A model generated the notes under the pieces. It was not told the DNA's origin. It saw nothing but the letters and a program-made list of their open reading frames with translations, and searched no databases. 37,449 nucleotides of DNA from a virus, in IMG/VR virus record IMGVR_UViG_3300030060_007861, positions 1-37,449 of that record. One strand, given 5' to 3'. Below, piece after piece: positions 1 to 37,449 of the stretch. Position 1 is the first letter of the stretch. Every line of letters starts with the position of its first letter. A program made the position numbers and the translations under genes.

Positions 1-32
1 ATCATCGCCCTAAGTCCTTGTCCCCAAAGGGT

Positions 33-98
33 TTACGTTTCGTGACAATCGGGTAAGGTCATGATCAGAATACAGATGGTGGCAATTAAAAGTTTCAT
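33..98 (-). CDS. Very small hydrophobic peptide (21 aa), hypothetical
   Basis: An ATG overlaps the stop of the upstream 63-aa gene (ATGA junction). A GGAG ribosome site sits about 8 bases before it. The 21-residue product starts MKLLIATICILIM, a single hydrophobic stretch, and ends in a short polar tail with one Cys. It could be a small membrane peptide, or a truncated lipoprotein-like signal, although LPDC is not a good lipobox. Only the coupling and ribosome site support it. The function is unknown. Confidence 0.35.
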   Translation of the reverse strand: MKLLIATICILIMTLPDCHET

Positions 99-286
99 TC
101 ATATTCTCCAGCGAGTTCGTAGATATCTTCTGAGGCAACTATGCACGTAATCATATCAAAGCTAACGTAATGCTGACCGTCCCCTGCATACTTCACATAA
201 TGCCAGTCATGATCCCAGGTCTCATGAATGTGACACCAGACGGAAATTGGTTGTTCGGCTTCAAGGGGATATGTTTCGGCATTCAT
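95..286 (-). CDS. Hypothetical acidic protein (63 aa)
   Basis: Third gene of a minus-strand run of coupled small genes. Its ATG overlaps the TGA of the upstream 97-aa gene, with GGAG 8 bases upstream inside that gene's last codons. The protein is acidic and rich in Trp, His and Tyr (WCHIHETWDHDWHYVKYAG), with no signal or membrane segment. I do not recognise the family. The junction sequence is almost identical to the one at 573-588, so the gene pair may have arisen by duplication of a translation-start cassette. Confidence 0.6.
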   Translation of the reverse strand: MNAETYPLEAEQPISVWCHIHETWDHDWHYVKYAGDGQHYVSFDMITCIVASEDIYELAGEYE

Positions 287-576
287 GAGCAGGACTCCAC
301 ATTGTCATATTGTCTAGGGTTTCCCCACTCGGTGATAAAATCCTCATGCTCTTGAATCGTAGAACGATATTCACGATCAGAGTGCCACTGAAAATAATTA
401 ACTTCCCCATCCTCATCGATATGGAATATCATGGTTTCGGTGGTGTAATCATTATGTACGCTAGACACTCGAAACCGATCACCACCAAATACCCAATCAG
501 TGGCGAATCTGTTAGCATCATCACCGGAGGATATACTCTGTTCGTGGTGGATAGATTCAAATACGGGAACACTCAT
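283..576 (-). CDS. Hypothetical acidic protein (97 aa)
   Basis: Middle gene of the coupled minus-strand operon. It starts at an ATGA overlap with the 70-aa gene upstream and ends ESCS at an ATGA overlap with the next gene. The sequence is acidic with a strand-rich look (WVFGGDRFRVSSVHND, then a TMIFHIDEDGEVNYFQW-type stretch). There are no membrane segments and no motif I can name. Position suggests an early host-takeover type gene, which is inference from size and promoter only. Confidence 0.6.
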   Translation of the reverse strand: MSVPVFESIHHEQSISSGDDANRFATDWVFGGDRFRVSSVHNDYTTETMIFHIDEDGEVNYFQWHSDREYRSTIQEHEDFITEWGNPRQYDNVESCS

Positions 577-785
577 GAACAGGACTCCTGATATTTCGCT
601 TCCATACGGGCAAGGGATTTAGTGGCAGCATCATAGAATTTGGATTTACTGTAATTTGGATTACTACCGCATAGATCAGTGCTGAATCTCTCCGCTACAA
701 TCATACCAGTATGGGGGGAGAGTTTCCCTCTACTGATTAGTGAGTCAATGATGTCCGCTATTAGTTGGTAATCTTTTTTAGTCAT
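573..785 (-). CDS. Small phage protein starting MTKKDYQLIA (70 aa)
   Basis: First gene of the minus-strand operon. The reading frame extends upstream, but a near-consensus promoter (TTGCAT, 17-bp spacer, extended -10 TGCTATACT at 792-797) lies 6 bases before this ATG. Transcription should therefore begin on the ATG itself, which fixes the start at 785 and excludes the longer form. No Shine-Dalgarno is present. The MTKKDYxLIA opening is common in small uncharacterised phage proteins. Helical N-terminus, one Cys-Gly pair in the middle, C-terminal ESCS overlapping the next start. Function unknown. Confidence 0.65.
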   Translation of the reverse strand: MTKKDYQLIADIIDSLISRGKLSPHTGMIVAERFSTDLCGSNPNYSKSKFYDAATKSLARMEAKYQESCS

Positions 786-791
786 ACGAGT

Positions 792-820
792 AGTATAGCA
801 ACCAGGGGGTCGTAATGCAA
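792..820 (-). promoter_or_regulatory. Sigma70-type extended -10 promoter, predicted leaderless start
   Basis: Reading the minus strand: TTGCAT (820-815), 17-bp spacer, TGC then TATACT (797-792), 6 bases, then ATG at 785. The expected start point, 7 bases after the -10, is the A of the ATG. Confidence 0.75.
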
Positions 821-875
821 CCGCAGTAATGGTATTGGGGATAAATTGTGGATAACTTTTTTTATTTGGTACGGC

Positions 876-903
876 TTGCAATCTCCGCCAGTTGTGCTAT
901 ACT
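876..903 (+). promoter_or_regulatory. Sigma70-type extended -10 promoter, divergent partner, predicted leaderless start
   Basis: TTGCAA (876-881), 16-bp spacer, TGC then TATACT (898-903), 6 bases, then ATG at 910. Same -10 and same -10-to-ATG distance as the divergent promoter at 792-820. Confidence 0.75.
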
Positions 904-909
904 TGGGAC

Positions 910-1101
910 ATGAAGAAACCAAACAACAACCCGGAAATCATGGACGATCTTAATACCGATGACCTCTTTATTGAGGCTGATATGAGGGAGGAAGCCAAGC
1001 AGGATGCAATAAACGATTCTGCGTTTGACTTTGATCCAGAGATGGACTACCATAACTGGTTGACCGAACCGGTTACTGGATTCTCGGAGGACATATGGTG
1101 A
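910..1101 (+). CDS. Hypothetical acidic protein (63 aa)
   Basis: Single-gene unit between a strong promoter and an intrinsic terminator. The frame is open further upstream, but those codons lie inside the promoter, so ATG 910 is chosen. The protein is strongly acidic (DDLNTDDLFIEADMREEAK, later DFDPEMDYHNW) with no membrane segment. Acidity and size are reminiscent of phage DNA-mimic or host-factor-binding proteins, but nothing here proves that role. The mRNA should have no leader and there is no Shine-Dalgarno. Confidence 0.65.
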   Translation: MKKPNNNPEIMDDLNTDDLFIEADMREEAKQDAINDSAFDFDPEMDYHNWLTEPVTGFSEDIW

Positions 1102-1124
1102 GGTTCCCCCCTCTCCCCCTCATG

Positions 1125-1152
1125 CCCCTGCACTGACGTGTGGGGGTTTTTT
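1125..1152 (+). terminator. Intrinsic terminator after the 63-aa gene
   Basis: CCCCTGCAC (1125-1133) pairs with GTGTGGGGG (1138-1146), including two wobble pairs, around a TGAC loop, followed by six T (1147-1152). It ends the 910-1101 unit. Confidence 0.8.
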
Positions 1153-1221
1153 AATGGGGGGGGTTCCGTCCAAACAGTGTCAGACGCAATAGGGGTCCCA
1201 TCACGGGACCCCCTAGCGAAA

Positions 1222-1256
1222 TACGCCGGCAAAAAATTCCCAATTTACCCACGGCA
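1222..1256 (+). repeat. 35-bp imperfect direct repeat, copy 1
   Basis: TACGCCGGCAAAAAAT, 10 variable bases, then CCCACGGCA. The second copy lies at 1314-1348 with the same internal spacing, 92 bp downstream. The intervening region has C and G homopolymer runs and no gene. Confidence 0.7.
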
Positions 1257-1313
1257 AAAACACCCCCCCCTCAAAACTCAATGACACATGGGGGGACTCC
1301 AAATCGAAAAAAT

Positions 1314-1348
1314 TACGCCGGCAAAAAATCTCACGTAGACCCACGGCA
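1314..1348 (+). repeat. 35-bp imperfect direct repeat, copy 2
   Basis: Same 16-base block, 10-base variable block and 9-base block as 1222-1256. Its right end runs directly into the CATAAATA late-promoter element of the prepilin-like gene, so it may be part of a control region. Confidence 0.7.
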
Positions 1349-1354
1349 TAAATA
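1347..1354 (+). promoter_or_regulatory. T4-type late promoter CATAAATA, leaderless geometry
   Basis: CATAAATA differs from the T4 late consensus TATAAATA by one base. Five bases separate it from ATG 1360, so the expected start is the A of the ATG. Confidence 0.5.
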
Positions 1355-1359
1355 ATCAC

Positions 1360-1662
1360 ATGAGAGCATTCACCATAGTAGAACTTACAGTTGCCCTAGT
1401 ATTAATCGTGACACTCATTGGCACGGTAATGATTACCACTATACCTCTGAGAAACCAAACAGACAAAATTCAATTCAGTTCTGTTATTCGCCAAGCAAAG
1501 CTACAACTAATCTCTCAGAAACTAAATGATCCTACTCAGGCTGAATATACCTTCATTGATGAAAAGGGCTATCGTTGGGTTTACACTCGAAGAACTAACA
1601 AAGTTGAGTGTTATACTCCGTATGATGTGAAGATACACTCGAGTGACATCTACACAGAATAG
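1360..1662 (+). CDS. Prepilin-like protein with type IV pilin N-terminal motif (100 aa)
   Basis: The N-terminus MRA-FTIVELTVALVLIVTLIG has the shape of a type IV prepilin or pseudopilin: a very short leader, Phe at mature position 1, Glu at mature position 5 and then about 20 hydrophobic residues. The leader ends in Ala rather than the usual Gly. The remaining 75 residues look like a small soluble domain with a strand pattern (GYRWVYTRRTNKVECYTPYD). Known family biology: prepilin peptidase cuts before Phe1, and Glu5 is needed for pilus or secretion-pseudopilus assembly. A virion or host-envelope role is inference. Alternatively it is simply a signal-anchor membrane protein. No Shine-Dalgarno; expressed late if the CATAAATA element is real. 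Confidence 0.7.
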   Translation: MRAFTIVELTVALVLIVTLIGTVMITTIPLRNQTDKIQFSSVIRQAKLQLISQKLNDPTQAEYTFIDEKGYRWVYTRRTNKVECYTPYDVKIHSSDIYTE

Positions 1663-1684
1663 TGGTTACAGAAAGTATCTAAAC

Positions 1685-1692
1685 TATAAATA
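1685..1692 (+). promoter_or_regulatory. T4-type late promoter TATAAATA for the internal-head-protein cluster
   Basis: Exact TATAAATA, 68 bases upstream of ATG 1761. A small hairpin, TTATTC/GAATAA (1708-1713 and 1719-1724), lies in the leader. Confidence 0.7.
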
Positions 1693-1760
1693 ATAGAGTC
1701 TCGGTGGTTATTCACAGAGAATAATTGAGAAACGGCAAAAGCTTAAAAAAGGGCTGAAAA

Positions 1761-1817
1761 ATGTTTGATAAAAGTCTACTCCTGCAGCACATCAAAAACC
1801 AAGACATTAATGAGCAA
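1761..1817 (+). repeat. Leader-coding repeat, copy 1
   Basis: DNA coding the MFDK leader. It aligns without gaps to 2571-2621 and 3186-3242, while the downstream parts of the three genes do not align. Confidence 0.75.
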
Positions 1818-2567
1818 TCATCTAGTAAGCCTATGACTGATAGAGAATACTACGATGCCGCAATGAAACAAGATGCACTCAAAGCAGAAAAGAAAAAAAC
1901 TCGAGAAAAAATGGAAATAGATGCTTTGAAGAAAACAGTGAGAAGTGATGCATACAGAAACGCATCACAAAGTGAACGACAGAATATGATAGACAAGTCA
2001 TATGAACTTCGTTCTGTTGGTGACAATCCAAACATCAATATGAGTGATGCAGAGTTTAGTGTTGCACAGGATGTTCGTGGTGAAAATATTCGTAAAGATA
2101 CCCGTACTAAACTTGATGCGATGACACCCGAACAGAGACAAGCAAGTTATGATGAAACGGAAGCCAGAAGTGCAGCCCGCTACGAGAGAGGTAGAAAAGC
2201 AGCACAGGGTGGACCGATCACATCAATGGGCGATGTGCGTGCGATGAAAGACTACTTTGCAAGTAATAGAAAAGACTACAAAAATATAGCAGCTCCTGTA
2301 ATGAAACAGGCTAAACAAGATATTAAAGTCATGTCTAATCTTGATCCTAAAGTAAATGATACACCCACAAAAATAGCAACAAGTGTTTTCAAAAGCAGAG
2401 GCATAGATACAAAAAATCCAGATCTAGTGAAGTTCGAAAGAGGTAGACGACAAGTCTTAGCCGGTCAAACTAGAGTGGGGCTGGATAATCTTCTCAGAAA
2501 AAGAATGGGAATGAATAAAGCAGGATTTGGATCAGCATCAACAGCAGCATCATCAGGGAGATTTTGA
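1761..2567 (+). CDS. Candidate internal head protein 1 with MFDK leader (268 aa)
   Basis: Starts MFDKSLLLQHIKNQDINEQ. Residues 1-18 are shared with the next two genes. I-N-E18 fits the [IL]-x-E site cut by the T4 gp21 prohead protease, so the first 18 residues are read as a removable capsid-targeting leader. The rest is highly charged, helical and basic (many Lys, Arg and Gln, with a long coiled-coil-like section to about residue 150). It ends in a flexible Ser/Ala/Gly tail. No enzyme motif is seen. The ribosome site AGGG lies about 10 bases upstream. Three bases separate its stop from the next ATG, so the genes form one operon from the late promoter at 1685. Function in the infected cell is unknown. 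Confidence 0.7.
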   Translation: MFDKSLLLQHIKNQDINEQSSSKPMTDREYYDAAMKQDALKAEKKKTREKMEIDALKKTVRSDAYRNASQSERQNMIDKSYELRSVGDNPNINMSDAEFSVAQDVRGENIRKDTRTKLDAMTPEQRQASYDETEARSAARYERGRKAAQGGPITSMGDVRAMKDYFASNRKDYKNIAAPVMKQAKQDIKVMSNLDPKVNDTPTKIATSVFKSRGIDTKNPDLVKFERGRRQVLAGQTRVGLDNLLRKRMGMNKAGFGSASTAASSGRF

Positions 2568-2570
2568 AAA

Positions 2571-2621
2571 ATGTTTGATAAGAAACTACTACTACAACAC
2601 ATCAAAAACCAAGACATCAAC
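2571..2621 (+). repeat. Leader-coding repeat, copy 2
   Basis: About 88 percent identical by eye to 3186-3236 (6 differences in 51 bases). Confidence 0.75.
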
Positions 2622-3182
2622 ACTGAGAACCTTAGTGAGCAAAAAAATGAAGTCATTCCGTGGAATCAAGATTTGATGGATAAAATTTCTGGTAAAGGTA
2701 AAATGGGAGAAAATGATCCTCTGTATAAGGGTTCAAAAACCCCTGAAGAAGCTGCCGAAAAGGAAACCACAAATCGACCTTCTTTCCTAGGAAGAGCAAA
2801 ACCGTGGGAAGGTCGTGGTGTAACTGAAGATGAGTATAATCAGGCGGTTGCTGCTAAGAAGTTACATACCGCAAAGTTCTGGGATAAGTTCTATAAAGAA
2901 CGACGAGGCATCAAAAGAGACGGAGCAGATGAAAGAGCAAATTTGAATCCCGTAGATTTTGCACCCGAATTCGATAAAGGCAGATATAAAAAATATGGCA
3001 CAAAATCGAGCACTGGAACTGCATCTACAGGTGGATTTAGCACAAAAAATCTTACTAATCAATCCTCTGTCGGAGAAAATGGATCTAATCTTGCAGGACC
3101 AACTACCTCTAGTAAGTCTACAAAAATTGGATCTTTGAGAATTCCTACTAATTTATTAAAAACTAAACCAGGAATGTCTTGA
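2571..3182 (+). CDS. Candidate internal head protein 2 with MFDK leader (203 aa)
   Basis: Begins MFDKKLLLQHIKNQDIN, followed by a five-residue insertion relative to its neighbours, then L-S-E23 before Gln24, again an [IL]-x-E site. The body is basic and unrelated to gene 1: a Trp-rich middle (FLGRAKPWEGRGVTEDEYNQ), then a Lys/Arg-rich segment and a Ser/Thr/Gly tail. No signal peptide or membrane segment. Ribosome site GGGAG sits inside the 3' end of the previous gene. Leader conservation with body divergence is the pattern of T4 internal proteins, which share a targeting sequence but carry different cargo. The cargo function cannot be named. Confidence 0.7.
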   Translation: MFDKKLLLQHIKNQDINTENLSEQKNEVIPWNQDLMDKISGKGKMGENDPLYKGSKTPEEAAEKETTNRPSFLGRAKPWEGRGVTEDEYNQAVAAKKLHTAKFWDKFYKERRGIKRDGADERANLNPVDFAPEFDKGRYKKYGTKSSTGTASTGGFSTKNLTNQSSVGENGSNLAGPTTSSKSTKIGSLRIPTNLLKTKPGMS

Positions 3183-3185
3183 ATC

Positions 3186-3242
3186 ATGTTTGATAAGAAA
3201 CTACTCCTACAACACATTAGCAACCAAGACTTGAACGAACAA
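3186..3242 (+). repeat. Leader-coding repeat, copy 3
   Basis: Third copy of the MFDK leader DNA; differences cluster in the codons around the predicted protease site. Confidence 0.75.
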
Positions 3243-3953
3243 AAACTACGCGGAAGAATACTCGGTGAACCCGATCCTGTTCCTGATAATTCGATCTTTC
3301 CGGGTGCTGGGGATTTGAAGAAATCATTCTCTTCACCCGAAAATTTAACAAAGCTCAGGAAAACTCTGTTTGGTCAGACTGTAGGAGAGAAGCGAGCAGC
3401 AAAGATGTCTGGGAAGAACATCGGTATTCATAAAAGTAAACCCGGTGAAAAACCAGAAGTGTTCGCTGCAAGGTACAAGAAAGAGAATGATCCCTTTAAA
3501 CCAAGATTCCCTTTTCGAACCGTTACTAAACGTAAGCCATCAAAAGGTGGTGGATTGATAACTCCATTCTCACGATCCAGAAATATGAACGAAGGTACTC
3601 ATACAGTCAGTGTGAGTCTCGATCCTAATGGTGCTGGTTACATCTATGGTAACTCAGGGCATAACGCATTTTCGTTCGAAAGTGAAAAGCCTTCTGGAGA
3701 ACTTCGATCACTTGTCTCTGATCACGATCATGGACATCTCCATATTCAGCAGATCACGAAGGTTCATACGAATAAGAATCGGGAACGGCTTGATAAGCTC
3801 TCGGAGGGTGCTCCAGAGGGTGCTCCTATTAAAGATAAGAACAAGATCGGTGCTTCGGTTGCTGCTGCGGTTAAGAAGCTCATGAAACCCGGCTACGAGG
3901 ATCCTGACACCCCCACAGCAAGTCCTCCAGCAAGATCATCTGGTGGTTATTGA
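3186..3953 (+). CDS. Candidate internal head protein 3 with MFDK leader (255 aa)
   Basis: Begins MFDKKLLLQHISNQDLNEQ, with L-N-E18 as the predicted prohead-protease site. Residues 20-130 are basic and Pro/Lys-rich. A central part has a compact-domain look, with a His/Asp cluster SDHDHGHLHIQQ that could bind metal, though I cannot assign an enzyme. The C-terminus is Pro/Ser-rich and ends SSGGY. Three bases after the preceding stop and 13 before the next ATG, so it is co-transcribed with both. The same leader in three adjacent unrelated bodies argues for a portable targeting tag. Confidence 0.7.
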   Translation: MFDKKLLLQHISNQDLNEQKLRGRILGEPDPVPDNSIFPGAGDLKKSFSSPENLTKLRKTLFGQTVGEKRAAKMSGKNIGIHKSKPGEKPEVFAARYKKENDPFKPRFPFRTVTKRKPSKGGGLITPFSRSRNMNEGTHTVSVSLDPNGAGYIYGNSGHNAFSFESEKPSGELRSLVSDHDHGHLHIQQITKVHTNKNRERLDKLSEGAPEGAPIKDKNKIGASVAAAVKKLMKPGYEDPDTPTASPPARSSGGY

Positions 3954-3966
3954 AGGAACAATACAA

Positions 3967-4662
3967 ATGAAACGTTTTAAAAAATTCTTAAAAGAGGGAA
4001 AGCGAATCCCAAAGACTAGAGAGGGACAAGATCCCGATACTCATAGTGATCTCTATACAGACGAAGATCCTAAAGATACTATTCATGGTCTCGGTTTTAA
4101 GAATGAAGCAAAGGCAAAAGAGTCTGTTACAAAGATAAAACGATCAGGAAGAAAGCACGCACATAAGATCCAGGCTGCTATTGCAATGGAACAGAGAGCA
4201 AAGGCTGCTGGCAAGAAAGCTGCATCCTCTGTGTATAGAGGTTTCATCGAGAAGATGAAAAAGAAGACAAAGAAAATGAACGAGTCTATGGACACTCTCT
4301 TACCTTACGACAGAGTAAAGGACGAGAAGCAGGATGACATGCGTCATGTTCATCATGAGATATCAGTCCCTGATGGAAGTACCGTTACAGTAGAGAAAAG
4401 AACCGACAGTGATAACGAGATGAGCGTGAAGTTCAAGTCAGAGGGTTCTGGACAGTTGACTGGTAAGGGTAAGCATCAGTTCGGTATTCTAAACACAGTT
4501 AGACACATAGTAAAGAATGAAGCAAGTCAGCAGGGTGTAGGAGCCGTCAAGTTCAGTATCACAGACAATGATGAGAAGAGACACAAAGTCTATAGTAAGA
4601 TGGCAGAGAGAATAGGCAAGAAGCTGCCTCCTGTTGATCAGCTACAAAGAATAAATCTCTGA
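3967..4662 (+). CDS. Candidate internal head protein 4, FxxFLKE leader, GNAT-like tail (231 aa)
   Basis: ATG 3967 is chosen over an upstream ATG in the same frame because GAAGGAA lies at the right distance. MKRFKKFLKE-G matches the T4 internal-protein leader pattern (aromatic residue, F[LI]xE, Glu at position 10). After it comes a helical Lys/Ala-rich segment (GLGFKNEAKAKESVTKIKR to about residue 105) of a kind common in marine phage proteins. The C-terminal 120 residues end in R-HKVYSKMAERIGKK, which resembles the end of GNAT acetyltransferases; that call is weak because no clear acetyl-CoA loop is visible. Expected product: a basic capsid-packaged protein. Confidence 0.65.
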   Translation: MKRFKKFLKEGKRIPKTREGQDPDTHSDLYTDEDPKDTIHGLGFKNEAKAKESVTKIKRSGRKHAHKIQAAIAMEQRAKAAGKKAASSVYRGFIEKMKKKTKKMNESMDTLLPYDRVKDEKQDDMRHVHHEISVPDGSTVTVEKRTDSDNEMSVKFKSEGSGQLTGKGKHQFGILNTVRHIVKNEASQQGVGAVKFSITDNDEKRHKVYSKMAERIGKKLPPVDQLQRINL

Positions 4663-4670
4663 TTTTTTTC

Positions 4671-4699
4671 TTGACAAGATTATGGGTCATCGATAAAAT
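4671..4699 (+). promoter_or_regulatory. Sigma70-type promoter upstream of the lysozyme gene
   Basis: TTGACA (4671-4676), 17-bp spacer, TAAAAT (4694-4699), about 43 bases before ATG 4743. It gives the lysozyme gene an early-type promoter in addition to any late read-through. Confidence 0.7.
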
Positions 4700-4742
4700 C
4701 ATCATGTCTCTGAGTAATAAGGGTAATTAGATTGGAATTAAA

Positions 4743-5657
4743 ATGAGAAGCTTTAAAAGATTTCTAAAAGAGGGCATCAAGAAACGTGGAGACAATTTTG
4801 TCGTCACTGATTCTTCTGGTGACAAAGTGCTCGGAACACATGATACCAGAAAAAAGGCATTAAAGCAACTAGCCGCTGTCGAAATTTCTAAGAAGAAAAA
4901 ATTGTCAGAACAACGAGGTGTAATGCTCGCAGGTGTTCTCGGTGTTACCACTACTGTATTTAGTGAACAATACACAGTTCAAAAGGGTGACTACCTCGGT
5001 AAGCTAGGAAATGTAAAAGAAATTTTAAAACTGAATCCTCAGATAAAAGATCCTGATCTAATCAGACCTGGACAAAAGATAAACTTGCCAGGCAAGAAAA
5101 CTGCTGTTCCTAAAGCTACACCTAAAGTTGCTCCTAAACCTGCTGTCACTGGTACAGAGAGTTTTGCAAAAGATCTAGCTCCTCATGAGGGATATAGATC
5201 ACATGTATATAAAGACCATAAAGGCAATCCCACTATAGGAATAGGACACATGTTTGGTCCTGACTCGAAGAAGAGATTTGAAGCTGCAGGGCTAGGTTCA
5301 AAATATAAAGGTTGTGTTGGTGGAAAGTGCGGATTGAACAAAGATGAAGCAACTAAACTATTATCTCAAGATCTTACTGATGTTTATGTTCCAAGAACAA
5401 AGAAACTTATTACTAACTTTGATAGATTAAATCCAGAGGCTCAGAGTGCAGCAGTTGGTTCTGTGTATAGAGGTGGTCTGTCTGGAAGTCCAAAAACATT
5501 AGGACTCATTAATCAAGGAAAGTTTAAAGAAGCAGGAAAAGAATTTTTGAACAGTACAGAATATAGAGAATCTAAAAAAGCAGGGACTGGTGTGTATAAG
5601 AGAATGGATTCTTATGCAAAAGCAATTAGTAGTGCTACACTAAGACCAAATAAATGA
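4743..5657 (+). CDS. LysM-lysozyme (T4-lysozyme family) with capsid-targeting-like leader (304 aa)
   Basis: Three parts. Residues 1-56: MRSFKRFLKE-G, the same Glu10 leader as its neighbour and the gene at 12026, followed by a second [IL]-x-E site, L-S-E56 before Gln57. Residues 77-116: a LysM peptidoglycan-binding domain (YTVQKGD to PGQKINLP). Residues 139-300: a glycoside hydrolase 24 lysozyme with Glu149, Asp158 and Thr164 spaced exactly like the T4 catalytic triad (E-8-D-5-T) and the TIGIGH motif. It cleaves the glycan backbone of peptidoglycan. A Pro/Lys linker joins LysM and enzyme. There is no secretory signal; a hydrophobic stretch at 58-74 might act as a weak anchor. It may be the endolysin, but the leader and the packaged-protein neighbours suggest a capsid-carried lysozyme. 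Confidence 0.85.
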   Translation: MRSFKRFLKEGIKKRGDNFVVTDSSGDKVLGTHDTRKKALKQLAAVEISKKKKLSEQRGVMLAGVLGVTTTVFSEQYTVQKGDYLGKLGNVKEILKLNPQIKDPDLIRPGQKINLPGKKTAVPKATPKVAPKPAVTGTESFAKDLAPHEGYRSHVYKDHKGNPTIGIGHMFGPDSKKRFEAAGLGSKYKGCVGGKCGLNKDEATKLLSQDLTDVYVPRTKKLITNFDRLNPEAQSAAVGSVYRGGLSGSPKTLGLINQGKFKEAGKEFLNSTEYRESKKAGTGVYKRMDSYAKAISSATLRPNK

Positions 5658-5687
5658 TACATATCTACACCTAGAAAGGAATTACCT

Positions 5688-5975
5688 ATGGCACTTAACA
5701 CAAACGAACAACTCACTCTTGCTGAAGCTGCAATTGCTATTAACAATGGACCAGCTGAAGTTGCAGAAGAAGTAGTAGAAGAATCAACAGAAGAGACAAC
5801 AGAAATTTCCGAAATGGATATGGTTGCTCTTTCTTTCATCCAGTCTGCTCTTGGCGAAGACATTATTAACGAATCGACAGAGGAAGATTATGCCGTCGCT
5901 GTGTCTGAATTGGTAGAGTCATTAAATCAGATTTGCTTTGCAGTAAATGATTACTTTGGTCTTTACAACGACTGA
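5688..5975 (+). CDS. Hypothetical very acidic protein (95 aa)
   Basis: Starts after AAAGGAA. The product is rich in Glu and Ala with an almost uncharged N-terminus (TLAEAAIAINNG), a Glu/Thr/Val run (residues 24-44) and a helical C-terminal half. No motif recognised. It follows the candidate capsid-packaged set but lacks their leader. Its acidity would suit a chaperone, scaffold or decoy role, none of which is shown. It overlaps the 3' end of the convergent nuclease gene by 13 bases. Confidence 0.65.
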   Translation: MALNTNEQLTLAEAAIAINNGPAEVAEEVVEESTEETTEISEMDMVALSFIQSALGEDIINESTEEDYAVAVSELVESLNQICFAVNDYFGLYND

Positions 5976-6853
5976 TTTAAAAATTTTAAATATTTTCTAA
6001 ATTCAACATCATCAAGATCAGATTTGAAGAACCTCCCGAATTTATAGGGGGTTCTTCTATTTTCTGATCCTCTGGTTTCTAAAACACGAATTTGAGTGCT
6101 AGGAAATCCGTATGCTTCTAGTGCAGCAAACCAAGTATAATTACGAGTTCCTAGTTTTTCTGCTCCTGTTGCCTTCAATCTAATTCTAACTAAAACATTT
6201 GCTGCATCAAATAGAGGTATTTGTACTTGTCCTCCAGATAGTTCTGCAATTGGATCTCTACCAGACAATCGATACATTCCAAAGTTTCTTATTTGAACGT
6301 AGTCTGCACCTTTATTTGAATAGTAAGATTGAACTGCATTCTTAAGTTGATATAGATTTGATAAAGAAAAATCTTCTTCTGATATCATATCAATCTTTTT
6401 AGCATTATATTTAAGTGCAGCCTTATTTTCAATCAAACCAATTCTAGGAAGTTGTCCTAACATTCGTCTTTCTTTTTTTGCAGCATCTGCTCTTTGCTTT
6501 CTAGAGTTTGCTTTTTTTATTTCTTCTTTTATTATACTTGTTTTCTGGGACCACTTTTCATTTATATAATTCAAAATACCCATAGATCTCAAAAGATCAC
6601 GTCTTTCTAATGCATTCGGATCTTTTGATGGAGTAAAATCCCATTTTCCGTTTGGAAGTTGGCTAAATGCAGACTGTCCATAGTTTATATTTTTTGCACT
6701 ACTTGGAGTGTTTGTGTATTTTACTTCTACATTTATAGGTCTATTACCTAGACTAAAACTCAAATCCATTCCATTACCTTGACCGCTGTGTGTAGAATTA
6801 AAGTCAGAGTATTTCTGTGACAAATCTACTTCGTATTGGTAACCTTTATTCAT
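5963..6853 (-). CDS. PD-(D/E)xK-type nuclease candidate (296 aa)
   Basis: The N-terminus reads NKGYQYEVDLSQKY, then GNGMDLSF with Asp30 and INVEVKYT with Glu43-Val-Lys45. That is the D-x12-ExK core of PD-(D/E)xK nucleases, with Glu8 as a possible extra metal ligand. The middle is a Lys/Arg-rich helical stretch (about 100-150), and the C-terminal half holds a conserved-looking Arg/Tyr-rich domain. It is the only minus-strand gene between 900 and 13000 and is set against the flow of its neighbours, typical of a mobile or free-standing endonuclease. Ribosome site AAAGGA about 12 bases from the ATG. Substrate unknown: host DNA degradation, exclusion of rival phages or repair are all possible. Confidence 0.65.
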   Translation of the reverse strand: MNKGYQYEVDLSQKYSDFNSTHSGQGNGMDLSFSLGNRPINVEVKYTNTPSSAKNINYGQSAFSQLPNGKWDFTPSKDPNALERRDLLRSMGILNYINEKWSQKTSIIKEEIKKANSRKQRADAAKKERRMLGQLPRIGLIENKAALKYNAKKIDMISEEDFSLSNLYQLKNAVQSYYSNKGADYVQIRNFGMYRLSGRDPIAELSGGQVQIPLFDAANVLVRIRLKATGAEKLGTRNYTWFAALEAYGFPSTQIRVLETRGSENRRTPYKFGRFFKSDLDDVEFRKYLKFLNQSL

Positions 6854-6910
6854 AATATTATAAATCCTTTGATTGTTTTATTGATATTAATATGTATTTT
6901 CATATTTTAA

Positions 6911-6918
6911 CCTAAATA
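6911..6918 (+). promoter_or_regulatory. Possible late promoter variant CCTAAATA
   Basis: CCTAAATA followed by ATAG, the same 3' context as the exact TATAAATAATAG at 1685, 32 bases before ATG 6950. Two mismatches to the T4 consensus make it tentative. Confidence 0.35.
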
Positions 6919-6949
6919 ATAGTGTTGTCAAAGAGAAAGGTCTGATATT

Positions 6950-7120
6950 ATGAAGGATCCAAACAAAGAAAAAGCACTCAAGGAATTTTTTTCTCATTTT
7001 TATGACGTTTGTTCGTCTATCGAAGCGAGTAACTATACTTTAGACGAATTTTACGATCTTTTTCCAGAAGAAACTCATGATTTTTTGAGTCAATATTCTA
7101 ATTTTACTGAAAAAGGATAA
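6950..7120 (+). CDS. Hypothetical acidic protein (56 aa)
   Basis: Begins MKDPNKEKALKEFFSHFYD. AAAGG lies 9 bases upstream of the ATG. Acidic and rich in Phe and Tyr, predicted helical (LDEFYDLFPEETHDFLSQY). Five bases separate its stop from the next start, so it opens the five-gene overlapping run ending at 8187. Unknown family. Confidence 0.6.
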   Translation: MKDPNKEKALKEFFSHFYDVCSSIEASNYTLDEFYDLFPEETHDFLSQYSNFTEKG

Positions 7121-7125
7121 AAATC

Positions 7126-7413
7126 ATGCAAAAAACAGGATTTTATGTCTCAAAAAGAGAAGACCAAGTTGGATTTCGTATATGTTTTGCTAATGGATAT
7201 GGAATTTCTGTTTTATTTGGAGGAGATTCGGGTTCAAACCCAGTTTCTGTCAAAGAAACTGAGTCCGGAACTGATTATTTTTGTGAAAATGCAGAAATTG
7301 CTGTAATAAACAAAGATGATAAGATTGTTCCATTCAAAAATGACGAAACGGTTAGGGAATTTTCTCTTCCTGAAGATTTACCTCAAATATTTTCATGGGC
7401 AATGAATAGATGA
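7126..7413 (+). CDS. Hypothetical protein (95 aa)
   Basis: AAAAAGGA ribosome site 8 bases upstream. A strand-rich, slightly acidic small domain (GFYVSKREDQVGFRICFANG, later TDYFCENAEIAVINKDDK). Its stop overlaps the next start (ATGA). Unknown; found in a run of small genes typical of the accessory region of T4-like genomes. Confidence 0.6.
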   Translation: MQKTGFYVSKREDQVGFRICFANGYGISVLFGGDSGSNPVSVKETESGTDYFCENAEIAVINKDDKIVPFKNDETVREFSLPEDLPQIFSWAMNR

Positions 7414-7685
7414 ATCCCGAAATACTAGAATTATTACTTTCAGGAGAAGTTAGAGTCGTATTTAGAAAAAAAACTAACGGCTTGCTTCGTAATTTACTAG
7501 CAACCTTGAACAAAGACGATATTCCACCCGAACAATATTCAACTTTAGCTTCTGTTTTACAGAACACCTCTTCGGATTTGGTCGTAGCATGGGACATTGA
7601 AACTAATGATTGGAGAAGTTTTTATTTAAGCACAGTAGTTGATATATTTAGAACAGAACAGAAAAAGGAATCAGATAGGGAATGA
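7410..7685 (+). CDS. Hypothetical protein (91 aa)
   Basis: Coupled to the preceding gene by an ATGA overlap and to the next gene by another. Mixed helix and strand with a basic N-terminal half (VRVVFRKKTNGLLRNLLATL) followed by an acidic part with WDIETNDWRSFYLST. This resembles small modular phage proteins that carry the W-D-x-E-x-x-D-WR core, but I cannot name a family. Confidence 0.55.
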   Translation: MNPEILELLLSGEVRVVFRKKTNGLLRNLLATLNKDDIPPEQYSTLASVLQNTSSDLVVAWDIETNDWRSFYLSTVVDIFRTEQKKESDRE

Positions 7686-7918
7686 CACAAGCATTAGACT
7701 TTCATAGATTCCCTGAGAGGAAAAGAAAAATGGCAAAGAAAGTAGATTTGTCGGGTGATATGTACCTAGACGATTTGATTAATGCAGCAGAGTCTGCAGT
7801 AATTGGTTATGAAAAATACCTATTAGATAAACTTGACTATAAAGACTTAGCGGTTATAATGGGACAGTTGCGAGAACTACTTCCCTTTGAAAATTATGAT
7901 CGTGAAAGTGAGAACTGA
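7682..7918 (+). CDS. Hypothetical protein (78 aa)
   Basis: Two starts are possible: ATG 7682, which overlaps the previous stop, and ATG 7730 (MAKKVDLSGDM), which has GAGAGG 9 bases upstream. The outer start is reported because the coupling is continuous; the inner one would give 62 residues. Helical and acidic after residue 20. Overlaps the next start. Unknown. Confidence 0.55.
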   Translation: MTQALDFHRFPERKRKMAKKVDLSGDMYLDDLINAAESAVIGYEKYLLDKLDYKDLAVIMGQLRELLPFENYDRESEN

Positions 7919-8187
7919 TGTACAGATTACATATCGATATTCCTTTCGGTGATGACGAGGATGCTGCTATTATTGCAGCAAATCAATTGATGGAATGGCA
8001 TTTCATTGATATAGAAGCAAAAGAAAAAATTCAAAGATTAGTGACTCGATGTAGTGGTATTGATCAAGTTAATTATCGTCTTGGACATGATGATGACAGA
8101 CAAAAATCTAATTATTTGATGAAGAACGAAGACGGACACGTAAATAACAAAAAGTGCCGCTTGACAATGAATGATAACAAGGTATAA
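7918..8187 (+). CDS. Hypothetical protein (89 aa)
   Basis: Starts at a one-base overlap with the previous stop. N-terminal half MYRLHIDIPFGDDEDAAII looks like a small alpha/beta domain; the C-terminus is polar and probably disordered. Its last nine codons double as a perfect sigma70 promoter (8161-8188), and the stop TAA lies inside the -10 box. Unknown function. Confidence 0.55.
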   Translation: MYRLHIDIPFGDDEDAAIIAANQLMEWHFIDIEAKEKIQRLVTRCSGIDQVNYRLGHDDDRQKSNYLMKNEDGHVNNKKCRLTMNDNKV

Positions 8188-8188
8188 T
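8161..8188 (+). promoter_or_regulatory. Consensus sigma70 promoter ahead of the tRNA-Ile-like gene
   Basis: Perfect TTGACA (8161-8166) and TATAAT (8183-8188) with a 16-bp spacer, overlapping the end of the upstream CDS. The tRNA 5' end is at 8201, so the primary transcript would carry only a few extra bases. Confidence 0.85.
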
Positions 8189-8200
8189 AGTTGAAAACGA

Positions 8201-8274
8201 GCGCCCTGGGAGGAATGGTTTTTCTCAGCCCGACTTATAATCGAGTAAACGTGGTTCGAATCCACGAGGGCGTA
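8201..8274 (+). tRNA. tRNA-Ile(UAU)-like, slightly degenerate
   Basis: The cloverleaf can be drawn: acceptor GCGCCCT with AGGGCGT (first pair G-U), D arm GAGG/TCTC with A14 and GG in the loop, T arm CGTGG-TTCGAAT-CCACG, and an anticodon loop CTTATAA giving anticodon UAU (reads AUA). Oddities: position 8 is G instead of U, one C-A mismatch in the anticodon stem, one extra base between D and anticodon stems, and a four-base variable loop. No CCA is encoded. It could be a decaying gene, but the consensus promoter just upstream argues for expression. Confidence 0.65.
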
Positions 8275-8285
8275 TTGGAGATATT

Positions 8286-8654
8286 ATGAATCGTGAACCA
8301 ACAATTTATGTTGCAGGACCTATGCGAGGATTTGAAAATTATAATTATCCAGCATTTGATCGGTGCTCTCGTGTATTAAAAGATCAAGGTTGGGAAGTTA
8401 TTAATCCTGCCGAGTTAGACAGAGAAGCAGGTAAACCAACATCTACTTCGTATGATTTTGATCCAGACAACAACTATGAAGATCATGAGTTTATGCGTAA
8501 TGCACTTAAACGAGATATGGATGCAATATGTGATGAATGCACGGCAATCTATATGATGAGTGGTTGGGAAAAAAGTAAAGGTGCTAATGCAGAATTAGCT
8601 CTTGCCCGAGCATTAGGAATTAAAGTTTTTTACGAGGCACCATTACCAAAATGA
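8286..8654 (+). CDS. DUF4406 / nucleoside deoxyribosyltransferase-like protein (122 aa)
   Basis: TTGGAG ribosome site upstream. Opens IYVAGPMRG and NYNYPAFD, then WEVINPAELDRE, and near the end SGWEKSKGANAELALARALG with IKVFYE. This is the pattern of the DUF4406 group related to nucleoside 2-deoxyribosyltransferases: a Rossmann-like fold with a substrate-binding GPMRG loop and a catalytic-side Glu in GANAEL. Family knowledge suggests action on nucleotides or a similar nucleoside ligand; the true phage substrate is not known. Co-transcribed with the tRNA upstream and overlapping the next gene (ATGA). Confidence 0.75.
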   Translation: MNREPTIYVAGPMRGFENYNYPAFDRCSRVLKDQGWEVINPAELDREAGKPTSTSYDFDPDNNYEDHEFMRNALKRDMDAICDECTAIYMMSGWEKSKGANAELALARALGIKVFYEAPLPK

Positions 8655-9238
8655 ATATATTTGTATTAGACAAAAATCCATTATCTGCCGCACATCAAAT
8701 GTGTGATAAGCATATCCCAAAGATGATTGTAGAAAGTGCTCAGATGTTATGTACTGCACATAGAATTTGCGATCCTATTGGTGAGTATCTAGACTTAGGA
8801 AAAAATGGTAGAAAGATTAAAAGATGGAAGCACGAAAATGATTTAAATGCAAGCAAACCAACCCTATACAAAGCTGCAATGATAAATCATCCGTGTAATG
8901 TTTGGTTGAGAGAATCAGTTCAAAATTATACATGGTTGTCTCTACATGCAATGCAATTACTTACTGAGTTTAAGCAAAGATTTGAAAACAATCATAAGTC
9001 ATCTAGTGTTATAAGGTGGTGTGCAGTAAATCTTCCTAATAACATTCCCGATATAGATCAAACACCATTTGCTCAAGCAATGCCTGATGAATATAAAGAT
9101 TCTAACTGTGCAGTAAATGCGTATAGAAGTTACTACGTTGGTGATAAAGCAAGATTTGCTAAGTGGGAAAAGAAAAACAATGAACCGTATTGGTGGACAA
9201 TACGAACTCAAGGTCCTAAACTAGAGCCCTGTGTATAA
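8651..9238 (+). CDS. Conserved phage protein of the MNIFVLD type (195 aa)
   Basis: Starts in the stop of the previous gene. The N-terminus MNIFVLDKNPLSAAHQMCDK, then HIPKMIVESAQMLCTAHRI, is a signature I recognise from many marine and T4-like phages, without a proven function. Other blocks: NHPCNVWLRESVQNYTWL, FAQAMPDEYK and the C-terminal Y-W-W-T-I-R. Trp, His and Cys content suggests a globular enzyme or DNA-repair-type protein, but no catalytic motif is clear. Full length by its start and end motifs. Confidence 0.65.
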   Translation: MNIFVLDKNPLSAAHQMCDKHIPKMIVESAQMLCTAHRICDPIGEYLDLGKNGRKIKRWKHENDLNASKPTLYKAAMINHPCNVWLRESVQNYTWLSLHAMQLLTEFKQRFENNHKSSSVIRWCAVNLPNNIPDIDQTPFAQAMPDEYKDSNCAVNAYRSYYVGDKARFAKWEKKNNEPYWWTIRTQGPKLEPCV

Positions 9239-9250
9239 ACATCTAACAGA

Positions 9251-9323
9251 GCCTTCATAGCTCAGTTGGTAGAGCACCGGCCTTTTAAGCCGAGTGTCGC
9301 AGGTTCAAGTCCTGCTGAAGGCA
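9251..9323 (+). tRNA. tRNA-Lys(UUU)
   Basis: Full cloverleaf: acceptor GCCTTCA with TGAAGGC, discriminator A, D arm AGCTCAGTTGGTAGAGCA, anticodon loop CTTTTAA (UUU), T arm GCAGG-TTCAAGT-CCTGC. One C-A mismatch at the top of the anticodon stem. No encoded CCA. Reads AAA and AAG. Confidence 0.93.
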
Positions 9324-9348
9324 TTTAACTTATTTTTTGGAGATTGTG

Positions 9349-9519
9349 ATGAAGAAATTGTTTGAACGTTTGAGTAAGATTTTTTATATCTTAGCGATTT
9401 TATCTATTTTTAATTCAATTTACATCTATCAAACAGATGCCACTCTTGGTATTTTTATTGGACTGTGGGTTCCCACTTTATTACTATTAGGTCCTTCTTG
9501 TCCTTGGGCTAAAGAATGA
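9349..9519 (+). CDS. Small membrane protein (56 aa)
   Basis: ATG 9349 with TTGGAG 9 bases upstream; an in-frame TTG inside the ribosome site is rejected. MKKLFERLSKIFYILAILSI opens a first membrane segment (about 10-30) and TLGIFIGLWVPTLLLLG a second (about 35-53). Positive N-terminus suggests the start is cytoplasmic. It could be a superinfection-exclusion or lysis-control type membrane protein, but nothing specific shows it. Its stop overlaps a possible 29-aa reading frame. Confidence 0.65.
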   Translation: MKKLFERLSKIFYILAILSIFNSIYIYQTDATLGIFIGLWVPTLLLLGPSCPWAKE

Positions 9520-9605
9520 TTGTATTCGAAAATGTGTATTTAACTTTATTATTTTGGGACAGATTACAATTATTGACTGATTTAGGTCCTACAGCATTAT
9601 GCTGA
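9516..9605 (+). CDS. Possible 29-aa peptide
   Basis: ATG overlaps the stop of the membrane-protein gene (ATGA). Product MIVFENVYLTLLFWDRLQLL plus nine residues, ending in Cys. It ends just before the hairpin at 9614. No independent ribosome site; supported only by coupling. Confidence 0.3.
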   Translation: MIVFENVYLTLLFWDRLQLLTDLGPTALC

Positions 9606-9613
9606 TTGTGGTA

Positions 9614-9662
9614 AACTGATCGCTGACTTTCATTATAAATATGAAGTCAGCATCAGTTTTTT
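9614..9662 (+). terminator. Long-stem intrinsic terminator whose loop contains a late promoter
   Basis: AACTGAT-c-GCTGACTT-t-CAT (9614-9633) pairs with ATG-AAGTCAGC-ATCAGTT (9641-9658): 18 base pairs with two single-base bulges, a 7-base loop and a T run ending at 9662. The loop region reads TATAAATA. Confidence 0.85.
9634..9641 (+). promoter_or_regulatory. T4-type late promoter TATAAATA inside the terminator loop
   Basis: Exact late consensus. The predicted start near 9647 is past the left arm of the hairpin, so late RNA cannot form the terminator. It would transcribe the small gene at 9675. Confidence 0.7.
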
Positions 9663-9674
9663 AATGGAGTCATC

Positions 9675-9803
9675 ATGAGTGGAAGTCATTCAACCGGAAA
9701 AGGTGATAAGTACAGATCAGTTGATAGGAAAAAATATTCTGAAAATTATGAAAAGATTTTTGGAAAAAAGAAACCTCCCAAGGCAAAGAAAAAAAATAAA
9801 TAA
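9675..9803 (+). CDS. Small basic protein (42 aa)
   Basis: ATG 9675 with AATGGAG upstream, downstream of the late promoter in the hairpin loop. The product begins MSGSHSTGKGDKYRSVDRKK and ends in a Lys/Pro-rich run (KKPPKAKKK). Strong positive charge suggests nucleic-acid or capsid-DNA association. Not recognised. The next gene starts 4 bases after its stop. Confidence 0.65.
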   Translation: MSGSHSTGKGDKYRSVDRKKYSENYEKIFGKKKPPKAKKKNK

Positions 9804-9807
9804 ATGT

Positions 9808-10005
9808 ATGAACCGATTAAAAAGAATCTGGAATAGATTAGCTAAGTCAAGATGGTGTTTTCTTAAACGTTTTTTAAGAAAAAAACCTAAACTTTTATTA
9901 ACACCTAATAAAGTACAGATTTATACAGACACTGTACGTCTGCGTACAAGATCAAAAAATACAATTAGAACAGAAACTAAATGGCTATTTAGATACAAAG
10001 AATAG
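9808..10005 (+). CDS. Small very basic protein (65 aa)
   Basis: Starts MNRLKRIWNRLAKSRWCFLK, with many Arg and Lys and a C-terminal WLFRYKE. The frame is open further upstream but there it overlaps the 42-aa gene, which has the better ribosome site. ATG 9808 follows that gene's stop and probably relies on coupling. Amphipathic N-terminal helix; DNA, RNA or membrane binding is possible but not shown. Confidence 0.55.
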   Translation: MNRLKRIWNRLAKSRWCFLKRFLRKKPKLLLTPNKVQIYTDTVRLRTRSKNTIRTETKWLFRYKE

Positions 10006-10014
10006 GAACACAAA

Positions 10015-10143
10015 ATGCAATTATTTACATCTGAAATTTTAGGTACAATTTTTTACAGCATCGTGGTTTTCACCGTAGGTGCTTTAGTAGGCAAAAAACT
10101 ATGGTACTGGGTAAGAAAATTCTTTCCTTGGAATAAAGACTGA
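10015..10143 (+). CDS. Small membrane protein (42 aa)
   Basis: ATG 10015 preceded by AATAGGAA. MQLFTSEILGTIFYSIVVFT opens a single membrane helix (about 8-26), followed by a basic aromatic tail (KKLWYWVRKFFPW). One-helix topology with an amphipathic Trp-rich tail. Unknown; ends 8 bases before the next promoter. Confidence 0.6.
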   Translation: MQLFTSEILGTIFYSIVVFTVGALVGKKLWYWVRKFFPWNKD

Positions 10144-10151
10144 TTTATCTC

Positions 10152-10179
10152 TTGACAAATTGAATTTAAACTGTATAAT
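10152..10179 (+). promoter_or_regulatory. Consensus sigma70 promoter for the winged-helix gene
   Basis: TTGACA (10152-10157), 16-bp spacer, TATAAT (10174-10179). Expected start near 10186. Confidence 0.85.
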
Positions 10180-10195
10180 TTACACATAAGCAAAA

Positions 10196-10216
10196 AGAAG
10201 CACAGGTGCTGCTTCT
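10196..10216 (+). promoter_or_regulatory. Inverted repeat AGAAGCA-N7-TGCTTCT in the leader
   Basis: Perfect 7-bp arms, about 10 to 30 bases after the predicted start. It could be an operator for the adjacent HTH protein or a leader hairpin. No T run follows, so it is not a terminator. Confidence 0.55.
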
Positions 10217-10257
10217 AACTAAAACTTTAACCAATGCACCTATGGAGATTCTATATT

Positions 10258-10527
10258 ATGCGTAATCTTACTAAGAAGCGTCGTGTCATCAACTACCTCA
10301 CCTCCGGTAAGGGATTGACTGCACGAGAAGCTGCTGCTCGATTTGGTGTCGGTAACATGCGTGCTATGATGAGCACAATTCGCTCCGAATTTACTAAGTA
10401 TGGTAACTGGGAAGTTGTCAATGAAGAAACTACAACCGGAAAGACTCGGTACTTCCTGAAGGATGTACATCCCGGTAAGCGTACATACGCTTACAACAAG
10501 GATGGTTCCAAGTACATGATGGTCTGA
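10258..10527 (+). CDS. Winged-helix-type DNA-binding protein (89 aa)
   Basis: ATG 10258 has GGAG 10 bases upstream; the frame is open further up but without a ribosome site. Residues 3-40 (RVINYLTSGKGLTAREAAA, then RFGVGNMRAMMSTIR) form a helix-turn-helix. They are followed by a basic wing (WEVVNEETTTGKTRYFL) and a short Lys/Tyr-rich tail. Such small HTH proteins are common in T4-like marine phages. With a consensus promoter, an inverted repeat in the leader and a terminator after it, this is a stand-alone regulator unit, plausibly autoregulated. The target is unknown. Confidence 0.75.
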   Translation: MRNLTKKRRVINYLTSGKGLTAREAAARFGVGNMRAMMSTIRSEFTKYGNWEVVNEETTTGKTRYFLKDVHPGKRTYAYNKDGSKYMMV

Positions 10528-10547
10528 AGTTAAGTCTCCAATGGGGG

Positions 10548-10576
10548 AAGACCTGTACGTAAAGTGCGGGTCTTTT
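10548..10576 (+). terminator. Probable intrinsic terminator after the winged-helix gene
   Basis: AAGACC (10548-10553) pairs with GGTCTT (10569-10574), 15-base loop, followed by TT after the stem and a C. A modest terminator, 20 bases after the stop. Confidence 0.55.
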
Positions 10577-10589
10577 CCTATATAACTAC

Positions 10590-10751
10590 ATGAATAAATC
10601 TCATGACTTTGGTAGAAAATCAAAAAAGAAGATGAAAAAAGAGCGTGAGACAAATAATGGACTTGATAGAAATTTACCTCGTAGTAAACCTATGAGCAAA
10701 TCAGTAAACCGCAAAAAAAGGATGTATAACAATGGACGTGAAGATAATTAG
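10590..10751 (+). CDS. Small basic protein (53 aa)
   Basis: MNKSHDFGRKSKKKMKKERE followed by an Arg/Lys/Asn-rich remainder. Overlaps the next start by 20 bases. No clear ribosome site, so the call rests on composition (similar to the basic genes at 9675 and 11046) and on packing. Could bind nucleic acid. Confidence 0.45.
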   Translation: MNKSHDFGRKSKKKMKKERETNNGLDRNLPRSKPMSKSVNRKKRMYNNGREDN

Positions 10752-11031
10752 ATTTCTTAATGGCGAAGAAGTAATTGGTAAGATCACAGAAAAGAAGGGT
10801 AAGTACACCATCGAAAAGGGTGCTGTAATTGTACCTGTTGGTGAACAGCAACTCGGTATGGTTCCTTGGCTTCCTCACGCAGAGGACAACACAGTAACTG
10901 TAGATGAAAGTAAGGTTGCTTTTGTTTTTACTCCACTCACAGATCTTGCTAATCAATATAGCACTAATTTTGGTAGTGGACTAGTAGTTCCAAATAACCA
11001 AGTTTCAGATCTTAAACTTAGTGGCGTTTGA
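10732..11031 (+). CDS. Sm/LSm-like small protein (99 aa)
   Basis: AAGGAT ribosome site 10 bases upstream. MDVKIIRFLNGEEVIGKITE, then a short strand pair and a conserved-looking VPWLPHAEDN. This beta pattern with L-x-G-E-E-V-I-G is what I know from LSm-like proteins of cyanophages and relatives. Sm folds bind RNA, but no phage target is known. Acidic to neutral, no membrane part. Follows the small basic gene and precedes another one. Confidence 0.65.
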   Translation: MDVKIIRFLNGEEVIGKITEKKGKYTIEKGAVIVPVGEQQLGMVPWLPHAEDNTVTVDESKVAFVFTPLTDLANQYSTNFGSGLVVPNNQVSDLKLSGV

Positions 11032-11045
11032 TATAAAGGATATTA

Positions 11046-11183
11046 ATGATGTCTAGTAGAGCAGGTGTTGGACTGGGTGGTGCATCAGGATTGAAGCCAG
11101 GAAAACCTCGTCGATCAAAAAAGAAGAAGGGTAATACCCCAGCAAGAACTTCTAAATCTGGAAATGGAAAAAGAATTCGTTAA
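11046..11183 (+). CDS. Small basic Gly/Ser/Lys-rich protein (45 aa)
   Basis: Two adjacent ATGs after AAAGGATATTA. The product starts MMSSRAGVGLGGASGLKPGK and continues with Arg/Lys-rich low-complexity sequence (RRSKKKKG) to a C-terminal KRIR. It ends 7 bases before tRNA-Arg. Probably disordered and nucleic-acid binding; no family. Confidence 0.5.
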   Translation: MMSSRAGVGLGGASGLKPGKPRRSKKKKGNTPARTSKSGNGKRIR

Positions 11184-11190
11184 TCTATCT

Positions 11191-11264
11191 GTGCTCGTAG
11201 CTCAGATGGATAGAGCAGCGGACTTCTAATCCGCAGGTCATAGGTTCAAGTCCTATCGAGCATG
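11191..11264 (+). tRNA. tRNA-Arg(UCU)
   Basis: Full cloverleaf: acceptor GTGCTCG with CGAGCAT (first pair G-U), discriminator G, D arm GCTCAGATGGATAGAGC, anticodon arm GCGGA-CTTCTAA-TCCGC (UCU), T arm ATAGG-TTCAAGT-CCTAT. No CCA encoded. Reads AGA, the main Arg codon in this window. Confidence 0.94.
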
Positions 11265-11284
11265 TTTAACATATTGGAGTATCA

Positions 11285-11479
11285 ATGAATATTACAGAAA
11301 CCGTAGTAGAAGTAGGAACACAAAAAGTTGGTATAATATGTGAGGTAAGAGAAACCACTGAAGGTAAATCTTACTTGGTTGATTTTCAGGGTGTACAAAC
11401 ATGGAAAAACGAAGGTCAGATTATGTTATATCTCACATCAGATCACAGAAATTCTGGTGGTGAGTTTTTAGTTGACTAG
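11285..11479 (+). CDS. Hypothetical protein (64 aa)
   Basis: TTGGAG 8 bases upstream. A compact strand-rich sequence (MNITETVVEVGTQKVGIICE, then SYLVDFQGVQTW) suggests a small beta barrel. No Cys cluster or membrane part. Probably co-transcribed with tRNA-Arg just upstream. Unknown. Its end overlaps the -35 of the next promoter. Confidence 0.6.
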   Translation: MNITETVVEVGTQKVGIICEVRETTEGKSYLVDFQGVQTWKNEGQIMLYLTSDHRNSGGEFLVD

Positions 11480-11499
11480 TTTAATTTACTTGTTATAAT
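11472..11499 (+). promoter_or_regulatory. Sigma70-type promoter
   Basis: TTGACT (11472-11477), 16-bp spacer, TATAAT (11494-11499), 30 bases before ATG 11530. Confidence 0.8.
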
Positions 11500-11529
11500 A
11501 CATTTCCGTTACTTAACAGGAGACTTGAA

Positions 11530-11808
11530 ATGACTGAAGTTGGATTTGACTGGATTTCTGATGATGATATCTGTTTTGTTACAGGTCATGTCATAGACAA
11601 AAGAGATCATGCACGATGGACTGGTGAATATGATGCTTGGGTTTCTGAGAGAGGTCAGCAAATGATCGAAAATTCCCATAAAACAGGTGAACTTGAAACT
11701 AATCGTAAGTGGCAAATTATATATTCTGAGTGGTATTCAGAAGATGAATCTAGAAGTGTTGTGATGAATGAGCTTTTTATGAATTTCGAGGAAGACGGTG
11801 ATGTCTGA
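11530..11808 (+). CDS. Hypothetical acidic protein (92 aa)
   Basis: AACAGGAG ribosome site 8 bases upstream. Acidic, Trp-rich (FDWISDDDICFVTGHVIDKR, ARWTGEYDAWVSERGQ). The spacing of Cys, His and Asp near residues 15-27 could suggest metal binding, but there is only one Cys. Not recognised. Overlaps the next gene by 8 bases. Confidence 0.6.
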   Translation: MTEVGFDWISDDDICFVTGHVIDKRDHARWTGEYDAWVSERGQQMIENSHKTGELETNRKWQIIYSEWYSEDESRSVVMNELFMNFEEDGDV

Positions 11809-12007
11809 CAAGGAGTGGATTGCACAAACTACTTGGGACAATAAAGAAATAATTTTCGTTAGAGAACACACTTGTTATGACTTAGAATCATCCTCACTCA
11901 AAGATATGGCGGAACGAAGAATTAGACAGTGTGAAGTCGAAATGAAACATTGGGAAGATCTTCTGAAGCGGAGAGAAGAAATGCTAAAAAGTAAAAGTAA
12001 GGATTAA
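11801..12007 (+). CDS. Hypothetical coiled-coil protein (68 aa)
   Basis: ATG 11801 rather than the GTG one codon earlier, with GAGGAAG upstream. The first third is strand-like (WIAQTTWDNKEIIFVREH); the rest is a charged helix (DMAERRIRQCEVEMKHWEDL) with heptad spacing, ending in Lys/Ser. Possibly dimeric. Unknown role. Confidence 0.6.
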   Translation: MSDKEWIAQTTWDNKEIIFVREHTCYDLESSSLKDMAERRIRQCEVEMKHWEDLLKRREEMLKSKSKD

Positions 12008-12012
12008 GTTCA

Positions 12013-12020
12013 TATAAATA
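12013..12020 (+). promoter_or_regulatory. T4-type late promoter TATAAATA, leaderless geometry
   Basis: Exact consensus with only TCTGT between it and ATG 12026, so the expected start is the A of the ATG. No Shine-Dalgarno precedes the gene. Confidence 0.7.
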
Positions 12021-12025
12021 TCTGT

Positions 12026-12760
12026 ATGAATAACTTTACTCAATTTTTAAATGAAAACGCCAAATTAACTCTAGAATATCACGATGAGTTAAATTCCAAA
12101 TTTTGGACTGGTGAAAAATTAAAGCCCGAAGTTCGTAAGCACCTTCTGATGGTTGCGAACAAATGGGCTATTTTTTCAAATATACCAAAAAGTGGGATTA
12201 AGGATGTAGTCCTCACAGGAGGAAATGCAAATTTCAATTACACTAAATTTTCAGATTTAGATGTTCATTTGATTGTAGATTTCTCTAGCGTTGTTGATTG
12301 TAAAACTGAGTTTGTTGACGAATATCTTAGAGATAAAAAAACCATCTGGCAGTTGACTCATGATATTAAAATATATGGGGCTCCTGTAGAAGTTTATGCA
12401 GAAGAGAAAGTTCCTTCTAGAAAGTCTCAGGGTGTTTATTCTCTAACGAATGATAGTTGGCACCAAAAACCAAAGAAAGAAAAGGTAGATCTACAAGATG
12501 CTTTGCTGAAATCCAAGATAGATCACCACGTTCACATGATTGATTATGCACTAAAACATCATGCAGATGAAGAAGGAACTTTAGCTAAAATCAAAGAACG
12601 TATAAGAAACATGAGAGGTTCTGCTGTAAGAAAAGCAGGCGAATTTTCTGTAGAAAACTTGGTGTTTAAAGAACTTCGAAATAGAGGTATTTTAGATAAA
12701 ATGACCAAGCACATTAGAGAACTGCAGGATAGAAAATTATCATTGAGAAATAAAAAATAA
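12026..12760 (+). CDS. Nucleotidyltransferase-like protein with capsid-targeting-like leader (244 aa)
   Basis: MNNFTQFLNE-N: aromatic Phe4 and Phe7 with FLxE and Glu10, matching the leaders at 3967 and 4743. Residues 59-86 (DVVLTGGNANFNY, then SDLDVHLIVDF) carry the GG...S-D-L-D signature of the polymerase-beta-like nucleotidyltransferase fold, with Asp77 and Asp79 as metal ligands. A third acidic residue may lie near V-E-V-Y-A-E (about 127-132). The C-terminal half is helical and basic. Family members transfer AMP or other nucleotides to proteins, RNA or small molecules. If packaged in the capsid it would act on host targets at injection, by analogy with T4 Alt. That role is inference. Confidence 0.75.
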   Translation: MNNFTQFLNENAKLTLEYHDELNSKFWTGEKLKPEVRKHLLMVANKWAIFSNIPKSGIKDVVLTGGNANFNYTKFSDLDVHLIVDFSSVVDCKTEFVDEYLRDKKTIWQLTHDIKIYGAPVEVYAEEKVPSRKSQGVYSLTNDSWHQKPKKEKVDLQDALLKSKIDHHVHMIDYALKHHADEEGTLAKIKERIRNMRGSAVRKAGEFSVENLVFKELRNRGILDKMTKHIRELQDRKLSLRNKK

Positions 12761-12781
12761 AGTTTTTTGATCTGTTAAAAA

Positions 12782-12789
12782 TATAAATA
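12782..12789 (+). promoter_or_regulatory. T4-type late promoter TATAAATA
   Basis: Exact consensus followed by CTAG, 31 bases before ATG 12821. Confidence 0.75.
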
Positions 12790-12820
12790 CTAGTGAACAA
12801 TTTCACACAGGAGAAATCAC

Positions 12821-13084
12821 ATGGAAGAGGCATTACATGGTCATCTCATGGATTTCATTATGACTGCATTAGGTACTGCGATTTTTGCTTTGATCGGATT
12901 CGTTTGGAGAATTAGTCACAAGGTTGCGGAAAATACTAAGAAAATAGAAAATATCAGGGAACTGAGTCAAAGGGACGTTCGGGAACTGAACAAAGACATA
13001 GACATGTTAATGGGCAAAGTCGATAAACATGGGGAATGGACAACAAATAGAATGATGTCTATTGCCAAGGATATGAATAGATAA
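12821..13084 (+). CDS. Holin-like or membrane-anchored coiled-coil protein (87 aa)
   Basis: CAGGAGA ribosome site. Short polar N-terminus, one membrane helix (about 11-29, FIMTALGTAIFALIGFVW), then a charged coiled coil (KVAENTKKIENIRELSQRD to residue 70). Late expression and the single N-terminal helix resemble small phage holin-like or spanin-like proteins, but a true holin cannot be proven. It meets the oppositely directed fibre gene with no gap. Confidence 0.6.
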   Translation: MEEALHGHLMDFIMTALGTAIFALIGFVWRISHKVAENTKKIENIRELSQRDVRELNKDIDMLMGKVDKHGEWTTNRMMSIAKDMNR

Positions 13085-14263
13085 TCAATAGTAAGTAACG
13101 TTAGTTTGTCGCGATATGTCAAATGACGTTGACGATGGAGCAAGTACGGTTCCCGGTACTGACTGTAGTTCGGGAGCCGTATCTGATATTTGTATAATTC
13201 CACCTGAATTTGGTTTGTTTTCAGAATAATAGTAGAATGTTCCTACGTTTTCTGGATATAAAACTAAAACATCTCCACAGAGTTTGATGTCTGGATGTAC
13301 TGTTCCACCATTCCATTTACCGTCTTCAGTTGTGCTTATTCTAAATAACAAATCATTCTGTAATAGTAATGAAGAGGATAAATCAAACATGTAAGTATTT
13401 CCAACTTGCATTCTTAGTGTTGGTTGTTCGCTGTTTCCAAATCTAAACACACCATTTTGAATCTGAGGTGTAAGTACAACAACATTTCCGTTGACAGTAA
13501 TATCTTCTCCTAATCCACTTCGTTCTGCATCGATCCTAAAAAAGCTCAATCTAGTATCTTGATTTAATCTACTCTCTTCTACGAAATCCGCAGATGCACC
13601 AAACACTAGAGTTTCCATCTCTTCACTATCTATACTAGTTCCGGTAACATTGAAAATTTTGCCTGTATTTGAACCACTTTCAATACGAACTGTATCTCCA
13701 AACTTAACACCTATTGTTTCAAAACTAGGAGATAAATTTCTACCAAACAGGTTTTTAATTGCGTTACTTTCATTTGTATTGCTACTAGTTATTGCAGAAA
13801 AATCAAATTCTGTATCTTTAACAAAACCCTCTGCTTTATATTTTTTATCATAGTTCTGCGGGGAAGTTACTGTATAAACATGAGCAAATATTGCTTTATC
13901 AAACGTACTACCTGCTGTAAATCCTGCAGAGATATTACTAATCTCACCTGAAATAGAATCTATATGTTGTGCATTACTTAAAGTAAATCCGTTTCCCATC
14001 GAAAGACCATTAATCACCTGATCAATATATTCATTTTCTAAATCATCTCTACACCCATTAAAATTTATTAATGCTCTAGTATTTCCTTCTAGTAATGTTA
14101 TTTCAGGATTGAATCTAATAGGTCGATCAAAATCTATACGATCTTGAAAGTCGTTAGAAAACGATAGACCTCTAAAAACTGCTGATGCATAAAACTCCGG
14201 TGTTGTTTTGTCTCGTCGTTTTGTATTTCTATTATTTCGAGATTTTATAAAACTACGACCCAA
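13085..14263 (-). CDS. Virion structural, fibre-like protein B (392 aa)
   Basis: Starts at TTG 14263, with AAAGG 9 bases upstream, overlapping the previous gene by 11 bases; no ATG follows for about 90 residues. The basic N-terminus GRSFIKSRNNRNTKRRDK is followed by strand-rich sequence with many Asn, Ser and Thr (GNGFTLSNAQHIDSISGEIS), the look of a virion or fibre-associated protein. Together with the next gene it forms a two-gene late unit read opposite to its neighbours. The exact role is unknown. Confidence 0.6.
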   Translation of the reverse strand: MGRSFIKSRNNRNTKRRDKTTPEFYASAVFRGLSFSNDFQDRIDFDRPIRFNPEITLLEGNTRALINFNGCRDDLENEYIDQVINGLSMGNGFTLSNAQHIDSISGEISNISAGFTAGSTFDKAIFAHVYTVTSPQNYDKKYKAEGFVKDTEFDFSAITSSNTNESNAIKNLFGRNLSPSFETIGVKFGDTVRIESGSNTGKIFNVTGTSIDSEEMETLVFGASADFVEESRLNQDTRLSFFRIDAERSGLGEDITVNGNVVVLTPQIQNGVFRFGNSEQPTLRMQVGNTYMFDLSSSLLLQNDLLFRISTTEDGKWNGGTVHPDIKLCGDVLVLYPENVGTFYYYSENKPNSGGIIQISDTAPELQSVPGTVLAPSSTSFDISRQTNVTYY

Positions 14264-15377
14264 TGAAGTTTACCTTTCTTTGATCTCCGGATGCACCAAG
14301 AATATAAACTAGATTCGCGTTACTAACCTCTAGGAACAAGCTTTCTCCAGATTCTAGAGGATATCCATTCGCAGTAACCCCCGCAGATAATCCAGAGTTT
14401 CCGACATAAATTAGATTTAGATTTGCTGGGTTGGATTTAATTGTCACACCGCTCTGTAGTGGTGTTGATGTTCCCACTAATTGAGATGCAGTGTTTCCAG
14501 ACGAAGCGACTGTCAATCCAGAAACAAATGTGGTTGGTTTTGCATATCCCTCAATAGTTACCTTCAGATTGTCTGCAGTGACGCCTACTGCACCGCCTGG
14601 GTAGTTTACGACTTCTATCGCTTCGCCAACTCTACCCGCAACTCTAATCGGCTCTCCTCCACAACATCCTTGAACTCTGAGTGCAGTATTTACTTCAGAT
14701 GGTGTTCCTGCACCAGTAAACCCTGCATTGGTAATTCCAACCACAGCAGCTATTGTTGCTTCGAAAGTTATTCCCGAGTTTACTAGGTTTACGTTGAGAG
14801 CATCGCCAGATGCACCTATTGTAGTTCCACCAGATCCATGAAGTTGTGTCTGAATAAATCTACCACCATCATGTCCAAATACAGAAACAGAGTCTGTTCC
14901 TGAGTTTAGATTAAGTGATCCACCAGAGATTCCAACTTCTCCACTCACAGTCACCGTATCAGTTGCTGATGAAAGTGTCCATCCTCTATTAGTTACTTCT
15001 GATACGGTTATGCCACCCGCTTCGAGACCATCAGTAGCCAATCTGATAGTACCAGTTATGCCAAGAACATCACCAGACGTAGAACCTGCAACTGCAATGT
15101 ATTCTATCTCTGTTGTTGCACCAGATACATATGTTCTATTCTTTATTGGGAAATCGCCACTAGCACCAAGGTTTCCTGTCATATTAAGAGAACCACCAGT
15201 CACAGCCATAACTTGAACTGGCATAGGATAGGTTTCATTTACTTTGTATGATACAGATGAATCACCCCACACCATTTTGTTCAGGGGTAGGTTACATGTG
15301 ACACCTTCTGGTGTTGTTCCGATGTCTGTGCAGAAATCCGCAGTTCCGCCTGATATGTTGGCTGTAATCTTTGGCAT
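14253..15377 (-). CDS. Virion structural, fibre-like protein A (374 aa)
   Basis: ATG with AAGGAG upstream on the minus strand. Repeated beta strands rich in Gly, Ser, Thr and Val (VSGEVGISGGSLNLNSGTDS). The C-terminal 75 residues (QLVGTSTPLQSGVTIKSNP, then IYVGNSGLSAGVTANGYPLE) form a domain common at the end of phage decoration or fibre proteins. No enzymatic motif. Its low-complexity turns suggest a trimeric or elongated particle component. No fibre chaperone is seen next to it. Confidence 0.65.
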   Translation of the reverse strand: MPKITANISGGTADFCTDIGTTPEGVTCNLPLNKMVWGDSSVSYKVNETYPMPVQVMAVTGGSLNMTGNLGASGDFPIKNRTYVSGATTEIEYIAVAGSTSGDVLGITGTIRLATDGLEAGGITVSEVTNRGWTLSSATDTVTVSGEVGISGGSLNLNSGTDSVSVFGHDGGRFIQTQLHGSGGTTIGASGDALNVNLVNSGITFEATIAAVVGITNAGFTGAGTPSEVNTALRVQGCCGGEPIRVAGRVGEAIEVVNYPGGAVGVTADNLKVTIEGYAKPTTFVSGLTVASSGNTASQLVGTSTPLQSGVTIKSNPANLNLIYVGNSGLSAGVTANGYPLESGESLFLEVSNANLVYILGASGDQRKVNFIGS

Positions 15378-15412
15378 TATAATCTCCTTGGCTTATCATA
15401 TATATATTTAAC

Positions 15413-15440
15413 TTGACAACCGTCAAAAATATTGTAAAAT
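15413..15440 (+). promoter_or_regulatory. Sigma70-type promoter for the gp33-like/gp32 side
   Basis: TTGACA (15413-15418), 16-bp spacer, TAAAAT (15435-15440), in the divergent gap with the fibre genes. Confidence 0.75.
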
Positions 15441-15457
15441 TACAAAGGAGAATACAC

Positions 15458-15661
15458 ATGGCAACTAGATTTTGGGTACAATCAAACGAAAGTCCAAGAG
15501 CAAGATATTTCAGAACAGATTGGGCAAGCAAAAACGAAGGGGAATGGAAACGACATGGTAATTTAGGTTGGCAGTGGTTTCCTGCAGAACTAAAAAAAGA
15601 AGTAAAAAAAGAAGTAAAGACACCAAAAAAGCGTTTATTTACAAAAAGTAAAGAAAAGTGA
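15458..15661 (+). CDS. Hypothetical basic protein (67 aa)
   Basis: ATG 15458 has AAAGGAG 7 bases upstream; the frame is open further back into the promoter, which is rejected. MATRFWVQSNESPRARYFRT and WKRHGNLGWQWFP give a Trp-rich small domain, followed by a KKEVKKEVK basic tail that is likely disordered. It precedes the gp33-like gene by 7 bases. Not recognised. Confidence 0.6.
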   Translation: MATRFWVQSNESPRARYFRTDWASKNEGEWKRHGNLGWQWFPAELKKEVKKEVKTPKKRLFTKSKEK

Positions 15662-15668
15662 TTTTTTT

Positions 15669-15890
15669 ATGATAAAAGAAGAAACTAAAAATGATTTTTG
15701 TATTGAGGTAATAGAACATGCAAATAAAGAGTCCATGACGTATATGGATTCAGTCATTCATGTTTCTGACAAATATGGATTTGGACCTGAATTGGGTGCT
15801 AAATTTCTGTCTAAACCTTTGATAGAAAAAATCAAAATAGAAGGAGAAGAACTGAATCTTCTTCCGAAAAAAAGCAAATTACCCTTTTGA
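15669..15890 (+). CDS. 33: gp33-like late transcription co-activator (73 aa)
   Basis: The blocks SMTYMDSVIHVSDKYGFGPE and KFLSKPLIEKIKIEGEELN, with C-terminal LLPKKSKLPF, match what I know of cyanophage gp33-like proteins. Those link RNA polymerase to the sliding clamp at late promoters; in T4 the C-terminal hydrophobic tip of gp33 binds the gp45 clamp. The protein is shorter than T4 gp33 (112 aa), as is usual for marine relatives. The late promoters in this window would be its targets. It has no strong ribosome site and probably depends on coupling. Its stop lies in the -35 of the gp32 promoter. Confidence 0.65.
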   Translation: MIKEETKNDFCIEVIEHANKESMTYMDSVIHVSDKYGFGPELGAKFLSKPLIEKIKIEGEELNLLPKKSKLPF

Positions 15891-15914
15891 CTTTTGTTAA
15901 TTTTATGATACAAT
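15887..15914 (+). promoter_or_regulatory. Sigma70-type promoter for gene 32
   Basis: TTGACT (15887-15892), 16-bp spacer, extended -10 TGA-TACAAT (15909-15914). Confidence 0.75.
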
Positions 15915-15918
15915 ACTC

Positions 15919-15974
15919 AGAACTGGGGAGTTCCCAGTAACTTAATGGTACGAGGTAGATCCTCGGGAAAGGAA
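15919..15974 (+). promoter_or_regulatory. Structured leader of gene 32, candidate autoregulatory element
   Basis: Two hairpins precede the ribosome site: ACTGGG-GAGTT-CCCAGT and CGAGG-TAGAT-CCTCG. An alternative pairing, GAACT with AGTTC around GGGG, excludes the first hairpin, and the first loop can pair partly with AACTT just downstream. T4 gp32 represses its own translation through a leader pseudoknot, so a similar function is inferred. Confidence 0.55.
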
Positions 15975-15979
15975 AACCT

Positions 15980-16831
15980 ATGAGTTTTTCAGATTTTAAA
16001 AAACGATCCGCAAACAGTATTCAGGATCTAAGTAAGAAGTTAGAGGCAACAGAAGCTAAGAAGTCCTACAAGGATGATCGATTTTGGCGTCCGCAGCTAG
16101 ACAAGGCAAGTAATGGCTACGCTGTTATTCGTTTTCTTCCTGCACCAGACAAGGAAGATCTTCCTTGGGCTAAGCTTTACTCACATGCCTTTCAAGGTAA
16201 GGGTGGGTGGTTTATTGAAAACTCACGAACCACTCTAGGGGAGAATGATCCCGTTTCTGAAGCAAACAATGAACTTTGGAACAGCGGAATCGAGAGCGAT
16301 AAAGATATTGCTCGAATTAGGAAGAGGAAGATGCAATACATTTCCAATATTCTGGTTATTAGTGATCCTAGTACTCCAGAAAATGAAGGTAAGGTATTCC
16401 TCTACAAGTATGGTAAGAAAATCTTCGATAAGATTCAGGAAGCAATGCAACCTGAATTTGAAGACGAAGAAGCAATTAACCCTTTTGATTTTTGGAAGGG
16501 TGGAAATTTCAAGCTCAAGGTTCGTAAGGTTGCAGGTTATGTAAACTACGATAAGTCCGAGTTTGATTCAGTATCTGAGTTGTTTGATGGTGATGATGAG
16601 CGTCTTGAGGAACTCTGGAACAAGGAGTATTCTCTCACAGCGTTTACTGATCCTAGTAACTTTAAGAGTTATGACGAACTTAAAGCTAGATTCAATCAGG
16701 TAGTTGGTGCTGATATTCGTTCTACTGAAACTGTAACTGAAACTGTAGAGAGTGAACCTGCTGTCAGGGAAGACTCTACGGGAGAAGAAACAGACGCTCT
16801 TGATTATTTTGAGCGTCTAGCAAAAGAGTAG
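15980..16831 (+). CDS. 32: Single-stranded DNA-binding protein gp32 (283 aa)
   Basis: AAAGGAAAACCT precedes the ATG. Basic N-terminus (FSDFKKRSANSIQDLSKKLE) for cooperative binding. Core blocks: NGYAVIRFLPAPDKEDLPW, NILVISDPSTPENEGKVFLY with KYGKKIFDKI, and NFKLKVRKVAGYVNYDKSEF, all typical of T4 gp32. An acidic C-terminal tail (TGEETDALDYFERLAKE) is the docking part for replication proteins. It coats single-stranded DNA in replication, recombination and repair. There is no Cys at all, so the zinc site of T4 gp32 is missing; the matching stretch reads ENDPVSEANNELW. Full length (T4: 301). Confidence 0.95.
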   Translation: MSFSDFKKRSANSIQDLSKKLEATEAKKSYKDDRFWRPQLDKASNGYAVIRFLPAPDKEDLPWAKLYSHAFQGKGGWFIENSRTTLGENDPVSEANNELWNSGIESDKDIARIRKRKMQYISNILVISDPSTPENEGKVFLYKYGKKIFDKIQEAMQPEFEDEEAINPFDFWKGGNFKLKVRKVAGYVNYDKSEFDSVSELFDGDDERLEELWNKEYSLTAFTDPSNFKSYDELKARFNQVVGADIRSTETVTETVESEPAVREDSTGEETDALDYFERLAKE

Positions 16832-16832
16832 A

Positions 16833-17237
16833 TTAAATATATTTTCGTCTCCATTCGGGGATAGATCCAACATCTCTGATCTGCGTTTCGGTTCCAAATC
16901 GAGGCGCAGATCTTTTTCCTTTATCGGCTAATTGTTTATTAACACCCCCGCCAACATTAAATCCTTTTGATTTTTCAGACATAGGTGATATTGGAGCATT
17001 ATTTTTTTGTGCTTGTTCATAAGAAGAAGGGGAAGGTTTCACAGATTCTTGAATATTTGGTGTTATATTAACTTCATTTAAAGAAGAAATCTGGATTGGT
17101 TCTTCAGACTCAAACACAACAGGATCTAGTGGTTGCATCATTTCAATATTGTTTGACATATTCTCTATAGAGATAAAACTTTCGGTGTTTGGTGCCTCAA
17201 AATCTAAACTCATATTAGTTTGATTTGTCTGATACAT
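16833..17237 (-). CDS. Hypothetical late protein (134 aa)
   Basis: AGGGGG 5 bases before the ATG. The first 100 residues are polar and low in complexity (Asn, Ser, Glu, Pro), probably disordered. The C-terminus holds a more conserved-looking basic end (RFGTETQIRDVGSIPEWRRK). It lies 8 bases after the frameshift-encoded ORF and converges with gp32 with one base between them. By position it may belong to tail or baseplate assembly. Unrecognised. Confidence 0.6.
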   Translation of the reverse strand: MYQTNQTNMSLDFEAPNTESFISIENMSNNIEMMQPLDPVVFESEEPIQISSLNEVNITPNIQESVKPSPSSYEQAQKNNAPISPMSEKSKGFNVGGGVNKQLADKGKRSAPRFGTETQIRDVGSIPEWRRKYI

Positions 17238-17245
17238 ATAACCCC

Positions 17246-17395
17246 CTAATAGCCATTATTGGCTTCTTGAATCTTTTGATTCTCTTTTTCTATCTTGTTA
17301 TTTAGTAACGTTATGTATATGTCTCTTTCCCATATTATCATGTTTTCAATATCAGACATACTCATGTTGTATGAATCTACTAGAGTAAATGACAT
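17246..17395 (-). CDS. Second part of a gp26/gp51-like hub assembly protein, reached by -1 frameshift (49 aa from its ATG)
   Basis: Frame -1 to the upstream gene and open without stops from the slippery site at 17446-17437. Its own ATG 17395 would give 49 residues: MSFTLVDSYNMSMSDIENMI, then IWERDIYITLLNNKIEKENQ and a short end. The pattern Y-x-M-S/D, IENM, ERDIY resembles the C-terminal part of the T4 gp26-type protein (from memory: YDLNSVMNMIPIERG). No ribosome site precedes ATG 17395, which favours a frameshift product of about 296 residues. Confidence 0.65.
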   Translation of the reverse strand: MSFTLVDSYNMSMSDIENMIIWERDIYITLLNNKIEKENQKIQEANNGY

Positions 17396-17406
17396 CGAAC
17401 TGATCT

Positions 17407-18135
17407 TTATAAGGTCAATATGACCAAATAAAATTTCAAAAAATTTACAAAGTCATTTACCTCTATTTCTCTGTCGATATTATCAGATGACTTGTATTTA
17501 ATATTGAATTTTACTGTACTGTTGCAGATAAACTCTTTTAGAAGTTTATACTTCTTTCTTTCAATTAGTTCTAAATATTCTCGTTTTTCTTTTATTGAAA
17601 CATCATCTAGCTGTATAGTTTCGGATGGTGTTTGAATTTCAGTTAAACATTGTGTCGTTAAATCGAAATACTCTTCTTCTGTTTCTGGAAATGATTCAAA
17701 TAAAAGAATATCACTCATTCTGGGACATCTAAATTTCATGATAAAATCTGATTTTATTTTTACCAAAAAATCTTTTTTTGACGATTCCATCTTTACATCA
17801 TTTAGATCTAAGTCAACAACAACTGGTTCCTTTGTATAAGGACATGTAATTTTTAGTTTTGTTGTTTCGCCTATAGATTTTTGTCGTATTGAGTTTATTG
17901 CAAATTGAAAATCCTGAATAGAAAAGTTTAATGATTTTACTTTATCATCAAAGCATGAATTTACCATAGAACATAAATTTGTTATTTTATCTTCAAAGGT
18001 GGAAGATATATTATTGATTATGGAAAAATACTTCTCTTCCTTCACTAACAAAGGTCTAAATGAATATTTTTTCTTTGATGATGGTAATGTTATTTTGTAT
18101 TCTGGTATATTTTTCTTAATCAAATCAATAATCAT
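17407..18135 (-). CDS. gp26/gp51-like baseplate hub assembly protein, zero-frame part (242 aa)
   Basis: ATG 18135 has GAGAG upstream; a GTG 7 codons earlier is possible but has no ribosome site. The N-terminus YKITLPSSKKKYSFRPLLVK, followed by EEKYFSIINN, resembles T4 gp26/gp51 (L-P...F-KPF-V). The centre holds KLKITCPYTKEPVVVDLDL, and a second block runs IQTPSETIQLDD. These T4 proteins are needed to build the baseplate hub. The end of the gene contains AAATTTTTTG (17446-17437), a double -1 slippery sequence, 28 bases before its stop. Ends 10 bases after the tube-like gene stop. No Cys pairs as in a zinc ribbon. Confidence 0.6.
   Translation of the reverse strand: MIIDLIKKNIPEYKITLPSSKKKYSFRPLLVKEEKYFSIINNISSTFEDKITNLCSMVNSCFDDKVKSLNFSIQDFQFAINSIRQKSIGETTKLKITCPYTKEPVVVDLDLNDVKMESSKKDFLVKIKSDFIMKFRCPRMSDILLFESFPETEEEYFDLTTQCLTEIQTPSETIQLDDVSIKEKREYLELIERKKYKLLKEFICNSTVKFNIKYKSSDNIDREIEVNDFVNFLKFYLVILTL
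17437..17446 (-). other. Putative programmed -1 frameshift site
   Basis: In the zero frame the bases read A-AAT-TTT-TTG, which includes two X-XXY-YYZ heptamers (AAATTTT and TTTTTTG). A -1 slip continues into the 17246-17395 frame with no intervening stop. No strong downstream stem is obvious by eye. Confidence 0.55.
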
Positions 18136-18145
18136 ATTAATCTCT

Positions 18146-18742
18146 CTATATTTCACCTAAGTATCTGGTTGTGGTTCTTGCGTAGTTGAATAAAACAGTA
18201 AATGATGCCAATGAATTGGATGATTGTGAATTGAAGTCCATTGGGATTACTGCACGAGGATATATTTCACTGTAGGCAACGTAGTTTACATTTTCATTTC
18301 CATCAGATCCTTGATCGGATTTTAATCTAACATAACACACGTTATTTCTAATTGCAGTGTTGTACATATTTTCTGCAGTAAATACAGTGGGTTGATTTAC
18401 ATTTTGATTGAAGTTATATGCCTCTCCTCCATATGTTTTAATTAAAGAAACTAGTGTGGAGTAAACCGCAAGACTTTCATTTGCATAGAAGGATATTTGT
18501 AGGAGGTTCGAGTTCTGTCTTTTTATTGGAACATTCAATGAAATATTCTGAAATTCAAATGGCATCGATTGAATTTCTGTTGTAGGAGTGCTTACTGAAA
18601 TTGCTGGATAATCTGAGATATAAACATACTGACCTTGGACAGGATTCCACACACTCATGTCTACTGAGAATCTATTATCCCGTAATACTTTTGATTGCTG
18701 TCCAGCTAATAATTGTTTGATGTCGGTTAGATTTAAACTCAT
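18146..18742 (-). CDS. Tail-tube-like protein, candidate gp54 tube initiator (198 aa)
   Basis: MSLNLTDIKQLLAGQQSKVL, RFSVDMSVWNPVQGQYVYIS and later NISLNVPIKRQNSNLLQISF, with C-terminal FTVLFNYARTTTRYLGEI. This is a tail-tube-fold pattern (two sheets with a central loop), as in T4 gp19 and gp54. Length lies between gp19 (163) and gp54 (320). Standing next to hub and gp48-type genes, a tube-initiator role (gp54) fits better than the main tube, which would follow the sheath gene. Its ATG overlaps the gp4 stop. Confidence 0.5.
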   Translation of the reverse strand: MSLNLTDIKQLLAGQQSKVLRDNRFSVDMSVWNPVQGQYVYISDYPAISVSTPTTEIQSMPFEFQNISLNVPIKRQNSNLLQISFYANESLAVYSTLVSLIKTYGGEAYNFNQNVNQPTVFTAENMYNTAIRNNVCYVRLKSDQGSDGNENVNYVAYSEIYPRAVIPMDFNSQSSNSLASFTVLFNYARTTTRYLGEI

Positions 18743-19167
18743 TTGAATAAATTGTCCTCTGTTAGAATTTTAAATATCCACCCGTTGTCCTCGCATAATT
18801 TTTCGGCTGCTTCCCATTTACATTTATTTATAGTATATCTACACATCTCTTTCATATAACTCTTTTTATTGCTCTTTTTAGGCATCTTTGTTTGTTTTTT
18901 TGGCTTCACTTCTATTAGATACGTTTTTACAGTACCTTCTTTGTCTTTTATCTTTGTCAGAAAATCTGGGTAGTAGTTATGCCATTTTTTATCTACTGGT
19001 GAGTAGTAGGGTATCTTGAGTTCTTCTGAACCCCAGTTTATGACATTTTCATTTAGATCTAAATACTTACACATCTTACGTTCCCACGTAGATCTACAAA
19101 CAATGTTTTCAAAATTTCCCACATATTTTTCTCTATTTTCTGGTAGGTATTTTGATTTATATGCCAT
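18739..19167 (-). CDS. 4: gp4-like head completion protein (142 aa)
   Basis: Blocks FENIVCRSTWERKMCKYLDL, INWGSEELKIPYYS, NYYPDFL and YLIEVKPKKQT. Glu29, Asp68 and Glu86-Val-Lys88 form a PD-(D/E)xK/TnsA-like nuclease core, which is the known fold of T4 gp4. gp4 finishes the DNA-filled head before tail joining. Length matches T4 (150). It starts 27 bases from the divergent gp48-like gene. The ATG has almost no leader after the shared TATATATA element, and no ribosome site. Confidence 0.85.
   Translation of the reverse strand: MAYKSKYLPENREKYVGNFENIVCRSTWERKMCKYLDLNENVINWGSEELKIPYYSPVDKKWHNYYPDFLTKIKDKEGTVKTYLIEVKPKKQTKMPKKSNKKSYMKEMCRYTINKCKWEAAEKLCEDNGWIFKILTEDNLFK
18825..18832 (-). promoter_or_regulatory. 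Intragenic late-promoter match TATAAATA (minus)
   Basis: Exact consensus on the minus strand inside gp4, 83 bases upstream of the tube-like gene. It could be a real late promoter or codon-driven chance. Confidence 0.3.
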
Positions 19168-19169
19168 AC

Positions 19170-19179
19170 CTATATATAG
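19170..19179. promoter_or_regulatory. Palindromic CTATATATAG, candidate bidirectional late promoter
   Basis: It lies in the only 27 bases between divergent gp4 and gp48 genes. TATATATA differs from the late consensus by one base on each strand. Confidence 0.35.
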
Positions 19180-19194
19180 CAGAGGGGGCTAATA

Positions 19195-20196
19195 ATGGCA
19201 GAAACATCAATTGCACTTTCACCTACTACCAGGGTAGATACATTTACAGATTATATAAGATTGCAGGCATATAAAGCCAATACTTTGCCAGAAAGAGCAC
19301 TGGTCGCTACAGGTAGAGGAACTAAGCTAATAAAATCATGGTTTATTCCTATGCCACAAACCATAGGAAGAATGGTTGCTCATAATTATCAGGTAGTAGA
19401 ACAATCAGTTGCGTATGCTTTGGCTAAAGGTAAAGCACAGGGTAGGCAAGCTCAACAAAATGCAGCAAATGTTTCATTAGCTTCTGCTGGATTGATGTCA
19501 TCACTAGGAACATCTATCCCCGGTCTGGGTGGAGCTGTGGGTCAATCACTTGGTGGTATCGGTTATTTAAGCGGAGTTGCAGCTCAGGTAGCAGGTGCAG
19601 TTTCTATGATTCCTGCTATGGAAGATTTCATGGAAGGATTAAAGGCGGAAATGTCTGATGAGCCTGTAGTTGGTATGTCCTCACAGGAACTAAAATATGG
19701 CGGTACTGTAGAAAGATCTTACATTTTAGATTACGAATTTGTTGCAAAAGAACCTGCAGATGTATATGGTCCTAATGGTATACTTCAGATATTAGCTGAA
19801 TTGGAAGCATGGTCATTTCCTAGATCTCGTGATAATGAAGTTTCTAGAAGAGATTTAATTCTAACACCACCAGTTTTCGTGATGCAGCATGTAAAACTTA
19901 ATGGCGAAGGTGGGATAGCAAGTATAAATAATTCACCTCCACTAGCTGCACTGGGACAACCTAAACTTTTGATCTTACGTAAAGTTGAGTCTTCTCATGA
20001 AATGAAAAGTGTTTTAGTTAACGGTAATTACACATACCCAATAATAACTAGGTTGAGACTAGAATTGGCTGATATGGAACCATTAGCTGTGATTGAGAAT
20101 CAATATGTTTCGTATGGAAATATCACAGTTCCTAGACTTGCGTGTAGATCTGAAATTTATGCAGAAGCAGGTTCAGGTAACGTATCAGGAAATTGA
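19195..20196 (+). CDS. 48: gp48-like baseplate tail-tube cap (333 aa)
   Basis: AGAGGGGG 7 bases upstream. The N-terminal 60 residues include RLQAYKANTLPERALVATGR. Gly/Ala-rich helical middle (about 90-150), then a strand-rich C-terminal part: RSYILDYEFVAKEPADVYG, LAELEAWSFPRSRDN, VFVMQHVKLNGEGG, and ITRLRLELADMEPLAV near the end. This layout matches T4 gp48 (364), in which the tube-like domain caps the baseplate and starts the tube. gp54 is a less likely alternative. Confidence 0.6.
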   Translation: MAETSIALSPTTRVDTFTDYIRLQAYKANTLPERALVATGRGTKLIKSWFIPMPQTIGRMVAHNYQVVEQSVAYALAKGKAQGRQAQQNAANVSLASAGLMSSLGTSIPGLGGAVGQSLGGIGYLSGVAAQVAGAVSMIPAMEDFMEGLKAEMSDEPVVGMSSQELKYGGTVERSYILDYEFVAKEPADVYGPNGILQILAELEAWSFPRSRDNEVSRRDLILTPPVFVMQHVKLNGEGGIASINNSPPLAALGQPKLLILRKVESSHEMKSVLVNGNYTYPIITRLRLELADMEPLAVIENQYVSYGNITVPRLACRSEIYAEAGSGNVSGN

Positions 20197-20204
20197 GGTA
20201 AGAC

Positions 20205-21218
20205 ATGAGCTTTATTAAAAATTTTCCAGCAACAAAATTTACTCTGCCCAGCGGAAATGAAGTAACAATTGTCGATATATTTAAGACTTTTGTGATGTCA
20301 GATGAAACAAAGGGAAATGATGAAATCTTAAATAAAACTCACGGAGTTTATACAAATAAAGTAGAAAACTTAAGTTACGAGTTATATGGAGATAAACCAT
20401 CATTATATTGGACATTGTTATATCTAAATGATATTGATTCCTTTAGTTCATGTCCAATACCACAGAGTAAGTTTGAATCTAACTTATCAACTAGATATCC
20501 AGGTAAAGTTTATTATATAAAAGATGCTGTTGATGCAAACAAAATCATAAAAGGTGATATGGTTATCTTGTATACTGTACACGGAGCTACTGCCGCAAGT
20601 CCGGAAACTTCTCCGGGAATAACTATGTGGAGAGCTGCGGGTATAGTGAAAGAATATGATTCTAAATTTAGAAGAATAATTCTAGAAAAAGAGTATGAAA
20701 ATGATGGAGCAACCGCAGGATTTTCTGCTTCTAATTTTTATAATACAAGATTAGAAGTCAGGAGAAAAAATCAAGACTCTTGGATTTCTCTTGGAGGCAA
20801 GTATGACTATAATAGTGTTCTGACGATTGGAGAAGATCCCACTTCTTTATTCATTGGTAGAGTTGAAGATGAAGCAGATATGCTTTTGGGATTATACGAA
20901 GATGGATTGAACGGTAGAGATATTTCTCCGTATCAGATTGTTAGCGGATCTAATTTTACTTCTGAATATGATTTTGCAATTACAGGACCAACATCAGGAA
21001 CAGTTTTGTATCAGTTAGCAAATAACAGTCGCGAATCATTACCATCTCCTTTGGCTGAGTTGTATTTTCATACACTAAAGAAAAGTGAAGTTCAGAAAAA
21101 TACCGTAGCAAATTCAATCAAATATCTTTCTGAAGAAAGAGCCTTCACACTAAACACTTTTGTTCTCGACATGCTTAAAACTAATTTTAGACGAGGACGG
21201 GAAATTACAATAACATAA
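20205..21218 (+). CDS. 53: gp53-like baseplate wedge protein (337 aa)
   Basis: GAGGTAAG ribosome site. Near residue 57, YELYGDKPSLYWTLLYLNDI matches the LysM-like core of T4 gp53 (YTIYGNPQLYWVLLMLND). The protein is much longer than T4 gp53 (196); residues 100-280 are an additional strand-rich region (VYYIKDAVDANKIIKGDMVI and later LGGKYDYNSVLTIGE), and the extreme C-terminus is helical (LSEERAFTLNTFVLDML). gp53 clamps the wedges together in the baseplate. The next gene begins 5 bases after its stop. Confidence 0.8.
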   Translation: MSFIKNFPATKFTLPSGNEVTIVDIFKTFVMSDETKGNDEILNKTHGVYTNKVENLSYELYGDKPSLYWTLLYLNDIDSFSSCPIPQSKFESNLSTRYPGKVYYIKDAVDANKIIKGDMVILYTVHGATAASPETSPGITMWRAAGIVKEYDSKFRRIILEKEYENDGATAGFSASNFYNTRLEVRRKNQDSWISLGGKYDYNSVLTIGEDPTSLFIGRVEDEADMLLGLYEDGLNGRDISPYQIVSGSNFTSEYDFAITGPTSGTVLYQLANNSRESLPSPLAELYFHTLKKSEVQKNTVANSIKYLSEERAFTLNTFVLDMLKTNFRRGREITIT

Positions 21219-21222
21219 TACC

Positions 21223-23874
21223 ATGTCGAAATACATAGCACATTTATCTGAAATTTCATTATCCAAGGTTTTAATAAAAGATGAGACCGGAGATGTATTA
21301 ATTGATTTAGCAGAAGAAACCGTTGCTGGCAAAATAAGCATGGGTACTATAGACATACTAGAATCTATAGGAACAACATCAGTGCGTGGTGAACTTATTG
21401 TGGATTCAACTAGAGGTGAATTTGAAGCACTTCAACTAATTGGAAATGAAAGTGTTCAGTTTGTTTTCGAGTCTCCACCCGCAGATGAGAATGATGATCC
21501 ATTTGTGGTAACTTCACCTGAATTTAGAATATTTGATTTTAACGACACAAGTGACTTTACTGATCTAAGTCTAACCCCCGAGGGGTTTTCTTCTAGATCT
21601 TTGACATTAAAATTCTCCAGTAAACAAGAAGGTGATATATTTAATGTAGAAACTCCACTTCCTTTTGGGTTTTTAGGGAAAATATCTTCAGATCCGGCAG
21701 CAGTAGAAGAAGTAGAAGGTCCACCAGAACCGGGTGCAGAAGAACCAGAGCAGATACCAGGTCTAATAAACAAAATTGCTGAGAAATATTTTCCTGATGA
21801 TGTTTTCGAAATAGAAGCAACAGATAATACTGCATTTTTATCTCCGAATAGATTTACATATCCTTCTAGAAAACCAACTAAAAATATGAACTTATTGCAA
21901 TTAATGAAATATTGCACTAGTTATGCTTGGAAATCTAATAATGGTGGTATAGTAGGACCTCCCGCACCCGGAGATGTTTCAGAAACTTATAGTCCTTTTG
22001 GTTGGTGTAATTACTTTTTTTGGCAAGATCTATATGGTTGGCACTTTAAATCTGCAACAAAAATGGCAGCAGATTCTCAGGTAAAAGGTATTAAAACATT
22101 TAGTTTTACTTCTGATATGTTAAATAAATCTAGAATTCAAAAGCTAGATCCGATTTCAGATTTTTCTATAAACAAAGCTTTTTCGAGCGGAGTTTTATAC
22201 GCATATCATACCAGAACTGAACAAAATTATACTGATGTATATTCTAGATTTTTGGGTGATGATGAAAGATATGTTAAAACAAATTATAAGTTTAATTATG
22301 CTACTGATTATTATGGAATAGTAGAACCAATAAAATTTCTTCCTGATACATTAGAAAGTAAACCTTTATCTGAGTGGATAGAAGACAAATCAAATAATGA
22401 ACTTGAAATAAAGGATTATTTGTTTGGTTGGTACGATAAACGACAATTCAACAATAGTGTTAAGTTAGATCAGATAGTAGGTATTGGTAGGGATAAAAAT
22501 GCAGAGGGTCCGCTTGGTAATAGTGGAACTGATGCTGTAGATATTCAAACTCCAGAATCTCTTAATAATTTAACCGACTATAACAGTTATCAAGATGATG
22601 TATGGCAAGAAATGTTTGACTGTGTTAAAGTAGGTGACATTGGAGATTTAAATGCAGATTATGATAATCTGAAAAAAATAACAAAGATAAAAGCAGATAC
22701 TTTTAACGCGAAGAGTAGATATAAAAAGGCGATGAATTATAAAGAAAAATGGAATCTTTATCGTTACTCAGTTTGTTGTGAGGTTCCAGAAGCAGAAGCG
22801 GCAAAAACAACTACATTTGCAATACTAAAGGGTCATAAAAAACTCGCAGGTACATCTAATGTGTTTGAGTATGATTGGGCAGAAGTGTGCATAATACCAA
22901 AGGCTGCTATTGGTTTCATTTTTGGACATAAAATAGATGATTACAATGGAGTCAATCCGTGGGATAATACATTAATAGGTAATGCTGGATTGAATTCATT
23001 ACTTTTGATTCCTCCTGACGACCCCTCTAGAGAACCACATAACACAGCCGTCGAAAAATATTTTCCATATGTTGCAGAAAATTCCGTAGAAGGAGAAATA
23101 GCTGTTGGTGAATTATCCGGTCTTATAAACTTTTTCTCATCAACTCCAGGAGTCACTGCAGAAGGAATAACTGGTTCCATATCATGGGACTATGTGAAAG
23201 ATTTATTTGATGATGTCGGTGGTGTGTCTGCAGAGGGTATAACTCTGGCTTTTCATAATAGTCAATATTCTCCGTTTCTAGTAGTAGAAAAACCAAAGGG
23301 TGGAACTGGTCTAGTTGCTGGTAGTAGAGCTTATAATTTAAATGAAATAATGAATAGACCTATATTAGATGAAGACACTTATGATGATATCATAAAAGGA
23401 CGTTCGGATAAGTCTGGTCCATCAGATAGATCTACTATTTTCTGGCAAGACACACCAGTAGACTCTGGAGATTTTGATGCAAATCCTTTTGAGGGAGCAG
23501 ATACATCCGGCGATAACCTAGACAATATTCAATATATGGTAGGACCTGGTATAAATGCATCTCAGGGAGATAACTGGACAGACTATCCACATGGGTTTGA
23601 TACCATGCCTGTGGGATCATATAAAACCATTGCACGAAATGACGGTGGAGCTACTGGTTATATTGGTGGGTTGAATTGTGAAGCAATACCAATCGGTCAT
23701 GTTGTAAAATTAGAATTTGCTTCGTTTGATGATATCTATAGACTTGGGATAGAGGGCAGACACGATGATTCGGAGTCGGATATATACCCCAAAGGTCCTA
23801 AAGGTATTTACTACTTCTCTGCACAAAACGCACATGATGGTAAGTGTGAGGGTTCTTGCACACTGGAAGGATAA
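21223..23874 (+). CDS. gp27-like baseplate hub protein, extended (883 aa)
   Basis: The N-terminal domain reads ISMGTIDILESIGTTSVRGE then LIVDSTRGEFEALQLIGNES and VQFVFESP, the pattern of gp27-type hub proteins (Ds...E.L.l.GnE). Later come RKPTKNMNLLQLMKYCTSYA and YFFWQDLYGWHFKSA, typical of large marine T4-like hub components. The protein is more than twice T4 gp27 (391), so extra domains lie from about residue 430 onwards. The C-terminus carries two Cys (KCEGSCTLEG). No lysozyme domain is present. It may hold the central hub with the next protein. Weak ribosome site; coupled to gp53. Confidence 0.6.
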   Translation: MSKYIAHLSEISLSKVLIKDETGDVLIDLAEETVAGKISMGTIDILESIGTTSVRGELIVDSTRGEFEALQLIGNESVQFVFESPPADENDDPFVVTSPEFRIFDFNDTSDFTDLSLTPEGFSSRSLTLKFSSKQEGDIFNVETPLPFGFLGKISSDPAAVEEVEGPPEPGAEEPEQIPGLINKIAEKYFPDDVFEIEATDNTAFLSPNRFTYPSRKPTKNMNLLQLMKYCTSYAWKSNNGGIVGPPAPGDVSETYSPFGWCNYFFWQDLYGWHFKSATKMAADSQVKGIKTFSFTSDMLNKSRIQKLDPISDFSINKAFSSGVLYAYHTRTEQNYTDVYSRFLGDDERYVKTNYKFNYATDYYGIVEPIKFLPDTLESKPLSEWIEDKSNNELEIKDYLFGWYDKRQFNNSVKLDQIVGIGRDKNAEGPLGNSGTDAVDIQTPESLNNLTDYNSYQDDVWQEMFDCVKVGDIGDLNADYDNLKKITKIKADTFNAKSRYKKAMNYKEKWNLYRYSVCCEVPEAEAAKTTTFAILKGHKKLAGTSNVFEYDWAEVCIIPKAAIGFIFGHKIDDYNGVNPWDNTLIGNAGLNSLLLIPPDDPSREPHNTAVEKYFPYVAENSVEGEIAVGELSGLINFFSSTPGVTAEGITGSISWDYVKDLFDDVGGVSAEGITLAFHNSQYSPFLVVEKPKGGTGLVAGSRAYNLNEIMNRPILDEDTYDDIIKGRSDKSGPSDRSTIFWQDTPVDSGDFDANPFEGADTSGDNLDNIQYMVGPGINASQGDNWTDYPHGFDTMPVGSYKTIARNDGGATGYIGGLNCEAIPIGHVVKLEFASFDDIYRLGIEGRHDDSESDIYPKGPKGIYYFSAQNAHDGKCEGSCTLEG

Positions 23875-23876
23875 TA

Positions 23877-25154
23877 ATGGCAGATACTCTAATACAAATT
23901 TTAAGAGAATACATTCCTAAAAAGAAGCAGATAGAGATCGAGGTATCTCATGCCATGAATAAAAAATATACCTGTGCAAATCCAGAGGGTCCGGTATCAA
24001 ATGAATTTTGTCCAGAAGAGGATCCTCTTTGTAATTGTCCATGCAAAGATCTAATACCAACATCTATTTTTGTCGTGACTGCACAATGGCTAGATGAAAA
24101 TAAAAATGAGTTCTCAAATAATGATTTTAGTCTTATCATCTATAATGATTCCACAGAGAATCCTTGGGCTGTTGTGAGGGGAGTATATGAAGATAAGGAA
24201 GACGATATAGAAGAAGGTGATGGACAAACATCAGGGGGGAATAATCCCACATATGAATTGTTTGGGGAAGCCACTAGTTCATTTCATGCTACGGAAGAGG
24301 AAGCTATTGAGGCAATGGAATTAGCCTATGAAGATACTGGTGGTTACACAATGGACGAACCAACAGATTCTTACATGGATTCGCTATTAAAAGCCAGCTC
24401 TGAGTGTGATGCAATAGGAAGTGAACTCGGTGAAAGTTGGTTGGGTTGTGACTGGGATGATCCAAACTCACCCATGAGCTGCGACTGTCCGTGTGTAGGT
24501 GAAGATTACAACAAATATCTTAGGTACAATTCATCACTTGCAACTTTTTGGGATACTCCTGGCTATGTTCCTATGATTGCAAATGCTCACAAAGAGGCAC
24601 TTCAATCACAGAAAATAGGAATTTCGGTTCCGGGTGACTTATCAATACGTCCTGGCGATTTGATCTTCTTAGATTTGATTGATGTGCCTCATGGATTCGA
24701 AGAAATAGATACCATAGCGAGAAAGTATGGAATAGTAACACCCATAGAAAAGAATGCAAAATTTCATGGAAGATGGATGGTTTCTAGTATCAGACATAGA
24801 ATGTTTGGAGTTTCCTATCACAAAATGGATCTAATCTTAATTAGAGATGGAGTTCCATATAAAGGTGACGAGGAAGGTGATTCTGAAACATCTACTAGTG
24901 CTCAAGCTTCATCTCAATTTGTTCCTATAACTCCCAGACGTTCAACTAGTACGTCTAGTAAACCGGTAGTTCCTGGTGTAGTGCAACAAACCACATCAAC
25001 TAACAGCGTTACCACAGAGGACACACAATCAACACAGAGCGATTCTACGACTACTACCACAGGATCTACTACCACAGAATCCGATACCACAGAGTCCACG
25101 ACCCCACTACCAACCACTCCATATACACCACCTTCATCTGGATCTGGTTATTAA
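23877..25154 (+). CDS. Hub-associated structural protein with duplicated Cys clusters (425 aa)
   Basis: ATG 23877 follows the upstream stop by two bases; an upstream in-frame ATG inside the hub gene is rejected. Two related Cys clusters: FCPEEDPLCNCPCKD (about 42-56) and later DCPCVGED after SPMSC. They could hold metal or disulfides. Residues about 250-320 (SIRPGDLIFLDLIDVPHG, then FHGRWMVSSIRHRM and YHKMDLILIRDG) look like the C-terminal domain of gp27/late-control-D hub proteins. From residue 340 a long Ser/Thr/Pro-rich tail ends SGSGY. Probably a hub or spike partner. Confidence 0.6.
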   Translation: MADTLIQILREYIPKKKQIEIEVSHAMNKKYTCANPEGPVSNEFCPEEDPLCNCPCKDLIPTSIFVVTAQWLDENKNEFSNNDFSLIIYNDSTENPWAVVRGVYEDKEDDIEEGDGQTSGGNNPTYELFGEATSSFHATEEEAIEAMELAYEDTGGYTMDEPTDSYMDSLLKASSECDAIGSELGESWLGCDWDDPNSPMSCDCPCVGEDYNKYLRYNSSLATFWDTPGYVPMIANAHKEALQSQKIGISVPGDLSIRPGDLIFLDLIDVPHGFEEIDTIARKYGIVTPIEKNAKFHGRWMVSSIRHRMFGVSYHKMDLILIRDGVPYKGDEEGDSETSTSAQASSQFVPITPRRSTSTSSKPVVPGVVQQTTSTNSVTTEDTQSTQSDSTTTTTGSTTTESDTTESTTPLPTTPYTPPSSGSGY

Positions 25155-25172
25155 AAAGGAATATATACCTTT

Positions 25173-25559
25173 ATGGCAAAGTATAAAGATATAGATTTTA
25201 AATTCAGTAGAAATACATTTACTGGAGACTTGAATATAGTTCAAGATTCCAATGCTATTAAACAGTCTATTAAAAATATCATTCTCACACTAAAGGGAGA
25301 ACGATCATTTAGTTATGAATTTGGTTCTGCAGTTCAACGATTATTATTTGAACCATCATCGGTCGATACACTTCCAGTTGCGAATGACGTTCAAAATAGC
25401 TTGAGTGTGCATGAACCAAGAGTTACAGTAACTGATGTTAATTTTTCTAGTAAAAACGAAGAAATGAAACTTAACATATCATATGATCACACCTTATCCA
25501 ATGGAGATGCAGTAACAGAAACAACTTCAGTTAGTTCGACCGGTTCGCCTGGTTATTGA
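25173..25559 (+). CDS. 25: gp25-like baseplate wedge protein (128 aa)
   Basis: GPW/gp25 family: YKDIDFKFSRNTFTGDLNIV, LKGERSFSYEFGSAVQRLLF and the EPR motif at residues 81-83 (VHEPRVTVTDVNF). T4 gp25 is 132 aa. It sits in the inner wedge core, contacts sheath initiation and has the sheath-like strand-swap handshake fold. AAAAGGAATATATACC precedes the ATG. The C-terminus ends TGSPGY. Followed closely by gp6, as in many contractile tails. Confidence 0.93.
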   Translation: MAKYKDIDFKFSRNTFTGDLNIVQDSNAIKQSIKNIILTLKGERSFSYEFGSAVQRLLFEPSSVDTLPVANDVQNSLSVHEPRVTVTDVNFSSKNEEMKLNISYDHTLSNGDAVTETTSVSSTGSPGY

Positions 25560-25572
25560 AACAGAGGAAAAT

Positions 25573-26829
25573 ATGACAACACCACCCATTAACTTAAATG
25601 AATTAGAATATCAACAGATATTTGATAATATAAAAAATTACATAAAATCAAAATCTGATTTTAGTGATTTTGATTTTGAAGGATCTGCATTATCCTCTAT
25701 AATTGATATTTTGGCATATAATACACATTATCATATGCTGTTTCAAAATATTCTAGTAAATGAAATGTTTTTGGATTCTGCACAAAAGTTAGAATCTTTA
25801 GTTTCACATGCAAAATTGCACGGTTATACTGTTCAAAATAAAACAGCAGCATCCGCAACCCTTACTCTGACATCAATACCAACAAATTCTGGTGCTGTAG
25901 CATACTCTAGAATGACTGCAACAAAGACAGATAATACAATAGTAAACTTTTACAATATAAATGATATTATTGCAACAACAAATGTGGATGGTACTGGTGA
26001 AGCAACTTTTACTGCATATGAAGCTCAACGTGCTGTAATAGATCAACGACTTAGTGTTAATTTAGAAAAACAATCTTCATTCATTCCTGATTCGAATATG
26101 GATATTCGTACATTAAGAGTTTTTGTTGATGGAGTGGAATACAAACGAGGAAATTCTACAGATTCGGATGTATATGAAAATAGTAATGTGTATTTTTTAG
26201 AGAATGTAATATCGGGTTTTGACATAATTTTTGCGTCTAGAATTGTGGGAACTAGACTTAATATAAATTCAGAAGTGGTTGTTTCATACTTGGTATCATC
26301 AGGATCAGTAGGAAATGGAGCATCTTCATTCTCTTTCCCGACTGTACCGAACATACCAACTTCAGCAACAACTAGTATTGCTGGAGGCTTGATTCAACCT
26401 GCCACATCAAGTGGGGGAGTATCTAAAGCAAACATAGATGAAATGAAACTTGCAATTCCAAGAACATTTGCAAGTCAAAATAGAATTGTAACAAAGAATG
26501 ATGTAATTTCTGCTATACAGTCTAGGTATGGATACAATTTTAAAAATATTGTAGTGAACGCAGATAGTCGTACTGTTGGTAAAGTTTGGGTTAAAGTAGT
26601 AAATGATGATTTAACTGATGCCATTCCTGCAACTGATGATCAAGCTGTACTTATTAACTATTTGAGTGAGCTTGCGGTCATAGGAGTAGTTTACGTTTAT
26701 GGAAGTGAATCTGGTGATGGAGGATCTGATGGAGACTCTGGTTCAGGATCCGGTACGATAGCACAAGCACCAGTTGAAACACCTAGCGTAACAACTGTGG
26801 TTCCTGATAATACTGGCGGCACCTACTAA
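25573..26829 (+). CDS. 6: gp6-like baseplate wedge protein (418 aa)
   Basis: LNELEYQQIFDNIKNYIKSK, SDFSDFDFEGSALSSIIDIL and YNTHYHMLFQNILVNEMFLD are clear N-terminal blocks of the gp6/GpJ wedge family. The C-terminal half contains RTFASQNRIVTKNDVISAIQ, also conserved in gp6. gp6 forms the dimeric ring holding the baseplate together. Shorter than T4 gp6 (660), like many marine relatives. The end is a Gly/Ser-rich tail with TGGTY. AGAGGAAA ribosome site. Confidence 0.9.
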   Translation: MTTPPINLNELEYQQIFDNIKNYIKSKSDFSDFDFEGSALSSIIDILAYNTHYHMLFQNILVNEMFLDSAQKLESLVSHAKLHGYTVQNKTAASATLTLTSIPTNSGAVAYSRMTATKTDNTIVNFYNINDIIATTNVDGTGEATFTAYEAQRAVIDQRLSVNLEKQSSFIPDSNMDIRTLRVFVDGVEYKRGNSTDSDVYENSNVYFLENVISGFDIIFASRIVGTRLNINSEVVVSYLVSSGSVGNGASSFSFPTVPNIPTSATTSIAGGLIQPATSSGGVSKANIDEMKLAIPRTFASQNRIVTKNDVISAIQSRYGYNFKNIVVNADSRTVGKVWVKVVNDDLTDAIPATDDQAVLINYLSELAVIGVVYVYGSESGDGGSDGDSGSGSGTIAQAPVETPSVTTVVPDNTGGTY

Positions 26830-26840
26830 GGCATCTAACT

Positions 26841-28361
26841 ATGTTACATATATTCACAACTGTTACTCAAGAACAAGATGTTAAAACTGGTGATATAGAA
26901 ATCATCGACATTTTGAAATCAATTGAACTACCAGAAGAAAATCTTTATTTAGATGAAGAATGTATAAATTGTCCATTCGATGTTACTAATTTTTTGCCGA
27001 CGTGGCTTGTCGATGAACATAATTCAGAAAATACTCTTTTTGTAAAATTTATTCAGCATTATTTTGACTGGTTGTATTGTACAGATAAATCAAACATTTA
27101 TATGAATAATATATTTGATTTGTTTGACACAAACAACATCACAGATAAAACTAGAAGAACTATTTTAAGAAGCAACATTCCGGGTTTTGATGAAGCGGTT
27201 GCTGGGGCTTCTAGCATTTACTATGGTGAAACTTTAGAAGAACCAGATAAACCAGTTGCATATAAAGTTCTAGGACGTGATCAAAATCAGACTAGGTATC
27301 CGGGATTTGGATGGTTTTGGCCAGTCTACACAGAGCCACCAACACATCTTGTAGATGAAGACGGCAACCAAATTCCATATCATGTACATAATATAGAGTG
27401 GGATTCAGAAGCATCTGGTAATAGCAGTTCATATAATTATCCGGAAGGTGCAGGAGAAGCTGGAGTTTATACTCTTTATATGCCTAGCATCACAGAAGTA
27501 GTTCATGCATTCACAGATATTTTAGATTTCAATGGTGATGGAATCATAGATGGAGCTGATCGAGGGCAATTTTTAGTTGCCTGGGGTGGTGATGATCCTA
27601 GATGTGATATAAATGGCGACGGAATAGTCGATGATGCGGATCAAGTCTTATTTAATAAACGTTTGAACGAGACTTTTGGATATCCTACATGGTATCCAAC
27701 AATTAATAACGATCAAGTGTATGCGATAAGTGATACAAAAATTAAGCAGTTACTAAAAAATATAAAACATAACATATATCAAAGAAAAACAACAAAAGAG
27801 TCTATTCAATACTTGTTCGAAACACTATTTGGCAATCAAGTAACAGTGGGAATAGTAGAATCAAACGGCAATATAGACATATCGATAAATGGATCGCCAA
27901 GATTCACTAATGATTTTAGAAATTTTTGTAAAAGAATATACGAAGAACTACTACACCCAATTGGTATGAGTTATACTTTATTGTTGAACAGCAATCCAAT
28001 TGTACTTAGATCTCAGAGACAAGACGATAGAGACGAAGAAGATAGAACAAATTATCAATACGGACCGGTACTTGCAGGAGCTACCCTTACTGCATATGAG
28101 TTTCCTCTTCTTGGAAATTATTATGTGTACCACTCCGACGATGTTTCGACTATAGCTCCAGTAACTGGATGTGAAGACTCTACACCACCAGTGAGAGGTA
28201 TTACTACAAATGATGCAAATATGCCTACATTCACACACCCAAACTGGTATTATGGTGTGAGTGGTGGTACAAGTTTTGGTAATATAAATATATCTAGTAT
28301 GATGATGATACCATTTGAAGATAACCCAAACATAGGCATCACTTCATGTGCCAATTTATGA
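26841..28361 (+). CDS. Baseplate wedge protein in gp7 position with dockerin-like module (506 aa)
   Basis: N-terminal part: FLPTWLVDEHNSENTLFVKF and IQHYFDWLYC. C-terminal part: IKQLLKNIKHNIYQRKTTKE, SIQYLFETLFG and HPIGMSYTLLLN, the kind of tail-protein block that sits after gp6 in marine T4-like phages. Residues 229-270 carry two calcium-loop motifs, D-F-N-G-D-G-I-I-D-G-A-D and D-I-N-G-D-G-I-V-D-D-A-D, separated as in type I dockerins. Such loops bind calcium, and dockerins bind cohesins. T4 gp7 is much longer (1032), so identity with gp7 rests on position. Confidence 0.6.
   Translation: MLHIFTTVTQEQDVKTGDIEIIDILKSIELPEENLYLDEECINCPFDVTNFLPTWLVDEHNSENTLFVKFIQHYFDWLYCTDKSNIYMNNIFDLFDTNNITDKTRRTILRSNIPGFDEAVAGASSIYYGETLEEPDKPVAYKVLGRDQNQTRYPGFGWFWPVYTEPPTHLVDEDGNQIPYHVHNIEWDSEASGNSSSYNYPEGAGEAGVYTLYMPSITEVVHAFTDILDFNGDGIIDGADRGQFLVAWGGDDPRCDINGDGIVDDADQVLFNKRLNETFGYPTWYPTINNDQVYAISDTKIKQLLKNIKHNIYQRKTTKESIQYLFETLFGNQVTVGIVESNGNIDISINGSPRFTNDFRNFCKRIYEELLHPIGMSYTLLLNSNPIVLRSQRQDDRDEEDRTNYQYGPVLAGATLTAYEFPLLGNYYVYHSDDVSTIAPVTGCEDSTPPVRGITTNDANMPTFTHPNWYYGVSGGTSFGNINISSMMMIPFEDNPNIGITSCANL
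28283..28290 (+). promoter_or_regulatory. Intragenic late-promoter match TATAAATA upstream of gp8
   Basis: Exact consensus in the 3' end of the previous gene, 84 bases before ATG 28374. It may be functional or by chance. Confidence 0.3.
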
Positions 28362-28373
28362 TAAGGAATTAAT

Positions 28374-29783
28374 ATGCCCAAAGTAAATGTAAATTCAATT
28401 AATTCTTCCATATCATATGCAGAAACTATAGCAGACAAAGTTGCAAATGATGAATTAATATATTCATTTTTTCTAGGAAATGTATCTACACCTCAAGCAT
28501 CTTCTGCTAGTGAAAAAAGAAGACAAGATGTGTATAAAGATGCATCTTTTTTTAAGAAATTACCTAATACTGCAATGGATGTTGTTGTAGAGAAGAATAA
28601 TTTCGAGCAAAAGTCTTTTAATACATGGAATGCTGTTTCTGGTACACTAGATAATTTCTATTGTTATCATAATGGAAACGTATACCTTATTGTAGGAAAT
28701 AATGAGAATAATACTGTACAGGAAGATGGTAAAGTTGTGGCTTCTACTTTAGCACCACCTACACACACATACGGTATTCAAAAAAATGCAGGTTATGAAT
28801 ATTTATTTTTGTTCTCGACACTAGCTCAAGATACAGTTGCACTAAGTAGTGATTTGTGGATTCCCGTTCCAAAAGCAAGTGGTTATCTTTCGTATTTTTC
28901 AGGAAGTCTTTTGCAGAAAAAAATAGATGTCAATGCAGTTTCACCCATAAACTTTACTTATGATAATCCTGAAATACCCATCGTATCTGATACAGGCTCC
29001 GGTGCTACAATAACTCTTGTGACAACACCAACAACAAAAGCAGGAACAACTAAGGGTAATAGAAAATTTAAAATTATTGGAATACAGGCATCACCGGGTT
29101 CTGATTATATAGACTTCGATTTAGAAGCAAGTTTGACAAGTGCTTTACCAAACGAAAGTTCAGCAAATATTACCATAATAGCAAATGCAATAACAATCGG
29201 ATTCTCTTCTGTGGAATTGACTGCAAGGAAAATCCTACAAACAAATCATACGTTAATAACTGCCGCAATAACTTCAACTGAAATAAAAGGTGTTACGGAT
29301 CAAACTGAGTTTTTTGGTCATGGATTAATTGAAGGACTTGAGAAAGAAGACGGATCTCCACTATTCACAAAATCAACAGCTACTGCTGATGAAATAAAAT
29401 TAAATAATATAAAATTAACAACTTCAACAGCTTCAATATCCGGCGATTCTAGTACTTCAATTGGACTGGTTAGTTCAAAGGTTTCAATTACTTCTGGTTC
29501 AACCAGCAAGCAGATCTCAAAGCTTGCTTCTAGTAAAGTTGTTTCTGGAACTATTAAAACTGAAGTACAGGTGAGTAAAAATCCATATGCAGTAAATGAT
29601 CAAATTCAGTCTGGTTCGGGTGGTATATTTATCATTACTGCTGTGGATAAACCCGAAGCAAAAGAGGGAACTGGTACTGTTATAAATATAGCAGACACTA
29701 ATTATAGTATTTCGGGTGACGGATCGCCTGGTGATACTTTTCCGAAAACCTTTGTTACGCAATACCTAAATAGATACAACTAA
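28374..29783 (+). CDS. 8: gp8-like baseplate wedge protein (469 aa)
   Basis: AAGGA ribosome site. Blocks FFLGNVSTPQASSASEKRRQ, NFYCYHNGNVYLIVGNNENN and GYEYLFLFSTLAQDT followed by DLWIPVPKA resemble T4 gp8 (GYVWEYLFEIP and IVVPWP). The second half is a strand-rich Ser/Thr/Ile expansion that makes it longer than T4 gp8 (334). gp8 is part of the wedge with gp7, gp10 and gp53. The position right after the gp7-position gene agrees. Confidence 0.7.
   Translation: MPKVNVNSINSSISYAETIADKVANDELIYSFFLGNVSTPQASSASEKRRQDVYKDASFFKKLPNTAMDVVVEKNNFEQKSFNTWNAVSGTLDNFYCYHNGNVYLIVGNNENNTVQEDGKVVASTLAPPTHTYGIQKNAGYEYLFLFSTLAQDTVALSSDLWIPVPKASGYLSYFSGSLLQKKIDVNAVSPINFTYDNPEIPIVSDTGSGATITLVTTPTTKAGTTKGNRKFKIIGIQASPGSDYIDFDLEASLTSALPNESSANITIIANAITIGFSSVELTARKILQTNHTLITAAITSTEIKGVTDQTEFFGHGLIEGLEKEDGSPLFTKSTATADEIKLNNIKLTTSTASISGDSSTSIGLVSSKVSITSGSTSKQISKLASSKVVSGTIKTEVQVSKNPYAVNDQIQSGSGGIFIITAVDKPEAKEGTGTVINIADTNYSISGDGSPGDTFPKTFVTQYLNRYN
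29681..29688 (+). promoter_or_regulatory. Intragenic late-promoter match TATAAATA upstream of the fibre gene
   Basis: Exact consensus inside the end of gp8, 106 bases before ATG 29794. Confidence 0.3.
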
Positions 29784-29793
29784 AGGAATATAA

Positions 29794-31671
29794 ATGGGCG
29801 TTGAAGACAACTATTATCAAATACCTGGCTTAACTGCTACTTCAACTTTCTATGAGTGGGTAACAAAAGAAAATACCGACATCATACCAAAGTTGAATAA
29901 AGTAACTATTTACGGTGCAAGTGCCGGAGATGGCAATATTGGAATTACCATTGGATCTACCGGTAACTCATATGATGCTGGTGATCTAATTGTTAGTCTA
30001 AACCCAACCATTAGTGGTATCACCATATCTGGTGATTTACGTGTTAGTGGAAGTTTATTCCACGGAGGAAACTCTGCAGATAATCCATTCGTAAGCACCA
30101 TTACCAGAATTATGACGGGAACTGGAGTTACGGCAAGTGATATATTTACGGTTGGTGATGTAGTTAGGGGTGTTAGTGTAGGATTCCCAAATGAACGTGG
30201 AGGTATCACGTTTGCAATTGCAGATAAAGAGGAAAACTCAAAAACAACACTAGGTGTCGTTAAAGAAACTGCAGTAACCTACGTTGATGTTGTAACAGAA
30301 GGATTCATAAACGGTCTTAGTGGATTAACTCAAGGGGGTCTTTTTTATGTTAGTGCTACAGGACCTGGTACTTTTGTTACAAATAAAACTACAACCGTTG
30401 GTCAGGTTGTACAGCCACTTATCGTAGGTATGGGTATTTCGTCCGGAATAGTTCTAAATCAATTAGGAACAGTTGTTGCAGATGTTGGGATAACTGGTCC
30501 TGCTGGAGCAACTGCACAACCTACAGATCCGATATTTGTCTCCAGAAATCAAATGATAAATGGCAACTATGACGTATGGCAAAGAGGAACTGTATTTGCC
30601 GGTGTAACCGGAACTAATAGATATCTTGCAGATAGATGGGTACACTTTACCGATCCTCTGTCAATATCTTCTGGTGGTGCTCCAAGATACAGTGCTTCTC
30701 AGTTTATATTTGATGCAGGACAACAAGATGTTGCAGGAGATCCTGTTTACTACTTAGGAGTCACTTTTGAACATGGTGGTTCTGGTACTACCGGATTCCA
30801 CTCCAGTGGTGACTCAGGTGTTTCTGGGTATTTCATGGGAATTGAAAATAGACTAGAAAATCCAGAAAGATTCTTGGGTGAAACTATACGAATTGATGGT
30901 TACATTAAGGGAAGTACCGGATGTACTTTAGATTTCTATCTAAGAAGATCTCATGACGGAACCACATATGATATTGAAGAAGTGGGAAGTTCTCATCTCA
31001 TAACATCTGCATGGCAAGCTTTTGGATCTGATCATATTGTTGGTGCATTAGGAAAAACCGCGTCACTAAATGCAACAGAAGGTTATGTTGCAATAGGAGT
31101 TAAGATAACTGCACTTCCAACTGGTAATAGTATTGATCTTGCAAATTTCAGAGTGTTTTCTGCACAGGGAGCAACCTTAGTAGGAACCCCTTTCAGAGAA
31201 AAAACAGATCCAGAAGAAGAGAGATTGAAATGCTCAAGGTTCTATCAAAGAACATACGCCTTAGATGAAAGTGACGGAGACGTAACAACGTTCACTTTCT
31301 TTGAGCCAAACTTCAGTCCTATCAGACTTAATGTTTCTCCAACTCCAGGAATTACATCTGGTATAGCAACACAGTCTGAGAATTATTATAGATTCCCAGT
31401 CGAAATGATAAAAGCACCAAAAACTTTGGTATTTTACTCACCTCAGAGTGGAGTTTCTGGTGATGCTTACAATAGAACAGCTAGACTGGATATGAGACTC
31501 AGCAGCGGAACACAAGGTTTTATGGGACAGCAACGAGTGCATATAGCAGGTGCTCCGACTATAAGTACGACATTAAAAGCCAAGGGTGTGATATTTAATA
31601 TTCTTTCCGGTGCGGTTGTACTAGATGAGATTTACATAAACTATGTTGCAGATTCTGATTTTTCACTTTAA
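29794..31671 (+). CDS. Fibre or receptor-binding protein (625 aa)
   Basis: AAAGGAATATAA precedes the ATG. The N-terminus (residues 1-60) would attach to the baseplate or wedge. The middle has beta-rich fibre repeats (TISGDLRVSGSLFHGGNSAD), then a short collagen-like GPAGATA turn. The C-terminal half, from NQMINGNYDVWQRGTVF with YLADRWV onward, looks like a carbohydrate-binding, jelly-roll-type domain used by tail fibres. Host recognition is likely. In T4 this slot holds gp9-gp12 and wac. Confidence 0.7.
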   Translation: MGVEDNYYQIPGLTATSTFYEWVTKENTDIIPKLNKVTIYGASAGDGNIGITIGSTGNSYDAGDLIVSLNPTISGITISGDLRVSGSLFHGGNSADNPFVSTITRIMTGTGVTASDIFTVGDVVRGVSVGFPNERGGITFAIADKEENSKTTLGVVKETAVTYVDVVTEGFINGLSGLTQGGLFYVSATGPGTFVTNKTTTVGQVVQPLIVGMGISSGIVLNQLGTVVADVGITGPAGATAQPTDPIFVSRNQMINGNYDVWQRGTVFAGVTGTNRYLADRWVHFTDPLSISSGGAPRYSASQFIFDAGQQDVAGDPVYYLGVTFEHGGSGTTGFHSSGDSGVSGYFMGIENRLENPERFLGETIRIDGYIKGSTGCTLDFYLRRSHDGTTYDIEEVGSSHLITSAWQAFGSDHIVGALGKTASLNATEGYVAIGVKITALPTGNSIDLANFRVFSAQGATLVGTPFREKTDPEEERLKCSRFYQRTYALDESDGDVTTFTFFEPNFSPIRLNVSPTPGITSGIATQSENYYRFPVEMIKAPKTLVFYSPQSGVSGDAYNRTARLDMRLSSGTQGFMGQQRVHIAGAPTISTTLKAKGVIFNILSGAVVLDEIYINYVADSDFSL

Positions 31672-31685
31672 TATGGAGATATAAT

Positions 31686-32180
31686 ATGAACTTCGGTAAT
31701 ACTTTTACAAAGGTTGCTTCCTTTGCAAAGGCAGTGGCTTCTCGTGGAATTACTAACAAAAAAACAGACGTGTTTACTAAGAAATTGAGAGTTATTAGTT
31801 GCTTTGGTGATTCTTGTATTTCTGGTGAATTGCCTCCATGTGAACATTTAAAAAATAGTAAAACTCAAGGTAAATTTTACTGCGGTGGGTGTGGTTGTGG
31901 AGATAGGAAAGCAACTTGGTTGGTTTCGGATGATAAAGAATACAGTAAGTTAGATTATCCAAACTTAAGTTGTCCTCTGAAAATGCCTGGATTTACTGAT
32001 TATGAAATTAGTTCAGCCGAAGAATCAATATCACCAATAACTCGCAGGTATTACATCGAACAATTGGATGACAACCATATTGATAAAATTCCAGTTTCTG
32101 ACAATGAAATTCCAGAACATATAAAGAAAAAACTAGAAAAATCACTAGAAAATAATAAAAGTAAACCTGAGAATGATTGA
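31686..32180 (+). CDS. Cys-rich small protein before the neck genes (164 aa)
   Basis: TATGGAG ribosome site. Cys cluster: ISCFGDSC, PPCEHLKNSKTQGKFYC, GGCGCGDRK and later LSCPLKMPGF. This could be a zinc or iron-sulfur site. The N-terminus is basic and amphipathic (FTKVASFAKAVASRG); the C-terminus is charged and helical. I recognise the GKFYCGGCGCGD-type core as recurring in marine phages, but no function. It lies between the fibre and gp13, so it may be a virion or assembly factor. Confidence 0.65.
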   Translation: MNFGNTFTKVASFAKAVASRGITNKKTDVFTKKLRVISCFGDSCISGELPPCEHLKNSKTQGKFYCGGCGCGDRKATWLVSDDKEYSKLDYPNLSCPLKMPGFTDYEISSAEESISPITRRYYIEQLDDNHIDKIPVSDNEIPEHIKKKLEKSLENNKSKPEND

Positions 32181-32182
32181 GC

Positions 32183-32190
32183 CATAAATA
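32183..32190 (+). promoter_or_regulatory. T4-type late promoter CATAAATA before gp13
   Basis: One mismatch to consensus, followed by CTATT, with GGAGG downstream and ATG at 32206. Confidence 0.6.
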
Positions 32191-32205
32191 CTATTGGAGG
32201 TATAC

Positions 32206-33009
32206 ATGGCTACTCCTAATTCAAAAGAAAGTTTAATTAATTACTGCTTCAATCGTCTTGGTGCTCCTGTAATTGAAATAAACGTCGATTATACTCAGGC
32301 AGAAGATAGGGTAGATGACGCACTTCAATTCTTTTCAGAAAGACACTTTGATGGAGTTGAGCGTGCTTATTTTGCACATCAGATAACTGATACTGATAAG
32401 ACTAATCAATTTATCGACACAGATGCTCTGGGTCCTATAAATGGACCAACAGGAGATGCTCCTACTGGACAGGACATATTAAGTGTCGTTAAAGTTTTTC
32501 AGTTTGGTGCATTTTCAAATACCAATATGTTTGACATCAGATATCAACTTGCACTGTCTGATTACTTTGGTATCAACAGAGGACTAAATGCTGCAATTTC
32601 AAACGGTCTCTCTGGATATGATTCCACTAAAAGATACATCAATCTAATAGAAGATCTTTTCCAACCAGAGAAAGCAGTTAGATTTAGTAAAGTGACTAAC
32701 AGATTACATCTGGATACAAAATGGAGTGAATTACAGGTAGGAGATTATTTAATAATAGAATCCTACGTTTCATTAAATCCTGATATATTTGTAGAAATCT
32801 ATAACGATAGGTTACTTAAAAAGTATACTACCGCATTGATAAAAAGACAATGGGGTTCTAATCTAGCTAAGTATGACGGTGTTCAAATGCCTGGTGGAGT
32901 TGTTCTTCGAGGAGGACAAATAGCGGCAGAGGCACAATCCGAAATAGATAGAATAGAAATGGAAGTATTAACTCAATACGAACTTCCCGTTGATTTCATG
33001 ACAGGATAA
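32206..33009 (+). CDS. 13: gp13 neck protein (267 aa)
   Basis: ATG 32206 with GGAGG 6 bases upstream; an in-frame TTG in the ribosome site is rejected. MATPNSKESLINYCFNRLGA, PVIEINVDYTQAEDRVDDAL with QFFSERHFDG, and the C-terminal TQYELPVDFMTG match gp13. gp13 with gp14 forms the neck that closes the filled head and joins the tail. T4 length 309. Followed by gp14 after 4 bases. Confidence 0.93.
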   Translation: MATPNSKESLINYCFNRLGAPVIEINVDYTQAEDRVDDALQFFSERHFDGVERAYFAHQITDTDKTNQFIDTDALGPINGPTGDAPTGQDILSVVKVFQFGAFSNTNMFDIRYQLALSDYFGINRGLNAAISNGLSGYDSTKRYINLIEDLFQPEKAVRFSKVTNRLHLDTKWSELQVGDYLIIESYVSLNPDIFVEIYNDRLLKKYTTALIKRQWGSNLAKYDGVQMPGGVVLRGGQIAAEAQSEIDRIEMEVLTQYELPVDFMTG

Positions 33010-33013
33010 TTCA

Positions 33014-33949
33014 ATGGCAAAGAACCCATATTTCTTAGATAGTACGAGCGAACAAAGACTCGTAGAAGATTTAACAGCAGAAACCATAAGATCTATGGGT
33101 AGGGATGTCTATTACATTCCTAGACAATTAGTAAATAAAGACCTATTATTTGGTGAAGATACTATATCCAAATTCAAAGGATCTTATAAAATTGAAATGT
33201 ACATCAACAGTGTTAATGGATTTGAGGGACAGGGTGATCTCATTTCTAAATTTGGTATTGAAATTAAGGATAGAGTAGAACTAGTTGTTTCTACAAAAAG
33301 ATTTACTGAGTTGGTGGGTAAATTGGAGGCTGATGTTCAGAGACCAAGAGAAGGTGATTTGGTTTATTTTCCATTGAGTGATACATTTTTTGAAATAAAT
33401 TTCGTAGAACATGAAAACCCATTCTACCCTTTAGGTAAAAGATATACATTTGTTCTTTCCTGTGAGGCATTTACTTACTCACACGAAGACTTCGATACAA
33501 ACCAAGACTTTATAGATGACATAGAGACTGACAATTCCACTACAGGTTACGAACTGTACATGAGTGCTGGTCTAACTCAAGACTTCATTCCCGGTGAACT
33601 TGTATATCAAATATCAGGAGATACTGATAGTTCATCTACTGATCATGTTCTTTCAGATGCAACTTCAACTGGTAGAGTTTATGAATGGGATGGATTATAT
33701 GATAAGGTCCTCCTTTTGGGAGATGTTACAGGAACTCTTAATACTACAGCCGGTCAATACATAGTTGGTGCGAGTAGTGATATTAGAGTATTAATTGGAA
33801 CCACTGCCGGTAGATCTAATCTTGTATTACCCATCAGTCCAAAAACAAATACAGGTCTTTTTGATAACATAGAAATAGAAAGACTAGAGCAAACAGAAAA
33901 TATCTTTGATTTTACAGACAGGGATCCATTTTCAGAGGGTAAATACTAA
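33014..33949 (+). CDS. 14: gp14 neck protein (311 aa)
   Basis: MAKNPYFLDSTSEQRLVEDL, IRSMGRDVYYIPRQLVNKD, INSVNGFEGQGDLISKFG and LVYFPLSDTFFEINFVEHEN are clear gp14 blocks. The C-terminal third has an extra strand-rich segment that makes it longer than T4 gp14 (256). Its stop overlaps gp15 by one base (TAATG). Confidence 0.93.
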   Translation: MAKNPYFLDSTSEQRLVEDLTAETIRSMGRDVYYIPRQLVNKDLLFGEDTISKFKGSYKIEMYINSVNGFEGQGDLISKFGIEIKDRVELVVSTKRFTELVGKLEADVQRPREGDLVYFPLSDTFFEINFVEHENPFYPLGKRYTFVLSCEAFTYSHEDFDTNQDFIDDIETDNSTTGYELYMSAGLTQDFIPGELVYQISGDTDSSSTDHVLSDATSTGRVYEWDGLYDKVLLLGDVTGTLNTTAGQYIVGASSDIRVLIGTTAGRSNLVLPISPKTNTGLFDNIEIERLEQTENIFDFTDRDPFSEGKY

Positions 33950-34702
33950 TGTTTAATTTTTACGATAACGAATCCCTAAGAAAATTAGTAATTGCATTTG
34001 GTTCACTATTTAATGAAATATATGTTTCCAGAACGAATTCGAGTGATGTAGAATCTCAGCGATTGCGAGTTCCTTTAACTTATGGATCAAAAGAAAAATT
34101 CATAAGAAAATTAGATGAACAAAGTGGTATAAGCGATAAGTCAAAAGTAGAAGTGACATTACCTAGACTTTCTTTTGAGATGTCGTCTATTGATTATGAT
34201 CCAAGTAGACATTTAAATAAATTAAACAAAAGAGTTAGTAGAGTACCGGGTAGTGATTCTTCTATTGCATTCCAAGAAGTTCCATACAATATTTCATTTT
34301 CTTTATTTGCATTTAGTAGAACTATGGATGATAATTTACAAATATTAGAACAAATTGTTCCTCAGTTTGCTCCAGAATTTATAGTGTCACTAAACTTAAA
34401 TAAAATTGATACTAAGTTAGATGTTCCTATTACATTGAGTAATGTTGCTCTTCAAGAACAATACGAAGGTAATTTTCTAGACAGGAGAGTGATCGCATCT
34501 AGTTTTAACTTTGTTTGTAAATCTAGATTGTACTCCGAAATTAAAGACAGTACAGGATCAAATCCGGTTCAAGTTATCACTGGAGTTTCTCTTGACCTGG
34601 GTCTAGAAGCAGAAACACCAACAGGAAGTAACGCAGTATTGTCAGTTTTGGGTGCAACCGGAGACACCGCTGTTTTAACCGGATTTACTGCAGGAGGTTA
34701 TT

Positions 34703-34722
<20 letters not shown>
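33949..34722 (+). CDS. 15: gp15 tail completion/sheath stabiliser (257 aa)
   Basis: MFNFYDNESLRKLVIAFGSL, RVPLTYGSKEKFIRKL, VTLPRLSFEMSSIDYDPSRH and VPYNISFSLFAFSRTMDDNL are characteristic of gp15. It caps the sheath and tube so the tail can bind the neck. T4 gp15 is 272 aa. The last 20 bases overlap the start of gp16. Confidence 0.95.
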
Positions 34723-36794
<2,072 letters not shown>

Positions 36795-36801
36795 TCAAAA
36801 T

Positions 36802-36809
36802 CCTAAATA
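36802..36809 (+). promoter_or_regulatory. Possible late promoter variant CCTAAATA before the sheath-like gene
   Basis: Two mismatches to the T4 late consensus; 30 bases before ATG 36840, in the only gap of this part of the operon. CTAGGAGA is the ribosome site. Confidence 0.45.
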
Positions 36810-36839
36810 TTATGTGTTACGATATTCTAGGAGAGTATA

Positions 36840-37449
36840 ATGCCATTACCATCAGTCACAGTCAACATTAGTGATGACTCATTCCTCATACAAGACAGTG
36901 AGTCAATATCTGAAAATTTTCTTGCCGGATTTATTCTAGAAAACCTAGAACTAATTAATGCATTAGGAACCACCACAGATATAGCCAATCAATATTTTGA
37001 AACTGATTCTAGTGATTTATACGAAAGACTTTCTAGTCCAATTGGTAATGGTGCTGGAGTATCTTTTGCTGGATTTGGAGGTTCTGCAGGAACTTCCGGT
37101 GCTCTGTATCCATCAGTACTTGAAGGAGGTACTGGTGTGACTGCAGGGCAGATTAGATGGCCACAGGGTGCAGTTTATCCTTGGTCTGATGATTTTAACA
37201 ATCTATTAGCTGCTGCTGTTTATGGAACTAAAGTGGTCGTTGGAATTTCCGCATCTGCTCCATTTACATCAAGTAATACTCATAGTCTGAACGCCATATT
37301 TGGAACCGGATTATCTGCAGACGAATATATGGATACTATCATGTCAGCCAGAGAAGATGATTGCTTTGCAGTTAGAGGTATAACAGCAGTTGATTCTGGA
37401 GCACCAACAGGAGATGAGTTTGATATATTTGTATATGGAGATAAGTTCA
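36840..37449 (+). CDS. 18: Partial gp18-like tail sheath protein (first 203 aa, runs off the window)
   Basis: TAGGAGAG precedes ATG 36840. The frame stays open to the window end. MPLPSVTVNISDDSFLIQDS, then NFLAGFILENLELINALGTT and DIANQYFETDSSDLYERLSS, resembles the start of contractile sheath proteins (ALxGxF...VNTFG...ADYF). The next 100 residues are Gly/Ser/Ala-rich and strand-like. Position right after gp17 is where T4 carries gp18. The motif match is moderate, so another structural protein is possible. Confidence 0.6.
   Translation, partial: MPLPSVTVNISDDSFLIQDSESISENFLAGFILENLELINALGTTTDIANQYFETDSSDLYERLSSPIGNGAGVSFAGFGGSAGTSGALYPSVLEGGTGVTAGQIRWPQGAVYPWSDDFNNLLAAAVYGTKVVVGISASAPFTSSNTHSLNAIFGTGLSADEYMDTIMSAREDDCFAVRGITAVDSGAPTGDEFDIFVYGDKF

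Follow-up and report, generated by a model that had tools for sequence, protein, structure and literature searches.

A shared MFDK leader on three unrelated basic proteins of a T4-like phage: a candidate second capsid-targeting propeptide

The MFDK island

The window analysed here is a whole IMG/VR record of 37,449 bases and represents a genome fragment. It encodes T4-type structural proteins, three tRNAs and a terminase that shares 60% identity with the terminases of Synechococcus phages DSL-LC02 and S-CAM1. The phage is therefore T4-like and lies near the Kyanoviridae. Three adjacent open reading frames (ORFs) of the same orientation, 1761-2567 (268 residues), 2571-3182 (203 residues) and 3186-3953 (255 residues), begin with MFDKSLLLQHIKNQDINEQ, MFDKKLLLQHIKNQDINTENLSEQ and MFDKKLLLQHISNQDLNEQ, respectively. 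Genes are called here by their first base, and the common start is called the MFDK leader. Genes 3967 and 4743 follow directly, and all of them belong to one island behind a late-promoter sequence. The features are listed below, with a slash at each proposed cleavage site.

1684..1692, plus strand: late-promoter sequence (T4/cyanophage), CTATAAATA, identified by sequence and by position upstream of the island
1761..1814, plus strand: MFDK leader 1, MFDKSLLLQHIKNQDINE/Q, from ORF reading, direct repeat, leader query and codon comparison
1815..2567, plus strand: putative cargo body 1, 250 residues, pI 9.9, predicted all-helical, no family match
2571..2639, plus strand: MFDK leader 2, MFDKKLLLQHIKNQDINTENLSE/Q, same four lines of evidence as leader 1
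2640..3182, plus strand: putative cargo body 2, 180 residues, pI 9.7, no relative found
3186..3239, plus strand: MFDK leader 3, MFDKKLLLQHISNQDLNE/Q, same four lines of evidence as leader 1
3240..3953, plus strand: putative cargo body 3, 237 residues, pI 9.9, C-terminal tail kept in sister contig L008
3967..4662, plus strand: T4-type leader MKRFKKFLKE/G, then a 97-residue module, then MNE/ and an SMDT domain
4743..5657, plus strand: leader MRSFKRFLKE/G, a 50-residue module (phrog_3684), LSE/Q, a hydrophobic stretch, LysM and a phage lysozyme
12026..12760, plus strand: T4-type leader MNNFTQFLNE/N on a nucleotidyltransferase

Of the two copies of CTATAAATA in the window only this one is intergenic; its end lies 68 bases ahead of the gene 1761 start codon. 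The late promoter of phage S-PM2 is NATAAATA (PMC2984593). The 8-mer TATAAATA is found 8 times in the window against 4 expected, and the promoter argument is therefore one of position, not of count.

The leader peptide

The three genes share 14 to 16 of their first 17 residues, and the DNA encoding them is the top-scoring direct repeat (D1) of the window, so that the near-identity described in the initial annotation is borne out. A leader query matched the window at exactly three places, with E values of 3e-9 to 8e-9. Over the 17 codons compared, dS and dN are 1.77 and 0.05 for genes 1761 and 2571, where silent changes are near saturation, 1.10 and 0.16 for 1761 and 3186, and 0.27 and 0.10 for 2571 and 3186; with about nine synonymous sites these values are rough, but their direction is clear. 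The peptide has been kept while the DNA drifted, which indicates selection on the leader rather than merely a fresh DNA copy. The peptide, and not the DNA, is the conserved entity.

The DNA likeness does run on for a few bases ahead of the start codon, as would be expected if the common start were a copied translation-initiation segment or a DNA or RNA control site encoding a peptide that has no role. The upstream sequences diverge beyond about 8 bases, however, and dS is far above dN in two of the three pairs. The codon data thus strongly disfavor this origin, which we regard as highly improbable.

The bodies

Behind the leaders the proteins have no detectable mutual similarity: body-to-body scores are 35-37, and shuffled sequences give means of 35-37. 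This agrees with the earlier observation that the remainder of the three proteins could not be aligned by eye. Each of the bodies is basic, with a pI of 9.7-9.9. No convincing homolog of any of them was found in PHROGs, Pfam, NCBIfam or PADLOC, nor of the bodies of 1761 and 3186 in the PDB or by tblastn on phages. Single-sequence AlphaFold predictions had mean pLDDT values of 48 and 66, which we took as too low to justify searching for similar folds. The first bases of contig L008 (nucleotides 3-254) encode the tail of a 3186 homolog, whose N-terminal part lies off the contig. Another apparent relative of 3186 (L028) was discounted because the phage that carries it is unrelated.

Since the three genes are adjacent, similarly oriented, of similar size and all basic, they could descend by old duplication from a single head or core protein, in which case the surviving N-terminal likeness is part of the fold and not a tag. 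We consider this improbable. The body scores equal those of shuffles, and the predicted models, both weak, differ from each other. Furthermore, dS between leaders 2 and 3 is only 0.27, yet their bodies cannot be aligned, whereas an ancestor that recent would have left similar bodies.

A separate observation concerns the C terminus of gene 3186, whose tail is rich in Gly and Ser and has Tyr as its last residue (SSGGY). Similar tails are found in window genes 25173 (GSPGY), 25573 (NTGGTY) and 33014 (SEGKY).

The proposed cut sites

T4 gp21 cleaves after L/I-X-E (PMC9026906). A motif of this type stands at the end of the leader in all three MFDK genes, as INE/Q (1761), LSE/Q (2571) and LNE/Q (3186), placing the putative sites before Gln19, Gln24 and Gln19, exactly where the initial annotation had put them. 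The accompanying consensus, in which the leader ends in xNEQ, is correct for 1761 and 3186 only. In gene 2571 an insertion before EQ yields INTENLSEQ, which shifts the position of the [IL]xE-Q motif but retains it.

The pattern [ILMV]xEQ occurs 9 times in the 11,207 residues of the 49 window genes, a count only slightly affected by the one gene entry that was read in the wrong frame. Four of the nine occurrences are the junctions of 1761, 2571, 3186 and lysozyme 4743, the last at the end of its leader-proximal module. These are not four independent events, because the three MFDK sites share descent. The lysozyme module ends in LSE/Q in the window and in LTE/Q in L008.

Comparison with the T4 internal proteins

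The MFDK genes resemble those of T4 IPI-IPIII in several respects. In both, unrelated basic bodies are preceded by a short N-terminal propeptide (a putative one for MFDK) with an L/I-X-E cut site (predicted for MFDK), and there is a late-promoter sequence. In T4 ipII and ipIII are beside the lysozyme gene e, and the MFDK island is likewise near lysozyme 4743. The differences lie in the peptide. Amber-suppressor tests on IPIII established a rule by which aromatic residues at positions 4 and 7 serve targeting, and I/L at 8 and E at 10 serve processing (PMC9026906). The leader of T4 ipII and ipIII, MKTYQEFIAE/A, is ten residues long and has Ala after the cut. The MFDK leaders are 18-23 residues long, have Gln after the predicted cut, and carry K4, L7, L8 and H10, with no aromatic residue at 4 or 7 and no [IL]-x-E at 8-10. 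The initial annotation was thus right to call the leader unlike that of T4, but its proposal of a T4 internal-protein layout stands only in part: the selected leader, the unrelated basic bodies and the [IL]xE motif support it, and the targeting rule does not. As this residue rule was tested and failed, MFDK is not placed in the T4 capsid-targeting family, though it would work like the T4 system.

An amphipathic-helix model of the leader was rejected, since its hydrophobic moment is 0.04-0.12 compared to a shuffle mean of 0.26; T4-type leaders have moments of 0.45-0.91. An origin from the prohead core protein gp67 was also discarded. In N-terminal sequence comparison T4 gp67 scored among the background, and cyanophage gp67-like proteins scored lower still.

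It had been suggested that MFDK leaders be sought in other T4-like genomes, where they might always sit on variable bodies. No other MFDK leader was found in searches from which near-identical records may be missing, and the variability of the bodies is that of three genes of one fragment. Strict and relaxed patterns run on viral contigs gave nothing, or else short ORFs attributable to chance and genes from recurrent families that are unrelated, and two matches in genome contigs were ORFs of 20 and 15 residues. The leader was absent from 11 related records, a search that had no positive control among these records. The sequence of the close relative L045 stops within the lysozyme gene and so does not reach the island.

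The departure from the T4 rule and the lack of amphipathicity would suit a docking peptide that stays uncleaved and brings the proteins to a tail or neck part, to the host polymerase or to another host factor. Phage S-CRM01 offers a parallel in genes that share MNAEEIYRKY or MNAEEIYKKY starts on different bodies. On the other hand, the late-promoter sequence, the T4-type leaders of the island and the retention of [IL]xE-Q in leader 2 despite the insertion speak against docking. We therefore hold docking to be a less likely function of the leader, at perhaps one chance in a handful.

T4-type leaders in the island and in other cyanophages

Leaders of genes 3967, 4743 and 12026 comply with the T4 rule at all four positions (4, 7, 8 and 10); 3967 and 4743 have F4, F7, L8 and E10. 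L008, whose lysozyme is 76% identical to that of gene 4743, has genes with MIRFKQFIKE/S, MKRFRQFLSE/A and MKSFNRFLNE/G in the same region. The SMDT domain directly follows MIRFKQFIKE/ in L008, but in 3967 it comes after the 97-residue module and MNE/. This module is also present inside longer proteins of S-SM2, P-TIM68 and Bellamy, where MNE/ and other modules are again next to it. Judging by these arrangements, module shuffling is visible among the island genes.

T4-type leaders of Kyanoviridae (S-CREM2, S-CRM01, S-SM1 and P-SSM3, and window genes 3967, 4743 and 12026) occur in the same phage group and island as the MFDK leader. Like it, they are borne by diverse proteins with a proposed cleavage site, here after [LIMF]xE; unlike it, they have a different peptide and are found in many genomes rather than one. 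The virion proteome of S-CREM2 comprises 52 detected proteins (PMC10665884). Among S-CREM2 ORFs with [FL]xxF[LIMF]xE near the N-terminus, six of seven belong to the 52 of 219 proteins that were detected (P ~8e-4). The broader pattern, as first run, gave seven detected of nine (P 7e-4); both values are reported because the narrower motif was adopted only once the initial result had been seen. The virion-detected ORFs are ORF6, a SAM hydrolase (MKDFDSFLEE), ORF12, a Cas9 (...LRFASFMAEA), ORF13 (MKDLHSFLTE/Q, detected by one peptide and also having Gln after the proposed site), ORF14, a kinase (VKRFDAFLTEE), ORF136 (MQTFSMFFSED) and ORF154, a cytidylyltransferase (MKNFSSFLTEA). The seventh ORF with the pattern, gp71, is absent from the detected virion proteins. 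ORF156, a homolog of the 12026 nucleotidyltransferase, is in the virion proteome and has no full leader.

The authors of the S-CREM2 study noted that such enzymes in virions might be contaminants and left the matter open (PMC10665884). The leader shared by the virion enzymes, seen when the sequences are set against those authors' data, argues for active packaging rather than contamination. These phages probably do carry cargo tagged by a leader, given that six of the seven ORFs with T4-type leaders were detected in S-CREM2 virions. It is useful in itself that enzymes detected in the virions of a cyanophage, among them Cas9, SAM hydrolase, kinase and cytidylyltransferase, bear the T4-type leader. 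Among the papers searched, the terms capsid targeting sequence and cyanophage stood together only in one T4 review.

The cytidylyltransferases of S-SM1 and P-SSM3 start with MKKFSAFLNEA and MKKFSAFLKEA, respectively. The pelagiphage HTVC008M homolog starts with MKTLKELLRKK, which does not fit the T4-type leader, and the Bellamy homolog, as annotated, lacks a T4-type start. The S-CRM01 kinase, one of several consecutive genes with leaders, starts with MISFDQFLSEK, and a passage of the S-CREM2 paper cites it as a virion protein (PMC10665884). A longer leader, SRWxxWSxG...SF[IM]xEAA, is common to the S-CREM2 Cas9 (ORF12; L038, start 10313, minus strand) and S-CRM01 g128 (record 101252, minus strand).

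A proposed second capsid-targeting signal

The likeliest explanation, to which we give somewhat better than even chances, is that MFDK represents a second capsid-targeting propeptide, limited to one lineage, which is borne by basic cargo proteins and removed by the gp21 protease. The three proteins would be made late in infection, and the leader would bring them into the core of the prohead. The protease would then cut after [IL]xE, before Gln19, Gln24 and Gln19, and the basic bodies would stay beside the DNA inside the head until infection, when they would pass into the host. There they might act as cargo that most likely counters host defence or helps to take over the cell. All of these steps, from core binding through cleavage and packaging to injection, are inferred, as is the cargo role.

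This explanation is favored because a selected leader, unrelated basic bodies and [IL]xE-Q sites are combined in all three genes, and because the genes lie behind CTATAAATA in an island with T4-type leaders, which mark virion proteins in S-CREM2. It is weakened by the absence of the T4 IPIII targeting residues and of an amphipathic helix, by the failure to find the leader in any other genome, and by S-CRM01, where N-termini such as MNAEEIY are shared without a known capsid role. The window also stops shortly past gene 17 and does not include the gp20-gp23 region, so that core partners are off the contig. The second targeting signal suggested in the initial annotation is supported also by the late-promoter sequence and the neighboring genes. 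Ejection proteins of the giant phages phiKZ and SPN3US and T4 Alt have other propeptides, removed by a gp21-type protease after glutamate (PMC9026906); their likeness to MFDK is one of description only.

It is conceivable, at a little below even chances, that two head-targeting tags, the T4-type F4/F7 leader and MFDK, exist side by side in one phage and are removed by the same protease. If so, cargo can be directed to the inside of the head by more than one address. If the propeptide reading is right, T4-type phages would use several signals for capsid targeting and not one, and leaders would become a route to injected proteins that have no known homologs.

Additional observations

In the lysozymes of the window (4743-5657) and L008 (1355-2290) a signal-peptide-like stretch follows LSE/Q or LTE/Q; it is RGAMLAGVLAATPLIAGVAHA/Q in L008, and the window version is less pronounced. 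If the prohead protease cuts there, an export signal could be uncovered, and a lysozyme that has been injected might then be secreted by the host. In both phages only 5 bases separate the end of TATAAATA from the nucleotidyltransferase start codon (window 12013-12026, L008 ~9364-9377), an arrangement that might yield a leaderless late mRNA.

Three S-CRM01 ORFs (156196, 158673 and 164931), upstream of different genes, have MDPRxxxPYCSYxRKG-like starts, possibly a common promoter or ribosome-binding segment and not coding sequence. Upstream of the MFDK island, window gene 1360-1662 has a prepilin-like N-terminus, MRA/FTIVELTVALVLIVTLIG, with a Pfam N_methyl match of only E 0.5 and no relative in the phage collection. 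The intergenic DNA before the island contains direct repeats at 1219-1260 and 1311-1352 (TACGCCGGCAAAAAAT...CCCACGGCA).
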